From Pseudomonas putida (GTDB lineage Bacteria; Pseudomonadota; Gammaproteobacteria; Pseudomonadales; Pseudomonadaceae), in assembly GCF_025905425.1 (NCBI RefSeq), contig NZ_CP109603.1, forward strand, positions 2,826,001 through 2,890,000: a stretch of DNA of 64,000 bases. Reading direction: 5' to 3'. Under the pieces are notes generated by a model that saw only the letters and a list, made by a program, of their open reading frames with translations, had not been told where the DNA came from and did no database searches. Both the position numbers and the translations under genes were made by a program. Shown here one piece after another: positions 1 through 64,000 of this stretch (the first letter of the stretch is position 1; every line of letters starts with the position of its first letter).

Positions 1-69
1 TGGTGCCTGGGGGCGGAGTCGAAAATCTACAACTGCACCGTCACCATCATCCGCGGCGTGGCGGTATAG
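1..69 (+). CDS. Aromatic/methylamine dehydrogenase light chain, C-terminal fragment
   Basis: This is a frame open from the window edge to a TAG at 67-69, so only the last 22 residues are visible. The tail has a Trp-Cys pair followed by Tyr-x-Cys-Thr (WCLGAES...YNCTV), which is the ending pattern of tryptophan-tryptophylquinone light chains of methylamine and aromatic amine dehydrogenases, where these cysteines form disulfides. Such enzymes are periplasmic and oxidise primary amines to aldehydes. A small c-type cytochrome starts 4 bases later and a FeaR-type regulator lies nearby, which fits an aromatic amine (tyramine, tryptamine, phenylethylamine) oxidation locus. The fragment is short, so the call is moderate. 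Confidence 0.55.
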   Translation, partial: WCLGAESKIYNCTVTIIRGVAV

Positions 70-73
70 CGCC

Positions 74-592
74 GTGAAGGGTCTGACGGCGCTGTTGATC
101 CTGTGCTTGCTGGTGCCTGTCGCCCAGGCCAGGACCCTGCCCAACCCCAACCAGCGCCCGGCGCCTGGCAACGAGGTGCCACCGGTGCCGATTGCCCAGG
201 CCGGGTACTCGGTACCGGTGAATTACCAGCTGCAGTGCGCCGGCTGCCACCGGGACCACGGCGAAGGCTCGGCGGCCAACGACACACCGCGCATGCAGGG
301 GTTTGTCGGTAACTTTCTGCGGGTGCCGGGCGGGCGCGAGTTTCTGGTGCGGGTGCCGGGGATTTCCCAGTCGGCGCTCAACGATCAGCAGATTGCCGAT
401 TTGCTGAACTGGCTGCTGGCGCGGGATGGGATGGCCGGTAACAGCGCACCCGAGCAATGGCCGCCGTACAGCGGCGAGGAGGTGCACCGGGTGCGCCAGA
501 GCAGCATGCTCAACCTGCCGCATGTGCGGGCCGGGTTGATCGAAGCGATGCAGGCCGAAGGCATTGCCATCAGCGATGGGCTTGGCCACTGA
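74..592 (+). CDS. Periplasmic c-type cytochrome, probably amine dehydrogenase-linked
   Basis: The protein has 172 residues and begins with a GTG codon 4 bases after the upstream stop. Residues 1-19 form a Sec signal peptide ending in AQA. One haem c motif, CAGCH, lies near residue 56-60, followed by the short HRDHGEG segment typical of class I cytochromes. The axial methionine is not obvious; the PRMQGF segment is a candidate. The close spacing to the putative amine dehydrogenase light chain suggests translational coupling and a role as electron acceptor or accessory of that enzyme. The cytochrome call is firm; the partner is inferred from position. Confidence 0.8.
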   Translation: MKGLTALLILCLLVPVAQARTLPNPNQRPAPGNEVPPVPIAQAGYSVPVNYQLQCAGCHRDHGEGSAANDTPRMQGFVGNFLRVPGGREFLVRVPGISQSALNDQQIADLLNWLLARDGMAGNSAPEQWPPYSGEEVHRVRQSSMLNLPHVRAGLIEAMQAEGIAISDGLGH

Positions 593-614
593 ATCACGCA
601 AGCGTTGTGCCTTC

Positions 615-641
615 AGCCCGCTCTGTCAGCGGGCTTTTTTT
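615..641 (+). terminator. Rho-independent terminator
   Basis: An 8-bp perfect stem (AGCCCGCT / AGCGGGCT) with a 5-base loop is followed at once by a run of seven T. It ends the amine dehydrogenase/cytochrome transcript. Confidence 0.9.
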
Positions 642-693
642 GTTCATCGTGTTAGGGTTCTGGGTGTTCGCCGTAGCATTTTCAGCGCCTGTG

Positions 694-907
694 AGATCGA
701 GCGCCGCCCGCGCGGCGCATCGCGACGCAAGGCCGCTCCCACATTTGTTTCGGGCCAATTATTCCTGTGACATGGGCGCGCGGCCCTTTGGTGCCCACCT
801 TGATATCGAGTCAGACAAACAAGGCGGTCGCGCGCAGATTTCACAGGTCTCACTGGCCCGAAACAAATGTGGGAGCGGCCTTGCGTCGCGCGGGCGGCGC
901 TCGATCT
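694..907. repeat. Composite inverted repeat (BIME-like), copy 1
   Basis: Two arms of about 60 bases, 694-757 and 850-907, are near-perfect inverted repeats. Each carries a GATCGAGCGCCGCCCGCG motif and a GCTCCCACATTTGTTTCGGG motif. They enclose a core with TGATATCGAG and AACAAGGCGGTCGCGCG. The same arms and core recur around 13629-15095 and twice at 22179-22660. No gene is seen in 642-1233 apart from this repeat; the part after 960 is A/T-rich and probably holds the promoter of the next gene. Confidence 0.8.
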
Positions 908-1233
908 ACGCCCCACCTCAAAGCCCAAGACAGGTACTTCGTCGCCCTAACCCGACCTACCTAAGTGCAACATCTGGAAACAACCCTGTGTCAATTGGCT
1001 ACATCGTGGCGCATTTCCGCGCGCTCATTCCACCACTGCCACTGCCAATACACTCATCGACTACAAAAATTAATTCTATTTAAAACAACGAACTAGCAAA
1101 CACCCCCTGCCACACCCCCACCTCTCAGGCTCGCTTTTTGCTTGAATATTCAAGTGAATTTTAATGCTTTAAAGCACCCATCCAAGAGTTCGCCCAAGCG
1201 AACCGTTCCACGTCTTACCGTGCGAGGCCCCCC

Positions 1234-2148
1234 ATGACACCCGCGACCCGTGTTAGCGACGATCACTTCCAGGCCTGGCTGAGCCAGGTCAACGATGCCT
1301 GCGGCCACTTCAACGCCCGCAAGCTCGACGCAGCCTTCGTCGGCCAGCTCGAAAAGTGCCAGGTAGGCCAGATTTCCATGAGCATCGTCGACATGACCCA
1401 CGTCAACCTGTTCCGCAGCGCGCGGGAGATTCGCGCCAGTGGCGCCGACAACTACTACGCCGTATTGCAGATGGCCGGCACCTCGCATATCGAACACCAG
1501 GACGCCCGCATCGAACTGCGGCCCGGCGACCTGACCCTGATCGACGCCAGTGCCCCGCTGGACATGCACTTCCACCAGCGTTCGCGCCAGTTGTCGCTGA
1601 TTTTGCCGCGCACTCAGGTCGAGAGCGGCACCCGTGGCGTCAGCGTGGCGTGTGCCAAACGCATCGAAGCGCAGACCCCCTTGGCCAGCATGGCCCGGCA
1701 AATGATGCTCGAAGCCGGCCGCACCCGGCACATGGCCAACAACGAAAGCCAGGCCGTGCTGGAGGCGCTGATCGCCCTGCTGCGCCCAGCCATCACCCAC
1801 GATTCGGTGCCCGGCAGCCACGAACGGATGTTCCGCAAGGCCCTGGCGGTGATCGATCAGCGCATCACCTGCGAGCGCCTGACGCCTGAGTTCATTGCCC
1901 GCGAAGTAGGCATCTCTATGCGCAGCCTGTACCGCATCTTCGCCAAACACGACCTGGTCATCGCCCAGTACATCCGCAACCGCCGCCTGGACTTCTGCGC
2001 CGAAAGCCTGCGCAATCCGTCGATGGATCAAAAGGTGTCGTCGCTCGGGTATGCCTGGGGGTTTTCCGACTCCAGTTACTTCAGCACCGCGTTCAAAGGC
2101 CGCTTCGGCATGACCCCAGGCGAGTACCGCAAGCGTCACGCCAACTGA
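1234..2148 (+). CDS. feaR: AraC-family activator, FeaR-like
   Basis: The protein has 304 residues, about the length of E. coli FeaR. The N-terminal half carries the FeaR-type ligand/dimer domain (QAWLSQVNDACG near residue 14, GDLTLIDASAP near 97). The C-terminal half is an AraC double HTH with YIRNRRLDFCAESLRN, WGFSDSSYFSTAFKGRFG and TPGEYRKR, all very close to FeaR as I recall it. FeaR activates aromatic amine oxidase and phenylacetaldehyde dehydrogenase genes in response to aromatic amines or aldehydes. Its position beside amine dehydrogenase remnants and an iac cluster suggests control of tryptamine or phenylethylamine use. No feaB-type aldehyde dehydrogenase is visible in the window. Confidence 0.85.
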   Translation: MTPATRVSDDHFQAWLSQVNDACGHFNARKLDAAFVGQLEKCQVGQISMSIVDMTHVNLFRSAREIRASGADNYYAVLQMAGTSHIEHQDARIELRPGDLTLIDASAPLDMHFHQRSRQLSLILPRTQVESGTRGVSVACAKRIEAQTPLASMARQMMLEAGRTRHMANNESQAVLEALIALLRPAITHDSVPGSHERMFRKALAVIDQRITCERLTPEFIAREVGISMRSLYRIFAKHDLVIAQYIRNRRLDFCAESLRNPSMDQKVSSLGYAWGFSDSSYFSTAFKGRFGMTPGEYRKRHAN

Positions 2149-2263
2149 CAAGCCCAGCAAACAGCCTGGCAGGCACAACAAAACCTGCCCGCCCGCACTC
2201 GCACACAATCGAGGCGAACACCAACAAGAAGCAGCCCGGCGCTGCCCTACCCAGGAACCGTGC

Positions 2264-2665
2264 GTGATGTCGACCGTCGTATCCAGCAAGTTCGTAATGC
2301 CCTTTCTGCTCGCCGTGCTGGCCAGCCCGCTGGCCCAGGCCGAAGATTGTGCAGCCCCGCAACGCCAGCAGGGCGAACAGGTCTTCGCGCGCGACTGCGC
2401 GGCGTGCCACTCGGCGCAAAAGGATGGCCCGGTGATGATGGGCCCCAACCTGCACGATGTGCTGGGCCGTACCCCCGGCACCGTACCAGGGGCCAATTAC
2501 TCTCAGGCCATGAAAACCCGCCAGGCGGCCTGGACGGCGCAAACCATCGGCGCCTTCATCGCGCAGCCACAAGCCGAGGTACCCGGCACCTACATGCCTT
2601 ATGCAGGGTTGCCGGACGCTGGTGAGCGCCAGTCGGTGACGTGTTTCCTCGCCGGTCTCAAGTAA
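2264..2665 (+). CDS. Class I cytochrome c, periplasmic
   Basis: The protein has 133 residues. Start codons GTG (2264) and ATG (2267) are adjacent; an AGGA 8 bases upstream favours the first. A signal peptide ends around SPLAQA. The haem motif is CAACHS, followed by GPNLHDVLGRTPG, the usual helix-loop of mitochondrial-type cytochrome c, and the sixth ligand is likely in TYMPYAGLP. This fold commonly passes electrons from periplasmic dehydrogenases to terminal oxidases. It sits between feaR and the iac cluster and is followed by a strong terminator, so it is probably an electron acceptor of the amine dehydrogenase locus. Confidence 0.85.
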   Translation: MMSTVVSSKFVMPFLLAVLASPLAQAEDCAAPQRQQGEQVFARDCAACHSAQKDGPVMMGPNLHDVLGRTPGTVPGANYSQAMKTRQAAWTAQTIGAFIAQPQAEVPGTYMPYAGLPDAGERQSVTCFLAGLK

Positions 2666-2678
2666 CGACCCTCCCCCA

Positions 2679-2703
2679 AGAAGGCCCCGCAATGGGGCCT
2701 TCT
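2679..2703 (+). terminator. Hairpin terminator
   Basis: A 10-bp perfect stem (AGAAGGCCCC / GGGGCCTTCT) with a 5-base loop lies 13 bases after the cytochrome stop codon. The T-run is weak (GCGTTTC follows). Confidence 0.8.
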
Positions 2704-2847
2704 GCGTTTCTATCACCCGCCCAATCAGCTTGGCACAACGCCAAAGTCAACTGGCAGCCAGGGCAAAAGCCCGGGTCTGGGCTTGCTTCATGATCACTGG
2801 CACGTCTTCGGAACTTCTGCCAAAACCATGACAAAGGAAGCCAGACC

Positions 2848-4167
2848 ATGCACCACCGCCCATTCCGTCTAACCTTGGCCGCACTCCTGGCCGGGGCTTC
2901 GATGGGTGCGTCCGCGCACGAACTGTACAGCGATGCCGAACGCCATCTGAACGCCAATGTGGAAGCCGTGTTCGGTGCATTCCACAGCGAGCGCAGCTAC
3001 GCCATCGCCCGCGACCAACCCGGCTCCACCTCGTGGCGGGAGGGCTACATCAAATACGGTCTGAGCGCCGACCAGGCCCTGGGCAGCGTCGGTTCGTTGT
3101 ATGGCGCCTTTGCCATGCTCAGCTCGGCGACCTGGGGCGACGGTGACGCTGCCGGCTTCAGCGATGGCAGTGAGCGCACCAGCAAGATCGAGGATGCCTA
3201 CCTGGGCTGGAAGTCCGGCAACCTGGTTCCGATGCTGGGCGAGGACGGTATCGACCTGTCGTTCGGCAAACAGATGATCGCCGTGGGCGATGGTTTTTTG
3301 CTTCAGGGTGACTCGCTGAACGTTGGCCATGGCCTTGCCGATGGGCAGTTCAACCGGGGCGGCGCCTACTACCTGGCGGCGCGCAAGAGCTTCGACAAGA
3401 CCGCCGTACTGCGCCTGGGCGGCAGCAGCGGCTGGCGCGGCGACCTGATGTGGCTGCAGTCGGACAACCGCGCCCAGGCCAACACCGAACTGCACGTGGC
3501 CACCCTTGAGCACGTGGCGGACGCCGGCACCGTCGGCCTGACCTATATCGGCACCACCCATGTCGACGAGCAGTACGCCTCACCGCTGCAACTGGAACGC
3601 GATGGCATGAAGACCTACAGCCTTCGTGGCCAGGGCAATGCCGGGGTAGACAACCTGTTCCTGTCCGGGGAATACGCCAAGCAGGACAAGCCCCATACCG
3701 CCACCGAGGATGCCTGGTACCTGGAAGCCGGCTGGACCTTCGTCGACCTGCCTTGGCAGCCGAACCTGAGCTACCGCTACAGCCGCTTTTCAGAGCAGTA
3801 CGACACGCTGTTCTATGGCCTCGGCCGTGGCTTGGGTACGTGGTTCCAGGGTGAAGTGGCAGGCAACTACGCCGGGCCGTTCAACAGCAATGCGCGGGTG
3901 CAGAAGGTCGGCCTGGTGGTCAGCCCGACGCCGACGCTGAACCTTGGGGTGATGGGGTTTCATTTCGACACTATCGACCGCAGCCTGGGCAATGTGGATG
4001 GGCGTGAGGTGGATCTCTATGCCGAGTGGACGATCAATGAGCATCTGATGATCGTGCCGTTGGTGGGGTTGTACCAGCCGGATCGCAGCGTGGCGCAAGG
4101 GGGGACGCAGTTGGGCAATAACCACGACAACCTGTATGGCCAGGTGGTGTTCGTCAGTACCTTTTGA
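2848..4167 (+). CDS. Outer-membrane beta-barrel protein, porin-like
   Basis: The protein has 439 residues with a signal peptide cut after GASMGASA. The mature chain shows alternating short amphipathic strands and ends in a terminal phenylalanine (VFVSTF), the classic beta-barrel assembly signal. It is not an OprD-type sequence; it is nearer to the alginate-export/uncharacterised porin group. It converges on iacI across a shared hairpin, and its position next to the IAA genes suggests a substrate channel, but this is only context. An RBS-like AAAGGAAG lies upstream of the ATG. Confidence 0.75.
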   Translation: MHHRPFRLTLAALLAGASMGASAHELYSDAERHLNANVEAVFGAFHSERSYAIARDQPGSTSWREGYIKYGLSADQALGSVGSLYGAFAMLSSATWGDGDAAGFSDGSERTSKIEDAYLGWKSGNLVPMLGEDGIDLSFGKQMIAVGDGFLLQGDSLNVGHGLADGQFNRGGAYYLAARKSFDKTAVLRLGGSSGWRGDLMWLQSDNRAQANTELHVATLEHVADAGTVGLTYIGTTHVDEQYASPLQLERDGMKTYSLRGQGNAGVDNLFLSGEYAKQDKPHTATEDAWYLEAGWTFVDLPWQPNLSYRYSRFSEQYDTLFYGLGRGLGTWFQGEVAGNYAGPFNSNARVQKVGLVVSPTPTLNLGVMGFHFDTIDRSLGNVDGREVDLYAEWTINEHLMIVPLVGLYQPDRSVAQGGTQLGNNHDNLYGQVVFVSTF

Positions 4168-4177
4168 GCTGCAGGCA

Positions 4178-4200
4178 CTGGGGCTGCTTTGCAGCCCCAG
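4178..4200. terminator. Bidirectional hairpin between porin gene and iacI
   Basis: A 10-bp perfect stem (CTGGGGCTGC / GCAGCCCCAG) with a TTT loop lies between two convergent genes. T-rich tracts are absent, so strength is uncertain. Confidence 0.65.
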
Positions 4201-4209
4201 CAACAGTGA

Positions 4210-4722
4210 CTACCGCTCAGGCACCGGCAACGGCGCCTCACTGTTCCACGCCGATACCGGCCGGCTGAACAGGTTCTCGGTCTGGAAATGCGCCATGCGC
4301 CACTGGCCCTCTTCCAACGCAAAGCGCACGGTCAGCCGGGCTGCATTGAGGTGCGAAGCGCCGTCGGCAAAGGTGCTGGTCTGCAACATCACCCAGCGCC
4401 CGAGCCCTTCCTCACCCACCACCTCGATGACCTCACTGGTCAAAAAGTGCACATTCAAGGCAAAGTGCGCCGGGGTTTTCATGTAGGTGGCGAACATCGC
4501 CCGGATCGCTTCGCGCCCGCGGTAGCCGCCAAAGCTCTCGGCGTACTTGGCGCCCTTGCCTTCCCATACCGCGTCACGGCAAAACAGCTGCGCCAGTTCA
4601 TTGAGCGGGGAACTGGCATCGAGTTGGTCGCACAGCTCCATGTAGCGGTTGATGCAGACGCGGATGGCCTGCTGGTGTTCAAAGCTGAGCAGGCGGGCCT
4701 GGAGCTCGAGGATATCGGTCAT
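4210..4722 (-). CDS. iacI: SnoaL-like protein of the IAA cluster, IacI
   Basis: The product has 170 residues from the ATG at 4722 (MTDILELQ); an in-frame ATG at 4755 lies inside iacH and has no better RBS. The sequence fits the NTF2/SnoaL-like cone fold also seen in dioxygenase small subunits: a helix with RVCINRYMELCDQLD, then WEGKGAKYAESFGGYRGREAIRAMF. It is the last gene of the iacH-iacI unit, as in known iac loci. Its biochemical step in IAA catabolism is not settled. Confidence 0.85.
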   Translation of the reverse strand: MTDILELQARLLSFEHQQAIRVCINRYMELCDQLDASSPLNELAQLFCRDAVWEGKGAKYAESFGGYRGREAIRAMFATYMKTPAHFALNVHFLTSEVIEVVGEEGLGRWVMLQTSTFADGASHLNAARLTVRFALEEGQWRMAHFQTENLFSRPVSAWNSEAPLPVPER

Positions 4723-4735
4723 CGCAATCGTGGCC

Positions 4736-5860
4736 TCAGTGATCGTTGCCGGCATACAGGTTCAGCAGCAGGCGTTCGGCCACCGCCAACAGTTTTTCGT
4801 CGGCGCCTTTGGCCGCCACCAGTTGCAGGCCAACCGGCAAACCCGCCTCGCTGCCCAGCGGAATGCTCAACGCCGGGTGCCCCGACAGGTTGAACGGCCG
4901 CACCAGCGAGGTCATGCCCAGCACGGCGCGGGTATCAGCGGCATCTTCCAGGCGCAGCGGAAAGTCCGGCATGGTCGGCAGGGCCAAAACATCGAAGTTG
5001 GCCAGGGCCTGGTCGACTTCCTCGGTAAACCGCTGACGCACCTGCTCAGCCTCAGCCAACGCCGTATCCGTGGTCTCCCCGGCTGCCGCCAGGCGCCCGG
5101 CGATATCGCTGCCGACCCTGCCGGTTTGCAGCAGATGGCCACAGCCTTCGAATGTCTCGCGGTTGATCACCACCATGCCGGCGTCGTAGGCGGCGCCAAA
5201 GTGCTTGAGTTCGACATTGCCCAAAGGCAGGCCGCTGGCGCTCAGCGCCCCGTGCACCACCTTGTGGATGGCGGCCTCGGCGGTTACCCGCAACACCCCA
5301 ATGCGCGCTTTGGCCGGTACCTGGGCGGGGACGAAGCTGGGGTCGATCATGCTCATGGCGCGTACCAGCATCGGTAAGCTCGCCGCGAACGGGCCGACGC
5401 AATCGAGGCTGGTGCGGGCCGGCATCACGCCGTTACGGCTTACCCGGCCAAACGTTGGCTTAAGCCCGAACACACCACAGCAACAGGCCGGGACACGCAC
5501 CGAGCCGCCGGTGTCCGTGCCCAGGCTGAAATCCGCCAGGCCTGCGGCCACCGCAGCCGCCGAGCCGCTCGACGAGCCACCGGGTATGCGCCCCGGAAAG
5601 CGCGGGTTGGCTGCGGTGCCGGTATAGCGGTTGATCCCGGTGGTGCCGAAAGCCAGTTCGTGCAGGCTGACCTTGCCGGTCAGCCGGGCCCCGGCGGCCA
5701 GCAACTGGCTGACGACGTCGGCATGGCGCTCGGCCAGCGGCGCGTCCTCCAACGCCTGGCTGCTGGCGCGGGTCGCGGTACCGGCGACATCGATGGTGTC
5801 CTTGACCACGACCCGGGGGCCGGTGCCGCCCAGATCAAGGGGTTCTACTATGATTGTCAT
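4736..5860 (-). CDS. iacH: Amidase-signature hydrolase, IacH
   Basis: The product has 374 residues from the ATG at 5860, preceded by AAGAGGG; the open frame extends upstream without support. The amidase signature triad is visible: Lys20 in VVVKDTIDV, a Ser in the GGSSSGSAAAVAAG loop and the nucleophile Ser in TDTGGSVRVPA. Amidase-signature enzymes hydrolyse amide or related C-N bonds. In iac clusters IacH is thought to act on a late ring-opened intermediate. It is transcribed away from iacR, from a promoter region carrying a candidate IacR operator. Confidence 0.88.
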   Translation of the reverse strand: MTIIVEPLDLGGTGPRVVVKDTIDVAGTATRASSQALEDAPLAERHADVVSQLLAAGARLTGKVSLHELAFGTTGINRYTGTAANPRFPGRIPGGSSSGSAAAVAAGLADFSLGTDTGGSVRVPACCCGVFGLKPTFGRVSRNGVMPARTSLDCVGPFAASLPMLVRAMSMIDPSFVPAQVPAKARIGVLRVTAEAAIHKVVHGALSASGLPLGNVELKHFGAAYDAGMVVINRETFEGCGHLLQTGRVGSDIAGRLAAAGETTDTALAEAEQVRQRFTEEVDQALANFDVLALPTMPDFPLRLEDAADTRAVLGMTSLVRPFNLSGHPALSIPLGSEAGLPVGLQLVAAKGADEKLLAVAERLLLNLYAGNDH

Positions 5861-5926
5861 TGTTGTGCAGCCCTCTTTAAGAATGGATGCCGGGCCTTGG
5901 CCCAGCCGACAAAATGCGGGCCAATT

Positions 5927-5951
5927 ACTTGAAATGTCAACTGAATATTCC
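5927..5951. promoter_or_regulatory. Candidate IacR operator in the iacH-iacR intergenic region
   Basis: The sequence TTGAAATGTCAACTGAATAT (5929-5948) and its edges match the site at 12315-12339 upstream of iacA in about 21 of 25 positions. It lies between the divergent iacH and iacR starts, where a MarR repressor would be expected to bind. The match is read directly; binding is inferred. Confidence 0.6.
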
Positions 5952-6034
5952 AGCATTATGCGCCCGCTTTACGGTAGCCAAATGCGCGGAAACGTCTATG
6001 ATGTCGCGACTATTTCCGCACAAGTAGTGAATCG

Positions 6035-6514
6035 ATGAGCAACTCGAAAAACAAAGGCCACAGCCATCACGACCCGGCCAGCGATGAATTTCGCAAGGAA
6101 GATTTCCCCTTCTACTGGCTGGCGCGCGTGCATGGCCGCTACACCCAGAACATGGAACGTCTACTCAAGAAGATCGACCTCGACGTGCCGCGCTGGCGCG
6201 TGCTGTGGATCCTCAATGAGAACGGTGAGTCGAGCATTTCCGAGATTTCCACCCATGCCATCGCCAAGCTGTCGACCATCACCAAGATCGTCTACCGCAT
6301 GAAGGACGACGGGCTGGTCGATACCGCGCCAAGCCCGGAGGACGGGCGCGTGACCCAGGTGCGGATCACCGAGGTCGGCCTGCAGAACATCGAGCGCATG
6401 CAGGACGTGACACGGGATTTGTTCCAGCGCAGTTTCAAAGGGCTGACCGAGGCGCAGGTGCAGCGGCTGAACCGGATGCTGGAAGTGGTGTTTCATAACC
6501 TCGAAACGCCGTGA
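6035..6514 (+). CDS. iacR: MarR-family repressor IacR
   Basis: The product has 159 residues and a MarR winged helix: MERLLKKIDLDVPRWRVLWIL (dimer helix into helix 2), then SISEISTHAIAKLSTITKIVYRMKDDGLV (recognition helix) and a wing with SPEDGRVTQVRIT. IacR is the known repressor of iac genes, relieved by IAA. It is divergent from iacH, with 174 bases between, and faces iacG across a hairpin. No other MarR gene occurs in the window. Confidence 0.88.
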   Translation: MSNSKNKGHSHHDPASDEFRKEDFPFYWLARVHGRYTQNMERLLKKIDLDVPRWRVLWILNENGESSISEISTHAIAKLSTITKIVYRMKDDGLVDTAPSPEDGRVTQVRITEVGLQNIERMQDVTRDLFQRSFKGLTEAQVQRLNRMLEVVFHNLETP

Positions 6515-6519
6515 AACCT

Positions 6520-6538
6520 GGGGCCGCTTTACGGCCCC
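6520..6538. terminator. Hairpin between iacR and iacG
   Basis: A 7-bp stem (GGGGCCG / CGGCCCC) with loop CTTTA separates the convergent ends of iacR and iacG. Confidence 0.6.
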
Positions 6539-6542
6539 GTGT

Positions 6543-7040
6543 TCAGCAAGCCTTCGAAGCCTCGCACACCCGGTGATAGGCCCGGTTGAAATACACCAGC
6601 CCATCGTCCGCGCCGCCATGGCGGATATCCTGGATCTCGCAGTAGAAAATGCTGTGCGAGCCCACCTCATGCACCTGGGCAATGCGGCAGTCGAAGTTCA
6701 CCAACGCCTCCTGCATCACCGGCGCACCGCTTTCCAGCACGGTCCAGTGGGTGGTCGCAAAGCGCTCTTCGGTGCTCAAGTTGCGGTTGGCAAACGCCCC
6801 CGACAGCTCCTGGTGAGTGCCGGCCAGCACGTTCACGCACAGCGCGCCGTTGGCCTTGAATTGCTCGTTGGAATACGAAGCGCGGTTCATGCACACCAGC
6901 AAGGTGGGCGGCGCGTCGGTCACGCTGCACACCGCCGAGGCGGTAAAGCCGAAACGCCCTGCGGGGCCGTCGGTAGTGATGACCGATACGGCGCCACCGA
7001 GCAGTGCCATTGCATTGCGAAACTGGTTTACGTCTACCAT
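6543..7040 (-). CDS. iacG: Flavin reductase IacG
   Basis: The product has 165 residues from the ATG at 7040. The GAGGAG at 7048-7053 is 7 bases from this start but only 1 base from an in-frame ATG at 7046. The sequence matches the HpaC/DIM6-type NAD(P)H:flavin reductases: GGAVSVITTDGPAGRFGFTASAVCSVTDAPPTLLVCMN near the N-terminus, then a GSHSIFYCEI segment. It should supply reduced flavin to the IacA monooxygenase. The gene is the last of the iacABCDEFG transcript and its RBS overlaps the iacF stop, suggesting coupling. Confidence 0.85.
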   Translation of the reverse strand: MVDVNQFRNAMALLGGAVSVITTDGPAGRFGFTASAVCSVTDAPPTLLVCMNRASYSNEQFKANGALCVNVLAGTHQELSGAFANRNLSTEERFATTHWTVLESGAPVMQEALVNFDCRIAQVHEVGSHSIFYCEIQDIRHGGADDGLVYFNRAYHRVCEASKAC

Positions 7041-7051
7041 GGTCATGCTCC

Positions 7052-8011
7052 TCAGATATCCAGCACCAGCTTGTTGGACTTGGCCCGCGAGCAGCACACC
7101 AGAATCTGGTCGTTCGCGGCTTTCTCTTCATCGGTCAGGTACACATCGCGGTGGTCGGGTTCGCCTTCGAGCACCTCGCACATGCACGTCCCGCAAACAC
7201 CCTGCTCGCAGGAAATATCGATCTTGATGCCGACCTGGGCGAGGGCTTCGAGGATGGTCTGCCCCTCGGCCACCTGCACGGTCTTGTTACTGCGCGCCGC
7301 CACCACTTCGAAACCTTGGCCGCTGCCATCGACCTCGACCTGGAAGTACTCCTTGTGGATCTGCTCTTCGGCATAACCCTGCCGACGCGCCCCTTCGATC
7401 ACCCAGTCCATGAAACCGGACGGGCCACAGGTATACAGGTGGGTGCCTTGGCTGGGAGCGCCCAGCACGCCCTCCAGGTTCAGGCGCTGTGCCGGCGCTT
7501 CATCATCGAAGTGGGTCACCACCCGCGCGGCGAACGGCGCCGCCGCCAACGCATCGAGAAACGCACTGCGACTACGCGAGCGCCCGCAATAATGCAGTTC
7601 GAAATTCGCGCCCTTTTGGTACAGGGCGTGGGCCATGGCGATCATCGGCGTAATGCCGATACCGCCCCCCAGCAGGATCGAGCGGCTGGCCTGCGGCGCC
7701 AGCGGGAACAGGTTGCGTGGCGCGCTGATCTGCAGCTCGCGCCCTTCCAGCAACGTCTCGTGCACGCCCACCGAGCCGCCGCGTGACGCAGGGTCTTTCA
7801 GCACGCCCAGGCGATACACCGTGGCATCGGCCGGGTCACTGCACAGCGAGTACTGGCGCACCACGCCGGGCGCGACATGGATATCGACATGCGCGCCCGC
7901 CTCGAAGGCCGGCAACGCTGCGCCGTCGGCACGCCCCAGGTCGAGGACGACCACGTCGGCCCCTTGGATCTCGCGCTTGCGCACGACTACGTTCAACAAT
8001 TGTTCATTCAT
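7052..8011 (-). CDS. iacF: Dioxygenase reductase with plant-type 2Fe-2S, IacF
   Basis: The product has 319 residues. The N-terminal FAD domain carries RQYSLC, followed by an NAD domain with GGGIGITPMIAMA and CGPSGFMDWV. A C-terminal chloroplast-type 2Fe-2S domain has Cys-x4-Cys-x2-Cys (CEQGVCGTC) and a distal Cys near the end. This is the phthalate dioxygenase reductase layout and should feed electrons to the IacC/IacD oxygenase. A second, diverged copy lies at 17008-17967 with the same length and domain order. Confidence 0.9.
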   Translation of the reverse strand: MNEQLLNVVVRKREIQGADVVVLDLGRADGAALPAFEAGAHVDIHVAPGVVRQYSLCSDPADATVYRLGVLKDPASRGGSVGVHETLLEGRELQISAPRNLFPLAPQASRSILLGGGIGITPMIAMAHALYQKGANFELHYCGRSRSRSAFLDALAAAPFAARVVTHFDDEAPAQRLNLEGVLGAPSQGTHLYTCGPSGFMDWVIEGARRQGYAEEQIHKEYFQVEVDGSGQGFEVVAARSNKTVQVAEGQTILEALAQVGIKIDISCEQGVCGTCMCEVLEGEPDHRDVYLTDEEKAANDQILVCCSRAKSNKLVLDI

Positions 8012-8060
8012 GGCCGGTGTCCCGTGTGACGACAGGAGGCGCGCTGCGCCCCCGAAAAAT

Positions 8061-8813
8061 TCAACGCATGAACAGGCCGCCGTTCACATCCCAGGTCGCC
8101 CCGGTGGTGAAGTAGGCCTCGGGCCGCGCCAACTGCACGATCAGGTCGCCCAGGAAACCGGCGTCCCCCAGGCGCTGGACCGGGATGTTCGCCAGCAACC
8201 CTGGCAGGCGTTCGGCAGGCACCGCGGCATGCACCGCCGGCGAATCGATCGGGCCGGGGGCGATGGCGTTGACCGTGACGCCACGGGCCGCGAATTCCTT
8301 GGCGAAGATCTTGGTCAGGGTGACGATCGCGCCCTTGCTCGCCGCGTAGTGGGCGCCGGTCGCGGTGCCACCGTTCTGCCCGGCCAGCGAAGCCATGTTG
8401 ATGATCCGCCCGTAGCCGGCCTCGGCCAGGTGCGCGCCGAACACCTGGCAACCGAGGAACACACTGCGCAGGTTCAGCCCGACTACCGCGTCGAACTCTT
8501 CCGGGCTGATCTGCATCAGCGGCGTGGTCTTGGTCACGGCGGCGTTGTTGACCACCACGTGCAGGGCACCGAAATGCTCCAGCACCTGGGCCAGGGCCTG
8601 CTCGAAATCGGCCTTGCTGGCGACATCGAGCTTGACCGCCAGGGTGCGGCCGCCCTGCCCTGGTTGCCCGTGCAGCAGGTGTTCGGCGCTGGCCTGGGCA
8701 AGTGCCAGGTCTCGGTCCGAGACCACCACGTCAAAGCCTGCGGCAAGCAGTTGCGCGCAGAAGCGCTGGCCCAGGCCCTGGCCGGCGCCGGTTACCAATG
8801 CAACTTGGTTCAT
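8061..8813 (-). CDS. iacE: Short-chain dehydrogenase IacE
   Basis: The product has 250 residues from the ATG at 8813, with GAGGA 8 bases upstream formed at the iacD stop. SDR motifs are the TGAGQGLG cofactor loop, NNAAVT, and a catalytic Tyr-x3-Lys in HYAASKG. IacE is proposed to work with IacA in the early hydroxylation/reduction steps that lead to a dioxindole-3-acetate intermediate. It sits inside the iac operon between iacD and iacF and, unlike iacC, D and F, has no second copy in this window. Confidence 0.88.
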   Translation of the reverse strand: MNQVALVTGAGQGLGQRFCAQLLAAGFDVVVSDRDLALAQASAEHLLHGQPGQGGRTLAVKLDVASKADFEQALAQVLEHFGALHVVVNNAAVTKTTPLMQISPEEFDAVVGLNLRSVFLGCQVFGAHLAEAGYGRIINMASLAGQNGGTATGAHYAASKGAIVTLTKIFAKEFAARGVTVNAIAPGPIDSPAVHAAVPAERLPGLLANIPVQRLGDAGFLGDLIVQLARPEAYFTTGATWDVNGGLFMR

Positions 8814-8823
8814 GGCCGGTTCC

Positions 8824-9300
8824 TCACAGGATGTAGCCGATACCGGCGAGGGTATCGTCACTGTTGATCAGGCTGATCACCTTGCGGTGGATCTTGAAAC
8901 CGCCATCGGCCCGCACCAGGGTGTAGGTCAGGTCGGCGCTGTAGTGCTTGAGGCTTTCCTTGCGGAACTCGCGCACGTTTTGCGCACAGCGCACGGTGAC
9001 GTTGACGCCGTCGTCGCCCAGTACCCTGAAGCGCGAGAGCGTGCGCACGGTGCGTGGTTGCGGGCTGGTGGAAATCGACTCGCCGCCGATCAACCGCTGT
9101 ACCCGCAGGCCACGCATGTGGTGGTCGTCGTAGGCGTAGTTGAGGGTGTTCTCGTGGTCGCTCTCCTTCGGGTCGATGGGGATGATGTACGTGCCTTTTT
9201 CGGTCCACTGGCCCAGCCAGGTGTCGTACTCGCCGTGGTCGAGCATGTCGCCTTCCTGCCAGATGTAGGCTGTAACTTCGTTCAGTAGGTTCAGATCCAT
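8824..9300 (-). CDS. iacD: Aromatic-ring dioxygenase small subunit IacD
   Basis: The product has 158 residues; its ATG overlaps the iacC TGA by one base (TGATG), so the two are translationally coupled. The sequence is a ring-hydroxylating dioxygenase beta subunit (NTF2-like fold) with WQEGDMLDHGEYDTWLGQW near the N-terminus and the conserved LTYTLVRADGGFKIHRK near the end. It differs from the second copy at 16521 by only three residues (Tyr/Phe, Leu/Ile and Asp/Ala). Confidence 0.9.
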   Translation of the reverse strand: MDLNLLNEVTAYIWQEGDMLDHGEYDTWLGQWTEKGTYIIPIDPKESDHENTLNYAYDDHHMRGLRVQRLIGGESISTSPQPRTVRTLSRFRVLGDDGVNVTVRCAQNVREFRKESLKHYSADLTYTLVRADGGFKIHRKVISLINSDDTLAGIGYIL

Positions 9301-10583
9301 CACTTGCGCTCCGCCGTCATCATCTTCTTCCACTGCTGGTACGCCGCGCGCATGCCGGTTTCGGCGCTCACGTCAGAGACCAGGCCGTCTGCGCTGTGCT
9401 TCTCACCGGGCAGGCCACGGTTGAGCATGATCCACAGGTCTTCACCGGCACGGGCGCCTTTCTGCACCCGCTCCCAGGCTTCGGAATCGTCCGGGGTGCC
9501 GAAGCCCATCGGGCCCTGGAAGTGCTCGTGCAGGCGCAGGCGGTAGCGGTTGGCCGCAGCGGGGCCGCCGTCCATGGTGATCACCGAGTGGTGGATTTCG
9601 GTCTCGGTCACCGAGATCGGCTGCAGCACGCGGAAAAACGCCATCGAGCAAGCGACGTTGGGAAACAGGTTGAGGTTGAAGCCCGAGCCGCCGACGGCGC
9701 GGACGATACGGCGCACTTGCTGCTCGTCGATGCCTTCGTCGCGCAGCTCGGCGGCGAGGGATTCGAAGCGCTCGGGGATCGGTTTGTCGAGGTTGGCTTC
9801 CAGGTCCACCAGCTCCGGGATCATCACCATCACGCTGTGGCCGTTGCCCAGATCCTCGACGTAGCCGGGGCCTTTGACGAAGTCGAACAGCTCCAGGGTC
9901 TGCTCATCGACCGAGGACAGGAAGCTTTTGTGCACCAACGGGAAGTGGTAGGCGTCGGTGGTGTTTTCCAGCTGGATCTTCCAGTTGCCGGGGAAGCGGA
10001 AGCGGTGCTCGCCGGGGACCTTGATGCCGTAGCCGGCGCCTTGCTTCATGAACAGGTCAATCCACTTCTTGGCCGCACCGAGGAAGTCTTCGAGCGGTTC
10101 GATGTCGTCCTTGAAGGTGGCGAAGACCATGCCGGCGTAGCTTTCGGTGCGCAGGCTTACCAATGGCAGCTCGGCTTTGTCCAGGCAGTCGCCGTAGCTT
10201 TCCGGGTGGGGGATGCCGCGCAGCGAGCCGTCCAGGGCGTAGCCCCAGCCGTGGTAGGGGCAGACGAAGCTGTTGGTCTTGCCCTTCTTGTGCTCGCAGA
10301 CGGTGGCGCCGCGATGGCGGCAGCGGTTGAGCAGCACGTTGATGGCCTTTTTGCGGTCACGCACGACGATCACCGGCTGCTTGCCGATGAAGGTGGTCTT
10401 GTAGCTGCCGGGCTCGGGCACTTCGCTCTCGTGGGCGACCCAGACCCAGGTGCTGTGGAAGATCTTCTGCAGTTCTGCGTCGAACAGGGCCGGGTCGGTG
10501 TAGAGGGAGGTGTGGACGCGGTCGGGCTGGACCAGCTCGGCCGGGTCGACCGTCAGGTTGACGGCGGGGATCAGGTTGCTCAC
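9300..10583 (-). CDS. iacC: Aromatic-ring dioxygenase large subunit IacC
   Basis: The product has 427 residues with a GTG start preceded by GAGGAG. The Rieske 2Fe-2S site is Cys88-x-His90 and Cys108-x2-His111 (CRHRGA, CPYHGWGY). The mononuclear iron site lies in ENTTDAYHFPLVHKS. With IacD and IacF it forms the dioxygenase needed to take the IAA-derived intermediate on to catechol. The protein differs from the copy at 15238 by a single residue (His versus Pro in the GEKxSADG segment). Confidence 0.92.
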   Translation of the reverse strand: MSNLIPAVNLTVDPAELVQPDRVHTSLYTDPALFDAELQKIFHSTWVWVAHESEVPEPGSYKTTFIGKQPVIVVRDRKKAINVLLNRCRHRGATVCEHKKGKTNSFVCPYHGWGYALDGSLRGIPHPESYGDCLDKAELPLVSLRTESYAGMVFATFKDDIEPLEDFLGAAKKWIDLFMKQGAGYGIKVPGEHRFRFPGNWKIQLENTTDAYHFPLVHKSFLSSVDEQTLELFDFVKGPGYVEDLGNGHSVMVMIPELVDLEANLDKPIPERFESLAAELRDEGIDEQQVRRIVRAVGGSGFNLNLFPNVACSMAFFRVLQPISVTETEIHHSVITMDGGPAAANRYRLRLHEHFQGPMGFGTPDDSEAWERVQKGARAGEDLWIMLNRGLPGEKHSADGLVSDVSAETGMRAAYQQWKKMMTAERK

Positions 10584-10598
10584 GGTAGGCTCCTCTAC

Positions 10599-10961
10599 TC
10601 AGGCGCGCTGGATGATCAGTTCACGGCCGACACGGGCCTCGACCTTGGCGTAGCGCCACAGCTTGTACGGCCCCTCGCCCACGGCCGTGGTGCGGAACAG
10701 GTTGCAGGCGGCGTGCACGGTCTCGATGTCCGGTACGTCGGCCAGCAGGTAGGTGGTCCAGGGGAAGCCGTCGGACGGGCCGACCATGCCTTGGTCATCG
10801 TCCATGTTGCCCAGCACGTTCACCCCGGCCAGGTCGTGGATGCCATTCCACATCGCGCTGAAGGCGGCCCATACCTGGAGCTGCTCCTCGCGGGGGGCAT
10901 CGAAGAAGTTCTGGTTGATGCCCATGCAGAACAGCACACGCAACGCTTTCTTATCGTTCAT
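10599..10961 (-). CDS. iacB: Small IAA-cluster protein IacB
   Basis: The product has 120 residues with no recognisable cofactor motif. The sequence (LRVLFCMGINQNFF at the N-terminus, WTTYLLADVPDIETVHAACN in the middle, YAKVEARVGRELII at the end) fits a small dimeric alpha/beta-barrel fold. It lies between iacA and iacC, as in known iac loci, 15 bases from iacC. Genetic work elsewhere places it in IAA degradation, but I cannot assign a reaction from sequence. Confidence 0.82.
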   Translation of the reverse strand: MNDKKALRVLFCMGINQNFFDAPREEQLQVWAAFSAMWNGIHDLAGVNVLGNMDDDQGMVGPSDGFPWTTYLLADVPDIETVHAACNLFRTTAVGEGPYKLWRYAKVEARVGRELIIQRA

Positions 10962-10978
10962 GACAAATTTCCCGAAAG

Positions 10979-12148
10979 TTACAGGTAGCCCGGAAGGGGC
11001 TGTTTACCGAAGAACATCGCACCGGCGTTCTGGTAGGTGACGTCGCCCATGAAGGCGTGCTGGGTCACCACCTGCGCATCGTTGACGCAGCGGGCCAGCG
11101 GGCTTTCGTTGTAGATGCCGGTCATGCCCGAGAGCATCTGCGCGCTGCGCGCCACTTCGGCCGCCACACGGGCGGCATGGGTGGAGGACAGGCGCAACAG
11201 GTTGGTGACCTCGACCGGTACCGGGTCGCCCGCCAGCACGTGCTCCCAGGCACGTTCGATGGATTCGTAGAAGAACGCGCGCGCCGAGCGCAGTGCCGCT
11301 TCGGCCTTGGCCACATCGACCTGGGCCAGCGGCCGGTCGGCCAGGGCTGGGGCGCCGGTGACCGAGATGCGCCCACTGGCCATGCCCGACAGTTCGTCGA
11401 GCGCGGCGCGGGCGATGCCTAAGCCGACCACCGAGAGCACCTGGGTGGCGAACGACAGCGACGGATAGCGGAAGAACGGCTCGTCCAGGTTGGGCTTGCC
11501 GCCCCGCACGAAGGTCCACTGCTCGCCCACCACCACGTCCTCGACCACCAGGTCGTGGCTGCCGGTGCCGAGCAGGCCAACGGTGTCCCAGGTTTCTTCG
11601 ATGCGCGCCTGCTGGCGCGGCATCACGGCCAGGCGCGGCAGGTCGAGCTTGTCGCCATTGCGCGGGGCAATACCGACACCCACGATGTCCGCGCCCATGG
11701 ACCCGCTGGAGTACTTCCAGCGGCCGTTGACCTTGAAGCCGCCAGGCACGATCTCGGCCGGTTGCGGCGGGAAGATCCCACCGGCGAACACCGTGTCGGG
11801 GCTGTTGCCGTAGATCTCGGCGATGGTCTCCAGCGGCAGCGCCGCCAGGTACACGGGGCTCATGCCGAAGCTGGCCACCCAGCCGGCAGAGCCGTCTGCA
11901 TGGGAGATACGTTCGATCATTTCACAGAAGGCGCCCGGCGAGCACTCAAGCCCACCGAAGCGCTTTGGCACCAGGGCGCGGTACACGCCATGGGCCTTGA
12001 ACGCGTCGATCACATCGCGGGATATGTAGCGCTGGCGATCGAACTCACCGAGGCGAGCACGATCACGAACACCGTCAAGCAAGGCCTCGAAGGCAGGGCC
12101 AGAGGCGAGCGCCGACACAGGCGCGGCACGCAGGCAAAGCGAATCCAT
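10979..12148 (-). CDS. iacA: Acyl-CoA dehydrogenase-like flavin monooxygenase IacA
   Basis: The product has 389 residues from the ATG at 12148. GGAG at 12156-12159 is 7 bases away, whereas the ATG at 12154 is too close to it, and the open frame extends further upstream without support. The fold is acyl-CoA dehydrogenase-like group D flavin monooxygenase: RYISRDVIDAFKAHGVYRALVPKRFGG at the start, then a WKYSSGSMGADIVGVG beta-domain and a C-terminal helical bundle. IacA catalyses the first attack on the indole ring and needs reduced flavin, presumably from IacG. It heads the iacABCDEFG operon. Confidence 0.9.
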   Translation of the reverse strand: MDSLCLRAAPVSALASGPAFEALLDGVRDRARLGEFDRQRYISRDVIDAFKAHGVYRALVPKRFGGLECSPGAFCEMIERISHADGSAGWVASFGMSPVYLAALPLETIAEIYGNSPDTVFAGGIFPPQPAEIVPGGFKVNGRWKYSSGSMGADIVGVGIAPRNGDKLDLPRLAVMPRQQARIEETWDTVGLLGTGSHDLVVEDVVVGEQWTFVRGGKPNLDEPFFRYPSLSFATQVLSVVGLGIARAALDELSGMASGRISVTGAPALADRPLAQVDVAKAEAALRSARAFFYESIERAWEHVLAGDPVPVEVTNLLRLSSTHAARVAAEVARSAQMLSGMTGIYNESPLARCVNDAQVVTQHAFMGDVTYQNAGAMFFGKQPLPGYL

Positions 12149-12162
12149 GGACATTCTCCGTC

Positions 12163-12264
12163 TCAGGCGCGGTTTTTGTACTGATGCTTGTAGGAGGCGT
12201 TGGCTGGGCTTGGGGAAGGCAAGCACTGGCCATACAGAGGGGCGAAGGCAGGTTCGGGCGGCAT
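12163..12264 (-). CDS. Possible 33-residue leader peptide upstream of iacA
   Basis: An ATG preceded by AAGAGAGA opens 33 codons (MPPEPAFAPLYGQCLP at the start, ASYKHQYKNRA at the end). Its TGA falls 14 bases before the iacA start, next to the iacA Shine-Dalgarno sequence. The spacing and codon use resemble a translated leader or a small operon protein. No family is recognised, and the frame could be open by chance. Confidence 0.35.
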   Translation of the reverse strand: MPPEPAFAPLYGQCLPSPSPANASYKHQYKNRA

Positions 12265-12314
12265 GGTCTGTCTCTCTTGTTTTAGGTGCCGGTGACAAAT
12301 ATTTGCGGCGATTT

Positions 12315-12339
12315 ACGTGAATTGTCAATTGAATTTTCA
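12315..12339. promoter_or_regulatory. Candidate IacR operator upstream of iacA
   Basis: The sequence GTGAATTGTCAATTGAAT (12317-12334), continued by TTTCAC, is a long imperfect palindrome centred on CAATTG with GTGAA/TTCAC ends. It matches the site between iacH and iacR (5927-5951). It lies in the 12265-12637 gap, an A/T-rich divergent promoter region between iacA and a LysR gene in which I see no other gene. Confidence 0.6.
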
Positions 12340-12637
12340 CGCTAAAACAGGAGAAAAAATTGCACGAAGCGAACAGATAAGTCGCAAATTAATTGCCTAT
12401 CTTCATGATTTAAATGAATTTAAAGGCCTTCAAAAGCAGGTTTCGACGCCGCTAAAAAAACTAAAGACTCGCGCTAATATCACGAAAAATTTATAGCGCC
12501 TTTTTCACATGATTTCGGACAGAAAAAAACGCGTGTAGGATGGCCTGGCATGGAGCGCGACAACGCCGGCCACCCGCGCCGAACACACAAAAAAAACACC
12601 AAGCCAGCGCCCCACCAGGATCGATGGGGACACGCCA

Positions 12638-13588
12638 ATGCCTGCCGTGATTACCCCCGAGGTCGAGGTTATGCCTACCCGCCATATCGATCTGCAGGAC
12701 CATCGCCTGCGTTACCTGCACCTGAGCCATGACAAGGGCTCCATGCGCGCCGCTGCCGAAGTGCTCGGCGTCGCCACCTCATCGGTCAGCCGGCAAATTG
12801 CCCGGCTGGAAGAAGAACTGGGCATCGAACTGGTACGCCCCGGCACCCACCGCATCAGCCTGACCACCGCTGGCGAGGCCGCCGTGGACTACTACATCGA
12901 GCGCATTCGCCAGCACGCGCTGCTGGTCGACCGCCTGGACGCATTGCGCGCCCGCCAGCAAGCCTCGACGGTAATCGCCATCGGCGAAGGCCTGCTGGGT
13001 GCCAGGGCGATCAATTCGCTGCAGGGCTTTTTGCACGCACACAATGCGCACAAGGCCGAAATCATCAGCGCCCCGTCATTGGAGGTGCAGCGCATGGTGA
13101 TGAACGACGAGGCGCACCTCGGCGTGGTCTTTGCGCCTAACGCTTCAGCCCGCTTGACGCGCCTGTTCAGCCTGGCGCAGCCATTGCGGATGATTGTTCA
13201 CCGTGACAGCCGAATGGCCGAGCGCTCCACGGTCAGCTTGGCCGAGGTGGCCCGCGAATCACTGGTGCTGCCCGGCGCCAACTTCCGCGTGCGGGAGCTG
13301 GCAGATGCCGCCTGCAAGGACCAGCCGTTCGACATCGTGCCTACCCTCACCTCCAACTCCCTGGCGGTGATTCTCGACTTCGTCCGCTCGGGTTTGGGCG
13401 CGACCTTGCTGGCCGAACTGCCGATCATCGACGAGCTCAAGAGCGGTACTTTCAAGGCCCTGGCCATTGATTGCGAGGCAATGAATGCGACCGATATCCA
13501 GATCGTCACGCGCCGTGGGCGAACCCTGGATGGGATGAGCCGGGAGTTGGCGACCGAGATGGCCAAGGCGGTGCGGATGGCGTTGTGA
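12638..13588 (+). CDS. LysR-family regulator divergent from iacA
   Basis: The product has 316 residues; the ATG at 12638 follows GGGGA, and a second in-frame ATG at 12671 is possible. The LysR winged HTH is at residues 20-75 (MRAAAEVLGVATSSVSRQIARLEEELG), followed by a periplasmic-binding-protein-like effector domain. It is transcribed away from the iac operon across the promoter region that carries the candidate IacR site. It may add a second layer of control on iac or on the downstream iacCDF copy, but no inducer can be named. Confidence 0.85.
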   Translation: MPAVITPEVEVMPTRHIDLQDHRLRYLHLSHDKGSMRAAAEVLGVATSSVSRQIARLEEELGIELVRPGTHRISLTTAGEAAVDYYIERIRQHALLVDRLDALRARQQASTVIAIGEGLLGARAINSLQGFLHAHNAHKAEIISAPSLEVQRMVMNDEAHLGVVFAPNASARLTRLFSLAQPLRMIVHRDSRMAERSTVSLAEVARESLVLPGANFRVRELADAACKDQPFDIVPTLTSNSLAVILDFVRSGLGATLLAELPIIDELKSGTFKALAIDCEAMNATDIQIVTRRGRTLDGMSRELATEMAKAVRMAL

Positions 13589-13701
13589 GGGTTGCCTTGG
13601 GGGTTGCCTTGGTTTTTGTGGTGCGGCGGATATCGAGCGCCGCCCGCGCGGCGCTTCGCGGGGCAAGCCCGCTTGTGTCTTGGAGAGGGAATAGAATCTG
13701 A

Positions 13702-13861
13702 AGTGAGAGCGGTGAATGGCAAGCTGATAGCCCGAGGTGCCCAGAGCACGTGTGGGAGCAAAAGCTGCCATTCACCGTTCCACTTTGGCGAGAGCCCGAA
13801 CAGTTGGATGAGGGGCGTAATCTCGAATCACAAGCGTGGGCCAAGCCAAAGCGCTCTCACT
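13702..13861 (+). ncRNA. IS110 bridge RNA (target- and donor-binding loops readable)
   Basis: An outer 9-bp stem, 13702-13710 with 13853-13861, encloses two hairpins. Hairpin 1 (13710-13721 with 13766-13777, 12 bp perfect) has a loop containing AGCCCG at 13729-13734, identical to the left target half at 13666-13671. The loop also has TGTGGGAGC at 13751-13759, the exact reverse complement of GCTCCCACA across the target core and right half. Hairpin 2 (CTTTGGC 13783-13789 with GCCAAAG 13845-13851) has a loop with ACAGTTG at 13800-13806, identical to the element's right end at 14908-14914. It also has CACAAGC at 13829-13835, the reverse complement of GCTTGTG at the left end, 13671-13677. Confidence 0.85.
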
Positions 13862-13885
13862 CCTTGAGTTTAAGAGGGTTTGGCC

Positions 13886-14821
13886 ATGTCTTCCTCTGTC
13901 GGCATCGATGTTTCCAGTGCCACACTTGCTGTTCACATCCGTCCTGAGGGGGTGAACTTCAGTGTTTCCAATGACTTGAAGGGATTCCAACTGCTCGTCG
14001 AAAAGCTTGGCGAGTATGCAATTTCAATGGTCTTGCTCGAAGCTACCGGTGGCTACGAGTGCAATGTCCTCAAAGCGCTGCAGGATGCCGATTTTCCGGT
14101 TTGCCGGATCAATCCCAGTCGTGCCCGGGACTTTGCCAAGTCGATGGGTAAACGCGCCAAGACCGATCCCATTGACGCAGCTGTTTTGGCTCACCTGGCT
14201 GAAGTTATGCCCCCACGGCCTTGCCAGGTGATGACACCCGAGCGGGCTTTGCTGCGCGAACTGCTTATGCAGCGGGATCGCTTCGTCCAACAGCGCGACG
14301 ATGACAAGCGGCGCCTGAAGCAGGCGCGGGCTCCCAGTGTTTGTTTGCGGTTGGAACAACACATCGCCTATCTGAAGGGTGAAATTCGAGCGCTGGAACA
14401 AGAGATCGCACAGCAGGCAGCAGCTTTGCCTGATGATCGGGTTAAACAGCTCACTCAAGTCAAAGGAATTGGTCTGATTACTGCCGGAAAGCTGATGGCC
14501 TTGCTGCCAGAGCTGGGCCAGGTGGATAAGAAGGAAATTGCCGCCTTGGTCGGTGTTGCGCCGTTCAACCAGGACAGCGGCAAGCAGTCGGGCAAGCGTT
14601 CAATCTGGGGGGGACGCTCACAAGTCAGGCGGGCGCTCTATATGGCCTGCTGGGTGGTGATACGGCACAACAAGGACTTCTGCGAGCGCTACAAAGCACT
14701 GCGAGCCCAGGGGAAGTGCGCGAAAGTATCGGTGGTGGCGTGTATGCGAGTATTGATAGTGAGGCTAAATGCGATGCTCAAGACCGGAACGCCCTGGAAG
14801 GAGCAAATAGCTCATTCGTAG
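13886..14821 (+). CDS. IS110-family DEDD transposase
   Basis: The product has 311 residues from the ATG at 13886, with AGAGGG upstream; a TTG six bases earlier is in frame. The RuvC-like DEDD residues are Asp8 (GIDVSS), Glu52 (LLEATGG), Asp94 and Asp97 (KTDPIDA). A central coiled-coil-like stretch spans roughly residues 125-180. The C-terminal transposase domain has VKGIGLITA, LVGVAPF and GGRSQVRRALYMA, with the conserved serine at 245. The enzyme is intact. With the guide RNA encoded just upstream it should recombine element ends with REP-type targets. Confidence 0.92.
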   Translation: MSSSVGIDVSSATLAVHIRPEGVNFSVSNDLKGFQLLVEKLGEYAISMVLLEATGGYECNVLKALQDADFPVCRINPSRARDFAKSMGKRAKTDPIDAAVLAHLAEVMPPRPCQVMTPERALLRELLMQRDRFVQQRDDDKRRLKQARAPSVCLRLEQHIAYLKGEIRALEQEIAQQAAALPDDRVKQLTQVKGIGLITAGKLMALLPELGQVDKKEIAALVGVAPFNQDSGKQSGKRSIWGGRSQVRRALYMACWVVIRHNKDFCERYKALRAQGKCAKVSVVACMRVLIVRLNAMLKTGTPWKEQIAHS

Positions 14822-15095
14822 GAGCAAGCCTTGCTGGCGATGCCCGGCACAGCCGGGCCTGGGGCGCTACGCGCCCCATCGCCGGCAAGGCCAGCTTCCA
14901 CAAGAAGACAGTTGCTCCCACATTTGTTTCGGGCCAGTCATGCCTGTGAAGGCGGCGCGCGACCGCCTTGTTGGCCCGACTCGATATTGAGGTAGGCGCC
15001 AAGGGGCCGCGCGCCAATGCCCCAGGAATGATTGGCCCGAAACAAATGTGGGAGCGGGCTTGCCCCGCGAAGCGCCGCGCGGGCGGCGCTCGATT
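14822..15095. repeat. IS right end with REP-like hairpin, then remainder of composite repeat copy 2
   Basis: Bases 14822-14903 form a REP-like inverted pair (GGAGCAAGCCTTGCTGGCGAT with ATCGCCGGCAAGGCCAGCTT) inside the IS end. From 14917 the interrupted composite repeat resumes: rest of the left arm, core, and right arm ending near 15095. The left part of the same repeat is 13629-13673. I see no gene in 14822-15237; an AGGTGA at 15227-15232 serves the next start codon. Confidence 0.75.
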
Positions 15096-15237
15096 TCCGC
15101 CCCCACAAAAAAACAACGCCGAACGCATCGCCCCCCGTTGCAAAAAACGCAACAACATTGCCCCCCCCTGTCATTGAGCCCCACCCCCCTGCCCTTTAGC
15201 GTTGCTCCCATAAGAAAACGCCCCATAGGTGACCCCC

Positions 15238-16521
15238 GTGAGCAACCTGATCCCCGCCGTCAACCTGACGGTCGACCCGGCCGAGCTGGTCCAGCCCGAC
15301 CGCGTCCACACCTCCCTCTACACCGACCCGGCCCTGTTCGACGCCGAACTGCAGAAGATCTTTCACAGCACCTGGGTCTGGGTCGCCCACGAGAGCGAAG
15401 TGCCCGAGCCCGGCAGCTACAAGACCACCTTCATCGGCAAGCAGCCGGTGATCGTCGTGCGTGACCGCAAAAAGGCCATCAACGTGCTGCTCAACCGCTG
15501 CCGCCATCGCGGCGCCACCGTCTGCGAGCACAAGAAGGGCAAGACCAACAGCTTCGTCTGCCCCTACCACGGCTGGGGCTACGCCCTGGACGGCTCGCTG
15601 CGCGGCATCCCCCACCCGGAAAGCTACGGCGACTGCCTGGACAAAGCCGAGCTGCCATTGGTAAGCCTGCGCACCGAAAGCTACGCCGGCATGGTCTTCG
15701 CCACCTTCAAGGACGACATCGAACCGCTCGAAGACTTCCTCGGTGCGGCCAAGAAGTGGATTGACCTGTTCATGAAGCAAGGCGCCGGCTACGGCATCAA
15801 GGTCCCCGGCGAGCACCGCTTCCGCTTCCCCGGCAACTGGAAGATCCAGCTGGAAAACACCACCGACGCCTACCACTTCCCGTTGGTGCACAAAAGCTTC
15901 CTGTCCTCGGTCGATGAGCAGACCCTGGAGCTGTTCGACTTCGTCAAAGGCCCCGGCTACGTCGAGGATCTGGGCAACGGCCACAGCGTGATGGTGATGA
16001 TCCCGGAGCTGGTGGACCTGGAAGCCAACCTCGACAAACCGATCCCCGAGCGCTTCGAATCCCTCGCCGCCGAGCTGCGCGACGAAGGCATCGACGAGCA
16101 GCAAGTGCGCCGTATCGTCCGCGCCGTCGGTGGCTCGGGCTTCAACCTCAACCTGTTCCCCAACGTCGCTTGCTCGATGGCGTTCTTCCGCGTGCTGCAG
16201 CCGATCTCGGTGACCGAGACCGAAATCCACCACTCGGTGATCACCATGGACGGCGGCCCGGCTGCGGCCAACCGCTACCGCCTGCGCCTGCACGAGCACT
16301 TCCAGGGCCCGATGGGCTTCGGCACCCCGGACGATTCCGAAGCCTGGGAGCGGGTGCAGAAAGGCGCCCGTGCCGGTGAAGACCTGTGGATCATGCTCAA
16401 CCGCGGCCTGCCCGGTGAGAAGCCCAGCGCAGACGGCCTGGTCTCTGACGTGAGCGCCGAAACCGGCATGCGCGCGGCGTACCAGCAGTGGAAGAAGATG
16501 ATGACGGCGGAGCGCAAGTGA
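15238..16521 (+). CDS. iacC: Second copy of the IacC dioxygenase large subunit
   Basis: The product has 427 residues with a GTG start matching copy 1; an in-frame GTG at 15229 is less likely because the homology begins at 15238. The protein differs from the first copy by one residue, and sampled nucleotide stretches are identical. The Rieske (Cys88, His90, Cys108, His111) and mononuclear iron motifs are intact. The copy is inverted relative to the first and lies about 4.7 kb away on the far side of the LysR and IS110 genes. It heads a new unit with iacD, a diverged iacF and transport genes. Confidence 0.92.
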   Translation: MSNLIPAVNLTVDPAELVQPDRVHTSLYTDPALFDAELQKIFHSTWVWVAHESEVPEPGSYKTTFIGKQPVIVVRDRKKAINVLLNRCRHRGATVCEHKKGKTNSFVCPYHGWGYALDGSLRGIPHPESYGDCLDKAELPLVSLRTESYAGMVFATFKDDIEPLEDFLGAAKKWIDLFMKQGAGYGIKVPGEHRFRFPGNWKIQLENTTDAYHFPLVHKSFLSSVDEQTLELFDFVKGPGYVEDLGNGHSVMVMIPELVDLEANLDKPIPERFESLAAELRDEGIDEQQVRRIVRAVGGSGFNLNLFPNVACSMAFFRVLQPISVTETEIHHSVITMDGGPAAANRYRLRLHEHFQGPMGFGTPDDSEAWERVQKGARAGEDLWIMLNRGLPGEKPSADGLVSDVSAETGMRAAYQQWKKMMTAERK

Positions 16522-16997
16522 TGGATCTGAACCTACTGAACGAAGTTACCGCCTTCATCTGGCAGGAAGGCGACATGCTCGACCACGGCGAGTACGACAC
16601 CTGGCTGGGCCAGTGGACCGAAAAAGGCACGTACATCATCCCCATCGACCCGAAGGAGAGCGACCACGAGAACACCCTCAACTACGCCTACGACGACCAC
16701 CACATGCGTGGCCTGCGGGTACAGCGGCTGATCGGCGGCGAGTCGATTTCCACCAGCCCGCAACCGCGCACCGTGCGCACGATTTCGCGCTTCAGGGTGC
16801 TGGGCGACGACGGCGTCAACGTCACCGTGCGCTGCGCGCAGAACGTGCGCGAGTTCCGCAAGGAAAGCCTCAAGCACTACAGCGCCGACCTGACCTACAC
16901 CCTGGTGCGGGCGGCGGGCGGTTTCAAGATCCACCGCAAGGTGATCAGCCTGATCAACAGTGACGATACCCTCGCCGGTATCGGCTACATCCTCTAG
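16521..16997 (+). CDS. iacD: Second copy of the IacD dioxygenase small subunit
   Basis: The product has 158 residues; its ATG overlaps the preceding TGA by one base, as in copy 1. Only three residues differ from copy 1. High identity ends at the last codons, where the two copies use different stop codons (TGA versus TAG). The next gene here is an iacF-like reductase, not iacE. The protein should pair with either IacC copy. Confidence 0.92.
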   Translation: MDLNLLNEVTAFIWQEGDMLDHGEYDTWLGQWTEKGTYIIPIDPKESDHENTLNYAYDDHHMRGLRVQRLIGGESISTSPQPRTVRTISRFRVLGDDGVNVTVRCAQNVREFRKESLKHYSADLTYTLVRAAGGFKIHRKVISLINSDDTLAGIGYIL

Positions 16998-17007
16998 GGC
17001 CTCGACC

Positions 17008-17967
17008 ATGAGCGAACAACTGCTCGATGTGATCGTGCAAGCCCGCGAGGTGCAAGGCGGCGACGTGGTGGTGCTGGAGCTCGCCGCAGTCGATGGCCAG
17101 GTCCTGCCGCGTTTTGCGGCAGGTGCCCACGTGGACCTGCACCTGGCGCCCGACCTGGTGCGGCAGTATTCGCTGTGCGGCGACCCCGCGCAGGCCAATG
17201 TCTACCGCCTTGGCGTGCTCAAGGACACGCAGTCCCGCGGCGGCTCGGTGGCCGTGCACCAGCAGTTGCAGCCCGGCACACCGATGCGCATCAGCGCGCC
17301 GCGCAACCTGTTCCCGCTGGCTGGCGATGCCACACGATCGATCCTGCTGGGCGGTGGCATCGGGATCACCCCGATGATCGCCATGGCCCACGCCCTGCAT
17401 GCCCAAGGCCAGCCGTTCGAACTGCATTACCGTGGCCGCTCGCGCAGCCGCTGCGCCTTCGTCGACGAATTGCTAGCCGCGCCGTTTGCAGCCAGCGTCT
17501 TCACCCATTTCAGCGATGAAAGCCCTGAGCAGCAGCTGGACCTGACCCAGGTGCTGGGCCCCGCCACGCCTGGCGTGCACCTGTATACCTGCGGTCCGAC
17601 GGGCTTCATGGACTGGGTGATCGAAGGCGCACGCCAGCAAGGCTACGACGACACGCACATCCACCACGAGTACTTCCAGGCCGAGGTCGACACCTCGGGC
17701 GGCAGCTTCGAGGTGGTCGCCGCACGCAGCGGCAAGACCGTGCAGGTGCAGGAAGGCCAGCCGCTGACCGCTGCCCTGCGCAGCGTCGGGATCAAGGTCG
17801 AGGTGTCGTGCGAGCAAGGCGTGTGCGGCACCTGCCTGTGCGACGTGCTCGAAGGCGAACCCGACCACCGTGACCACTACCTGACCGAAGAGGAAAAACT
17901 CACCAACGAACAGATCGTACTGTGCTGTTCCCGGGCGCGCGGCAAGCGCCTGGTGCTGGATATCTGA
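17008..17967 (+). CDS. iacF: Diverged IacF-like oxygenase reductase
   Basis: The product has 319 residues from the ATG at 17008 (MSEQLLDV), the same length as IacF with the same FAD (RQYSLCGD), NAD (GGGIGITPMIAMA) and C-terminal 2Fe-2S (CEQGVCGTC) motifs. By eye, roughly a third of residues differ from the first copy, although the adjacent iacC and iacD are almost identical. This points either to a separate history or to gene conversion limited to iacCD. It should serve as electron donor for the duplicated oxygenase. Confidence 0.88.
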   Translation: MSEQLLDVIVQAREVQGGDVVVLELAAVDGQVLPRFAAGAHVDLHLAPDLVRQYSLCGDPAQANVYRLGVLKDTQSRGGSVAVHQQLQPGTPMRISAPRNLFPLAGDATRSILLGGGIGITPMIAMAHALHAQGQPFELHYRGRSRSRCAFVDELLAAPFAASVFTHFSDESPEQQLDLTQVLGPATPGVHLYTCGPTGFMDWVIEGARQQGYDDTHIHHEYFQAEVDTSGGSFEVVAARSGKTVQVQEGQPLTAALRSVGIKVEVSCEQGVCGTCLCDVLEGEPDHRDHYLTEEEKLTNEQIVLCCSRARGKRLVLDI

Positions 17968-18081
17968 AAAACAAAAACAAAAACAATACGTGACAGACAA
18001 GCGGGCGCAAGACCTGCAGCCCTTCTGCCCAGTTGCACGACTGCCCAGGACTTGTACTGATCACACTTCCAGGATTACCCC

Positions 18082-19326
18082 ATGGAACTCAAATGGCCGT
18101 TGCGTGCGAAACCGTTTTGCTTGTGTGTGGGCGCCGTATTACCCCTGACGTGCCTGGCCGATGTGGTGGATGACAGCCACCTCTCGCTCAATTTCAGAAA
18201 CCTTTACCTGAACCGTAATTTCACCAACCCCAGTGCCCCGGTGTCCAAGGTCGGCAACTGGTCGCAGGGCTTCGACCTGCAATTCGAGTCCGGCTACACC
18301 GACACCCCGCTGGCAGTGGGCCTCGACCTCAATGGCCAGTACGCCGTGCGCCTGGACTCTACCGGCAACGATGGCTCGTTGCCCTTCAGCAAACACCGCC
18401 AACAGGCCGCCGACGACTATAGCCGCGGCGGCGCGACCCTGAAGCTCAAGTACGCCAAGACCAAGGTGTTGATCGGCGACCAGAAGCCCTTCTACCCGGT
18501 CGCCTCCAACGACCCCAGCCGCCAGCTCGACACCATCTACCAAGGTGCTGTGATCGAATCACGCGACATCGACAACCTGACCCTGGTCGGCGGGCGCTTC
18601 TGGTCCATCGTCACCCGCGAGTCATCCAACCACGAGCGCCTGTACCGCTTTGGCACGCGCGACGACCTGGACAGCGATGGCCTGGACTTCGCCGGCGCCA
18701 CCTACGCCCTGACCCCAGACCTGCAAGCCAGCTACTTCCATGGCGTGCTCAACGACATCTACAAGCAGGACTACGGCGGCATCAAGCATGCCCTGAAGTT
18801 CGCCGACGGCTACCAGTTGAAAACCGACGTGGGTTACTTCAACAACCGTGAAGACGGTGCCGCACGCAGTGGCGCCGTGGACAACCGCGCCTACTTCGGC
18901 CTGATCACCCTGGAAAAAAGCGGGCACATGCTGGGGGTGAGCTACCAGCGCATGACCGGCGACACCGTGTTCCCGACATTGAACGGCTACGTGCCACAGC
19001 TGTGGCTGCCGAACTGGGCGGGCCTGCCCTTCATTCGCCCGGACGAACGCAGCTGGTCGGTGCGCTATGGCTACAACTTCGCCGCCATGGGCCTGCCCGG
19101 GCTCAAGCTGTTCACCCGCTACATCAAAGGCACCGACATCGACCGCGGCCCGGGCCTTGCACGGGATCAGGAGAGCGAGCGCGACATCATGCTCAGCTAC
19201 GTGGTCCAGAGCGGCCCGCTCAAGGACCTGGCCTTCGACCTGAAAAACATGCGTACCCAGCAAACCTACGGCAACGACTACAACGAGTATCGCCTGATCA
19301 CTTCCTACACCTGGAAGTTCTGGTGA
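18082..19326 (+). CDS. OprD-family outer-membrane porin
   Basis: The product has 414 residues with a signal peptide cut near LTCLA. OprD features are visible: LSLNFRNLYLNRNF at the mature N-terminus, WSQGFDLQFESGYTDTPLAVGLDLNG, and a C-terminal YTWKFW aromatic end. OprD-type channels pass small carboxylates such as amino and aromatic acids. It follows the second iacCDF set and precedes two MFS genes, so an aromatic acid is the likely cargo. This is inferred from context only. Confidence 0.88.
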   Translation: MELKWPLRAKPFCLCVGAVLPLTCLADVVDDSHLSLNFRNLYLNRNFTNPSAPVSKVGNWSQGFDLQFESGYTDTPLAVGLDLNGQYAVRLDSTGNDGSLPFSKHRQQAADDYSRGGATLKLKYAKTKVLIGDQKPFYPVASNDPSRQLDTIYQGAVIESRDIDNLTLVGGRFWSIVTRESSNHERLYRFGTRDDLDSDGLDFAGATYALTPDLQASYFHGVLNDIYKQDYGGIKHALKFADGYQLKTDVGYFNNREDGAARSGAVDNRAYFGLITLEKSGHMLGVSYQRMTGDTVFPTLNGYVPQLWLPNWAGLPFIRPDERSWSVRYGYNFAAMGLPGLKLFTRYIKGTDIDRGPGLARDQESERDIMLSYVVQSGPLKDLAFDLKNMRTQQTYGNDYNEYRLITSYTWKFW

Positions 19327-19348
19327 CCGGCCCGCATGGAGATGGCTC

Positions 19349-20656
19349 ATGAGTAACCTGAACACCAGCATCACCCGCGATACCGACCCGCGCACCATGC
19401 GCCGCATCGTCATCGCTTCGGTCCTGGGCAATGCCCTGGAATGGTATGACTTCTTCCTTTATGGCACGGCGGCGGCGCTGATTTTCGCCCCGCTGTTCTT
19501 CCCCGCCGGCACCGACCCGGTGCTCGGCACCATGGCCTCGTTCGCAGGCTTTGCCGTGGGCTTTTTAGCACGCCCGCTGGGTGGCCTGATCTTCGGCCAC
19601 ATCGGCGACAAGGCCGGGCGCAAGAAGGCCCTGGTGATGACCCTGGCGATCATGGGCGCGGCAACCTTTGCCATGGGCCTGCTGCCAACTTTCGAACAGG
19701 TCGGCTACCTCGCCCCCGCCTGCCTGGTGATCCTGCGCGTGCTGCAAGGCGTTGCCTCAGGCGGCGAATGGGGTGGCGGCGTGCTGCTGCTGAGCGAGAA
19801 CGCGCCCAAGGACCGCGTCGGGTTCTATGCGGCCTGGAGCCAGCTGGGGGTTTCCGGCGGGTTCGTGTTGTCTGCTGCAGCGTTCTACCTGGTGCAGATG
19901 CTGCCCGTCGAAGACATGATGAGCTGGGGTTGGCGAGTGCCGTTTCTGGCCAGCATCCTGATCTTTGGCGTGGGGGTGTACATCCGCCGTCGCCTGCCAG
20001 AGAGCAAAGCCTTCGTCGAGGAGCAGGCCCAGCCGGACAAGCCCGAGCACATGCCGGCCATGGAAGTGCTGCGCAACCACCCCAAGGCGGTGCTGCAGGC
20101 CATGGGTATCCGCATCGCCGAAAACGGCAGTGCCTACCTGTTCCTGGCCTTCACCATCGCCTACGCCAAGTTTACCGGGCTGGATACGCAGCTGGTGCTG
20201 GCCAGCGTGATGGTAGCGATGATCGTCGAGGCCGGCACCATCGTGTTCTGGGGTTGGCTGTCGGACATCATTGGCCGGCGGGTGGTGTATGCCATCGGCT
20301 CGGTCGGTTTGATGGTGCTGGCGTTCCCGTTCTTCTGGATGCTCGATACCCATTCACCGGTGTGGGTGTACCTGGCGGCGTTGCTGGGCATGGCCTTCTG
20401 TCACGGGGCAATGATCGGCACCCAGCCAGCGCTGATGGGTGAGCTGTTCCCGGCCAAGGTGCGCTATTCGGGGCTAGCCATGGGGCACGAGATTGCCTCG
20501 ATCTTCTCGGGCGGCCTGGCGCCACTGGCGGCAACGGCACTGTTCAGTATTTACAAGGATGCCTGGCCAGTGTCGGTGATGCTCATGGTGATGGGCGCGA
20601 TCACCACCCTGGCGGTGATTTCCATCAAGCCACAGGCCGCTGCAGAAAATAACTGA
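19349..20656 (+). CDS. MHS-family MFS metabolite:H+ symporter
   Basis: The product has 435 residues with 12 predicted membrane segments and GGAG upstream. The N-terminus shows the MHS signature LGNALEWYDFFLYGTAAALIF, then RPLGGLIFGHIGDKAGRKKAL in the loop after helix 2 and ASGGEWGGG near helix 4. The family carries carboxylates, betaines and shikimate. It is 22 bases after the porin gene, in the same direction, suggesting one uptake unit with the porin and the iacCDF copy. Confidence 0.85.
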   Translation: MSNLNTSITRDTDPRTMRRIVIASVLGNALEWYDFFLYGTAAALIFAPLFFPAGTDPVLGTMASFAGFAVGFLARPLGGLIFGHIGDKAGRKKALVMTLAIMGAATFAMGLLPTFEQVGYLAPACLVILRVLQGVASGGEWGGGVLLLSENAPKDRVGFYAAWSQLGVSGGFVLSAAAFYLVQMLPVEDMMSWGWRVPFLASILIFGVGVYIRRRLPESKAFVEEQAQPDKPEHMPAMEVLRNHPKAVLQAMGIRIAENGSAYLFLAFTIAYAKFTGLDTQLVLASVMVAMIVEAGTIVFWGWLSDIIGRRVVYAIGSVGLMVLAFPFFWMLDTHSPVWVYLAALLGMAFCHGAMIGTQPALMGELFPAKVRYSGLAMGHEIASIFSGGLAPLAATALFSIYKDAWPVSVMLMVMGAITTLAVISIKPQAAAENN

Positions 20657-20668
20657 CCCAGTGGGTAG

Positions 20669-20703
20669 CCCCTTCGCAGGAGCGGCCTTGGGCTGCGAAG
20701 GGG
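20669..20703 (+). terminator. Intergenic hairpin between two MFS genes
   Basis: An 11-bp perfect stem (CCCCTTCGCAG / CTGCGAAGGGG) with a 13-base loop lies between the two transporter genes. There is no T-run, so it is more likely a REP-like stabilising or partial terminator element. Confidence 0.5.
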
Positions 20704-20750
20704 CCATCAGGCTGTCCACATCAGGGCTGTCCAATCAGGAAGTCACGAAC

Positions 20751-22109
20751 ATGAATACCCTGACCGAAGCGCAACACCTCAAGCACACCCAAAAACGTTA
20801 CGTCTACGAATGGTATGTGGTCATCTTGTGCATGGTGGCCTATATCTTCTCGTTCGTTGACCGGCAGATCCTGGCGCTGATGATCGAGCCGATCAAAGCC
20901 GACCTGCAACTGAGCGACACCCAGTTCAGCCTGCTGCACGGCCTGGCGTTCTCGCTGTTCTACGCCTTCATGGGCATGCCCATCGCCTACCTGGCCGACC
21001 GCTTCTCGCGGCCACGCATCATCGCAGTCGGGGTGATTTTCTGGAGCTTTGCCACCGCCGCCTGCGGCCTGAGCAAGAACTTCACGCAGATGTTCCTCGC
21101 CCGTATCGGCGTGGGAGTCGGCGAAGCGGCCTTGTCACCTTCAGCCTACTCGATGTTCAGCGACCTGTTCCCCAAGGAGAAGCTCGGCCGCGCAGTGGGC
21201 ATCTACTCCATCGGCTCGTTCGTCGGTGGCGGCATCGCCTTTCTGGTTGGTGGCTACGTGATCACCTTGCTCAAGGACGCGCAAACCATCGAGGTGGCCT
21301 TCCTTGGCGCCATGAAGGCCTGGCAGCTGGCATTCTTCATCGTCGGCCTGCCTGGTGTGATCGTTGGCCTGCTGATCTGGCTGACCGTGCGCAACCCGCA
21401 GCGCAAGGGCGCGCAGCTGGATGCCGACGGTAACGTGCGCAAGGTGAAGCTCACCGATGGCCTGCGCTTCATCGGCCGTCACCGGGCGACCTTCAGCTGC
21501 CACTACCTGGGCTTTTCGTTCTACGCCATGGCGCTGTTCTGCATGATGAGCTGGACACCGGCGCTGTACATCCGCAAGTTCGGCATGAGCCCGGAACAGG
21601 CCGGCTTCATGCTCGGCACCATCCTGCTGCTGGCCAACACCACCGGCGTGGTATTCGGCGGCTGGCTGACCGACCACCTGGCCAAGCGTGGGCGCAGCGA
21701 TGCGGCCATGCGCACCGGGGTGATCGGCGCGCTGGGCATGATCGTGCCCGCCGTGCTGTATTCGCAGGTGGATCAGTTGTGGCTGTCGGTGACCTTGCTG
21801 GTGCCGGCCATGTTCTTCGCCTCGTTCCCCATGCCAGCGTCCACTGCGGCCATGCAGATCCTCTCGCCGAACCAGGTGCGTGCGCAGGTATCGGCGGTGT
21901 TCCTGCTGATCAGCAACCTGCTAGGGCTGGGGTTGGGGACTACGCTGGTGGCGCTGATCACCGACCGCTACTTTGGCGTACCGGCAGCGGTTGGTTCTTC
22001 GATGTCGATCGTCAGCTTCGTCGCATCGTTGCTGGCCATCGTGTTGCTGGCCAAAGGCTGCAAGTGCTTCCGGCACAGCATGCAACGTGAGCACCCCGTC
22101 GGGGCCTGA
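20751..22109 (+). CDS. MFS transporter, spinster-like
   Basis: The product has 452 residues from the ATG at 20751 (MNTLTEAQ), with AGGA about 10 bases upstream; the open frame extends to 20661 without an RBS. Twelve membrane segments are predicted, with FSFVDRQILALMIEPIKADLQLSD in helix 1 and the following loop, and MPIAYLADRFSRPRII in the helix 2-3 loop. This spinster-like group in Pseudomonas often imports aromatic acids. It is the last gene of the second iac unit and is followed by a repeat block. Confidence 0.82.
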   Translation: MNTLTEAQHLKHTQKRYVYEWYVVILCMVAYIFSFVDRQILALMIEPIKADLQLSDTQFSLLHGLAFSLFYAFMGMPIAYLADRFSRPRIIAVGVIFWSFATAACGLSKNFTQMFLARIGVGVGEAALSPSAYSMFSDLFPKEKLGRAVGIYSIGSFVGGGIAFLVGGYVITLLKDAQTIEVAFLGAMKAWQLAFFIVGLPGVIVGLLIWLTVRNPQRKGAQLDADGNVRKVKLTDGLRFIGRHRATFSCHYLGFSFYAMALFCMMSWTPALYIRKFGMSPEQAGFMLGTILLLANTTGVVFGGWLTDHLAKRGRSDAAMRTGVIGALGMIVPAVLYSQVDQLWLSVTLLVPAMFFASFPMPASTAAMQILSPNQVRAQVSAVFLLISNLLGLGLGTTLVALITDRYFGVPAAVGSSMSIVSFVASLLAIVLLAKGCKCFRHSMQREHPVGA

Positions 22110-22178
22110 GGCTTGGGCCTCAAGCCTTGAAGCGTTGAATACTGCCAGGCGCCTGGCTTGAGTTTTTCAGGGGGGCGA

Positions 22179-22433
22179 AGATCGAGCGCCGCCCGCGCGG
22201 CGCTTCGCGGGGCAAGTCGGACCGCCGCACCGCCGCTCCCACATTTGTTCCGGGCCAGTTATTCCTGAAGCATTGGCGCGCGCCCCTTTTCGCGCCAGCC
22301 TCAATATCGCGTCGTACCAACAAGGGGTCGCGCGCCTCTATTACAGGCGAGACTGGCCCGAAACAAATGTGGGAGCGGCGGTGCGGCGGTCCGACTTGCC
22401 CCGCGAAGCGCCGCGCGGGCGGCGCTCGATATC
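22179..22433. repeat. Composite inverted repeat (BIME-like), copy 3
   Basis: The arms at 22179-22260 and 22349-22433 are inverted relative to each other and share the GCGCCGCCCGCGCGGCGCTTC and CCCACATTTGTT motifs of copies 1 and 2. The core carries CCTCAATATCGCGTCG and AACAAGGGGTCGCGCGCC. In this copy the REP centre is altered (CAAGTCGGACCGCCGCACCG replaces CAAGCCCG). Confidence 0.75.
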
Positions 22434-22701
22434 CGCCCCACCTCCAAGCCCAAGACAAGCACCTAGCCGCCTTCACCCCATCTGAAGCATTGGCGCGCGC
22501 CCCTTTTCGCGCCCGCCTCAATATCGCGTCGTACCAACAAGGGGGTCGCGCGCCTCTATTACAGGCGAGACTGGCCCGAAACAAATGTGGGAGCGGCGGT
22601 GCGGCGGTCCGACTTGCCCCGCGAAGCGCCGCGCGGGCGGCGCTCGATATCCGCCCCACCTCCAAGCCCAAGACAAGCACCTAGCCGCCTTCACCCCATC
22701 T
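22265..22701. repeat. Tandem duplication of a ~217-bp repeat unit
   Basis: Bases 22265-22481 and 22482-22701 are nearly identical, differing by a one-base change in a G run and a few substitutions near the start. Each unit contains the core and right arm of the composite repeat plus a short tail (AAGCCCAAGACAAGCACCTA). The 22110-22853 gap holds only these repeats and the cat terminator. Confidence 0.85.
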
Positions 22702-22748
22702 GCCGACAAGCTAATCGCAGCCCTTCTTCCCCAACATTCCGAAGAACC

Positions 22749-22788
22749 AAAAAAAGCCCGGGCCCTCCCCGCACGGAAAGGCCCAGGC
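22749..22788 (-). terminator. Terminator of catBCA
   Basis: On the minus strand GCCTGGGCC pairs with GGCCCGGGC (9 bp, one G-U), followed directly by seven T. It lies about 65 bases after the catA stop codon. Confidence 0.85.
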
Positions 22789-22853
22789 ACAAACGGTAAA
22801 TCCTGTGAAAACGCGCTTGCTGTGATCACGCAAGCGCACGCATCGCCCTAAGC

Positions 22854-23789
22854 TCAGCCGTCTTGCAACGCACGCGGGCGATGGCTGCGGGTTTCAGCCT
22901 CAGGCGCCTTGGCAGTCTGCAGCTGGAAGTCAAAGGCCAGTTCGGCAAAGCGGTCCCCTTGCACACCGCGATCCCGCGCCGCCGCTGCATCCTCGACAAA
23001 GCGCAGATCACCGATCAGCCCGTCACGGGTGGCATAGGCAAAGTCATCCCACAGGTACTGGTCGCCTGCGAAGTTGATCTGCGTGGTCAGGTGACGATGC
23101 CCCGGCGCCGAGATGAAGAAGTGCACGTGCGCTGGGCGCTGGCCGTGGCGGCCGAGCAGGTTCAGGCACTCCTGGGTCGGCCCCTGCGGGTCGCAGCCAT
23201 AGCCGGACGGCACGATGGAACGGGCGCGGTAGCGGCCTTCGGCGTCGGTGATGATGCGCCGGCGCAGGTTGTACTCGGACTGGCTCGAGTCGAAGTACGA
23301 ATAGGTACCCTGGGTGTTGGCGTGCCACAGGTCAACGGTAGCGCCAGCCAACGGCTTGCCCTCGGTGTCGAAAACTTGGCCCTGGAGGAACATCACCACG
23401 CCAGGGTCGGTGCCATCGTCCATGCGTGCTTCGCCTTGGCTAAGCGGTGCACCGGCGACATACAGCGGGCCTTCAATGGTACGCGGGGTGCCACCGGTCA
23501 GACCTGCCTCGGCATCTTTGGCATCTTGCAGCAGGTCGATGAAGTGCTCGATACCCAGGCCCGCCGCCAGCAGGCCTGCCTCATTACGCCCGCCAAGGCG
23601 GTTGAGGTAGTCGACGGCATGCCAGAACTCATCCTCGTTGACGTCCAGGTCTTCGATCAGACGGGCAGTGTCCTGCAGCACGCGCAGGATGATCTGCTTG
23701 AAGCGCGGGTTGCCCTCGGCGTGCCCGAGGCCTGCAGCTCTCTCGAAGAACGACTGGACTTCGGCAGTGTGGGAAATTTTCACGGTCAT
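22854..23789 (-). CDS. catA: Catechol 1,2-dioxygenase
   Basis: The product has 311 residues, the usual CatA length. Intradiol ring cleavage of catechol to cis,cis-muconate needs a non-haem Fe(III) held by two Tyr and two His. These are visible in GPLYVAGAP (Tyr), HANTQGTYSYFD with RARSIVPSGYGCDPQG (Tyr), and GRHGQRPAHVHFFISAPGH (two His). It is the last gene of catBCA and receives catechol from the IAA pathway encoded upstream. Confidence 0.95.
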   Translation of the reverse strand: MTVKISHTAEVQSFFERAAGLGHAEGNPRFKQIILRVLQDTARLIEDLDVNEDEFWHAVDYLNRLGGRNEAGLLAAGLGIEHFIDLLQDAKDAEAGLTGGTPRTIEGPLYVAGAPLSQGEARMDDGTDPGVVMFLQGQVFDTEGKPLAGATVDLWHANTQGTYSYFDSSQSEYNLRRRIITDAEGRYRARSIVPSGYGCDPQGPTQECLNLLGRHGQRPAHVHFFISAPGHRHLTTQINFAGDQYLWDDFAYATRDGLIGDLRFVEDAAAARDRGVQGDRFAELAFDFQLQTAKAPEAETRSHRPRALQDG

Positions 23790-23832
23790 GTTGCTTACCT
23801 CGTATTGTTCTTGTCAGGTAGTCAGGGGCGAC

Positions 23833-24123
23833 TCAGCGGTCGTCGCTGTGGATCGACGAAGGGTGGCGGCACAGGCCGTCCACTTCGATCTCCATGTACG
23901 GGAACAGCGGCAGTTGCATCAGGGTGTCGTGCAGGGCCTCGACGCTTTCCACATCGAACACGCTGTAGTTGGCGTAGTGCCCGGCAATGCGCCACAGGTG
24001 GCGCCAGGTGCCTTCGCGCTGCAGCCGCTGGGCCAGTTCCTTTTCATCGGCCTTGAGCTTGGTGGCCTTGGCCGGGTCCATGTCGACCGGCAGTTTCACG
24101 GTCATCTTCACGTGGAACAGCAT
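23833..24123 (-). CDS. catC: Muconolactone delta-isomerase
   Basis: The product has 96 residues, the standard CatC length. It begins MLFHVKMTVKLPVDMDP and has the conserved WRHLWRIAGHYANYSVFDVES and LPLFPYMEIEV segments of this decameric ferredoxin-like fold. It converts muconolactone to beta-ketoadipate enol-lactone. It lies between catB and catA with short gaps, in one operon. Confidence 0.95.
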   Translation of the reverse strand: MLFHVKMTVKLPVDMDPAKATKLKADEKELAQRLQREGTWRHLWRIAGHYANYSVFDVESVEALHDTLMQLPLFPYMEIEVDGLCRHPSSIHSDDR

Positions 24124-24155
24124 GCGGATTCTCCTTAAGACGTTGAATGTACAGT

Positions 24156-25277
24156 TCAGCGGCGGGCGAAGCGCGCCAGGCGCTGCTCGTCCAAAGTCAG
24201 GCCAAGGCCTGGTGTGCGTGGAATGTGCAGTTGGAAGTCGTGGTACTGCGGCGGCTCGTTGACGATCTCTTCGGTCAGCAGCAGCGGCCCGAACAGCTCG
24301 GTGCCCCAGGTCAGCTGGCGCAAGGTCAGGAACGCGTGGGCCGAGGCCAGCGTACCGATCGAGCCTTCGAGCATGGTCCCGCCGTACAGGGCGATACCGG
24401 CCGCTTCGGCGATCTGCGCCGTGCGCAGTACCGCACGCGGGCCGCCGTTCTTGGCGATTTTCAGGGCGAAGATGCTGGCCGCGCCGTCGGCGGCCAGGCT
24501 GAAGGCGTCCTCGACGCTTTCGATCGATTCGTCAGCCATGATCGGCGCCGGGCTGCGCTGGTTGAGGCGCACCTGGCCGCCACGGTTGATCCGCGAAATC
24601 GGCTGTTCGATCAGGTCGATACCGTTGTCGCCGAGCACCTGGCAGGCGCGCAGCGCCTGGGACTCGTCCCAGTACTGGTTGACGTCGACCCGCACGCTGG
24701 CGCTGTCGCCCAGTTCGCGCTTGATCGCCACCACGTGCTTGAGGTCCTGGTCCACCGGGTTGGCGCCGATCTTCAGTTTGAACACGCGGTGGCGACGGAT
24801 CTCAAGCATGTGCTGAGCTTCGGCGATATCGCGGGCGGTATCGCCGCTGGCCAGGGTCCAGGCCACTTCCAGGCTGTCGCGCACTCGGCCGCCCAGCAGC
24901 TCGCTGACCGGCAGGCCCAGGCGCTTGCCCTGGGCATCGAGCAAGGCGCTTTCGAGACCCGACTTGGCAAACGTGTTGCCCTTGGCCAGCTTGTCCAGCT
25001 TGAGCATGGCGGCGTTGATGTTGTCTGCCGGCAGGCCGATCAGCGCCGGCGCCAGGTGCGCGTCGATGTTGGCCTTGATGCCCTCGGGGCTTTCGTAACC
25101 GTAGGCCAGGCCACCGATGGTGGTGGCCTCGCCGATACCTTCGACGCCGTCGCTGCAGCGCACGCGCAATACCACCAGGGTTTGCTGCTGCATGGTGTGC
25201 ATGGCCAGCTTGTGCGGGCGAATGGTCGGCAGGTCGACGATAATGGCGTCTATACGTTCAATCAGGGTGTTTGTCAT
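24156..25277 (-). CDS. catB: Muconate cycloisomerase
   Basis: The product has 373 residues. Enolase-superfamily features are the Lys-x-Lys in FKLKIG, the metal ligands DVNQYW, IEQPI and ADESI, and the late Lys in FALKIAKNGG. The enzyme cycloisomerises cis,cis-muconate to muconolactone. It is the first gene of catBCA, divergent from catR over a 135-base control region. Confidence 0.95.
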   Translation of the reverse strand: MTNTLIERIDAIIVDLPTIRPHKLAMHTMQQQTLVVLRVRCSDGVEGIGEATTIGGLAYGYESPEGIKANIDAHLAPALIGLPADNINAAMLKLDKLAKGNTFAKSGLESALLDAQGKRLGLPVSELLGGRVRDSLEVAWTLASGDTARDIAEAQHMLEIRRHRVFKLKIGANPVDQDLKHVVAIKRELGDSASVRVDVNQYWDESQALRACQVLGDNGIDLIEQPISRINRGGQVRLNQRSPAPIMADESIESVEDAFSLAADGAASIFALKIAKNGGPRAVLRTAQIAEAAGIALYGGTMLEGSIGTLASAHAFLTLRQLTWGTELFGPLLLTEEIVNEPPQYHDFQLHIPRTPGLGLTLDEQRLARFARR

Positions 25278-25412
25278 TGTTGCCAGGTCCCGTCAGATCG
25301 GACCGCAGATGGCAGACCCGATAGTTGCACTTACTTGATTGTTCAAGCATTGCGCGAGACCCTGATACCCGTCCAATATCAAATGAATCTCCCACCATAC
25401 CCTGGAGGTCTG
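25278..25412. promoter_or_regulatory. catR-catB divergent control region
   Basis: Near the catR start, ATACC-N5-GGTCT at 25396-25410 (inside CCATACCCTGGAGGTCTG) forms an imperfect LysR-type dyad and includes the catR Shine-Dalgarno GGAGG. This is the place and pattern expected for CatR binding that represses catR and activates catB with muconate. The exact catB promoter cannot be fixed by eye. Confidence 0.5.
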
Positions 25413-26285
25413 ATGGAACTGCGCCACCTTCGTTACTTCAAGGTGCTGGCCGAAACGCTGAACTTCACCCGTGCCGCCGAGCTGCTGCATATCGCCCAGC
25501 CGCCGCTGAGCCGGCAGATCAGCCAGCTTGAAGAGCAGCTCGGCACGCTGCTGGTGCTGCGTGAGCGCCCGCTGCGCCTGACCGAAGCCGGGCGGTTCTT
25601 TTATGAACAGACCTGCACCCTGCTCCAGCAACTGGAGAACATCAGCGACAACACTCGCCGCATCGGCCAGGGGCAACGCCAGTGGCTGGGCATCGGCTTT
25701 GCCCCCTCGACCTTGTACACCGTGCTGCCAGAGCTGATCCGCGAGCTGCGCCAGGACAGCGAGCTGGAACTGGGGTTGAGCGAGATGACCACGCTGCAGC
25801 AGGTCGAGGCACTCAAGAGCGGCCGCATCGACATCGCCTTCGGCCGTATTCGTATCGATGACCCGGCCATCCTCCAGCAGGTACTGTGCGAAGACCCGCT
25901 GGTCGCAGTATTACCCAAAGGCCATCCGCTGGCGGGCACCCCGCTGACCCTCGCCCAGTTGGCAAAGGAGCCGTTCATCCTCTACCCGGCCAACCCCAGG
26001 CCCAGCTATGCCGACCATGTGCTGGCCCTGTTTGCCCACCACGGCATGACCCTGAAGATCAGCCAGTGGGCCAACGAGCTGCAAACGGCCATCGGCCTGG
26101 TGGCGGTCGGGCTCGGCGTAACGCTGGTACCGGCTTCGGTGCAACAGCAGCACCGCACCGATATCGCGTATGTCGGCTTGCTGGACACCAGTGCCGTCAG
26201 CCCGATAATTCTCAGCCGCCGCAAGGGCGATGTGAGCCCCATCGTGCAGCGGTGCCTGGCGTTGATCGCTCAACAAGCGACCTGA
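25413..26285 (+). CDS. catR: LysR-family activator CatR
   Basis: The product has 290 residues from the ATG at 25413 with GGAGG 5 bases upstream. The frame is open far upstream over catB, but that part is antisense. The sequence MELRHLRYFKVLAETLNFTRAAELLHIAQPPLSRQI is the CatR/BenM-type HTH. The effector domain has the family's SGRIDIAFGRI and LYPANPRPSYADHV segments. It activates catBCA with cis,cis-muconate. Confidence 0.93.
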   Translation: MELRHLRYFKVLAETLNFTRAAELLHIAQPPLSRQISQLEEQLGTLLVLRERPLRLTEAGRFFYEQTCTLLQQLENISDNTRRIGQGQRQWLGIGFAPSTLYTVLPELIRELRQDSELELGLSEMTTLQQVEALKSGRIDIAFGRIRIDDPAILQQVLCEDPLVAVLPKGHPLAGTPLTLAQLAKEPFILYPANPRPSYADHVLALFAHHGMTLKISQWANELQTAIGLVAVGLGVTLVPASVQQQHRTDIAYVGLLDTSAVSPIILSRRKGDVSPIVQRCLALIAQQAT

Positions 26286-26299
26286 CCTGCCCTCCCCCG

Positions 26300-26315
26300 T
26301 ATACCCATCGGTATA
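26300..26315. promoter_or_regulatory. Dyad TATACC-N4-GGTATA upstream of the SDR gene
   Basis: A perfect palindrome, TATACC CATC GGTATA, lies about 120 bases before the SDR start. The same dyad with the same 4-base spacer occurs at 30844-30859, upstream of the divergently oriented EutH-type gene. The likely binder is the LuxR-type regulator encoded between them (28562-29362). Confidence 0.6.
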
Positions 26316-26433
26316 TGGATGTTCCCGTTGAACTGTTTCATGCTCCGACACGCGATCGCAAAACGCCGAGGCATCACACACATTCAATAAAAACCAATGC
26401 TGCGCCGGCAACCGGCGCGGCGCGGAGTCGAAC

Positions 26434-27201
26434 ATGACGGGACGTCTCAAGGGCAAGGTCGCGCTGATTACAGGCGGCGCGGGTGGGTGCGGCTTGGCCG
26501 CATCGCAACTGTTCGCGGCAGAGGGGGCGCGGGTCGGTATCGTCGACTTGCCGGGCAGCAAAGGCGCCGAGGTGGCACGGCAGTTGCGCGAAGCCGGCCA
26601 TGATGTGGTGTTCGCCCCCGCCGATGTGTCCGACGCGCAACAGGTCAAGTCTGCCGTCGCGGCCGTGGAACAGGCGTTCGGGCCCATCACCGTATTGATG
26701 AACCACGCCGGCATTCTGGCCGCTGTGCCCTTCCTGGAAACCAGCGAAGAAGAGTGGGACCGGATCATGGCCGTGAACGTGAAAAGCATGTTCCTGGTCA
26801 CCAAGGCGGTGTTGCCGGGCATGCTCTCGGCGGGCGGCGGCAGCATCGTCTGCACCTCGTCGATCTCGGCGGTGGTGGGCACGCCGATGGAGGTGTTGTA
26901 TTGCACCAGCAAAGGCGCCACGCACATGTTCGCCAGGGCCATCGCCGTGGAATTCCGCGACCGCGGCATCCGCGCCAACGCGATCTGCCCGGGCTTTATC
27001 GCCACCGCCCATGGCCTGCGCGAAATCGACATGCTGCGCAAGCACGGCGTGGATGTCAGCGAACACGCCATCGCCGCCGCCCAGGGTCGCTTGTGCCAAC
27101 CTTCGGAAGTGGCCACTGCGGCCTTGTTCCTGGCCAGCGACGACGCCAGTTTCGTCAACGGCGCCCACTTGTTTGCCGACAACGGCTACACCGCCATCTG
27201 A
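26434..27201 (+). CDS. Short-chain dehydrogenase/reductase
   Basis: The product has 255 residues with the SDR cofactor loop TGGAGGCG (normally TGxxxGxG), NHAG, the catalytic Ser in TSSIS and Tyr-x3-Lys in YCTSKGA. The C-terminal half shows PGFIATAHGL and a VNGAHLFADNGYTA end. It is followed 28 bases later by a sugar-lactone-oxidase-like gene in the same direction and is preceded by the TATACC-N4-GGTATA dyad. Substrate unknown; the company of an alditol/lactone oxidase and an EutH-like permease suggests an alcohol or amino alcohol. Confidence 0.82.
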   Translation: MTGRLKGKVALITGGAGGCGLAASQLFAAEGARVGIVDLPGSKGAEVARQLREAGHDVVFAPADVSDAQQVKSAVAAVEQAFGPITVLMNHAGILAAVPFLETSEEEWDRIMAVNVKSMFLVTKAVLPGMLSAGGGSIVCTSSISAVVGTPMEVLYCTSKGATHMFARAIAVEFRDRGIRANAICPGFIATAHGLREIDMLRKHGVDVSEHAIAAAQGRLCQPSEVATAALFLASDDASFVNGAHLFADNGYTAI

Positions 27202-27229
27202 TCACAACAATAATTGGCAGGAGACCAAC

Positions 27230-28501
27230 GTGACCACCTCATCGAACAACATGCACATCAACGAGTTCGGGCTTGATCAGGCGCACTGGCGCAACTGGGC
27301 GGGCAACCAGTCGTGTATCCGCGCGGCACGTGGCGCCCCCGCCAGCGAAGACGAACTGTGCTCGATGGTCAGCCAGGCAAGCGCCAATGGCATGAACGTG
27401 CGCGTGGCGGGTTCCGGGCATTCGTTCACCCCGGTGGCGCTAACCAACGGCCTGCACCTGTCGCTGGGCAACATGAGCGGTGTGCGCCACATTGACCACG
27501 AGAAAAAACGCGTCACCGCGGCGGCCGGGACAACCATCAACGCCTTCGGCAAGGCGCTGCGGGCTGCGGGGCTGTCCATGGTCAACCAAGGCGACATCGA
27601 CAGCCAGTCGATCGCCGGCGCCCTGACCACAGGCACCCACGGCACCGGCCTGACCCTGGGCAACCTGGCATCCTCCATCGTCGGCTTGAAGCTGGTTCAA
27701 CCCAACGGCGAGATCATCGTGGTGGACGAAAGCACCCCCGACCTGCTCCAGGCTGGCCGGGTTTCGCTGGGGGTGTTGGGTATCGTTTCAGAGCTGACCT
27801 TGCAGGTGACCGACAGCTTCAACCTGCACGAGCGTATCTGGCGAGAAGATTTCGAAAGCGTGATGGACAAGCACGACGAATTGGCGCGCACGCACCGCCA
27901 TTTCAGCTTCTTCTGGTGCCCCTACGAGCAGAGCCGGCACTGCTACTGCCTGCCCGACACGGCGGCGACCTCCACCAGCGGGCGTACCACCGACGTCTGT
28001 GAGGTGAAAGTCATGGACATCACCGACCGCCCGGCCTGGGAAAGTGAATTCGAGAAAGTGGCCTACAGTTCGGACGTCTACCCGATCGAGTACCTGCCCA
28101 ACTTCCATGAACTGGAATATGCCGTGCCCCTCAGGCACAGCAAGGAAGCCTTGCGGGCGGTACGCACGCTGATGCTCAAGGACTTCCCCGAGGCGATCTA
28201 CCCCATCGAGTACCGTTTCACTGCAGGCGACGGTGCCTGGATGAGCCCGTTCTTCGAGCAGGACAGTGTGACCATTTCGGTGTCCGGCCAGCCAGGCACC
28301 GACTACTGGGACTACTTGCGTGCGGTCGACCGGATCCTGCGTTCATACGGCGCCCGCCCACACTGGGGCAAGCTGCACTTCCTGACCGGCGACGACGTCA
28401 GCGCGATCTACCCCCGTGCCCAGGACTTTCGCAACCTGCGCCGCCAGCTCGACCCCCAGGGCGTGTACCTGAGCGAGCACCTGAGCCCGCTGTTCAAGTA
28501 G
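27230..28501 (+). CDS. FAD-linked oxidase of the aldonolactone/alditol oxidase group
   Basis: The product has 423 residues with a GTG start at 27230 preceded by CAGGAG. The VAO-type FAD domain has RVAGSGHSFTP, whose His is the usual covalent flavin site, and GDIDSQSIAGALTTGTHGTG. The C-terminal ALO domain ends with RPHWGKLHFL near residue 381 and LDPQGVYLSEHL. Relatives oxidise arabinono- or gulonolactones or alditols with oxygen. It forms an operon with the SDR upstream. The enzyme class is secure; the substrate is not. Confidence 0.83.
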   Translation: MTTSSNNMHINEFGLDQAHWRNWAGNQSCIRAARGAPASEDELCSMVSQASANGMNVRVAGSGHSFTPVALTNGLHLSLGNMSGVRHIDHEKKRVTAAAGTTINAFGKALRAAGLSMVNQGDIDSQSIAGALTTGTHGTGLTLGNLASSIVGLKLVQPNGEIIVVDESTPDLLQAGRVSLGVLGIVSELTLQVTDSFNLHERIWREDFESVMDKHDELARTHRHFSFFWCPYEQSRHCYCLPDTAATSTSGRTTDVCEVKVMDITDRPAWESEFEKVAYSSDVYPIEYLPNFHELEYAVPLRHSKEALRAVRTLMLKDFPEAIYPIEYRFTAGDGAWMSPFFEQDSVTISVSGQPGTDYWDYLRAVDRILRSYGARPHWGKLHFLTGDDVSAIYPRAQDFRNLRRQLDPQGVYLSEHLSPLFK

Positions 28502-28515
28502 GCCGCAATGGCTTG

Positions 28516-28550
28516 GCACAACGCCCGGGGCTGCACCTCGGGCGTTGTGC
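28516..28550. terminator. Convergent terminator hairpin
   Basis: An 11-bp perfect stem (GCACAACGCCC / GGGCGTTGTGC) with a 13-base loop lies between the oxidase gene and the convergent luxR-type gene, with a short TTT after it on the plus strand. Confidence 0.75.
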
Positions 28551-28561
28551 TTTCCAGGCGT

Positions 28562-29362
28562 TCAGGCTTTGGCCAGGTAGTCGATGAACAGGCGAAACAG
28601 TTCGGCGTTGGTAGAAATTTCAAGCCGCTGGTAGATGTTGTGCTTGTGCACCTTCACGGTGCCATCGGAGATGTTCAGTTGCCTAGCAATCGACGCATTG
28701 CTGTGGCCCTGCAACAGCAACTTGGCGATATAGCGCTGGGTTTCGGTCAACTGGCCCTGCAAGATCTCGACGAACGCATCCTCCAGCACCACGCGCTCGG
28801 CAGGCGCATCGCGCAGGTAATCGGCATACCTGCGCCGACAATGCTGGCCGAGTACCGAGGCCAGCACAGGCGCCATGGCCGCCAGCATCTGCATGTCTTC
28901 TTCGCTGAAGCTGCCACTGCTGAGGTTGCGCATCAGCGAGTAGACAATGGCCACCTGGGGGCGCAGTGCAATAATGAACCCCACCTCCTCCACCGAGGTG
29001 CCGTAGTCGGACGATACACAAGGGTGGATGTCCTTGGAGATGGAGAAGCCCGATGAGAAGAAGCTGTCGGGTGCCAGTTCGCTCATGCGCCAGAGCCCGG
29101 CCGGGTGCTCGTTGACGCAGGCGACATAGAACGGGTCGAGCAGATAACCGCCCCGCACGTAGGCGTTCAGGGTGCGCTCGGACACCGATTCGTTGTAGCC
29201 GTTATGCACCAGGATCGCTTTGTGGTTGAACTGGAACAGGTAACCACAGCTCATCTCGAACGCCAGTTTCTCTCGCAACAGCGCATCGATAGCAGTGCCC
29301 AAATGGTCCGTGCCGATTGCATCGATAACCGCCGCCAGCCTGTTCGCTTCTTCCAATGTCAT
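28562..29362 (-). CDS. LuxR-type regulator next to an oxidase/permease module
   Basis: The product has 266 residues. The C-terminal LuxR HTH is clear (LTETQRYIAKLLLQGHSNASIARQ then SDGTVKVHKHNIYQRLEI). The N-terminal half has no receiver Asp motif and shares the YLLDPF and LAPDSFF segments with the other LuxR gene of this window (45515-46345), so the two are paralogues. It is convergent with the oxidase gene and about 120 bases downstream of the EutH gene start of transcription unit in the same direction. It probably binds the TATACC-N4-GGTATA dyads. Confidence 0.82.
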   Translation of the reverse strand: MTLEEANRLAAVIDAIGTDHLGTAIDALLREKLAFEMSCGYLFQFNHKAILVHNGYNESVSERTLNAYVRGGYLLDPFYVACVNEHPAGLWRMSELAPDSFFSSGFSISKDIHPCVSSDYGTSVEEVGFIIALRPQVAIVYSLMRNLSSGSFSEEDMQMLAAMAPVLASVLGQHCRRRYADYLRDAPAERVVLEDAFVEILQGQLTETQRYIAKLLLQGHSNASIARQLNISDGTVKVHKHNIYQRLEISTNAELFRLFIDYLAKA

Positions 29363-29478
29363 TGTTCACCCCGCTCTTGTGCACAGAAGCCCCCGGGCAA
29401 CTTACCGCCCTGAACCGCAAAAAGCACAAAATCCGGGGCGCGTTGGGCGCTCCGGATCATGTCGATGACGTTTTTTGC

Positions 29479-30711
29479 TCAGGACGGCTCGGCTGCCACC
29501 TTGAAGGCGCTGGCGGCCTCGTCCTGGCGCCCCATCTCCACGGCCTTGGGCACGGCCAGCCAACTGGCCAGCAACATGGCCATCAGGCCACCGCTGAGCT
29601 TGCCGATGATCAGCGGCAAGATCAGCGAAGGCTGGAAGTTGGCGGAGAACGCCATGTGGTCGCCGAACGTGAAGGCGGCGCACACCGAGAAGGCGATCAC
29701 CAACACTTTGTCTTTGGGCGGCATCTCGCTGACCAGCCTGAACATGGCCAGTATGTTGGCCGAGGCGGCCAGCACCCCGGCCGCACCGACACCGGACATG
29801 CCAAAGCGCGAGGCGACCCGTTCGATGGGCTTGGCCAGAAAGCGTTTGAGCAGGTGCACCATCGGGAACGCCCCACACAGCATCAGGCCTATGTACCCGG
29901 CAATTTCCAGGGCACGGAACTGGTCGTCGGCATCGGCAATGATGGGGGCGAAGCCCCAGCTACCGAACACAGCGCTGAAGAAGCCGGTGAAGTACTGCAC
30001 GATGGAGGCCACCAGCACCAGCACCACCGCGATGTACATGAACTGGCCGAGCTTGAGGAACAGGTACACCATCAGCGTCGGGAAGTAGCGCAGCGCCGCC
30101 GCCAGCGCGATGCAGAACAGAATCAACGGCATCAGGTTGCGCACCAGCATTGGCCAGGTGAAGTGCAGCGCCTGGGTGGCCGCGCCGGTGGTTGCGATGT
30201 CCGGGCGAACCTCCAGGCCGAGCAGTTGCATGGTCATGGCGATCACCATGATGCTGACGGGAATGGTCAACAGGCCGGCCATGATCCCTAAGGCCATGTA
30301 CTTGTGGTCGACCTTGCGCAGCATGGCCAGCCCCACCGGGATCACGAAAATGATCGTTGCGCCGCACTGAAAGCCGGTAATCAGCCCCAGGATCCAGCCC
30401 TCGGGGCTTTGCGCCAGGGCCTTGGCCAACTGATAGCCGCCCATGTCCGAGGCGATGAAGATCGGCCCGGCAATCCCGGGGTCGGCGCCGATAGCCTGGA
30501 ACAGCGGTGCGATGAACTGGCCGATGCCCGCGGAAATGTACGGGATCGCCGCCATGATGCCGGCCACAGGGATGAAGATGGGGCCGATGCTGTGCAGGCC
30601 GGCGATGAACTCCTGGCCCAGCTCACCTTCCGGGTTGTAGATGGATGCCACAGCACCCAGTACCGCGCACACCATGATGACGTAGATGACATAGGTGCCG
30701 ATGCTTTCCAT
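29479..30711 (-). CDS. eutH: EutH-family permease
   Basis: The product has 410 residues from the ATG at 30711 (MESIGTYV) with GAGG 6 bases upstream; the frame extends to 30762 without support. About ten membrane segments are expected. The SIGPIFIPVAGIMAAIPYIS, IASDMGGYQLAKAL, and SAAFTFGDHMAF-like (CAAFTFGDH) motifs match EutH ethanolamine permeases. No ammonia-lyase or microcompartment genes are nearby; instead an oxidase, an SDR and a LuxR regulator are. It may import ethanolamine or a related amino alcohol for those enzymes, which is inference. Confidence 0.8.
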   Translation of the reverse strand: MESIGTYVIYVIMVCAVLGAVASIYNPEGELGQEFIAGLHSIGPIFIPVAGIMAAIPYISAGIGQFIAPLFQAIGADPGIAGPIFIASDMGGYQLAKALAQSPEGWILGLITGFQCGATIIFVIPVGLAMLRKVDHKYMALGIMAGLLTIPVSIMVIAMTMQLLGLEVRPDIATTGAATQALHFTWPMLVRNLMPLILFCIALAAALRYFPTLMVYLFLKLGQFMYIAVVLVLVASIVQYFTGFFSAVFGSWGFAPIIADADDQFRALEIAGYIGLMLCGAFPMVHLLKRFLAKPIERVASRFGMSGVGAAGVLAASANILAMFRLVSEMPPKDKVLVIAFSVCAAFTFGDHMAFSANFQPSLILPLIIGKLSGGLMAMLLASWLAVPKAVEMGRQDEAASAFKVAAEPS

Positions 30712-30843
30712 TTGCCGCCTCATTCTTGTAAGAGTTGTTGGATTGGCAGGACTGAATGTCACGGGGGGCGTAGTTGTTTTTATCGCGCATGCAAGGTGCG
30801 CCCCGTCGAGGGTTAAGCTATTCGGCAGGCAGCGGGCTGTCCA

Positions 30844-30859
30844 TATACCGGGAGGTATA
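30844..30859. promoter_or_regulatory. Dyad TATACC-N4-GGTATA upstream of the EutH gene
   Basis: A perfect palindrome, TATACC GGGA GGTATA, lies about 130 bases before the EutH start, with the same arms and spacing as 26300-26315. The rest of 30712-31034 shows no gene. Confidence 0.6.
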
Positions 30860-31034
30860 GGCAGTGCTCAGACCCGGATGCTGCGATCACCTTGGACAGC
30901 GGTTAAGAAGTACCACTGACAATCATTTGCCCATCGCTCGTGCTGCACGAGCGCCTGAGGCGAAATCTGCTTTCGATAGCTGGGATGCGATGACGCGTAC
31001 GCCAATTTTTCAGGGGTACATCTGAAGCACCACA

Positions 31035-31223
31035 CTAGGCTCTGTACGAAAAGTTTTGTGGGAGCGGGCTTGCCCCGCGATGGCGTGCGAAGCGCTCCTG
31101 TACCTGATATCAAATAGTGTCAAAGACGCCGCGAATTCAGGCTTTGCTGCCGCGTTGCGGCAGATCGCGGGGCAAGCCCGCTCCCACGGCGATGGATGAC
31201 CATACTTTTCGTACAAAATCTAG
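31035..31223. mobile_element. MITE-like 189-bp element with 24-bp terminal inverted repeats and an internal REP pair
   Basis: The ends 31035-31058 and 31200-31223 are inverted repeats sharing CTAG and a perfect 12-bp block TGTACGAAAAGT (31043-31054; complement 31204-31215). Inside are two inverted REP units, 31057-31084 and 31164-31187, each with GTGGGAGCGGGCTTGCCCC. There is no transposase. The right end coincides with the natural stop codon of the adjacent minus-strand gene. Confidence 0.65.
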
Positions 31224-32013
31224 GCATGTTGTTGTTGACTGATGTCCTCCCAGATGGCATCGAACATGACACATCGCTTGGTAATTGCCTCATACCCCGT
31301 TTGAACTGCAAGGCCTTTGCTTCAGGACTTTGTCGCGTCAAACGCTCTAGAATCCCCAGCAGGGTAATGGCATGTCCCTCGTCCTCTTCGATGTGCAAGC
31401 GAAAAAACTCCAGACCGTCTTCATGCACCTCTAATTTTTTCAGCGCCGTGAGGATCGGTTTATAAATCAGCGGCACGATAGCTTCAGCGCCAAGACAAAG
31501 CGCCGCGATGCCCACAACCGGATTTTCGTTGCGGCAAAACGTCATGATGGATTGGGTAAAATCCAGCGTCTGGGGCAAAGGTGGTGCCGCCATGGCATAA
31601 GTGCCCAGTCGCTGGAGCGAGCGTTGAAACAAGTCTGCATGCGTCACCTTGTCGTCATCATCAACACCCATTTCCTCCTGCATATTCTCCATTAACAGCT
31701 GGATGTCGCCGAGGGATTCAAGGTGGCTGATGATCGAGCAGATGAAGCGGGTAAAATTTCGAGCGTAGTAGTGGTGCTGCACCAAAAAGAAACGCATGGC
31801 ACTCAAGGAAACACGGCCATCGGCCATTGCGATCAATAGCTCATGGCTCACCAATCTGTTCAATGCTTCGGCGCTCAGCCATTTGTCCCATACCGAGCCG
31901 CCGGTGATCGCCTGAATGATCTCGACTCTATTTCCGCTCTGCGGTTCAATGCCATTCTTCAATTTTGAGTTCCCTTCATCTTGCTTAAGAATTAAACGAG
32001 CAAAACCATCCAT
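31120..32013 (-). CDS. Haem-oxygenase-like diiron enzyme, C-terminus frameshifted
   Basis: As sequenced the frame gives 297 residues. The fold is the TenA/haem-oxygenase-like group of iron-containing redox enzymes: MRFFLVQHHYYARNFTRFI, NMQEEMG followed by THADLF, and HIEEDEGHAITLLGILE supply the usual Glu/His/Asp ligands. After residue ~232 the frame becomes implausible. Adding one A in the AAA at 31316-31318 restores a family-like tail ending AITKRCVMFDAIWEDI and a TAG at 31220-31222. The last ~35 sequenced residues instead come from the MITE. It is the last gene of the MccB-like cluster, 31 bases after the exporter. Members of this fold cleave or oxidise amino-acid-like substrates; it may modify the peptide. 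Confidence 0.75.
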   Translation of the reverse strand: MDGFARLILKQDEGNSKLKNGIEPQSGNRVEIIQAITGGSVWDKWLSAEALNRLVSHELLIAMADGRVSLSAMRFFLVQHHYYARNFTRFICSIISHLESLGDIQLLMENMQEEMGVDDDDKVTHADLFQRSLQRLGTYAMAAPPLPQTLDFTQSIMTFCRNENPVVGIAALCLGAEAIVPLIYKPILTALKKLEVHEDGLEFFRLHIEEDEGHAITLLGILERLTRQSPEAKALQFKRGMRQLPSDVSCSMPSGRTSVNNNMPRFCTKSMVIHRRGSGLAPRSAATRQQSLNSRRL

Positions 32014-32044
32014 CCCAAAGGATGCGCTGCAAGCCGCTCACTAT

Positions 32045-33238
32045 TTAGCGTTTACCACGACGAAGAACATAACGATCCGATTGGGTTAGCCAGTAAGCGC
32101 ACAAAGAGGCGAAGACAATGCACATCCCCCCTGATGTGAGAATCAGACCACTGCTGGAAAAATGGAGTAGTAACCATCCACTGAGCACGCTCGCGGGTGG
32201 AATTGCGAGATAGGCAATAAGCCGTGTAACACCGACCGTTCGCCCCAGAATCGCCTGCGGCACCAACTGCTGGCGATACGTGAAAAACGCAATGACCACA
32301 ACCGATTGACAGCAGGTAGACAGCGCCCAGAGCGCCGACAGTGTCCAAGGTTCGCTGGCCAGCGCTGCGCTCAACGTGAAAAGCCCTGCCAGCAAGCAAC
32401 TGCGTCGGATGAGAACGCCAGTCGCATAGCGTTTTACCAAACTTGCGCCTGCCACTGATCCGGCGACCGCACCTGCGCCAACAAGCCCGTAGTAATAGCC
32501 CACGTCACTCAACGGTACCGCGAGGAGCGAGGTGTAAACGTAGATAAGGCTGGCACCGACCAGGGCAAAACCGAAGTTACAGAAAAAGAACAGCAAAACG
32601 AACGAACACAGCTCTCGATGGCGAATGACATAAAGCAGACCTGCTTTGATTTCAGTGAAGACATGCGTCGTAGCGGGATGAGGTTTATCCTGCTCTTTCA
32701 GCCAATAACAAAGCGGCAAGGAAAGCGTAAACCCCACGATACCGCCTAGTAGAATCTGCTCTTTAGAGCTGAAGACCAACAGGGCTGAAACACCCATCGG
32801 CGCAACGATGCGAATTGTGTTGTCACTGGCATTGACGATCGCATTAAAGCGATAGAGTTTCTCTTTCTCGATCAGCGCAGGTGCGATGCTCTGAAATACC
32901 GGATGATGGGTTGCGCCGACGCTCGCCAACATAAAACTCAGCAATAACAACAGGGGGCTCAACGTGGCGCCGCCCCCTGTGCCTACGACGGCATAAATCA
33001 GGCAGCCGATGACGATATTGGTCAGATCACCGCCAATCAAGAGTCTTCGCTTGCTATAGCGATCGCTCCATACACCGGCAAACGGCGTAACCAGTATGTA
33101 GGGTGCCATTGCTGCGAAAAATGCTAGCGAGGTCCAGACTGGGGAGCCTGTCTGCTCATAGATGTAAAGCGGAATGAGAAATGCAATAGCCCATGAGCAG
33201 ACGGACGTGATGGCATAGGACGCCAGCAGCTTGAACAT
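32045..33238 (-). CDS. MFS exporter, MccC-like by position
   Basis: The product has 397 residues with twelve predicted membrane segments; it starts MFKLLASYAITSVCSWAIAF and has the FAGVWSDRYSKRRLLIGGD motif between helices 2 and 3, typical of drug- and peptide-type MFS efflux proteins. Its ATG follows directly on the TAG of the adenylyltransferase gene (no gap), a sign of tight coupling. By analogy with mccC and paaC it probably exports the modified peptide and gives self-protection. Codon use and base composition are A/T-richer than in flanking genes. Confidence 0.8.
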   Translation of the reverse strand: MFKLLASYAITSVCSWAIAFLIPLYIYEQTGSPVWTSLAFFAAMAPYILVTPFAGVWSDRYSKRRLLIGGDLTNIVIGCLIYAVVGTGGGATLSPLLLLLSFMLASVGATHHPVFQSIAPALIEKEKLYRFNAIVNASDNTIRIVAPMGVSALLVFSSKEQILLGGIVGFTLSLPLCYWLKEQDKPHPATTHVFTEIKAGLLYVIRHRELCSFVLLFFFCNFGFALVGASLIYVYTSLLAVPLSDVGYYYGLVGAGAVAGSVAGASLVKRYATGVLIRRSCLLAGLFTLSAALASEPWTLSALWALSTCCQSVVVIAFFTYRQQLVPQAILGRTVGVTRLIAYLAIPPASVLSGWLLLHFSSSGLILTSGGMCIVFASLCAYWLTQSDRYVLRRGKR

Positions 33239-34372
33239 CTAGACTGTCTCCGCCTGCACGGTCGACTGCTGCGACCTGGCAAGATGGCCACACACCGTAC
33301 AGGTCGGGTTCAACTGCCAGACTTCGGCAATGCCCACATCCAGATCATCGAACGTGAATTCCTTGAGCTTGTTGGTTAACTGGGGTGGCTGGCAACCGGT
33401 GAGGATTTTGACCGTTTCGCTCACCATCATGCCCGCGGTGACAGCCACGAGGGTGACCAAGGCCGGGCCGGGATGCTGGTAGGTTATGTCGTGCTGCTTG
33501 GCCATGTTCGAGATGCTGTTCACCAGACTGCTTTTATTGCGTGCCGAAGTAAGCCAACAAGCACCGCAGCCAGAAATGCCGGGCACCACAGAGTAGAAAA
33601 CCGAACGCCGGACATCCAGCCCGCCTGAGATAAAGGGCACGCCTTGTTCAACGCACGCTTCATTCAGCCAGTCGGCCATGTAGTTCGCGGGTTTATCGGC
33701 GACGCAAATAACAATATCGTGGCCCCTCACGACGTTGGCCACATCACGTGTAGATTCGAGTCGACGTTCGTGGGTGGTGATATCGAGATGGCTATTGAAT
33801 TCGAGCAGCCGACGCTTGGCAGTGACGACCTTTGACATCCCTATGTCAGTCTCCTTATAGAGAATTTGCCGATTGAGATTGCTCAACTCAATCGTGTCAA
33901 AATCAAGGATGGTCAGTTGATGCACGCCCAGCGCCACCAGGTCGAACAGGATATGGGTGCCAAGACCACCACAGCCGAGTACGCAAACCTTGGCCGCGCG
34001 CAATTTCTCCTGAGGCATAAACTTGTTCTCAGTCACAGCCGACATCGACCCGAAAAAGTCGATATTGCGGGAGAACCGCATTCGATCATGATCTGAGAGT
34101 GAAGTAATTTCAAACGCATCCGGGCTCTCGACCAGTCGATACTTGATCAAGTCTTGCACCACCGCTCGAATATCGCCCTGACTGACTGCGGGAAAACGAT
34201 CAGCCACTTGGGTAATCAAGGCCTCAACGGATACACTGCCATTCAATGCAGTGGCCAATTCCCAGATAGCACCATGGGGGTCGGGAATTTTCGCGTATTG
34301 CCCATTGAACCTCAGAACAACCTGACCTTCGAGCTTGAACGGAATAATTGTCGGCTTCAGGCAAAGTTTCAT
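33239..34372 (-). CDS. MccB-like ThiF-family adenylyltransferase with fused peptide-binding domain
   Basis: The product has 377 residues. Residues ~15-85 resemble a PqqD-type leader-recognition domain (GAIWELATALNG, then DIRAVVQDLIKYRLVE). Residues ~105-360 are an E1/ThiF domain: RFSRNIDFF linker as in MccB, VCVLGCGGLGTH nucleotide loop, ILDFDTIELSNLNRQIL, and a zinc site from CGAC and CTVC. MccB (microcin C) and PaaA (pantocin) share this fused layout and activate a short ribosomal peptide with ATP. A tiny ORF and hairpin precede it, and the exporter and diiron enzyme follow. GAGGCAGGAA is the RBS. Confidence 0.85.
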   Translation of the reverse strand: MKLCLKPTIIPFKLEGQVVLRFNGQYAKIPDPHGAIWELATALNGSVSVEALITQVADRFPAVSQGDIRAVVQDLIKYRLVESPDAFEITSLSDHDRMRFSRNIDFFGSMSAVTENKFMPQEKLRAAKVCVLGCGGLGTHILFDLVALGVHQLTILDFDTIELSNLNRQILYKETDIGMSKVVTAKRRLLEFNSHLDITTHERRLESTRDVANVVRGHDIVICVADKPANYMADWLNEACVEQGVPFISGGLDVRRSVFYSVVPGISGCGACWLTSARNKSSLVNSISNMAKQHDITYQHPGPALVTLVAVTAGMMVSETVKILTGCQPPQLTNKLKEFTFDDLDVGIAEVWQLNPTCTVCGHLARSQQSTVQAETV

Positions 34373-34409
34373 GTTCCTGCCTCACACTCATCAAATAAAC
34401 ATTGTGGGC

Positions 34410-34431
34410 GCCAGGACCCGAAGGCCCTGGC
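34410..34431 (-). promoter_or_regulatory. Hairpin between precursor ORF and adenylyltransferase gene
   Basis: On the minus strand GCCAGGGCC pairs with GGTCCTGGC (9 bp, one G-U) around a stable TTCG tetraloop. There is no T-run. In microcin C operons a hairpin at this position limits read-through and stabilises the precursor mRNA; the same role is possible here. Confidence 0.6.
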
Positions 34432-34445
34432 TTTCGTTGGTCAAC

Positions 34446-34493
34446 TCAGCCGATCTGAGAGTCGCCAGCAGAAGAGGCTTTTTCGAAAGTCAT
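34446..34493 (-). CDS. Candidate peptide precursor, 15 residues
   Basis: An ATG at 34493 with a strong CGAGGAG 7 bases upstream opens the peptide MTFEKASSAGDSQIG, ending at TGA. It is the only ORF with a good RBS between the A/T-rich upstream region and the MccB-like gene, which is where mccA lies in microcin C clusters. Classical MccA ends in Asn; this ends in Gly. A single-base loss in the A5 run (T5 at 34479-34483) would instead give a 33-residue peptide that starts MTFEK, contains AELTNESQGL and ends RVLAPTMFI at 34391. Which reading is real cannot be decided here. Confidence 0.5.
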   Translation of the reverse strand: MTFEKASSAGDSQIG

Positions 34494-34840
34494 AATGATT
34501 CTCCTCGAACAGTTAATAGGCCAGTGATCAAAGTCCTTTCGCTCACCGGATGAGAGTGCACACACAAAAAAACTAGAGTGAATCTCCAGACTCTGCGCGC
34601 CCATCTTGTTTCTGCATGTTACTCAAGACAATCACCCGTAACTTTGCCACCACCAACATGCAAAACTGCCTACAAAATTCAAGGAAAGATACGTAGGAAA
34701 ACTCCTATTTATACAGCAGTAATAACAAAGCCATTAATCGCCTTAACACTACAGAACTGCACGCTTTTCTTTGCAGAAGAGGATCGATTATTCGATTGAG
34801 CATTATTGCGACACCCACAAAGAGAGCCCTGAGCTTCGCA
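34494..34840 (-). other. A/T-rich promoter-like region of the peptide cluster
   Basis: This gap is visibly richer in A/T than the neighbouring chromosome and lies upstream of the precursor ORF. No convincing gene is seen. A clear sigma-70 pair could not be fixed by eye, although TGTATAAATA on the minus strand near 34707-34716 is a possible -10 region. Confidence 0.35.
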
Positions 34841-36238
34841 CTAGGCCTGACGACGGCGATAGGCCACAAGCAGAAAGACAAACCACAACGGCATCACGCA
34901 CAACGCCATCCGCGTGTCCGGCTCAAGGGCCAGCAGCACCAGCACGAAGCCGAGGAACCCCAGCGTCGTGATGGCCATGGGCACCCCGCCCGGCACCTTG
35001 AACACCGACGCCTGGTGCGCGGCGGGGTTGTGCTTGCGGTAGGCAAGGTACGCGGCAAGGATCATCGACCAGGTAAAGATCACCAGGATCGCCGAGATGG
35101 TCGAGATCAGCGTGAACACCGTCATCACCTCAGGGATGATGAACAGCAGGGCCAACCCGGTCAGCATGCACACCCCGGAGAACAGCAGGCTGTGCACCGG
35201 CACGCTGAGTACCGAGAGCTTGGCAAAGATGGCGGGTGCGTTACGCCGCTCGGCGAGGCCGAAGAGCATCCGGCACCCCGAGTAAACACCACTGTTGGCA
35301 GAGGACGCCGCCGATGTCAGCACCACGAAATTGAGCATGCCGGCAGCGGCGGGAAAGCCGGCAAGCAGGAACAGTTCGACGAATGGGCTGCGGTTGGCCG
35401 GCACTTGTGCCCACGAAACCACGCTGATGATGCACACCAGCGCCAGGATGTAGAACAGCAGGATGCGCAAAGGAATGGTGTTGATGGCCTTGGGCAGCGA
35501 GCGGTGCGGGTTTTTCGCCTCGGCTGCCGTGGTACCGATCAGCTCGGTACCAGCGAAGGAAAACACGGCGATCTGGAACCCGGCAAAAAAGCCGCTGATG
35601 CCATGGGGCAGCACCGCGCCTGGCGCCACCACGTTGGAGAGCGAGGCGACCACACCATTGGGCGACACATAGGACGTGGCGATCATCACTGCCGCAGTGA
35701 TGATCAGCATGACGATGGCCACGATCTTGATGATCCCGAACCAGAACTCCACTTCGCCGAAAATCCGCACCGCCAGCATGTTCAGCCCGAGCAGCACGAA
35801 CAACGTGAAGAACGCCGGTATCCAGGCGGGCACATCGGCATACCAGTACTGGAAGAACCCCGCCACGACCACCACGTCACCGACCACCGCCACGCTCCAG
35901 CTCAGCCAATAGGACCAGCTCAGCACGAAGCCGGCGCGCGGGCCCAGGTAATGGGCGACGATGTCGGCGAAGGATTTGAAGCGCAGGTCAGACAGCAGCA
36001 ACTCCCCCATGGCACGCATGACGAAAAACACGAAGAAACCGAGGATCGCGTAGACCAGCAAAATGGAGGTGCCGGACAACGCAATGACCTTGCCCGAGCC
36101 CATGAACAGGCCGGTGCCGATGGCGCCACCGATTGAGATCAGCTGTATATGCCGGTTTTCCAGCGTGCGTTTCAGGTGCCCGTCTTGGGCTAAATCTGTG
36201 GGATTGCTTTGATCAAGGCTTGCGGGCATGTCTTGCAT
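34841..36238 (-). CDS. APC-family amino-acid permease, CycA-like
   Basis: The product has 465 residues from the ATG at 36238 with AAAGAGG upstream. It has twelve predicted membrane helices. The start ENRHIQLISIGGAIGTGLFMGSGK and the FFVMRAMGELLL segment are close to CycA (D-serine/D-alanine/glycine permease). It follows the acetylpolyamine amidohydrolase gene by 84 bases in the same direction, so the pair may act in uptake and use of an acetylated amine or amino acid. Substrate is not certain. Confidence 0.82.
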   Translation of the reverse strand: MQDMPASLDQSNPTDLAQDGHLKRTLENRHIQLISIGGAIGTGLFMGSGKVIALSGTSILLVYAILGFFVFFVMRAMGELLLSDLRFKSFADIVAHYLGPRAGFVLSWSYWLSWSVAVVGDVVVVAGFFQYWYADVPAWIPAFFTLFVLLGLNMLAVRIFGEVEFWFGIIKIVAIVMLIITAAVMIATSYVSPNGVVASLSNVVAPGAVLPHGISGFFAGFQIAVFSFAGTELIGTTAAEAKNPHRSLPKAINTIPLRILLFYILALVCIISVVSWAQVPANRSPFVELFLLAGFPAAAGMLNFVVLTSAASSANSGVYSGCRMLFGLAERRNAPAIFAKLSVLSVPVHSLLFSGVCMLTGLALLFIIPEVMTVFTLISTISAILVIFTWSMILAAYLAYRKHNPAAHQASVFKVPGGVPMAITTLGFLGFVLVLLALEPDTRMALCVMPLWFVFLLVAYRRRQA

Positions 36239-36322
36239 GAGCGACCTCTTTTTATTGTTGGAATCATGGCCATCGAACAAGGCCCGCACAGGGCCTTGTC
36301 ACGGTGCGTTCAAGGCGTGCGA

Positions 36323-37372
36323 TCAAGCCGCGCCTTCGAAGCCTTGCAAGGTGTTGACGGCATTGATGCCGATTTCGTCGACCATGTAGCCGCCCTCCAT
36401 CACGAACAGCGTCGGGATGCCTGCGCGGGCAATCTCGGCGCCCAAGCGCAGGAAGTCTTCGCTGGTGAGCTTGAAGTGACTGATCGGGTCGTCCTCGAAG
36501 GTATCGACGCCGAGCGACACGATGAGAAAGTCCGGCGTGTGCGCGACAACGCGCTTGAGCGCGTCCTGCAAGGCCTGTTGGTACTGCGCCCAGACGGTGC
36601 CCTTGCCCAGCGGGTAGTTGGCCGTGAAGCCCTCGCCCGCCCCCGCCCCCTGCTCGTGGGCATAGCCGGAGAAGTACGGGTAGGACACATGCGGGTCACC
36701 GTGGATCGAGGCGAAAAACACGTCGGGGCGGTCGTAGAAGATGTTCTGCGTGCCGTTGCCGTGGTGAAAATCTACGTCCAGCACGGCCACGCGCCGTGCG
36801 CCCTGGCTCAGGCAGCGTTCGGCGGCAATCGCGGCATTGTTGAGGTAGCAGTAACCGCCCATGTACTCGCGGGCCGCATGGTGCCCAGGTGGGCGGCACA
36901 AGGCGAAGGCGCTGGATGCACCGTCGATGACGCGCTGCATGCCGGTCAAGGCCACGTTGGCGCTGCTGCGCACGGCTTCCCAGGTGCCGCCGGTGATCGG
37001 CGCGCCGGCGTCCATGGCGTAGAAGCCCAGCTTGCCATCGATGAAGCCCGGCTCACGGTCAATGGCCAGGTCGCGCACCGGCCATACCAGCGGCAGCGCA
37101 TCATGGGTCTTGCCGGTGGCGGTCCATTCTGCCCAGGCCTTTTCCAGAAAGCTTACATAGCGCTCGCTGTGCGCCGCGACATAGCAGGCACGCTCGAACG
37201 CCTGCTCGGCGATGACATCGCCCAGGCCCGTGGATTGCACCCGCGCCAGCACGGTGTCGGCACGCTGGGGGTTCTCGAAGGACGGCGTGATGGCCCCGTC
37301 CTTGAGCTCGGAGCCATGGTGCAAGCGGTGTTTGTTGCTAAAGACTGTCAGCACGCGAATGTCCTTTTTCAA
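36323..37372 (-). CDS. Acetylpolyamine amidohydrolase (class II HDAC-like)
   Basis: The product has 349 residues. HDAC-fold active-site motifs are LCRPPGHHA, YCYLNNAAIAAE, DVDFHHGNGTQ (metal and His residues) and MEGGYMVDEIG near the C-terminus. Pseudomonas enzymes of this length (AphA/AphB type) deacetylate acetylputrescine and acetylcadaverine. It is divergent from an Lrp-type regulator and precedes an amino-acid permease, fitting a polyamine/amino-acid catabolic unit. Confidence 0.87.
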   Translation of the reverse strand: MKKDIRVLTVFSNKHRLHHGSELKDGAITPSFENPQRADTVLARVQSTGLGDVIAEQAFERACYVAAHSERYVSFLEKAWAEWTATGKTHDALPLVWPVRDLAIDREPGFIDGKLGFYAMDAGAPITGGTWEAVRSSANVALTGMQRVIDGASSAFALCRPPGHHAAREYMGGYCYLNNAAIAAERCLSQGARRVAVLDVDFHHGNGTQNIFYDRPDVFFASIHGDPHVSYPYFSGYAHEQGAGAGEGFTANYPLGKGTVWAQYQQALQDALKRVVAHTPDFLIVSLGVDTFEDDPISHFKLTSEDFLRLGAEIARAGIPTLFVMEGGYMVDEIGINAVNTLQGFEGAA

Positions 37373-37477
37373 GGTGTTATCGGATAACCAATTTTCGCGA
37401 CAGACCGGTGAAAATGCTTTGCTTTATGCTCAGCCAAACCGGATGCTTCAGCAAAACATCCACCCGGTAGCGCCCTA

Positions 37478-37960
37478 ATGAGCAAAGCTTTTGCTTACGA
37501 AGAACTCGACGAAGTAGACCGCGAACTGCTGCGCCTGCTGCAGGAGGACGGCACCTTGTCCAGCGCCGCCCTGGGCGAGCGCCTGTCGATGACCGTGACG
37601 CCCTGCTGGCGCAGGCGCAAACGCCTGGAGGAGCTGGGCCTGATCAAGGACTACCAGGCCAACCTGGACCGCAAGAAACTGGGTTACGACGTCATGGCCT
37701 TTGCCCAGGTGCGCTTCGGCAACCATTCGGCCGAAGCGCCTGATGACTTCGAGCAAGTCATTCTGAAGCTGCCGCAGGTCTTGTCCTGCCACAAGGTCAC
37801 GGGTGAGGCGGATTATGTGCTGACGGTGCTGGCGACAGACCTGGAGAGCTATGGCCGTTTCGTCGAAGACGTGTTGCGTCGGCAACCTGGTATTGCTTCG
37901 ATCCAGTCGAGCCTGGCCTTGCGCGAAATCAAGGCGGTTAGCCGGATACCGGTGAGGTAG
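37478..37960 (+). CDS. Lrp/AsnC-family regulator
   Basis: The product has 160 residues. The N-terminal HTH is LDEVDRELLRLLQEDGTLSSAALGERLSMTVTPCWRRRKRLEE, followed by the RAM ligand domain (KVTGEADYVLTVLATDLESYGRFVEDVL). It is divergent from the amidohydrolase gene with about 105 bases between, so it likely regulates that operon in response to an amino acid or polyamine. Confidence 0.87.
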   Translation: MSKAFAYEELDEVDRELLRLLQEDGTLSSAALGERLSMTVTPCWRRRKRLEELGLIKDYQANLDRKKLGYDVMAFAQVRFGNHSAEAPDDFEQVILKLPQVLSCHKVTGEADYVLTVLATDLESYGRFVEDVLRRQPGIASIQSSLALREIKAVSRIPVR

Positions 37961-37985
37961 CCGCATAGAAACAACCACCCCACCC

Positions 37986-38070
37986 TGTGGGAGCGGGCTT
38001 GCCCGCGAACACCGGCGAAGCCTGTGCCATACACCGAGTCGCCATCTTCGCGGGCAAGCCCGCTCCCACA
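37986..38070. repeat. Inverted REP pair (BIME)
   Basis: Two REP units, 37986-38009 and 38047-38070, are inverted copies of each other (GTGGGAGCGGGCTTGCCCGC and its complement) around a 37-base spacer, between the ends of the convergent Lrp and LysR genes. Confidence 0.88.
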
Positions 38071-38097
38071 GAAATGTCGCTACCTTTAAAGCCAAAC

Positions 38098-39009
38098 TCA
38101 ATCCGGCAAGCTGTACCGCTCGGCAAAATACTGCCGAAAGAAATCCACCGCCACCCGCACCTTGGCCGAGCTTGCCAGCGGCGAGGTGTAAACGGCCCAG
38201 ATATCCGCAGGCTGGTGATAGTCACTCAGTACCTGAACCAGGCGCCCATCCTGCAGGCTGTCGTGCACATCCCACCAGGAGCGCAGCAATATCCCACGCC
38301 CGTCCAGGCACCACTGGTGGGCCACCTCGCCGTGGTTGCTCGATAAACCCCCGGTCACCCGCACGCTCTCTTCGCCATCAGGGCCTTCGAGCTGCCAGAC
38401 CCCAAACGGGTGGTCGCGCTCCTTGATTACCAAACAGTCATGGCTGCCCAGGTCGGCTAGCACTTTCGGCATGCCATGCCGCGCCACATAGCTGGGCGCG
38501 GCACAGAGCACCCGGCGGTTTTTGGCTAGAAGCTTGGCGATCAGGTTGGGCGCGATGGTATTGCCCACGCGAATGTCCAAATCGACCCCCTCCTCGATCA
38601 GGTCCACCAGGCGGTCGTGCACATCCAGCCGGATATCCAGGCGCGGGTAACGCTCAGCCAGCTCCGACAAGGCCGGGGCTACGAACCGCCGCCCCAGGCC
38701 CAGGCTGCTGGCGATGCGCAGCTGGCCTGCCGGCTCGCGGTGCTGGGCACTGATGTCATCGCCCATGCGCTGCACCGCGTCGAAGATTTGCAGCGCCCAT
38801 TGGTACACCCGCTCGCCCTCCTCGCTGACCGTCACCCGCCGAGTGGTGCGGTGCAACAAGCGCACTTCAAGGGTTTGCTCAAGCATACGAATGCGTTTGC
38901 TGATGTACGCCGCCGACATGCCCAGCTCGTCGGCCACGGCGGCAAAGCTGGCGCGCTTGGCCACCTGAAGAAAGATATTGAGGTCGTCGAGGTTGGGCAG
39001 ATTATTCAC
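38098..39009 (-). CDS. dmlR: LysR-family regulator, DmlR-like
   Basis: The product has 303 residues with the LysR HTH at residues 8-65 (NIFLQVAKRASFAAVADELGMSAAYISKRIRMLEQ) and the RLLHRTTRRVTVSEEG hinge. It is divergent from a DmlA-like dehydrogenase gene. The order dmlR-dmlA-BCCT-yeaW-yeaX is the same in E. coli, where DmlR activates dmlA for D-malate growth. Confidence 0.82.
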   Translation of the reverse strand: MNNLPNLDDLNIFLQVAKRASFAAVADELGMSAAYISKRIRMLEQTLEVRLLHRTTRRVTVSEEGERVYQWALQIFDAVQRMGDDISAQHREPAGQLRIASSLGLGRRFVAPALSELAERYPRLDIRLDVHDRLVDLIEEGVDLDIRVGNTIAPNLIAKLLAKNRRVLCAAPSYVARHGMPKVLADLGSHDCLVIKERDHPFGVWQLEGPDGEESVRVTGGLSSNHGEVAHQWCLDGRGILLRSWWDVHDSLQDGRLVQVLSDYHQPADIWAVYTSPLASSAKVRVAVDFFRQYFAERYSLPD

Positions 39010-39106
39010 GCTTCGTGTTCCAAGAATCCATGAAAGGCTGGATTATCTCCGATTGAAGGCCTTATAGCATGGCTCGCACCTGTTCCCTAGACAACGAGTG
39101 CGCCCC

Positions 39107-40198
39107 ATGACCAAAACATTCAGAATCGCAGCCATCCCCGGTGACGGCATCGGCATCGAAGTACTCCCCGAAGGTATCCGCGTAGTCGAGGCTGCCGCTC
39201 GCAAGCACGGCCTGGACATCAGCTTCGAATTCTTCGAGTGGGCCAGCTGCGATTACTACCTGGCCCACGGCAAGATGATGCCGGACGACTGGTTCGAGCA
39301 GCTCAAAGACTTCGACGCCCTGTACTTCGGCGCGGTCGGCTGGCCCGACAAGGTCCCGGACCACATCTCGCTGTGGGGTTCGCTGCTCAAGTTCCGCCGC
39401 GATTTCGACCAGTACGTGAACATTCGCCCGGTGCGCCTGTTCCCAGGCGTGCCCTGCCCGCTGGCCGGCCGCGAGCCAGGCGACATCGACTTTGTGGTGA
39501 TCCGCGAGAATACCGAAGGCGAATACTCGTCCCTAGGCGGGCGCATGTTCGAAGGCACCGAGAACGAGTTCGTGCTGCAGGAGTCGGTGTTCACCCGTCG
39601 TGGCGTTGACCGCATTCTCAAATACGCCTTCGACGTGGCGCAAACCCGCGAGCGCAAGCACGTTACCTCGGCCACCAAGTCCAACGGCATGGCCGTGAGC
39701 ATGCCGTACTGGGACGAACGCACGGCGGCCATGGCTGCCAATTATCCGGAAATCAGCTGGGACAAGCAGCACATTGATATCCTCTGCGCCCGCTTCGTGC
39801 TGCAACCGGACCGCTTCGACGTGGTTGTGGCCTCGAACCTGTTCGGCGACATCCTCTCCGACCTTGGCCCGGCCTGCGCGGGCACCATCGGCATCGCCCC
39901 TTCGGCCAACCTCAACCCCGAGCGCAAGTTCCCGTCCTTGTTCGAACCGGTACACGGCTCGGCGCCGGACATCTTTGGCAAGAACATCGCCAACCCGATC
40001 GCGATGATCTGGTCCGGTGCGCTGATGCTTGAGTTCCTCGGCAACGACGGTGCCGACCCGCGCTACCGCGCCGCCCACGATGACATCCTCAAGGCCATCG
40101 AGCAGGTGATTGCCGCGGGCGACACCACCCGCGACATGGGCGGGCAAAAGTCCACCCAGGACGTAGGCCGGGCTATCACAGCGCTGATCGAAGCCTGA
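39107..40198 (+). CDS. dmlA: D-malate/tartrate dehydrogenase, DmlA-like
   Basis: The product has 363 residues from the ATG at 39107; a GTG at 39098 is also in frame. It belongs to the isocitrate/isopropylmalate dehydrogenase fold: AAIPGDGIGIEVLPEG, VIRENTEGEYSSLGGRM, TKSNGMAVSMPYWDER, and the metal-binding SNLFGDILSDLGP segment. These enzymes oxidatively decarboxylate D-malate or tartrate with NAD. It precedes a carnitine-type transporter and oxygenase, so it may handle malate derived from carnitine. Confidence 0.88.
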   Translation: MTKTFRIAAIPGDGIGIEVLPEGIRVVEAAARKHGLDISFEFFEWASCDYYLAHGKMMPDDWFEQLKDFDALYFGAVGWPDKVPDHISLWGSLLKFRRDFDQYVNIRPVRLFPGVPCPLAGREPGDIDFVVIRENTEGEYSSLGGRMFEGTENEFVLQESVFTRRGVDRILKYAFDVAQTRERKHVTSATKSNGMAVSMPYWDERTAAMAANYPEISWDKQHIDILCARFVLQPDRFDVVVASNLFGDILSDLGPACAGTIGIAPSANLNPERKFPSLFEPVHGSAPDIFGKNIANPIAMIWSGALMLEFLGNDGADPRYRAAHDDILKAIEQVIAAGDTTRDMGGQKSTQDVGRAITALIEA

Positions 40199-40204
40199 CG
40201 ACGC

Positions 40205-40240
40205 AGGGCCGATTATCAGAAGTGTCTGACAACCGGCCCT
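40205..40240 (+). terminator. Hairpin after dmlA
   Basis: AGGGCCG pairs with CGGCCCT, continued inward by TTATCAGA / TCTGACAA with one mismatch. There is no strong T-run, so termination may be partial. Confidence 0.5.
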
Positions 40241-40278
40241 CTCCCTCTTGCGAGCGGCGTGGATTAGATGCAAAATCT

Positions 40279-40313
40279 GTTAACCATTAGATGTACGTTA
40301 ACTTTTAGTTAAC
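40279..40313. promoter_or_regulatory. GTTAAC operator cluster upstream of the BCCT gene
   Basis: GTTAAC occurs at 40279, 40297 and 40308. The first two, 18 bases apart, match the pair at 42060/42078 upstream of cntA. The last two form the palindrome GTTAACTTTTAGTTAAC with the same 11-base spacing as GTCAACCAAAAGTTGAC upstream of the XRE-PAS gene. It is probably the operator of that regulator. Confidence 0.6.
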
Positions 40314-40390
40314 AGCCAAGGAAGGAGTGGTACGCAACACCCCGGATGCCTGCCGGGTATAAAAAGTACGCCAACGTCCAGGAGACGATG

Positions 40391-41989
40391 ATGTCGCACA
40401 AGAATAAAAAGATTGATGTGTTCCTGATAACCATGAGCCTGATCGCCGTGCTGCTTACGGTGATTGGCCTGGCCATGTTCCCCGCCGAAGCCGAGCACGC
40501 TGCCAACCAGTTGTTCGAACTGTCCACCCGTACCTTTGGCACCAGTGTCCAGGTGCTGGTGTTCGGCAGCACCCTGGCCGTGCTGTACCTGGCCTTCAGC
40601 AAGTACGGCAATATCCGCCTGGGCAGTGGTAAACCCGAGTACGCCACCGCGACCTGGGTGTTCATGTTCATCTGCGCTGGCATGGGGTCTTCGACCCTTT
40701 ACTGGGGTGTGATGGAATGGGCCTACTACTACCAGACCCCTGGCCTGAACATCGCTGCAGCCACCCCCAAGGCGCTCGAATACAGCATTGGGTATTCGTT
40801 CTTCCATTGGGGCGTCAGCGCCTGGTCGATCTACGCCTTGGCCTCCCTGGCCATGGCCTACCACTTCCACGTGCGCAAGAAAAGCGGCCTGAACCTGGCC
40901 TCGATCGTCGAAGCAGTGACCGGCTTCAAGGCCACCGGGCCCGTTGGCCGCAGCGTCGACCTGATCTTCCTGCTGACCATGATGGGCGCCCTGACGGTGT
41001 CGCTGGCACTCACCGCCTCGACCCTGACCCGCGGCCTGCATGACCTCACCGGCACCCCGGACACCTTCACCGTGCAATTGATGGTGATCGGCGCCGTCGC
41101 CGTGATGTTCTCGCTCAGTTCCTACATCGGCATCGATGGCGGCCTGCAGCGCCTGAGCAAGATGGTATGTATCGGCGCGCTGGTATTTGCCGCCGTGATC
41201 CTGCTGGTCGGCCCCACCCAGTTCACCATCAACAACACCGCCAACTCGATTGGCCTGATGATCCAGAACTACGTGCACATGAGCCTGTTCACCGACCCGG
41301 CCGGCGACGGCGCCTTCACCCGCAACTGGACGGTGTTCTACTGGCTCTGGTGGGTGTCCTACGCACCGGGCGTGGCCATGTTCGTGACCCGCGTATCGCG
41401 CGGCCGGCAAATCAAGGAAGTGGTCATGGCCCTGCTGCTGGGTGGCAGCTTCGGGTGCTGGTTCTTCTTCGGCGCGCTGGAAAGCTACAGCATGCACCAG
41501 TTCATCACCGGTGCCGTGGACGTGCCGAAAATGCTTGCTGAGCAAGGCGGCGAATCGGCCGTGACGCACCTGTTGCTGGCGTTGCCGTGGGGCCAGGTGT
41601 TCCTTGGCGTATACCTGTTCATCATGGCGATCTTCTGTGCCTCGCACATGGACGCCGCCGCCTATGCGGTAGCAGCCACCAGTACCCGCAACCTGCGCGA
41701 AGGCGACGACCCGACACCGACCCATCGCCTGTTCTGGTGCGTGGTACTGACCCTGGTGCCGCTGGCCATGCTGTTCGCCAAGGCCTCGCTGTCGACCATG
41801 AAAACCGCCGTGGTGCTGACCGCGATCCCGTTCATGGTGATTCTGCTGGTGAAGATCTACGGCTTCTTCAAGTGGATGTTCGAAGACTATGGCCAGGTCT
41901 CGGCCTACCGCATCGAGGAAGAAGCGGCGCGCATGGCCGGTGAAGAACCGGGCGAGCAAGCGCCACGCAGCGCAGCCGCCGTGCATTGA
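40391..41989 (+). CDS. BCCT-family transporter, carnitine/betaine type
   Basis: The product has 532 residues from the ATG at 40391, with GGAG 6 bases upstream (an ATG at 40388 is adjacent). It has twelve predicted membrane segments. [22 protein letters not shown] and the [24 protein letters not shown] segment mark the BCCT substrate region. Position before cntAB, as in the E. coli yeaV-yeaW-yeaX order, points to L-carnitine or gamma-butyrobetaine. Expression is probably controlled by the GTTAAC repeats upstream. Confidence 0.87.
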
Positions 41990-42015
41990 GATGACGTAAA
42001 CCGAGCGACGCCAGC

Positions 42016-42050
42016 GTGGGGCGGCCCGCCCCACCACGGCAAATTTTTTT
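42016..42050 (+). terminator. Terminator after the BCCT gene
   Basis: GTGGGGC pairs with GCCCCAC around a 5-base loop, followed after a short spacer by seven T. Confidence 0.65.
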
Positions 42051-42059
42051 GCCTGGCTT

Positions 42060-42083
42060 GTTAACCAATAGATAAGCGTTAAC
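42060..42083. promoter_or_regulatory. GTTAAC direct-repeat operator upstream of cntA
   Basis: GTTAACCAATAGAT followed by a second GTTAAC 18 bases on matches the pair at 40279-40302 in about 20 of 24 positions. It lies 35 bases before the cntA start. Confidence 0.62.
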
Positions 42084-42117
42084 CAACAACTATAAACCGA
42101 GCTTGTGAGACCCTGTC

Positions 42118-43239
42118 ATGAATGACTTCAAACGCCTGCCCGCCGATTTCTGCGCGAACGCCGAAGAGGCGTTCACTATCCCCGCCAGTTTCTACACCCA
42201 GGCTGCGGTGTTCGAACACGAGAAAGAAAGCATTTTCGCACGCAGCTGGATCTGTGTCGGCCACCGCAGCGAAGTGGCAGACAACAACGCCTACATCACC
42301 CGCGAAGTGATTGGCGAGAGCATCATCGTGGTCCGCGGCCGCGACAGCGTGCTGCGCGCGTTCTACAACGTCTGCCCGCACCGTGGCCACCAGTTGCTCA
42401 GCGGCAGCGGCAAGGCCAAGAACGTCATCACCTGCCCGTACCACGCCTGGACCTTCAAGCTCGACGGCGAGCTTGCCCACGCCCGTAACTGTGACAACGT
42501 GGTGAACTTCGACAAAGAAAACTCCACGCTGGTGCAACTGCGCGTCGAAGAATACGCAGGCTTCATCTTCATCAACATGGACATGGACGCCGGCTCCGTC
42601 GAAGACCAACTGCCCGGCATGCAAGCGCGCATGCGCCAAGCCTGCGCCGTGATCGACGACCTGCACCTGGCCGCACGCTTTGTCAGTGACACCCCAGCCA
42701 ACTGGAAGTCGATCGTCGACAACTACCTGGAGTGCTACCACTGCGCCCCGGCCCACCCCGGCTTCTCCGACTCGGTGGACGTCGGCCAGTACAGCCACAC
42801 CCTGCATGGCAACTGGACCCTGCAATACGGCCTGGCAAAACCGTCGGAGCAGTCGTTCACGTTCGATGAAAGCGTCAAAGACCCCTCCTTTGCTGGCTTC
42901 TGGGCATGGCCGTGCACCATGTTCAACGTACCGCCAGGGGCTAACTTCATGACCGTGATCTACGAGTTCCCGGTCGATGCAGAAACCACCCTGCAGCACT
43001 ACGACATCTACTTCCTCAACAAGGAAATCACCGAGGAGCAGCAGAAGCTCATCGACTGGTACCGCGAAGTGTTCCGCCCAGAAGACCTGCGCCTGGTGGA
43101 AAGCGTGCAAAAAGGCCTGAAATCCCGCGGCTACCGTGGCCAGGGCCGGATCATGGCCGACCGCGAGCGCAGCGGCATGAGCGAGCATGGCATTGCCCAC
43201 TTCCATAACCTGATCGCCGTGGCCCACCTCGACGATTGA
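42118..43239 (+). CDS. cntA: Carnitine monooxygenase oxygenase component (CntA/YeaW)
   Basis: The product has 373 residues, close to Acinetobacter CntA. The Rieske site is Cys86-x-His88 and Cys106-x2-His109. The bridging residue in NYLECYHC is Glu205, the glutamate that replaces the usual Asp in CntA-type enzymes. C-terminal GLKSRGYRGQGRIMADRERSG is also characteristic. It splits L-carnitine (or related quaternary amines) to trimethylamine and malic semialdehyde using oxygen and electrons from CntB. Confidence 0.92.
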   Translation: MNDFKRLPADFCANAEEAFTIPASFYTQAAVFEHEKESIFARSWICVGHRSEVADNNAYITREVIGESIIVVRGRDSVLRAFYNVCPHRGHQLLSGSGKAKNVITCPYHAWTFKLDGELAHARNCDNVVNFDKENSTLVQLRVEEYAGFIFINMDMDAGSVEDQLPGMQARMRQACAVIDDLHLAARFVSDTPANWKSIVDNYLECYHCAPAHPGFSDSVDVGQYSHTLHGNWTLQYGLAKPSEQSFTFDESVKDPSFAGFWAWPCTMFNVPPGANFMTVIYEFPVDAETTLQHYDIYFLNKEITEEQQKLIDWYREVFRPEDLRLVESVQKGLKSRGYRGQGRIMADRERSGMSEHGIAHFHNLIAVAHLDD

Positions 43240-43273
43240 TCGCTAGCGCTTTTAGTTTTTTGCACGTTCCGGT

Positions 43274-43294
43274 GCGCGGCAAGGCCTGCCGCGC
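43274..43294 (+). other. Intercistronic hairpin between cntA and cntB
   Basis: GCGCGGCA pairs with TGCCGCGC around a 5-base loop; there is no T-run. It may tune the ratio of oxygenase to reductase mRNA. Confidence 0.45.
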
Positions 43295-43316
43295 GCCCTG
43301 GCAGTCGAGGTGAACC

Positions 43317-44288
43317 ATGGCCAACAAATACGAAATGTTCAGCGTGTGCGTGACCGAAGTGGAACACGCCACGCCGCTGATCAAGCGCTTTACCCTGGCC
43401 CGCGAAGACGGCGCGCCAATGCCTGATTTCACCGGTGGCAGCCATGTCATCGTGCAGATGCAGGGTGCCGATGGCAGCCAGTTCAGCAATGCCTACTCGT
43501 TGATGAGCGACCCGCGCGATACCCGCAGCTACCAGATTGGCGTGCGCCTTGAAGAGCAGTCCAAAGGCGGCTCGGCCTTCATGCACCAGCAGGTGCAGGT
43601 CGGCACCCGCCTGACCATCTCTTCGCCCAACAACCTGTTCGCCTTGGACCCTGCCGCTGGCCGCCATGTGCTGATCGCCGGCGGTATCGGCATTACTCCC
43701 TTCCTGGCGCAACTGCATGAACTCGAAGGCGGCGCCACCGACTACGAACTGCATTACGCCTTCCGCGCCCCGGAACATGGCGCGTTCCAAGATCAACTGG
43801 CCAGCGGCCCGCATGCCGGCAACAGCCACTTCTATATCGACAGCCTCGATCGCAAGCTCGACCTGGCCGCCCTGTGCGCGGGCCTGGACGCATCCGCGCA
43901 CCTGTACGTGTGCGGCCCCAAGCCGCTGATCGACGCGGTCATCGCCTGTGCGGCCAAGGCAGGCATTGCCGAACACCGCGTGCATTGGGAGCAGTTTGCC
44001 GCAGCACCGGTGACCGGCTCGGCGTTCACCGTGGTGCTGGCGCAGTCGGGTATCGAACTGCAGGTAGAAGAAGGCATGACCATCCTTCAGGCCATCGAAA
44101 AGTCCAAAGCTGCCAAGGTCGAGTGCCTGTGCCGCGAAGGCGTTTGCGGCACCTGCGAAACCGCCATTCTTGAAGGCGAAGCCGAACACTTCGACCAATA
44201 CCTGAGCGATGACGAAAAAGCCGCTCAGCAGAGCATCATGCTGTGCGTCTCGCGGGCACGCTCGGCGCGGTTGGTGCTGGACTTGTAA
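43317..44288 (+). CDS. cntB: Carnitine monooxygenase reductase component (CntB/YeaX)
   Basis: The product has 323 residues. It has the FMN/FAD-binding SNAYSLMSD segment, the NAD-binding GGIGITPFLAQL loop, CGPKPLIDAV, and a C-terminal 2Fe-2S site CREGVCGTC with a distal Cys. This phthalate-dioxygenase-reductase layout transfers electrons from NAD(P)H to CntA. It is 77 bases downstream of cntA in the same direction. Confidence 0.9.
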   Translation: MANKYEMFSVCVTEVEHATPLIKRFTLAREDGAPMPDFTGGSHVIVQMQGADGSQFSNAYSLMSDPRDTRSYQIGVRLEEQSKGGSAFMHQQVQVGTRLTISSPNNLFALDPAAGRHVLIAGGIGITPFLAQLHELEGGATDYELHYAFRAPEHGAFQDQLASGPHAGNSHFYIDSLDRKLDLAALCAGLDASAHLYVCGPKPLIDAVIACAAKAGIAEHRVHWEQFAAAPVTGSAFTVVLAQSGIELQVEEGMTILQAIEKSKAAKVECLCREGVCGTCETAILEGEAEHFDQYLSDDEKAAQQSIMLCVSRARSARLVLDL

Positions 44289-44296
44289 CACCGACC

Positions 44297-44315
44297 GGGG
44301 CTGCGGCGCGGCCCC
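44297..44315 (+). terminator. Weak hairpin after cntB
   Basis: GGGGCTGC pairs with GCGGCCCC (8 bp, one G-U) with loop GGC. No T-run follows. Confidence 0.4.
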
Positions 44316-44327
44316 AAGGGTTTCACC

Positions 44328-44344
44328 GTCAACCAAAAGTTGAC
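44328..44344. promoter_or_regulatory. Palindromic operator upstream of the XRE-PAS gene
   Basis: GTCAACCAAAAGTTGAC is a 17-bp palindrome matching GTTAACTTTTAGTTAAC at 40297-40313. A TATACT hexamer at 44353-44358 would place it over the -35 region, so autoregulation is likely. Confidence 0.6.
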
Positions 44345-44393
44345 AGCTTGAGTATACTGGCAGGCTCTTGGCCCAGATCAGGACACCCTGCCG

Positions 44394-45473
44394 ATGTTGG
44401 AAAACAGCTTTGCCTTCCGCCTCAAGGAACTGCTCGAGCATCACAAGCTGACCCTGCAAGCTGTGGGCACGGCCCTGGGTATTTCACGGACAGCGGTGCA
44501 CAAATGGACCCGCGGCGGTGAGATCGACTACGAAAACCTGCGCAAGCTGGCCGACTTTCTCAAGGTCAACTGGATCTGGCTGCGCTACGGCGACGAAGCC
44601 CTGCAGAACATCCAACAGCCGCAGGTGGTCGAGTTGCCGATGACCGACCTGCGCAGGCGCTACACCGCCGAGATCATGGAAAGCGAGACGCGCATGAAAC
44701 TGGCCCAGGAAGGCGCGCGCATCGTGACCTGGGAATGGAACCTGATCAGCGACGAGGTCACCTACTCGCCCAACGTCGAGCAGGTCTACGGCTGGCCGGT
44801 GCATCGCAACGAAGACTTCTGGCGCCACTTGCCGGATGAGGACGTGGCGCACATGCAGGCGATGTACGCCCAGGCCGTTGCTGACGGCAGCGGCTGCGAG
44901 TGTGATTTCCGTATCACCCGCCCCGATGGCGAAGTGCGCTGGATTTCTTCGCGCGCCACCGTGGTACGTGACAGCGCCGGGCGCTCGGTGAAGATGGTCG
45001 GCATCAGCATGGACAACACCGAACGCCAGGTTGCCCAGCAGGCGCTGCGCAACAGCGAAGAACGTTTTCGCGCGATCTTCGAGCTGGCCTGGGGCGCCCT
45101 CGCCTACATCGACCCGGACGGCACCTGGCAGCGGGTCAACAACAGCCTCTGCGAGATGCTTGGCTATTGTGCCGAAGAGCTCTACGGCATGACCTTCCAG
45201 CAGATTACCCATGCCGATGACCTGGCGCTGAACCTGGAGCTGCTGGCGCGCATGCTGGAGGGTGAGACCGAGCGTTACGAGGTGGAAAAACGGGTACGGC
45301 GCAAGGACGGCGAGTACATCTGGGTGCGGGCACGTACGTCGCTGCAGCGCCGTGACAACGGTGAGCCGGAGCACTTGATCAGCGTGTTCGAAGACATCAC
45401 TGCAGAGCGCTTGGAGCATGAACGGTTGCAGGCACACATTTGCGCCCTAGAGGCGAAGCTGGCTGCATCTTGA
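44394..45473 (+). CDS. XRE-type regulator with two PAS domains
   Basis: The product has 359 residues. Residues 5-60 are a Cro/C1-type HTH (RLKELLEHHKLTLQAVGTALGISRTAVHKWTRG). Two PAS-type modules follow, about residues 100-215 (WEWNLISDEVTYSPNVEQVYGW) and 220-345 (FRAIFELAWGALAYIDPDG), the second ending in a PAC-like segment. There is no kinase or GGDEF output, so it is a ligand- or redox-sensing DNA-binding protein. It sits after cntB and shares an operator pattern with the BCCT and cntA promoters, so it probably controls carnitine use. Confidence 0.83.
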   Translation: MLENSFAFRLKELLEHHKLTLQAVGTALGISRTAVHKWTRGGEIDYENLRKLADFLKVNWIWLRYGDEALQNIQQPQVVELPMTDLRRRYTAEIMESETRMKLAQEGARIVTWEWNLISDEVTYSPNVEQVYGWPVHRNEDFWRHLPDEDVAHMQAMYAQAVADGSGCECDFRITRPDGEVRWISSRATVVRDSAGRSVKMVGISMDNTERQVAQQALRNSEERFRAIFELAWGALAYIDPDGTWQRVNNSLCEMLGYCAEELYGMTFQQITHADDLALNLELLARMLEGETERYEVEKRVRRKDGEYIWVRARTSLQRRDNGEPEHLISVFEDITAERLEHERLQAHICALEAKLAAS

Positions 45474-45514
45474 AAATGACACGCGTCCCTTTGTAGGAGC
45501 GGCCTTGCCGGGGT

Positions 45515-46345
45515 TTACTCGACGGCCCCCTGCCGCAACCAGTCGATAAACCGCGCAAACAACTCCGACTGTGAATTGATCTCAAGCTTCAGGTACAGAT
45601 TCTTGCGGTGCATGCGCACGGTCTCCGGTGAGATCCCCAGCTCCACCGCCGTGGATTTCACCGAGTGCCCACGCAAGATCATGTGCGCCACTTCACGCTC
45701 GCGGTCAGTGAGCACCTGGCAGCCAAAACTCTCGAACGCGGCCTGTACGCTGCCGCGTTCGGCCGAGGCCGTGGCAGGCTCAAGGTTGTAGCGGGCATAG
45801 CGCCCCAGCAGTTCACGGACCATCGGCTCGACCGCCCGCAACAGGTCGATCTGCCCACTGCTCAAGCGCGTGCCACTGCACCCCTGAAACAGGCTGAACG
45901 AAAGCTTGCGGCCCTCGCTGAGGTCGGCAATGTAGTAGCTGTCCTCACTGCAGCCAGTACCCAGGTAGTAGGCCTTGTAGTAGTCGCTGTCGAAGAAATT
46001 GTCCGGGGCGATTTCCTGCAAGTGGTAGAACCCCTGCGCCAAGCCACTCTGCACGGCCAGGCAAAAAGGATCGAGCAAGTAACCGACCGCGAAATAGCGT
46101 TCGAGCACCGCTTTACGATGCGTTTCCGGAATGCCTTGCTGGTACAGCAGTTGTGGTGCCCGTCCCTGGCATTCGAGGCTGATCATCATCGACTCGACCT
46201 CGACCAGCGCCCCGATAGCAGCGGCCACGTAGCTCAGGGCATCGGCTGACTCACTGTGGGCAAGCGCACGCTGCAACGCCGCATGCCATTGCTGCAGCGC
46301 CCCCAGCGTTAGGGTGAGCGGAGTGTCGGAAGTGGCCTGGGTCAT
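45515..46345 (-). CDS. LuxR-type regulator near the aminotransferase operon
   Basis: The product has 276 residues from the ATG at 46345; the open frame to 46456 lacks an RBS. The C-terminal LuxR HTH is LTDREREVAHMILRGHSVKSTAVELGISPETVRMHRKN. The N-terminal half shares YLLDPF and EIAPDNFF with the regulator at 28562. It lies just downstream of the class III aminotransferase gene in the same direction, suggesting control of amine catabolism. A REP fragment (GTAGGAGCGGCCTTGCCGG) lies just beyond its stop. Confidence 0.82.
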   Translation of the reverse strand: MTQATSDTPLTLTLGALQQWHAALQRALAHSESADALSYVAAAIGALVEVESMMISLECQGRAPQLLYQQGIPETHRKAVLERYFAVGYLLDPFCLAVQSGLAQGFYHLQEIAPDNFFDSDYYKAYYLGTGCSEDSYYIADLSEGRKLSFSLFQGCSGTRLSSGQIDLLRAVEPMVRELLGRYARYNLEPATASAERGSVQAAFESFGCQVLTDREREVAHMILRGHSVKSTAVELGISPETVRMHRKNLYLKLEINSQSELFARFIDWLRQGAVE

Positions 46346-46398
46346 GCCCGGCAGTCTAGCCTGCCAGGCACGCCCACGCACAGCCCTTTGCGCCAGGC

Positions 46399-47811
46399 TC
46401 ATCGCCCTTGGTACAGCCCTTGCGCGGTCAGTTCGCGCGCCGTTTCGATAATGCACTGGCGCAGGGTTTCGACGATTTCGTCGACTTGCGCATGCGTGAC
46501 GATCAACGGCGGCGACATCACGTTCAGGTGCATGATCGGCCGCACCAGCAGCCCTCTGGCCTGAGCTTTGCTGTGGATGCGTTCACCGATGTTGACCGCG
46601 TCTGGGAACAACGCCTTGCTGGCTTTGTCGGCGACGAACTCGACACAGGCCATCAGTTTCAGGCAGCGCACATCCCCCACCAAAGGCAGCTCGCGCAGGG
46701 TTTGCAGCCGTTGCTCCAGGTAGCTGCCCACGTCCTTGACGTGCGCCAGCAGCTGCTCGCGCTCGATGATCTCGATGTTCTTCAATGCCGCCGTGCAGCA
46801 CACCGGGTGCCCACTGTAGGTGAAGCCATGGGTGAAGCAGCGGCCCTTGCCCGGCTCGGCGATCACCTGCCAGATCCGCTCGGAGAAGATGCAGGCACCC
46901 AATGGCAGGTAGGCCGAGGTCAGGCCTTTGGCGGTGGTGATGATGTCCGGCGTCACGCCGAATAGCTCTTCGCTGGCGAAGAAGGTGCCCAGGCGCCCGA
47001 ACGAGGTCACCACCTCATCAGCAACGAACAGGATGTCGTAGGTCTGGCACACCTGCCACATGCGCTCGAAGTAGCCCTTGGGCGGAATGATCACCCCGCC
47101 CGAGCCCATGATCGGTTCGGCGAAGAACGCCGCCACGTTGTCGGCACCCAGGGAAAGGATCTTGTCCTCGAATTCGGCCACCAGGAAGTCGAGGAACTCG
47201 GCCTCGTCCATGTCGTCCGGGGCACGGTACGGGTTGGGGTTGGAAACATGGTGGATCAACTCATGGGCGTAGTCGAACTCCGGCACCCGGTCGGCGGCCT
47301 TGTTGCCAATCGCCATGGTCAGGGTGGTGGAGCCGTGGTAGGCGTTGTAGCGCGCAATCACGTGCTTCTTGTCCGGCTTGCCCCGGCAGTTCTGGTAGTA
47401 CTGGATCAGCCGGTAGGCGGTATCGACGGCGGTAGAACCACCGGTGGTGAGAAACACGTGGTTCAGGTCACCCGGCGCCAGTTGCGCAAGCTTCTGGCAC
47501 AGCTCGATGGCGACGTCATTGGCCATGTCGGAAAACGGGTTGGAGTAGGCCAGTTTGCGCACCTGGTCGGCGATGGCCAGGGCCATCTCTTCACGGCCCA
47601 GGCCGATATTGGTGCACCACATGCCGCCGACGGCATCGAGAAAGCGGTTGCCGTGGGTGTCGCGGATGTAGGCACCCTCGCCTTCGACGATGTTCAGCGC
47701 GCCCTGCTCGCGGTGCTCGTCGAACACATGGTAGCCATGCATGTAGTGGGCCTTGTCGGCTTCCACCAGTGGGTCGTGGGCGATGGCGAATGCTTTGCTG
47801 GGTGTGGCCAT
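46399..47811 (-). CDS. Class III (omega) aminotransferase
   Basis: The product has 470 residues from the ATG at 47811 with AAGGAG upstream; the long frame further upstream is a shadow over the next gene. PLP fold type I features are GGMWCTNIGLG, TTGGSTAVDTAYRL, RYNAYHGST, VADEVVTSFGRLG and the Schiff-base Lys in TTAKGLTSAYLPLG. The type transfers amino groups from polyamines or beta/omega-amino acids to pyruvate. It is 34 bases after a polyamine-type binding protein gene. Confidence 0.88.
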   Translation of the reverse strand: MATPSKAFAIAHDPLVEADKAHYMHGYHVFDEHREQGALNIVEGEGAYIRDTHGNRFLDAVGGMWCTNIGLGREEMALAIADQVRKLAYSNPFSDMANDVAIELCQKLAQLAPGDLNHVFLTTGGSTAVDTAYRLIQYYQNCRGKPDKKHVIARYNAYHGSTTLTMAIGNKAADRVPEFDYAHELIHHVSNPNPYRAPDDMDEAEFLDFLVAEFEDKILSLGADNVAAFFAEPIMGSGGVIIPPKGYFERMWQVCQTYDILFVADEVVTSFGRLGTFFASEELFGVTPDIITTAKGLTSAYLPLGACIFSERIWQVIAEPGKGRCFTHGFTYSGHPVCCTAALKNIEIIEREQLLAHVKDVGSYLEQRLQTLRELPLVGDVRCLKLMACVEFVADKASKALFPDAVNIGERIHSKAQARGLLVRPIMHLNVMSPPLIVTHAQVDEIVETLRQCIIETARELTAQGLYQGR

Positions 47812-47845
47812 GGGCAGCTCCTTGGCGGGAATCGGTTGGCAGTGT

Positions 47846-48949
47846 TCAGAAACCGGTCTTGACCGTGCTCCAGACCCGGGTGATGGCGCGCATGTCTTTA
47901 GGGCTCTGGGTCTTCTGGGCAAACAGGCGTTCGCGGGTCTGGGCATCGGGGTAGATCGCCGGGTCCTGGCGAATGTCGGCGTGCACCAGCGCCGTGGCAG
48001 CCGCATTGCTGTTGGCGTAGTGGATGTAGTCGGTGACCTTGGCCATGGTCTGCGGCTGCAGCAGGAATTCGATGAACCGGTGAGCATTGGCGGCGTGCGG
48101 TGCGTCCTTGGGGATGTAGAGGTTGTCGAACCAGATCAACGAGCCTTCCTGGGGGATGAAGAACGCCAGCTTGATGGCTTTTTTCGCCTCTATCGCACGG
48201 GCCTGGGCGGTGGCGTAGTCACCTGACCAGGTCAGGGCCAGGCAGACATCGCCGTTGGGCAGGCTGGTGAGGTAGTTGACCGAATCGAACTTGCGAATGT
48301 ACGGGCGAATGCCCATCAGCAGCTGCTCGGCAGCCTTGAGGTCGGCGGGCGCTGCGCTGCGGGGGTCCTTGCCCAGGTACTGCAGGGCCAGCGGGATCAC
48401 TTCGGTCGGCGCGTCCATCAGGGTGACGCCGCAGTCGGCGAAGCGTGAGACGATCTTGGGGTCGAACAGCATGGCCAGTGAACCAATCGGCGCATCGGGC
48501 ATGCGTGCGGTGATCTTGTCGACGTTGTAGGTGACCCCGGAACTGCCCCAGGTGTAGGGCGCCGAGTATTTCAGCCCTGGGTCGTAGCCTTGCAGGTTGC
48601 TCACCACCTGCTCATCCAGGTTGTGCCAACTGGGCAGCTGCTGCTTGTCCAGCGCCTGGAACACGCCGGCCTGGATCAAAGGTGGCACCAGAGAGGCGTT
48701 GAGCATGACCAGGTCGTAGCCGGAGCGGCCGGTGAGCAATTTGGTCTGGACGGTTTCGTAGCCATCGAAGGTGTCGTAGATGACCTTGATGCCGGTGGCC
48801 TTCTCGAAGTCGGCCAAGGTGGTTTCGCCGATGTAGTCGGTCCAGTTGTACAGCCGCAACGTGTTACCGCTGTCCCCCTCTACCGCCAGTGCCTGCGTGG
48901 CGGCCGACGCCAGCAGCAGACCGCCAATCACCTTCAGTGCCTTGCGCAT
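47846..48949 (-). CDS. Polyamine-type ABC substrate-binding protein (PotF-like)
   Basis: The product has 367 residues with a signal peptide cut near QALA. NTLRLYNWTDYIGETTLADFEKATGIKVIYDTFD is the PotD/PotF N-terminal pattern, and the YTWGSSGVTYNVDKI and FDNLYIPKDAPHAANAHRFIEFLL segments fit periplasmic spermidine/putrescine-binding proteins. No permease or ATPase genes are adjacent, so it must use a distant transporter. It shares an operon with the aminotransferase, pointing to polyamine use. Confidence 0.87.
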   Translation of the reverse strand: MRKALKVIGGLLLASAATQALAVEGDSGNTLRLYNWTDYIGETTLADFEKATGIKVIYDTFDGYETVQTKLLTGRSGYDLVMLNASLVPPLIQAGVFQALDKQQLPSWHNLDEQVVSNLQGYDPGLKYSAPYTWGSSGVTYNVDKITARMPDAPIGSLAMLFDPKIVSRFADCGVTLMDAPTEVIPLALQYLGKDPRSAAPADLKAAEQLLMGIRPYIRKFDSVNYLTSLPNGDVCLALTWSGDYATAQARAIEAKKAIKLAFFIPQEGSLIWFDNLYIPKDAPHAANAHRFIEFLLQPQTMAKVTDYIHYANSNAAATALVHADIRQDPAIYPDAQTRERLFAQKTQSPKDMRAITRVWSTVKTGF

Positions 48950-49103
48950 AGCAACTCCATCGTGTGACTGCTCCGGATCGAGCCGATGGGTTCACTATCG
49001 GGGGATTTGCCTGAGGGCAACATACCCCGAATGTGTGGGTGGTCGTTTTTGGGCAGGTGGGCCAGTGTCATCCTGCAGGTTCGGGATCATCTGGCCATTG
49101 CTT

Positions 49104-49129
49104 GGGCCGCAAAGCGGCCCCCGTTTTTT
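49104..49129. terminator. Hairpin between quinone reductase gene and binding-protein promoter
   Basis: GGGCCGC pairs with GCGGCCC around AAA, followed by CCG and six T on the plus strand. For the minus-strand operon that ends at 49141 the stem is present but the T-run is not. Confidence 0.6.
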
Positions 49130-49140
49130 CAACAGGCCCA

Positions 49141-49842
49141 TCAACCTAACGGATACAACGCCTCATCGAACTGCGCCAACCGCGGAAACACCAGCGGCTG
49201 ATCGTCCGCCAACTGCTCCAGGCGCTGCTGGTACTGCTGCAGAAAGCCCTGGCGCGCTTCGTCGCTAATGTAGGGCACATGCCAGGCCACGAACGGTGGC
49301 AGCACGTCGAAACCGACGTACGCCAGCGTCCCCCGCAGAATCGGCCGCAGCATGTCCTCAAGCGGCCCGTGAATAGCCCCCTCGCCAAACATGTGCTCCC
49401 GCCCGCCGAGGGTCACCGTCACCAGCGCCTGCTTGCCGGCCAACCCGCCTTGGTCGTAGAAGCGCTTGCCGCCGTAGCAGACGCCCGACACCAGCACGCG
49501 GTCGATCCAGCCCTTGAGCATGGCCGGCGCCGAGAACCAGAAAACCGGGAAGTTCAGCACCAGCAAGTCGGCCCATAACAGCTTGTCCAGCTCTTGCTGG
49601 ATATCGGCGGCGATGGCGCCGCTCTTGACCCCCAGGCGCTGCTCCAGCGCATACACCAGGTACTCGGGGTTCTCCCGCGTGGCGAAGTCATCCGCACTGG
49701 CCACCGGGTTCCAGCCCATGGCATACAGGTCGCTGACCTTGACCTCGTGGCCCTGGGCGCGAAAGGTGGCCACTGCCTGGTCACGCAGGGCGGCAGTGAA
49801 GGATTGCGGCTCGGGGTGAGCATGGACGATCAGCACATTCAC
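49141..49842 (-). CDS. NAD(P)H:quinone reductase / flavodoxin-like (MdaB type)
   Basis: The product has 233 residues. The flavodoxin-like fold begins MNVLIVHAHPEPQSFTAALRD and has the FMN/FAD-binding LLVLNFPVFWFSAPAMLKGWIDRVL segment, as in DT-diaphorase relatives. Its ATG overlaps the aruH stop by 4 bases, so it is translated with the arginine operon. The role there is unclear; it may protect against quinones or redox stress. Confidence 0.82.
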   Translation of the reverse strand: MNVLIVHAHPEPQSFTAALRDQAVATFRAQGHEVKVSDLYAMGWNPVASADDFATRENPEYLVYALEQRLGVKSGAIAADIQQELDKLLWADLLVLNFPVFWFSAPAMLKGWIDRVLVSGVCYGGKRFYDQGGLAGKQALVTVTLGGREHMFGEGAIHGPLEDMLRPILRGTLAYVGFDVLPPFVAWHVPYISDEARQGFLQQYQQRLEQLADDQPLVFPRLAQFDEALYPLG

Positions 49843-51026
49843 GACAGTTCTCCTCGCATCAATTCACCCGCACAACGGGCAATGCGCTGGCAGGCCTCGG
49901 CCAAGGCCTCGGGGCCTACCACCAACCCCAGGCGAATATGCCCGGCGGCGCTCGGGCCAAACGCTTCACCCGCCAGTACCGACACGCCTTCGCGGTCCAG
50001 CAGGCGGTCGGCGAACGCCTGTGCGCTGAGGCCGGTTTCGCGGATATCGACCATCACGAACATGCCGCCGTCGGGCTTGAGCGCCTTGACCCCCGGGCAC
50101 CCGGCCAGCTGGTCGCACACCAGGTCGCGGCGCTGGCGATAGGCGTCGCGCATCGCCTCAAGGGCAGGCAAGGGCTGATTCAAGGCCACCACGGCGGCGT
50201 CCTGGATGAAGTCCGGCGAGCCATACAGCATGCACAGCGCCAGGTTTTCCAGGTGCGTGGCGAGCTCAGGCGAGCCCACTACCCAGCCCACGCGCCAGCC
50301 GGTCATGGCGTGGGATTTCGACAGGCTGTTAAGGGTCGCGGTGCGCTCGGCCATGCCCGGCAGGCTGCCTGGGCTGACATGCTCGCCCTCGTACAGCAGT
50401 TCGCTGTACACCTCGTCCGAGATCAGCCACAGGTCGTGGCCGATGCACAGCTCGGCCAGCGCCTCCCAGGTCGACCGTGGCAGGCTCGCCCCCGAGGGGT
50501 TGTGCGGGCTGTTCAGGGCCAGGGCGCGGGTACGCGGGGTGATGCGCGCGGCCACATCCTGCGGGCACACCCGAAAACCGTTCTCCGGCTTGACCGGCAC
50601 CGGTACTACCTTGGCGCCGCAGGCACCGAACACTGCCTCGTAAGTGACGTACATCGGCTCGGCGACAATCACCTCGTCACCTGGGTCGAGCACGCACTGG
50701 GCCACGCAGAACAAGGCGCATTGGGCACCGGCCAGCACCGTGACCTGCTCGACACTGACGGCCTGGCCGCTGCGTTGCCGGTGGCGATCGGCAATGGCCT
50801 GGCGCAACGCCAGCTTGCCGCGTATATCGGCATAGTGGGTGTGGCCGGCACGCAGGCTGTCGATGGCAGCCTCGACGATGGGTGCCGGGGTGTCGAAGTC
50901 CGGGTCGCCCACCGACAACAGCACAATGTCCTTGCCCTCGGCCTGCATCGCCAGGGCGCGGTAGTGGATGTCCCAGGCGGCGGCGCCGTCGCCGGCGATG
51001 CGTTGGGTCAGCTTGGCGTAACGCAT
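49839..51026 (-). CDS. aruH: Arginine:pyruvate transaminase
   Basis: The product has 395 residues. Class I/II PLP aminotransferase motifs are SVGDPDFDTPAPI, NSPHNPSGA, SDEVYSELLYEG, the Schiff-base Lys in LNSLSKSHAMTGWRVGW and a C-terminal Arg in HIRLGLV. The gene lies between alr and a quinone reductase and close to aruI, the arrangement of the arginine transaminase pathway, in which it converts L-arginine to 2-ketoarginine. Confidence 0.88.
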   Translation of the reverse strand: MRYAKLTQRIAGDGAAAWDIHYRALAMQAEGKDIVLLSVGDPDFDTPAPIVEAAIDSLRAGHTHYADIRGKLALRQAIADRHRQRSGQAVSVEQVTVLAGAQCALFCVAQCVLDPGDEVIVAEPMYVTYEAVFGACGAKVVPVPVKPENGFRVCPQDVAARITPRTRALALNSPHNPSGASLPRSTWEALAELCIGHDLWLISDEVYSELLYEGEHVSPGSLPGMAERTATLNSLSKSHAMTGWRVGWVVGSPELATHLENLALCMLYGSPDFIQDAAVVALNQPLPALEAMRDAYRQRRDLVCDQLAGCPGVKALKPDGGMFVMVDIRETGLSAQAFADRLLDREGVSVLAGEAFGPSAAGHIRLGLVVGPEALAEACQRIARCAGELMRGELS

Positions 51027-51049
51027 GGCAATCTCCCTTCAATACTGGG

Positions 51050-52279
51050 TCAGTCGACGAGAATTTTTGGGTTCGAGCTGCCCCACACGGTGTAGAGGTC
51101 GGCCAGCAATGCACCGTTGATTTCCTCCATCTCGCCTTGGGTGATCTCGCCACCGGCCTGCTTGCCGAACAGCACCACCTCGTTGCCGTTCTTGACGTCA
51201 GGGAAGTCGGTGACATCGACCATCAAGGTGTTCATCGACACCTTGCCCACCACCGGCACGCGGTGGCCGTTGATCAGCACATGGCCCTTGTTGGTGAACA
51301 CCCGGCGGTAGCCGTCAGAGTAGCCAACGGTGATATTGGCCAGGCGCGAGTCCCGCGCCAGGGTGTAGGTGCGGTCATAGCCGACGGTGTTACCGGCCGG
51401 GTAGCTGTGCACCGCGGCCACCCGCGACTTGAACTGCATGGCGCGCTTGTATTCGGTGCGCTCAGGCACGGTGTCGCCGAACAGCGCACCGCCGGTGCGG
51501 ACCATGTCCAGGCGCGCTTCCGGCACTTCCAGGGTGGCGAACGAGTTGGCCGCGTGCAGGGTCAGTTGGCGGCGGTCGAGCTTGGCATGCTTGATCAGCC
51601 AGTCGGCCTGCTCATTGAACGCTGCCAGGCCCTTGCGTACATCGTCCTTGTCTTCCACGGCGAAGTGGGTCATCAACGCCACCAGCTTGAGGTGCTTCTG
51701 GTCGGTGATCTGCAGCGCTTCACCGCGCCCGCTCCAGCTGGTCATCTCCACACCGTTACGGCTCATGCCGCTGGCGTTGAGCGCGAGGTGAATGCGCAGG
51801 GTCTTGCCATGGCGCTCGGCGATGGCGTCGGCCTGGCGGGCGAATTCGGCGCTGCCGACCAGTTCTTCCATGTCGTATTGCAGGGCATCTTCCAGCTCGC
51901 TCAGGCTGGCCAGGCGTACCCGCACCAGTTGCCCGGTGAAGCCGCTGGCACGCACCACGCGGGCTTCTTCGTTGCTGGCCACCGCCACGCAGGGCACGCC
52001 GAGGGCGATTACCGACGGCATCACCAGGCCGATACCGTGGCCGTAGGCATCGGCTTTGAGCACGGCGCACAACTTGGACTTGCCGCCCAGTTCCGCTTGC
52101 AGGGTACGGATGTTGTGTTGCAAGGCGCTTGCGCTCACCTCGACCCAGGCATTGCTGTTTTGCACGGTCATCGTGTTGCTGCCGTTGTCCATCGACAGCG
52201 GCGGTGCGGCATACAGCGGGGCTTGGCCGGTGATCAGCAGGGCCAGGGAGGCAGCGAGGAGCGTGCGGCGAAATTGCAT
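51050..52279 (-). CDS. alr: Broad-specificity periplasmic amino-acid racemase
   Basis: The product has 409 residues with a signal peptide (LLAASLALLITGQAPLYA), unlike the cytoplasmic alanine racemase. Fold type III PLP features are AVLKADAYGHG (Schiff-base Lys), the catalytic Tyr in AGNTVGYDRTY and GKVSMNTLMVDVTDF. P. putida homologues racemise lysine, arginine and others in the periplasm. It is in the arginine/aruH operon, so it probably supplies or salvages D-arginine and D-lysine. Confidence 0.9.
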   Translation of the reverse strand: MQFRRTLLAASLALLITGQAPLYAAPPLSMDNGSNTMTVQNSNAWVEVSASALQHNIRTLQAELGGKSKLCAVLKADAYGHGIGLVMPSVIALGVPCVAVASNEEARVVRASGFTGQLVRVRLASLSELEDALQYDMEELVGSAEFARQADAIAERHGKTLRIHLALNASGMSRNGVEMTSWSGRGEALQITDQKHLKLVALMTHFAVEDKDDVRKGLAAFNEQADWLIKHAKLDRRQLTLHAANSFATLEVPEARLDMVRTGGALFGDTVPERTEYKRAMQFKSRVAAVHSYPAGNTVGYDRTYTLARDSRLANITVGYSDGYRRVFTNKGHVLINGHRVPVVGKVSMNTLMVDVTDFPDVKNGNEVVLFGKQAGGEITQGEMEEINGALLADLYTVWGSSNPKILVD

Positions 52280-52313
52280 GGTGGTTTCTCTTGTTATGGA
52301 TGATGCGCCGCTG

Positions 52314-53921
52314 TCAGCAGACGCAGGTATGTTTGAGTTCGATAAAGGTCACGCCTGGCGTGGCGAAGCCGCTGGCCAGGTCAGCCTGCAAGGCATCCAG
52401 GTCACGCGGCTGACGCACCGCGCAGCCAAACGCACGGGCCAGGCCAATGAAGTCGGGGTTGCGCGGCAGTACGCCGACCGGCTCGATGTCCAGGCCGAGC
52501 ATATCGTCGCGGATCTGGCCAAGCGCATCATTGTTCCACAGCAACACCACCAGCGGTCGGTCCAGTTCTTCGACTGCGGTGGCCAGCTCCTGGGCGGTGT
52601 AGAGGAAGCCGCCATCGCCCACCAGCACCAGGCCAGGGCGATGGTCAGTGGCGAACATGCCACCGATACCCGCCGGCAAGCCATAGCCGAGGGTGCCGTA
52701 ACCGGTGGGGTGTAACCAGCTGCGTGGTGCCCGGCTGGCAAAGGCGTAGTTGCCGGTGTAGGCCAGCTGGGTCATGTCGCTGCTGATGACAGCGTCGTCC
52801 GGCAGCACTGCGTCGATGCGGTCGAGGATGGCCTGGTGGATGGCCTGCAACGGCGCGTGCCCGGTGCGAATGGCCTGGCGCAGGGCGGCCACCGCGTCGA
52901 TGGCCTGGCCAGGGTCGCGCTCGACTTCGGGCAGGTGCTCCAGCAAACCGGCGAGGGTCTGTCGAGCATCGCCGTGCAAGGCTACGGCGCATGGGTAGAA
53001 GTCGTTGAACTTGCGTGGGTCGATGTCCACGCGCAGCAACGCCCCGTTGATTGGCAGGCGCTCGCGCCAGAAGTCGGTGTCGGCCATTTCGGTCCCCACG
53101 GCCAACACCACATCGGCTTCGCTGATCATCTGCCAGCCCGGCGCCACGCACAGGCTCGAACCCGCATTCAATGGCGCCTCGGGGGGCAGCAGGCCCTTGC
53201 CGGCGACGCTGGTGAACAGCGGCGCTGCCAGGCGGGTGCTCAACTGTTGGAGTTGTGCGGCGGCCTGCAGTGCGCCACCGCCAGCGATGATCATTGGCCG
53301 TTTGGCTGCGGCCAGTTTCAGCGCGGCTTGGCCCAGCGTGTCACGGTCGGGCTGGCCGCGCCCGGGGCGGCGTACCACCTCGTTGCTCCAGTCGCGGGCA
53401 ACCGGCGCTGCCAGCACATCCAGCGGGATCGAGATGTGCACCGGGCGCGGGCGTTCACTGTCGAACACCGCCCAGGCACGGGCAATCAGCTCGGGCAGGT
53501 CTTCGGCGCCCAGGGCCACGGCGGAGAATGCCGTGATCGGTGCGGTCATGGCGCGCTGGTCCTGGGTTTCGTGCAGGCAGCCCCAACCTTTGCCCAGGCT
53601 GGCAGTGTGGTTGACGCTGGAAATCACCAGCAACGGGATCGAGTCGGCATAGGCCTGGCCAATGGCAGTGGCGGCATTGGTCACGCCTGGGCCGGTGATG
53701 ACGAAGCACACGCCCGGCCTGCCGCTGACCCGGGCGTAACCATCGGCCATGAAACCTGCGCCCTGCTCATGCCGGGTCAGCACATGGCGGATGCCGCTAC
53801 CGGGCAGGCCGCGGTACAGCTCCAGGGTATGCACCCCCGGGATACCAAACACGGTATCCACCCCATAGTTGGCCAGCAGCCGTACCAGCGCCTGGCCGGC
53901 GGTCATCGGTTGCTCATTCAT
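52314..53921 (-). CDS. aruI: ThDP-dependent 2-ketoarginine decarboxylase
   Basis: The product has 535 residues. The three ThDP-enzyme domains are visible: the PYR domain with the catalytic Glu in VLTRHEQGAGFMADGYAR, a central domain (MIIAGGGALQAAAQL), and the PP domain with the ThDP motif GDGGFLYTAQELATAVEELDRPLVVLLWNN. It resembles acetolactate synthase, but its neighbours aruH and alr point to AruI, which decarboxylates 2-ketoarginine to 4-guanidinobutyraldehyde. Its start overlaps the end of the acyl-CoA synthetase gene by 8 bases. Confidence 0.87.
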   Translation of the reverse strand: MNEQPMTAGQALVRLLANYGVDTVFGIPGVHTLELYRGLPGSGIRHVLTRHEQGAGFMADGYARVSGRPGVCFVITGPGVTNAATAIGQAYADSIPLLVISSVNHTASLGKGWGCLHETQDQRAMTAPITAFSAVALGAEDLPELIARAWAVFDSERPRPVHISIPLDVLAAPVARDWSNEVVRRPGRGQPDRDTLGQAALKLAAAKRPMIIAGGGALQAAAQLQQLSTRLAAPLFTSVAGKGLLPPEAPLNAGSSLCVAPGWQMISEADVVLAVGTEMADTDFWRERLPINGALLRVDIDPRKFNDFYPCAVALHGDARQTLAGLLEHLPEVERDPGQAIDAVAALRQAIRTGHAPLQAIHQAILDRIDAVLPDDAVISSDMTQLAYTGNYAFASRAPRSWLHPTGYGTLGYGLPAGIGGMFATDHRPGLVLVGDGGFLYTAQELATAVEELDRPLVVLLWNNDALGQIRDDMLGLDIEPVGVLPRNPDFIGLARAFGCAVRQPRDLDALQADLASGFATPGVTFIELKHTCVC

Positions 53922-56031
53922 GCTGATCTCCTTGCGGCTGGCCGAGGCGGATCAGCGCATCGACCGCGGTGGTGCCGTGGGCACCGACCATCAATGGGTT
54001 CACATCCAGTTCCAGCAAGTGCCCGGCATTTTCGCAGGCGTAGTCGGCCACGGCGCGAATCGCCGCCACCAGGGCATCCAGGTCGGCAGCCGGGCGCCCC
54101 CGAAAACCGCGCAGCAGGCTCGCGCTGCGCAGGCCAAGCAGTGCTGCGCGAATGGCGCTGTCGGTGGTGGGCAGCAACAGGCTGACGCTGTCTTTGAGCA
54201 GCTCCACCAGCACACCGCCAGCACCGATCACCAGGGCGAGGCCGAAGTCGTTTTCACGCTTGATGCCGACGATCAGTTCGGCCAAGGGCGGCGGCGCCAT
54301 GGGTTCGAGCATTACCTGGTCAAACGGCACGCCCGGCGCATAGCCGGCGATGCGCTGACGCATCTGCACCAGGGCGGCCTGCAGCGCCGTGGCATCACGC
54401 AGGTTCAGCGCCACCGCTCCGGCTTCGGTCTTGTGCGGCAACTGCGCGCTGACCGCTTTGAGCACCAGCGGGTAGCCCACTCGCGCAGCATCCTCCAGCG
54501 CACGTTGCGGGGTACTCAACACCCCGGCCGGCACCGGCAGGCCAAACGCACTCAGAGCCTGTTTGGACTGCCATTCATCCAGCAACCGGCTATCGCCTTC
54601 GAGTGGCCGTGGGCACAGCGGCACCTGCGCCGCCTCGCCGCGCTCCAGCAAGCGCTGGCGATTGCGCTGATAGGCCACGATCCGCCCCCATGCCGCCAGG
54701 CCATCCTCGACCCCTTGCAGCGCGGCAATGCCTCGGGCATGCAGGCGCTCGCGGGCCGATGCCGGCAACAGTTCGGGGAACGCCGAGGTAACGAAACCGA
54801 TCTTGCCGTGGCGCTCCAGGGCATCGCAGTACAGCGCCAGCAACAGGTCGCATTCCTTACGTTCGCCAGTGAACTGCGCAGGGTAGTCGAGCACCAGCAT
54901 GGCCGCATCCGCCTCGCCGCACAGCGTACTGTCGAGCATACGTTGCAGGGCCGCTTCATCGCCCCAGATCGCCGTGGTGAAATCCAGCGGGTTGACCAGG
55001 TTGGCGTAGGCTGGGAGCACCTGGGCCAGCGCGGCAACCTGCCCCTGCTCCAGGCTGGGCAGGCTCAGCTGGTTGCACTCGGCGTAGTCGGCGATCAAGC
55101 CGGCGTCACCGCCCGAACAGGCCAGCGCGAGCAGCCGGCCATTGGCGGGCAAGCGGCCACAGGCGGCAGCCTTGAGCGTTTCGACGAAGCTCACCGGGCC
55201 ACTCACGCGGATCACACCCAGGCGCTGGAACAGGCTGTCGTACAACGCATCGGAACCCGACAGCGAACTGGTGTGGCTGAGCGCCAGTTCAGCGCCGATC
55301 TGCGACACACCCGTCTTCAGGGCAACAATTGGGGTGCCCTGCTGCAGTGCCTTGTACGCGGCGCGGGCAAAGCCAGGCACGTTTTTCAGGCCCTCCAGAT
55401 GCAAGCCAATGGCGGTCACTCGTGGATCGTCGAGCAGCACGTCCATTAGCTCGGCGACGCCCAGCTGCGCCTGGTTGCCGACCGATGCCATGTAGGCCAC
55501 CGGCAGCGAGCGGTCACTCATGGACAGGTTGTAGGCGAAGTTGCCGCTCTGGGTGAGGATCGCCACGCCCTGCTCCACCTGCTTGCCACCGTGGGCCACC
55601 GGCCACAGGGCCGCGCCGTGCAAGTAGTCGAGCAGGCCATAGCAGTTGGGGCCAAGCAAGGCCATGCTGCCGGCCGCCTCCAGCAAGCGCTGCTGCAACA
55701 AACGGCCTTGCTCGCCGCTCTCGGCAAAGCCCGAGGCATAGCAGATGGCGCCACCGGCGCCGAACGCGGCCAGTTCCTCGACACACTGCAGGGTCAGTTC
55801 GCGGTGGGTGGCGATGAACACCGCGTCCGGCGCACAGGGCAAGTCTGCCACCCGCGCCACGCAGGGGATGCCTTCCAGGCTCGCGTGCTGCGGGTTGATC
55901 AGCCATAGCGGGCCGGCGAAGCCGCCTTCGGCACAGCGTTTAAGGGCACGGGCCATGCTGCGCCCGCCAACGAAGGCCAGGTGCCGTGGCGCCAGCAGGC
56001 GTTTGAGGTTGTCACGAATCGAATGCGACAT
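53914..56031 (-). CDS. NDP-forming acyl-CoA synthetase, fused subunits
   Basis: The product has 705 residues. The N-terminal half is the CoA-binding/succinyl-CoA ligase alpha-type part (AFVGGRSMARALKRC, LLGPNCYGLLDYL, AILTQSGNFAYNL with the phospho-His region). The C-terminal half is an ATP-grasp part (GYPLVLKAVSAQLPHKTEAGAVALNLRD). It forms acyl-CoA from an acid using ATP with ADP release. It is followed by aruI and preceded by acyl-CoA dehydrogenase and hydratase genes, suggesting CoA activation of an acid derived from arginine or lysine; the acid is not known. Confidence 0.85.
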   Translation of the reverse strand: MSHSIRDNLKRLLAPRHLAFVGGRSMARALKRCAEGGFAGPLWLINPQHASLEGIPCVARVADLPCAPDAVFIATHRELTLQCVEELAAFGAGGAICYASGFAESGEQGRLLQQRLLEAAGSMALLGPNCYGLLDYLHGAALWPVAHGGKQVEQGVAILTQSGNFAYNLSMSDRSLPVAYMASVGNQAQLGVAELMDVLLDDPRVTAIGLHLEGLKNVPGFARAAYKALQQGTPIVALKTGVSQIGAELALSHTSSLSGSDALYDSLFQRLGVIRVSGPVSFVETLKAAACGRLPANGRLLALACSGGDAGLIADYAECNQLSLPSLEQGQVAALAQVLPAYANLVNPLDFTTAIWGDEAALQRMLDSTLCGEADAAMLVLDYPAQFTGERKECDLLLALYCDALERHGKIGFVTSAFPELLPASARERLHARGIAALQGVEDGLAAWGRIVAYQRNRQRLLERGEAAQVPLCPRPLEGDSRLLDEWQSKQALSAFGLPVPAGVLSTPQRALEDAARVGYPLVLKAVSAQLPHKTEAGAVALNLRDATALQAALVQMRQRIAGYAPGVPFDQVMLEPMAPPPLAELIVGIKRENDFGLALVIGAGGVLVELLKDSVSLLLPTTDSAIRAALLGLRSASLLRGFRGRPAADLDALVAAIRAVADYACENAGHLLELDVNPLMVGAHGTTAVDALIRLGQPQGDQHE

Positions 56032-56049
56032 GCGGGTTCTCCAGGTCGA

Positions 56050-57210
56050 TCAGCGCAGCAACGGGCGCAGCAGTTCGCGGGAAATAATGTGCCGCTGGAT
56101 TTCCGATGTGCCTTCCCAGATCCGCTCGATGCGGGCATTGCGCCAGATGCGCTCGACCGGCCCCTCGTCCATCAGGCCCATGCCGCCAAAAATCTGCACG
56201 GCTTCGTCAGCGACCTTGCCCAGTACTTCGCTGGCAAACAGCTTGGCCATGCCCGCCTCGCCATCGGTCATGCTGCCCTGGTCCATCTTCCAGGCGGTGT
56301 GCAGGGTAAGCAGTTCGGCGGCGCGGATCTGCGTGGCCATGTCCGCCAGCTTGAACGACACACCCTGATAGCTGCCGATAGGCTGGCCAAATTGCTTGCG
56401 GTCGGCGGCCCATTGCAGGGAGGCGTCCAGTGCTCGCTGGGCCTGGCCGACGCAGTTGGCGGCAACCATCACCCGGCCAGCGGTGAGCCAGGCGTTGGCC
56501 ACTTCCCAGCCCTTGCCGACTTCGCCCAGCACGTTGCTGGCCGGTACCCGGCAGTCATCGAAGAACAACTCGTAGGTGTGATAGCCGCGGTTGCTCACGC
56601 ACTTGGGCCCACGGCGGATGGTCATGCCGGGGGTGTCACGGTCGACCAGCAACGCGGTAACCGCATTGCGCTTGCGCCCGTTGTGTTCGTAGGTGTCGGT
56701 CACCGCGAAGACGATGGCGAAGTCGGCGTGCCCGGCGTGGCTGATGAAGTGCTTGCTGCCGTTGATCACGAAGTCATCGCCCTGGCGCACGGCGCGGGTC
56801 TTGATGGCGTTGGCGTCAGAGCCCGCGCCAGGTTCGGTGAGGGCAAAGCAATCGGTCTTTTCGCCCTGCACGCACGGCAGCAGGTAGTCGGTGATCTGCT
56901 GGTCCTTGCAGGCCATGAGGATCTTCGACGGGCGCGCGACGAACACGTGCAGCGCCCAGGACACCTTGGACAATTCGCGCTCGATCAGCGCCTGGGACAG
57001 GTAGTCGAGGCCACCACCGCCGACTTCTTCAGGCATGTTGAAGGCATAGAACCCGGCGGCGATAGCCTTGCCACGGATGTGCGCGGCCAGCTCTGGCGAC
57101 ACGGCATCGGCGCGGTCTACCGCCTCTTCATGGGGCAGCAGTTCCTTGGCCACGAAGCTGCGTACCGCATCCACCAACATTTCTTGTTCTTGGGTCAGTT
57201 GGAAATTCAT
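56050..57210 (-). CDS. Acyl-CoA dehydrogenase
   Basis: The product has 386 residues, the usual length. The signatures CFALTEPGAGSDANAIKTRAV and QIFGGMGLMDEGPVERIWRNARIERIWEGTSEIQRHII are complete, including the C-terminal region that carries the catalytic Glu (WEGTSE) in this family. The tail ISRELLRPLLR is normal. It inserts an alpha,beta double bond in an acyl-CoA and sits between the hydratase and the synthetase genes in one operon. Confidence 0.92.
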   Translation of the reverse strand: MNFQLTQEQEMLVDAVRSFVAKELLPHEEAVDRADAVSPELAAHIRGKAIAAGFYAFNMPEEVGGGGLDYLSQALIERELSKVSWALHVFVARPSKILMACKDQQITDYLLPCVQGEKTDCFALTEPGAGSDANAIKTRAVRQGDDFVINGSKHFISHAGHADFAIVFAVTDTYEHNGRKRNAVTALLVDRDTPGMTIRRGPKCVSNRGYHTYELFFDDCRVPASNVLGEVGKGWEVANAWLTAGRVMVAANCVGQAQRALDASLQWAADRKQFGQPIGSYQGVSFKLADMATQIRAAELLTLHTAWKMDQGSMTDGEAGMAKLFASEVLGKVADEAVQIFGGMGLMDEGPVERIWRNARIERIWEGTSEIQRHIISRELLRPLLR

Positions 57211-57237
57211 CTGCGAAGGTCCTGAAGAGGTAACGGG

Positions 57238-58032
57238 TTATTGGCCGACGAAGTTCGCTGGGCGCCTTTGCATCGAGGCCCGGAGTGCCTCCGCGCCGTC
57301 CTGGCTGCGCCCGCACAGCAGGCCGGCCTGGCGCTCGGCCTCCAGTTGCGCGGCCAGGGTGCGCTGGGCGCCTTCGCGGATCAGCCGCTTGGTCTGCGCG
57401 TAGGCGAAGGTCGGGCCATTGGCGAGGCGGCTGGCCAGTTCGGCGGCCACCGCAGGCAACTGCTCGTCGGCACAAACCTCGCTCACCAGCCCTGCCGCCA
57501 ACGCACGCTCAGCGCCCCACAGTTCGTCGAGGAACAACAGGCGTTTGGCTTGCTCGCTGCCAATCAGCCGTGGCAGGTGCCAGCTGGCGCCGGCGTCGGG
57601 GCTGTAGGCCATGCTGGTGTATCCGGATTTGAAGCGTGCCGAAGCAGCGGCGATGCGTAGGTCACAGCACAGGCTCAGGTCCATGCCGCCGCCGACGGCG
57701 GTGCCGTTAATGGCGGCGAGGGTCGGTTTGTCGAGGCTGTGCAGGCGCAGCATCAGGGCGTGGGCGGTCTCGGTCCAGCCGTAGCTTTCCAGCGCCCCAC
57801 GGGCTTCGGCGTCGGCCCACTCGGCTAGGTCGGCACCGGCACAGAAACTGCGCCCGCTACCGGTCAGCACCACCACGCGGACGGCGGGGTCGCTGTTGCA
57901 GGTGTCCAGCAAGGCGTGCAGTTGCTTGAGGGTGGGAATGTCCAGCGCGTTGCGCTGCTCGGGGCGATTGAGGGTGATCCAGGCAACGCCGGCTTCGACC
58001 TTGCTCAACACTGACGATGACGGGGTGGTCAT
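57238..58032 (-). CDS. Enoyl-CoA hydratase/isomerase
   Basis: The product has 264 residues from the ATG at 58032; the longer open frame upstream lacks an RBS. Crotonase-fold features are the SFCAGADLAEW oxyanion-hole loop, KPTLAAINGTAVGGGMDLSLCCDLRIAAASARF, and YSPDAGASWHLPRLIG, where the usual catalytic Glu is replaced by Asp. It is the first gene of the operon that continues with acyl-CoA dehydrogenase, synthetase, aruI, alr, aruH and the quinone reductase. Confidence 0.87.
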   Translation of the reverse strand: MTTPSSSVLSKVEAGVAWITLNRPEQRNALDIPTLKQLHALLDTCNSDPAVRVVVLTGSGRSFCAGADLAEWADAEARGALESYGWTETAHALMLRLHSLDKPTLAAINGTAVGGGMDLSLCCDLRIAAASARFKSGYTSMAYSPDAGASWHLPRLIGSEQAKRLLFLDELWGAERALAAGLVSEVCADEQLPAVAAELASRLANGPTFAYAQTKRLIREGAQRTLAAQLEAERQAGLLCGRSQDGAEALRASMQRRPANFVGQ

Positions 58033-58153
58033 GGGAGGCCTCGCTGTTGTTGTTGGGGTTTGAGGACGTGACGAGGGAGATACTAAACGAGTGTTCAACA
58101 AGGCGGGATGCGTTGTTACAACTTCGCACAACTCGATTTTGCGGTGAGAATGT

Positions 58154-58174
58154 TGGGGCCGCTTTGCGGCCCCA
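58154..58174. terminator. Hairpin between permease gene and acyl-CoA operon
   Basis: TGGGGCCGC pairs with GCGGCCCCA around TTT (9 bp perfect). It ends the permease transcript on the minus strand; there is no T-run. Confidence 0.6.
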
Positions 58175-58198
58175 GCTATCGATTGCCCCACGCTGCAA

Positions 58199-59608
58199 TC
58201 AAACCCCAGGCGCACTCGGCGCAAAGGCCCCCTGCCGCCGGCGATTCACCACGTAATACGCTGCATAGCACAGGGCAATGAAGCCAAAGCCCCAGTACAA
58301 CGACGGCCGCTGGGTCTCGTCGATGGCCAGGAACACGAACAGCGAACAGCACAAGGTGATGCACAGCAGCGGCACCAGCGGGTACAACGGCGCCTTGTAC
58401 TTGAGGTCCTGCAGTTGCCCGCCATCACGCAGGTACGCCTTGCGGAACCGGTACTGCGCCAGGGCGATGACGATCCAGGTCACGGTGCCAGACATGCCAC
58501 TCACCGCCATCAGCACCATGAACAAGGTGTCGGCGGCCACGAAGCTGGTCATCAGCGATACCAGGGCAAAGCACAGGGTGATGCTCAGGGCACGCAGCGG
58601 CACACCGCGCTTGCTCAAGGGCGACAGACTCTTGGGTGCCATGCCGCTCTTGGACATGGCCCAGAGGATCCGTGTGGAGGCGTACAGCCCCGAGTTGCCC
58701 ACCGACAGGATCGCAGTGAGGATGACGAAGTTCATCAGGTCGGCCGCATAGGGAATGCCGACCATGTCGAACACTTGCACGAACGGGCTTTCCATCAACC
58801 CGGCCTGCTCAAACGGCACGATGGCCGACAGCACGGCAATCGCCAGCACATAGAAGATCAGTACACGGAACACCACGTTGCGCACGGCGCGGGGGATGCT
58901 CTTCTCCGGGTGTTCGGTCTCGCCGGCCGCAACGCCCATGATTTCGCACCCCTGGAAGGCATACACCACGGTCATCATCACCGCGAACACCGCCGACAGG
59001 CCGTGGGGGAACAGCGACTCGCCCACCAGGTTGTTGAGCATCGGCGCCGGCGCGCCGTTGTTCAGCGGGATGGCACCGAAGATCACCAGCACGCCGACCA
59101 CGATAAAGCCGAGGATGGTCGCCACCTTGATCCCCGAGAACCAGTACTCGGCCTCGCCAAAGGCCCGCGTGGCCAGGGCATTGAGGCCGAACAGCACGAC
59201 CACGAACAACGCCGACCAGTACCAGATCGGCACCTCGGGGAACCAGCGAGTCATCAGCATGCCTGCGGCAGTGAACTCCAGGCCCACGGTGGTGGCCCAG
59301 CTCATCCAGTACACCCAGCCGATCATGAAGCCCGTGGCCGGGCCGATGAATTTGGTGGCGTGGGCCTGGAATGAACCGGAAACCGGCATCTGCACCGACA
59401 GCTCGCCCAGGCAGACCATCACCAGGTACATCAACAACCCCGCCACCAGGTAGGCCAGGATCGCCCCCACCGGCCCGCCTTGGTTGATGGTCACGCCCGA
59501 GCCCATGAACAGGCCGGTGCCGATCACGCCGCCCAGCGACAGCATGAAGATGTGCCGGCTTTTCAGCGCGCGGGTCAGCTGGATTTTGCCTTCGTGGGTG
59601 TCAGTCAT
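58199..59608 (-). CDS. APC-family amino-acid permease
   Basis: The product has 469 residues with twelve predicted helices. ALKSRHIFMLSLGGVIGTGLFMGSGVTINQGGPVGA is the amino-acid permease N-terminus, and GVAAGETEHPEKSIPRAVRNVVFRVLIFYV is the conserved stretch after helix 6. It resembles GabP/LysP-type carriers for basic amino acids or GABA. It lies between AruS and the arginine operon, so L-arginine, lysine or 4-guanidinobutyrate is a sensible substrate. Its promoter should be in 59609-59804, which holds no gene. Confidence 0.83.
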   Translation of the reverse strand: MTDTHEGKIQLTRALKSRHIFMLSLGGVIGTGLFMGSGVTINQGGPVGAILAYLVAGLLMYLVMVCLGELSVQMPVSGSFQAHATKFIGPATGFMIGWVYWMSWATTVGLEFTAAGMLMTRWFPEVPIWYWSALFVVVLFGLNALATRAFGEAEYWFSGIKVATILGFIVVGVLVIFGAIPLNNGAPAPMLNNLVGESLFPHGLSAVFAVMMTVVYAFQGCEIMGVAAGETEHPEKSIPRAVRNVVFRVLIFYVLAIAVLSAIVPFEQAGLMESPFVQVFDMVGIPYAADLMNFVILTAILSVGNSGLYASTRILWAMSKSGMAPKSLSPLSKRGVPLRALSITLCFALVSLMTSFVAADTLFMVLMAVSGMSGTVTWIVIALAQYRFRKAYLRDGGQLQDLKYKAPLYPLVPLLCITLCCSLFVFLAIDETQRPSLYWGFGFIALCYAAYYVVNRRRQGAFAPSAPGV

Positions 59609-59804
59609 GGTTCACCCCGCTGTAGCAGAGGGTGCAAAACGAGGGGGCTAGGACGGGCTGAGCGCTACGGCATGTCATTATTGTTATCTCCAATAAGCCT
59701 CATGGACCGCGTGCAACACGGTTGCCATCGATTATTGGAAACGGATGTAAGGTGCCGTTGTACGAACCGATCAAAGATGTAAAAAGTCGTAAGTATTTTG
59801 TACG

Positions 59805-62057
59805 TCAGCCCTGGATCAACTGTTTCAGGGTGGTACGGGCCTGTTCCAGCTGTGCCGTTAACGGCTCGCCGAGCGCCAGCAATGCCTGTTCATCGTGACG
59901 CTGGGCGGCGTCCTCAAGGCGGCGCAACACACAAGCCAAGCCAGCAAAGCCGAGGGAGTCGCAACTGCCCGCCAAACGGTGCGCCAGGTGCGACACCTCT
60001 GTGCAATCGCGTGCCTGCAAGGCATCGGCCAGCGCTGTGGCGTGCTGCTCGATCGACTGGCGCAGTACCGCCAGCAGCTGCTGCAGCTTCTGCTCGCCCA
60101 GCAAGCTGCGGTGGGTCTGCAGCAGTGACCAGTCCATGCATGAGCCCGGTGCGGCCACCTCGGCAGGCGTTACCTCGGCCAAGGCCTGGCGCAGCTGCTC
60201 CAACCTCAGCGGCTTGGCCAGCACGCCGTGCATGCCAGCGGCCAGGTAATCGGGGACTTGTGCCGGTTGCACCCCGGCAGTCAGCGCCAGGATCCGGCTG
60301 CCACGGTTTGGCCCAGGGGTGGCGCGGATCCGCCGGCACAACTCCACCCCGTTCATGCCGGGCAAGTGCACATCCAGCAGGATCAGGTCGAAGCGGCGCT
60401 GGGCACAGGCTTGCAGGGCTTGCCCGGCATCCTCGGCAAACTGCACTTTATGGCCATCGCGCAACAGCAACCCGCCCGCCACCTCACGGTTCAATGCCAC
60501 GTCCTCGACCACCAGGATATCCAGGCTGGCCGACGCCGAGCGGGCCTGCTCATGGGCAACGGTGGGCTGCCCACGGGCCATGTCGAGTTCGAACCAGAAG
60601 CAACTGCCCTGCCCTGGCACGCTGTCCAGGCCGATGCAGCCGCCAAGCTTTTCCACCAGGTGCTTGCAGATCGCCAGGCCCAGGCCAGTGCCGCCGTAGC
60701 GTCGGGCCACGGCTTCGCTGGCCTGGACGAAACGGTCGAAAATCTTCGCCTGCATGGCCGGTTCGATGCCGATGCCATTGTCACTCACCGACACCCGCAG
60801 GCGCTGCCCGTGCTGATCACTGGCCAACACCTGCACCCTGAGCGTGACCTGGCCGTGCTCGGTGAACTTGATGGCGTTGGCCAGCAGGTTGCTCAGCACC
60901 TGGCGCAGGTACTGCTCGGCGCCATGCTGATGCGCCGCCAGTTGCTCATCGACCTCCACGTGCAAGGTATCGCCGCGTTCCAGGGCCATCGGTTCGAGCA
61001 ATGCCAGCACCTGCGCGCACAGCTGGCGCAGCGAAAAACCGAGCAATTCGGCATGGCTCTCGCCCTCTTCGAGACGGGCAAAGTAGAGCACCTCGTTAAG
61101 AATGGCCAACAGCCCTTCGCCCGCCTTGTACAACGCCTCCAGGCGTTGCCGGTCGAGCGCATCGAGCCTGGCGCCACGCAGCAGTTCGGCCATGCCGAGG
61201 ATGCCATTGAGCGGCGTGCGCAGCTCATGGCTCATGGTCGCCAGGAAGCGTGACTTGGCCAGGTTGGCGGCTTCGGCCTCGTCCTTGGCTCGGGCCAGGC
61301 TCGCGGTGCGCCGCTCGACCATCGCCTGCAGCTCGTCGCGCTTGTCCTGCAAGGCCACGCGGTCAAGCTCGCGGCGCTCGATGTCGCTGAGGATGGCCCG
61401 GCGCATGTCGTCCAGTGCATGGGCCACGGTGTCGATCTCATCGGCATGCGCCGAGCGGCGGCGGTCCAGCCGTAGCGGTTCCTGCCAGTGCCCGGCACCG
61501 ATGCGCCCGGCAAACTCGGCCATGACTTGCAAATGGCGCGTGACCAGGCGGTAGAACAACCCGGACAACGCGACCGCCAAGCCACACAGAAACACCCCCA
61601 TCCACAGCAGGCTGGCCAAGCCCGTGGCATAGAGCCGCCGGTGCACCGCCCCCAGGTCGATGCTCACCTCAAGCTCGCCAAGGTGCCGAGCCGGCCCCGA
61701 CGGTGGCTGGTAATCCAGCGGGAAACGCTCGATGCGCAGTGGCCCCTTGGGCTCGGCATCGCCGCGTAACAGTGTGAAGTCATCGCTGAGCAGGCGTACC
61801 CGCGCCACGTCGGAAAAGTCCACCAAACCACGCAGCTGTACGTCCAGTTGCGCCTCGTCGAGGTCCCACAGGTTGCGCTCCAGGCTGGCCAGGTAACCGG
61901 CGCGGATCAACGCCATGCGCGCCTCGATGTCGCGCATCTCGCGGCGGTATTCGAAGTACAGCTGCACGGAACTGGCCAGCACCGTGAAGCACAGGCTGAA
62001 CAGCAGGATGAACAACAGCAGGCGGCGCAACAGGCCGTCGGTGCGCAGGCGGATCAT
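59805..62057 (-). CDS. aruS: Hybrid sensor histidine kinase AruS
   Basis: The product has 750 residues. Two membrane segments (near residues 10-35 and 150-175) flank a periplasmic domain. Then come HAMP-like sequence, a HisKA H-box ([23 protein letters not shown]), the ATPase with NAIKFTEHG and [18 protein letters not shown], a receiver with [19 protein letters not shown] and a C-terminal Hpt domain ([14 protein letters not shown]). AruS signals exogenous arginine to AruR. Its ATG overlaps the stop of the upstream binding-protein gene by 4 bases. Confidence 0.87.
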
Positions 62058-62836
62058 CGAGCATCCGCCGGCAGGTTGATCATGTCGCGGTAGGTCACTT
62101 CGCTCTGCTCCAGCCAGCGCTCGATCTCGCCCGCCTCGCTCATGCGCCGCAACTGTTGGTCGATCTCGCCCATGTGCTGGCTTAGCGGTGACCGGCGCGA
62201 CACCGCCACGCGCAGGTAGTCCACGCTCAGCGCGGCCGGCAAGGCGCGGATGTCTTCGGCGCCGGGCAGATGCTCGATGAACAGCTCCCCGGTGCGCCGC
62301 TCCTGGATCACGAAGTCGATGCGCCCACGGATCAGCTTGCCGAAGTTCTGCTGGCTGGACGACACCCGCTCGATGTTCTGGTGGCGGGCGACGAAACGGT
62401 CGAATTCGGCGCCATAGCTTTCACCGTAAAGCAGCCCACCACGGTACCGGGCCAAGTCTTCCAACTGCTGGAACTGCACCGGCCGGCGGCGATTGAAAAA
62501 CACCGCCACTTCTTCGCGTATCACCGGCACCGAAGAAAAGCGCATGCCTTGGTCGCGTTGGTCGCTGTCGTAGGCCAGCACCACGTCCACCCGCCCGGCG
62601 GCAGCGTCCATCAGGCAACGCTTCCAATTGCCCAGGACCACGGTCTGCACCTCTCGCCCCATGCGCGCGAACAGCTCACGCACCACCGTCGGCGCCAGCC
62701 CGCGCACCTGGTGGCCATCACTCCAGGAAATCGGCGGGTACACCGGGTAGTCGCAGTAGCGCACTGGCTCGCCCGCTGCCGCCTGCAAGCCCGGCATCAG
62801 CAACGCCACGGCCAGCAGGCGACCGAGGGTGTTCAC
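62054..62836 (-). CDS. Periplasmic solute-binding protein of the AruRS operon
   Basis: The product has 260 residues with a signal peptide cut near GLQAAAG. It is an amino-acid-type binding protein (SBP_bac_3): VRYCDYPVYPPISWSDGHQVRGLAPTVVRELFARMG and RVDVVLAYDSDQRDQGMRFS. It overlaps aruR and aruS by 4 bases on each side, so it is made with the two-component system rather than with a transporter. It probably captures the signal for AruS. Confidence 0.85.
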   Translation of the reverse strand: MNTLGRLLAVALLMPGLQAAAGEPVRYCDYPVYPPISWSDGHQVRGLAPTVVRELFARMGREVQTVVLGNWKRCLMDAAAGRVDVVLAYDSDQRDQGMRFSSVPVIREEVAVFFNRRRPVQFQQLEDLARYRGGLLYGESYGAEFDRFVARHQNIERVSSSQQNFGKLIRGRIDFVIQERRTGELFIEHLPGAEDIRALPAALSVDYLRVAVSRRSPLSQHMGEIDQQLRRMSEAGEIERWLEQSEVTYRDMINLPADAR

Positions 62837-63549
62837 GCCGCCACGCTGGCGGTGAACAGGTAGCCGGTGCCATGAATGGTGATGATCAGTTGCGGCTCGG
62901 CCGGGTCGTCATGCAGCTTGCGGCGCAGGCGGCCGACCAGCACGTCGATGGAACGGTCGTTGGGCACCCACTCACGGTTGCGGATCTGGTCCATCAGCTG
63001 GTCGCGGCTCAGGGTATGCCCGCTGTTGCGCAAGAACACACTGAGCAGCTGGAACTCGCCGTGGGTCAGCAGGGTTTGCCCGCCACGGGGGTCGATCAGG
63101 CGCCGACGATCAATGTCCAGCGCCCAGTCGGCAAATTGCTTGAGCGACTGCGCGCAGGCTGGCGCCGGGTGCACCTCGCGGGCATGGCGCACGCGGCGAA
63201 TCAGGTTCTTGGCACGGGACACCAGCTCTCGGGGGTTGAGCGGCTTCATGATGTAGTCGTCGGCGCCGCACTCAAGGCCGACAATGCGGTCGATGTCGTC
63301 ATTGCGGCCGGTGATGAGGATGATGCCGACTTCCGAGCGCACCCGCAGCTCGCGGGTCAGGGTCAGGCCGTCCTTGCCGGGCAGGCGAATGTCCAGCAGC
63401 ACCAGGTCGACGTCCTGGCTGCCGAGCAGGGCTTCGGCCTTTTCGGCGGTGTCGGCGCAGTGCACGTCATAGCCTTCCTGAGACAGATAGGCCTGCAGCA
63501 AGTCACGAATAAGCGGATCGTCATCGACGATCAATACCCGAGGCGTCAT
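62833..63549 (-). CDS. aruR: OmpR-type response regulator AruR
   Basis: The product has 238 residues. The receiver has the acidic pocket VDDD near residue 8-11, phospho-acceptor Asp53 (LVLLDIRLPGKDG) and the Lys in YIMKPLNPRE. The C-terminal winged helix is the OmpR type (LLTHGEFQLLSVFLRN and NDRSIDVLVGRLRRKL). It heads the aruR-binding protein-aruS operon and should activate the arginine transaminase genes. Confidence 0.88.
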   Translation of the reverse strand: MTPRVLIVDDDPLIRDLLQAYLSQEGYDVHCADTAEKAEALLGSQDVDLVLLDIRLPGKDGLTLTRELRVRSEVGIILITGRNDDIDRIVGLECGADDYIMKPLNPRELVSRAKNLIRRVRHAREVHPAPACAQSLKQFADWALDIDRRRLIDPRGGQTLLTHGEFQLLSVFLRNSGHTLSRDQLMDQIRNREWVPNDRSIDVLVGRLRRKLHDDPAEPQLIITIHGTGYLFTASVAA

Positions 63550-63623
63550 TGCGTGAAGTCTCTTTTTTTATTGGTTTGTTCTACACACTCGCGACAGCAG
63601 CGTACTCGTTACTGAACGGGCGA

Positions 63624-64000
63624 TCAACAGCCCTTGGGCAGGCTGAAACGTTGCCGACCACCGGCCTGCAGGCCATCGACCCAGGCCTCGCAAATCTGCA
63701 CGCCCTGGGCCGGTGTGAAGGTGCCTGGGTTAAGGCCCGATTCAAGCCACAGGCCATCGAGCAAGGCGCTCAGGCTGATCGCCGCCAGGTCGGCGTCAAA
63801 GCCTTGCCAGCCCTCTTCCACGGCCAGTGTGGCAAGCAGCCGGCTCAACTCGTTGCGGTATTCGCCATACGAATGGTCATGCACCTGGTTGATCGCATCG
63901 GCGGTTTTCACGGCGCCCCAGAACGCCAGCCAGGCGTCGAGCAGTTGCGGGTCGAGCAGTTCGGCGCAGAACGAGGCGCGGAAGAACGCCGACAGCCGCT
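63624..64000 (-). CDS. TetR-family regulator, BetI-like, C-terminal part
   Basis: The frame is open from the window edge to a TGA at 63624-63626, giving the last ~125 residues. The visible part is the ligand domain of BetI-type TetR proteins: LSAFFRASFCAEL, then WLAFWGAVKTADAINQVHDHSYGEYRNEL and the LLDGLWLE segment. The DNA-binding N-terminus lies outside the window. BetI relatives repress choline/betaine genes; the target here is unknown. Confidence 0.75.
   Translation of the reverse strand, partial: RLSAFFRASFCAELLDPQLLDAWLAFWGAVKTADAINQVHDHSYGEYRNELSRLLATLAVEEGWQGFDADLAAISLSALLDGLWLESGLNPGTFTPAQGVQICEAWVDGLQAGGRQRFSLPKGC

What the first reader, a model, noticed from the sequence alone, without database searches (positions are those of the whole stretch)
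31220..34493. Possible uncharacterised microcin C/pantocin-like peptide cluster with a haem-oxygenase-like diiron enzyme
In order on the minus strand there is a tiny ORF with a strong RBS, a TTCG hairpin, a ThiF-family enzyme with a fused leader-binding-like domain and MccB-like linker and zinc motifs, an MFS exporter whose ATG abuts the previous stop codon, and a haem-oxygenase-like diiron enzyme. Microcin C (mccA-hairpin-mccB-mccC) and pantocin (paaP-paaA-paaB-paaC) have this logic, but I know of no described member that includes a diiron enzyme of this fold. The island is A/T-richer than its surroundings, consistent with recent transfer.
Basis: partly seen in the sequence, partly recalled or inferred. 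Interest (0 to 1): 0.9.

Follow-up and report, generated by a model that had tools for sequence, protein, structure and literature searches.

The report
Glycine-ended peptide made by microcin-type enzyme
A small gene cluster in what is probably a Pseudomonas encodes a 15-residue peptide ending in glycine next to a microcin-C-type activating enzyme, an exporter and an iron oxidase; distant bacteria carry the same arrangement, which looks like an undescribed class of ribosomal peptide product, perhaps an antibiotic or signal.

Summary
On the minus strand lie a tiny ORF (MTFEKASSAGDSQIG), a hairpin, a ThiF-family enzyme with an N-terminal leader-binding-like domain, an MFS exporter and a haem-oxygenase-like (HO-like) diiron protein. 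The tiny ORF is real: two related loci encode the same 15 residues with synonymous differences only. ThiF relatives in Pantoea, Salmonella (plasmid), Nonomuraea, Macrococcus and an unnamed gammaproteobacterium share the order: ORF of 15-20 codons, hairpin, ThiF 61-79 nt on, MFS. In 8 of 9 loci read the peptide ends in Gly, in one in Ala. Microcin C precursors are reported to end always in Asn, so this is a sister class, not microcin C; precursor motifs also exclude pantocin and enterofaecin. The HO-like gene is an accessory (3 of 3 Pseudomonas loci; an HO-cupin near one other). Other loci carry a nitric-oxide-synthase domain or an ABM monooxygenase, and two an AlkA-like DNA glycosylase, a hint at a DNA-damaging product. 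In this genome the HO-like gene's C-terminus is out of frame. Best reading: a RiPP whose C-terminal Gly is adenylated by the ThiF enzyme, then exported. New variant of a known kind; chemistry untested.

The parts
34501..34506 (-). Shine-Dalgarno-like GAGGAG of the tiny ORF
   Evidence: read directly; GAGGA in both near relatives
34446..34493 (-). precursor peptide ORF MTFEKASSAGDSQIG, 15 aa, C-terminal Gly
   Evidence: same 15 residues in L005 and L006, synonymous differences only
34410..34431 (-). hairpin (9 bp stem, TTCG loop) between peptide and ThiF gene; probable partial terminator as reported for mccA-mccB (inferred)
   Evidence: one stem position reads G-C, G-U and A-U in window, L005 and L006 (letters)
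33239..34372 (-). RRE-ThiF adenylyltransferase, 377 aa
   Evidence: (MccB best PDB sequence match, 115.6 bits)
32045..33238 (-). MFS exporter, 397 aa
31120..32013 (-). HO-like diiron oxidase ORF; matches the L006 relative in frame at about 31926-31294; a piece at about 31321-31229 matches the relative's C-terminus in another frame; the ORF itself runs on into unrelated sequence

Best explanation
The island encodes a ribosomally made, post-translationally modified peptide (RiPP) of a class sister to microcin C. The tiny ORF is the precursor; its N-terminal part is held by the N-terminal winged-helix domain of the ThiF enzyme. The catalytic domain adenylates the C-terminal glycine carboxylate with ATP, and the acyl-adenylate is captured by a nucleophile (unknown: an amine, a side chain or a backbone atom) to give a C-terminally modified peptide. 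The hairpin stops part of the transcripts after the peptide gene, so that precursor is in excess over enzyme, and the MFS protein exports the product. In the Pseudomonas members the HO-like diiron enzyme oxidises the peptide or the appended group, for instance by dehydrogenation as reported for VarO. Shown here: gene order, conservation of the peptide and its end, family and active-site residues. Inferred: adenylation of Gly, capture, termination, export, role of the oxidase, antibiotic or signal function.
For: Tiny ORF conserved with synonymous change only among the Pseudomonas loci. An ORF of 15-20 codons ending in Gly (8 of 9 family loci: window, L005, L006, L008, L009, L010, L011, L016) or Ala (1 of 9: L015) before the ThiF gene. 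Stop-to-ThiF gap 61-79 nt in the Gly loci, 68 in the microcin C control (L008 by eye). Hairpin in 8 of 8 Gly loci and in the control. MFS gene next after ThiF in 8 of 8 Gly loci (four of the distant ones Pfam-scanned; in Nonomuraea about 320 nt lie between the ORFs as listed). PDB best sequence match MccB, ahead of MoeB and PaaA. R168, K181 and D226 stand where the review puts the ATP/Mg residues of EnfB (PMC12250964). Eight family rows incl. the Ala row form one set at 97/97.
Confidence: 0.72

Rival explanations
1. A true microcin C: nucleotide joined to the peptide C-terminus by an N-P bond, Trojan-horse inhibitor of an aminoacyl-tRNA synthetase.
For: Same gene order, hairpin and spacing as the E. 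coli mcc locus; MccB is the best PDB sequence match.
Against: All microcin C precursors in two published surveys end in Asn, which is needed for the N-P bond (PMC6495379 passages; PMC9239234 passages); here Gly or Ala in 9 of 9 loci, and Gly has no side-chain amide. No mccD/E/F-like gene among the 6 window neighbours scanned.
Confidence: 0.1
2. Carrier-peptide pathway: the ThiF enzyme loads an amino acid or amine onto the peptide C-terminus, the HO-like enzyme oxidises it there, and a small molecule is released; the peptide is a scaffold, not the product.
For: The L006 HO-like enzyme (about 70% identical to the window's in-frame part) is 68% identical to an HO-cupin protein in another ThiF-containing cluster of Pseudomonas G055 and 52% to one in a like cluster of a Pantoea agglomerans plasmid. 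In the FVG cluster an HO-type protein (gvgC) and two small ORFs are required (PMC8067088 passages).
Against: The tiny peptide, ThiF and exporter recur without any HO gene noticed in the Pantoea, Salmonella, Nonomuraea and Macrococcus loci; no ThiF gene is listed for gvg.
Confidence: 0.12
3. ThiS/MoaD-like sulfur relay: the Gly-ended peptide is turned into a C-terminal thiocarboxylate.
For: C-terminal Gly is the residue that ThiF adenylates in ThiS (PMC12250964 passage).
Against: No sulfurtransferase was noticed among the annotated or scanned neighbours (not searched for systematically); exporter and RRE-like domain fit a RiPP; C240 near the active site is Val in Macrococcus.
Confidence: 0.05
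4. Phage-defence or ubiquitin-like conjugation module.
For: PADLOC E1-E2 models hit the ThiF core (best E 4e-15).
Against: The best hit covers 117 of 489 model positions; the MFS and HO-like proteins hit nothing; no E2-like gene was noticed.
Confidence: 0.01

Closest known systems
Microcin C (mccA-mccB-mccC), E. coli
   Same: tiny SD-led ORF, hairpin, RRE-ThiF enzyme, MFS exporter, like spacing (control locus L025)
   Different: precursor ends in Asn there, Gly or Ala here; no mccD/E/F-like gene among the 6 scanned window neighbours
Pantocin A (paaPABC)
   Same: RRE-ThiF enzyme (PDB 5ff5, 83 bits), small precursor ORF (30 aa, passage)
   Different: PaaA joins two neighbouring Glu residues (recalled); one Glu here; weaker match than MccB
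Enterofaecin (EnfB) and IndF indolylamide
   Same: C-terminal carboxylate of the precursor is adenylated, then captured
   Different: precursor cores WWIVI and NWYFI; a Niallia locus of the WWIII type (L012) lies outside the Gly set
GRC-type RiPP (GrcB)
   Same: RRE-ThiF adenylation
   Different: Glu-Cys thiolactone; no Cys in this peptide
Thiovarsolin (VarO)
   Same: HO-like protein and MFS exporter in a RiPP cluster; VarO is said to dehydrogenate the product (passages)
   Different: YcaO-TfuA pathway, no RRE-ThiF enzyme in the gene list
FVG (gvg) cluster
   Same: HO-type protein and required small ORFs
   Different: no ThiF or MFS in the listed genes; carbamoyl- and formyltransferases there
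HO-like diiron oxidases (CADD, BesC, FlcD, HrmI, UndA) and PqqC
   Same: fold, E/H/E/H/D/H pattern
   Different: 13-24% identity in the rows listed; substrate unknown

Membership tests
Microcin C | precursor with C-terminal Asn | tested here: not met
   Gly in 8 of 9 loci, Ala in 1; rule from PMC6495379 and PMC9239234 passages
Microcin C | MccB-type RRE + ThiF enzyme | tested here: met
   sequence; the RRE part rests on a low-confidence model and a tied structural ranking
Microcin C | hairpin between precursor and enzyme gene | tested here: met
   termination itself not tested
Microcin C | MFS exporter gene downstream | tested here: met
Microcin C | nucleotide joined through an N-P bond | not testable with these tools
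   needs mass spectrometry
Pantocin A | precursor with Glu-Glu core | tested here: not met
   MTFEKASSAGDSQIG has one Glu; the Glu-Glu rule is recalled
Enterofaecin / IndF type | aromatic, Ile-ended core | tested here: not met
RRE-ThiF RiPP pathways in general | short precursor gene beside an RRE-ThiF enzyme with intact ATP site, and a transporter | tested here: met
HO-like diiron oxidase | three-His/three-carboxylate ligand set in the haem-oxygenase fold | tested here: met
   E97, H108, E160, H190, D194, H197 (L006 numbering) invariant in the 7 rows of A4; the window has the same motifs before its frame break; fold on the L006 protein; ligand roles recalled from CADD
HO-like diiron oxidase | complete open frame in this genome | tested here: not met
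   C-terminal piece in another frame

The most novel reading that the evidence does not exclude
A new class of Gly-ended RiPP in which the end group is N-oxidised (nitroso-, diazo- or hydroxylamine-like) and damages DNA after uptake, with alkylation-repair enzymes as self-immunity. Support: different oxidising enzymes stand behind the exporter in different lineages (HO-like diiron in Pseudomonas; HO-cupin near the G595 locus; nitric-oxide-synthase domain in Nonomuraea; ABM monooxygenase in Salmonella), and AlkA-like glycosylases stand directly behind the exporter in Salmonella and G595, the latter with an O6-methylguanine-transferase-like gene. Recalled, not from a call: HO-like diiron enzymes can make N-nitroso groups (SznF), and N-nitroso-glycine peptides carboxymethylate DNA. 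Lowered from 0.12, which show a plainer role (dehydrogenation) for an HO-like protein in a RiPP.
Probability: 0.1. Interest if true: 0.88.

Novelty: new variant of a known kind. Interest (0 to 1): 0.62.

Why it matters
Five reaction types by RRE-ThiF enzymes are described in the papers seen (N-P bond, pantocin bicycle, thiolactone, imide/amide, indolylamide). The group here predicts a further substrate end, C-terminal glycine, the residue that ThiF activates in ThiS. It was found in three phyla (Pseudomonadota, Actinomycetota, Bacillota), on plasmids and chromosomes, and its core is three genes, so it is directly testable in vitro with one enzyme and a synthetic 15-mer. If the DNA-repair neighbours are immunity genes it would be a genotoxic Trojan-horse peptide.

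Tried and rejected
Microcin C proper: rejected on the C-terminus. Pantocin and enterofaecin: rejected on precursor motifs. Defence module: weak partial hits only. Viral contigs: 100 stretches matched a pattern, none a relative. Phages: 2 records with partial ThiF hits, none covering 80% of the query. E. coli genomes: the Salmonella locus DNA found nothing (DNA search, so distant relatives would be missed). Empty site: the amino-acid permease and histone-deacetylase flank is syntenic in G009, but the other side was not found within the stretch held, so no clean empty site was shown. What is shown is that only the cluster itself matches between the window stretch 28500-37400 and L006/L007, so it sits at another place there.

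Other ThiF loci read to set limits: L012 (precursor ends Ile, WWIII), L019 (Arg), L022 (Thr), L025 (Asn, E. coli microcin C), L020 (Tyr-Asn-ended repeats on the other strand, by eye); L021, L024 and L026 gave no convincing precursor; L013 and L023 were not put through. The Pantoea L008 ORF did not pass the SD filter (its SD reads GGGGG) and was read by eye. G055 also reaches E 5e-54 with the family model but has another context and was dropped from the family counts. Of the 235 plasmid records, 20 were listed and 7 were opened from that list.

Absence in print of a Gly-ended ThiF peptide rests on searches in open-licence PMC only; supplements could not be read, and the RRE-ThiF network of PMC12150305 (27,400 proteins) may hold this group as an unlabelled node.
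Full report
What is there. On the minus strand, in order: SD GAGGAG; tiny ORF 34493-34446, MTFEKASSAGDSQIG; hairpin 34431-34410; ThiF-family ORF 34372-33239; MFS ORF 33238-32045, whose ATG abuts the ThiF stop; HO-like ORF 32013-31120. The flanks are an amino-acid permease and a histone-deacetylase-family gene on one side and an EutH-like gene and a LuxR-type regulator on the other. Island G+C is 0.528, window 0.626; the lowest of 303 sliding windows of that size is 0.518.

Is the tiny ORF real. Both encode the same 15 residues. Window and L006 differ at 3 of 48 positions of the ORF, all synonymous; ThiF differs in 186 of 377 codons, 57 of them replacements, and the sequence before and after the ORF matches at only 25/37 and 41/71 positions. 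The stem after it is kept although letters change: one pair reads G-C, G-U and A-U in window, L005 and L006.

Distant relatives. A tblastn of the ThiF protein against plasmids gave 235 records, 37 covering at least 80%; 20 were listed. Four of those opened belong to the group: Pantoea piersonii (L008), Salmonella enterica (L009; one of four records with the identical protein), Nonomuraea gerenzanensis (L010) and Macrococcus bovicus (L011). Genome samples added G595 (L016/L018) and G326 (L015/L017). Peptides: MKFTKFNASNATLAAVG, MKFTKHATSNAKLALVG, MIKKSTKRYSVAGGTQKG, MSLKMETIKNKAALLGGVPG, MKIKLHKQMASNAGLVGVG and, in G326, MSFEIKEIDISIAGTAQVA. So 8 of 9 loci (3 Pseudomonas, 5 others) end in Gly and 1 in Ala. 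The stop-to-ThiF gap is 61-79 nt in the Gly loci, 68 in the E. coli microcin C control and 24 in G326 (L008 by eye). A hairpin lies in that gap in 8 of 8 Gly loci and in the control, with shuffle z-scores from -1.89 (window) to -7.95; G326 has none (z -0.36). An MFS gene is next after ThiF in 8 of 8 Gly loci (those of L005, L006 and L009 go by likeness to the window's protein or by annotation); G326 has MATE, solute-binding and O-methyltransferase genes nearby instead.

Rarity. Genus samples: 2 of 298 genomes at E <= 1e-40 with the protein; 3 of 398 at 1e-50 with the alignment, one of them (G055) in a different context. Class 3 of 369, phylum 1 of 299, order 1 of 381 at 1e-60. All counts include the window's own genome, and the samples overlap. 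In L006 and L007 the cluster has DUF2170 and DUF3182 genes as neighbours, in the window permease genes; elsewhere it is on plasmids. This looks like a sparse, mobile element.

The ThiF enzyme. The best PDB sequence match is MccB (115.6 bits, residues 96-363), then MoeB (84) and PaaA (83). R168, K181, D226 and four cysteines are conserved in the E. coli MccB and WWIII-type rows too; they are common to the superfamily (the MoeB-like row has them) and show an intact ATP site, not the product. The review assigns Arg, Lys and Asp of EnfB to ATP and Mg (PMC12250964). The N-terminal 80 residues are modelled as three strands and three helices, the RRE/PqqD pattern, but overall confidence is low (pLDDT 58, 4 sequences). 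MccB chains head the structural comparison and align from residue 6 or 7 over 274-299 residues, but with large rmsd (8.5-9.8) and Z tied with MoeB, ThiF and E1 chains. In a tree of 20 ThiF proteins the Pseudomonas, Pantoea, Salmonella, G595, Nonomuraea and G326 rows form one set (97/97) without MccB and the other RiPP-type rows; Macrococcus is unresolved, several outer branches are long, and the Gly label needs 3 changes (at least 2), so a single origin is not shown.

The diiron enzyme. PF14518; fold model of the L006 protein pLDDT 86, nearest CADD, PqqC, UndA, FlcD, BesC, HrmI; six putative ligand residues invariant in the 7 rows aligned. It follows the MFS in 3 of 3 Pseudomonas loci; an HO-cupin fusion lies convergently about 2.1 kb beyond the MFS end in G595; none was noticed in the other loci. 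Relatives sit in other clusters: a 68% identical HO-cupin in G055 near an aminotransferase-type fusion, ThiF, TauD-like, GNAT, two ATP-grasp-like, MFS and amidase ORFs (these names go by likeness to the annotated Pantoea plasmid L049), and behind aminotransferase-like ORFs in G195, G056 and G094 (by eye). 7 of 199 genus genomes, own included, have a relative at 1e-12. In the window the protein matches the relative in one frame to about residue 223, and the relative's last 31 residues match in another frame: a sequencing error or a recent break. Intact copies exist in L006 and L007. A precedent for an HO-like protein in a RiPP pathway is VarO of thiovarsolin, which stands with an MFS gene and is reported to dehydrogenate the product (PMC6511847 and PMC8120280 passages).

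Other neighbours. Salmonella: AlkA-like protein 23 nt behind the MFS (NF007641 68 bits, below its cut-off of 229; PF06029 just below cut-off) and an ABM monooxygenase. G595: HhH-GPD glycosylase directly behind the MFS (PF00730 E 1e-11; NF007641 40 bits), then a protein with the O6-methylguanine-transferase DNA-binding domain and a PEP-mutase-like one. Nonomuraea: a nitric-oxide-synthase oxygenase domain behind the MFS (PF02898 E 2e-134). AlkA-like genes as such are common on plasmids (56 records). Glycosylases as self-resistance to genotoxic products are known from other glycosylase families (PMC9040887 passages). This is 2 of 9 loci, and DNA-repair genes can be neighbours by chance, so I hold it as the bold reading only.

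Comparison with the known. Papers seen: PMC12250964 (abstract, a passage of section 3, section 4 part 1 of 2, sections 8, 13, 14, 17, 20), PMC12150305 (parts 1-2 of 3), and passages of PMC9239234, PMC6495379, PMC8064604, PMC8067088, PMC7744662, PMC11350110, PMC9040887, PMC8719888, PMC7136475, PMC7470986, PMC6511847, PMC8120280. Microcin C precursors all end in Asn and the mccA-mccB hairpin is a terminator that yields excess precursor mRNA. The architecture here works like microcin C; membership fails at the C-terminus. None of the passages seen describes a Gly-ended ThiF peptide or an HO-like enzyme in a ThiF RiPP cluster.

Verdict. A real, conserved RiPP-type cluster of a ThiF class that I did not find described, with a Gly-ended precursor; the diiron enzyme is a lineage-specific accessory gene, out of frame at its end in this genome. 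New variant of a known kind, interest 0.62 (0.64).

Noticed in passing
window 31229-31321(-): The C-terminal end of the HO-like gene lies in another frame than the rest; sequencing error or real break not decided.
   Followed up: partly
window 31060-31190: A palindromic, REP-like GC-rich inverted repeat lies between the HO-like gene and the EutH-like gene (by eye).
   Followed up: no
L050 1274-13340; L049 34675-36675 and 1-8944: A second, larger ThiF cluster (HO-cupin or HO-aminotransferase fusion, ThiF, TauD, GNAT, ATP-grasp, PurD, MFS, amidase) shared by Pseudomonas G055 and a Pantoea agglomerans plasmid; product unknown.
   Followed up: partly
L009 8318-9211; L018 6420-7319 and 6019-6450: AlkA-like glycosylases behind the exporter of two Gly-peptide clusters, one with an O6-methylguanine-transferase-like gene.
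   Followed up: partly
L010 8917-9972: Nitric-oxide-synthase oxygenase domain gene behind the exporter in Nonomuraea.
   Followed up: partly
L008 5059-5748; L009 5066-5740: Divergent ArsR-like winged-helix regulators of 224-229 aa upstream of the peptide gene in Pantoea and Salmonella; none noticed at that place in the Pseudomonas loci.
   Followed up: no
L020 3530-3830; L022 3600-3880: Repeated copies of short precursor-like ORFs: Tyr-Asn-ended ones opposite the Exiguobacterium ThiF gene (by eye) and three tandem copies before the Priestia one.
   Followed up: no
NZ_CP045959.1 148569-148956: Another Salmonella plasmid holds a partial, 78% identical piece of the AlkA-like gene in three pieces, perhaps a decayed cluster.
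   Followed up: no
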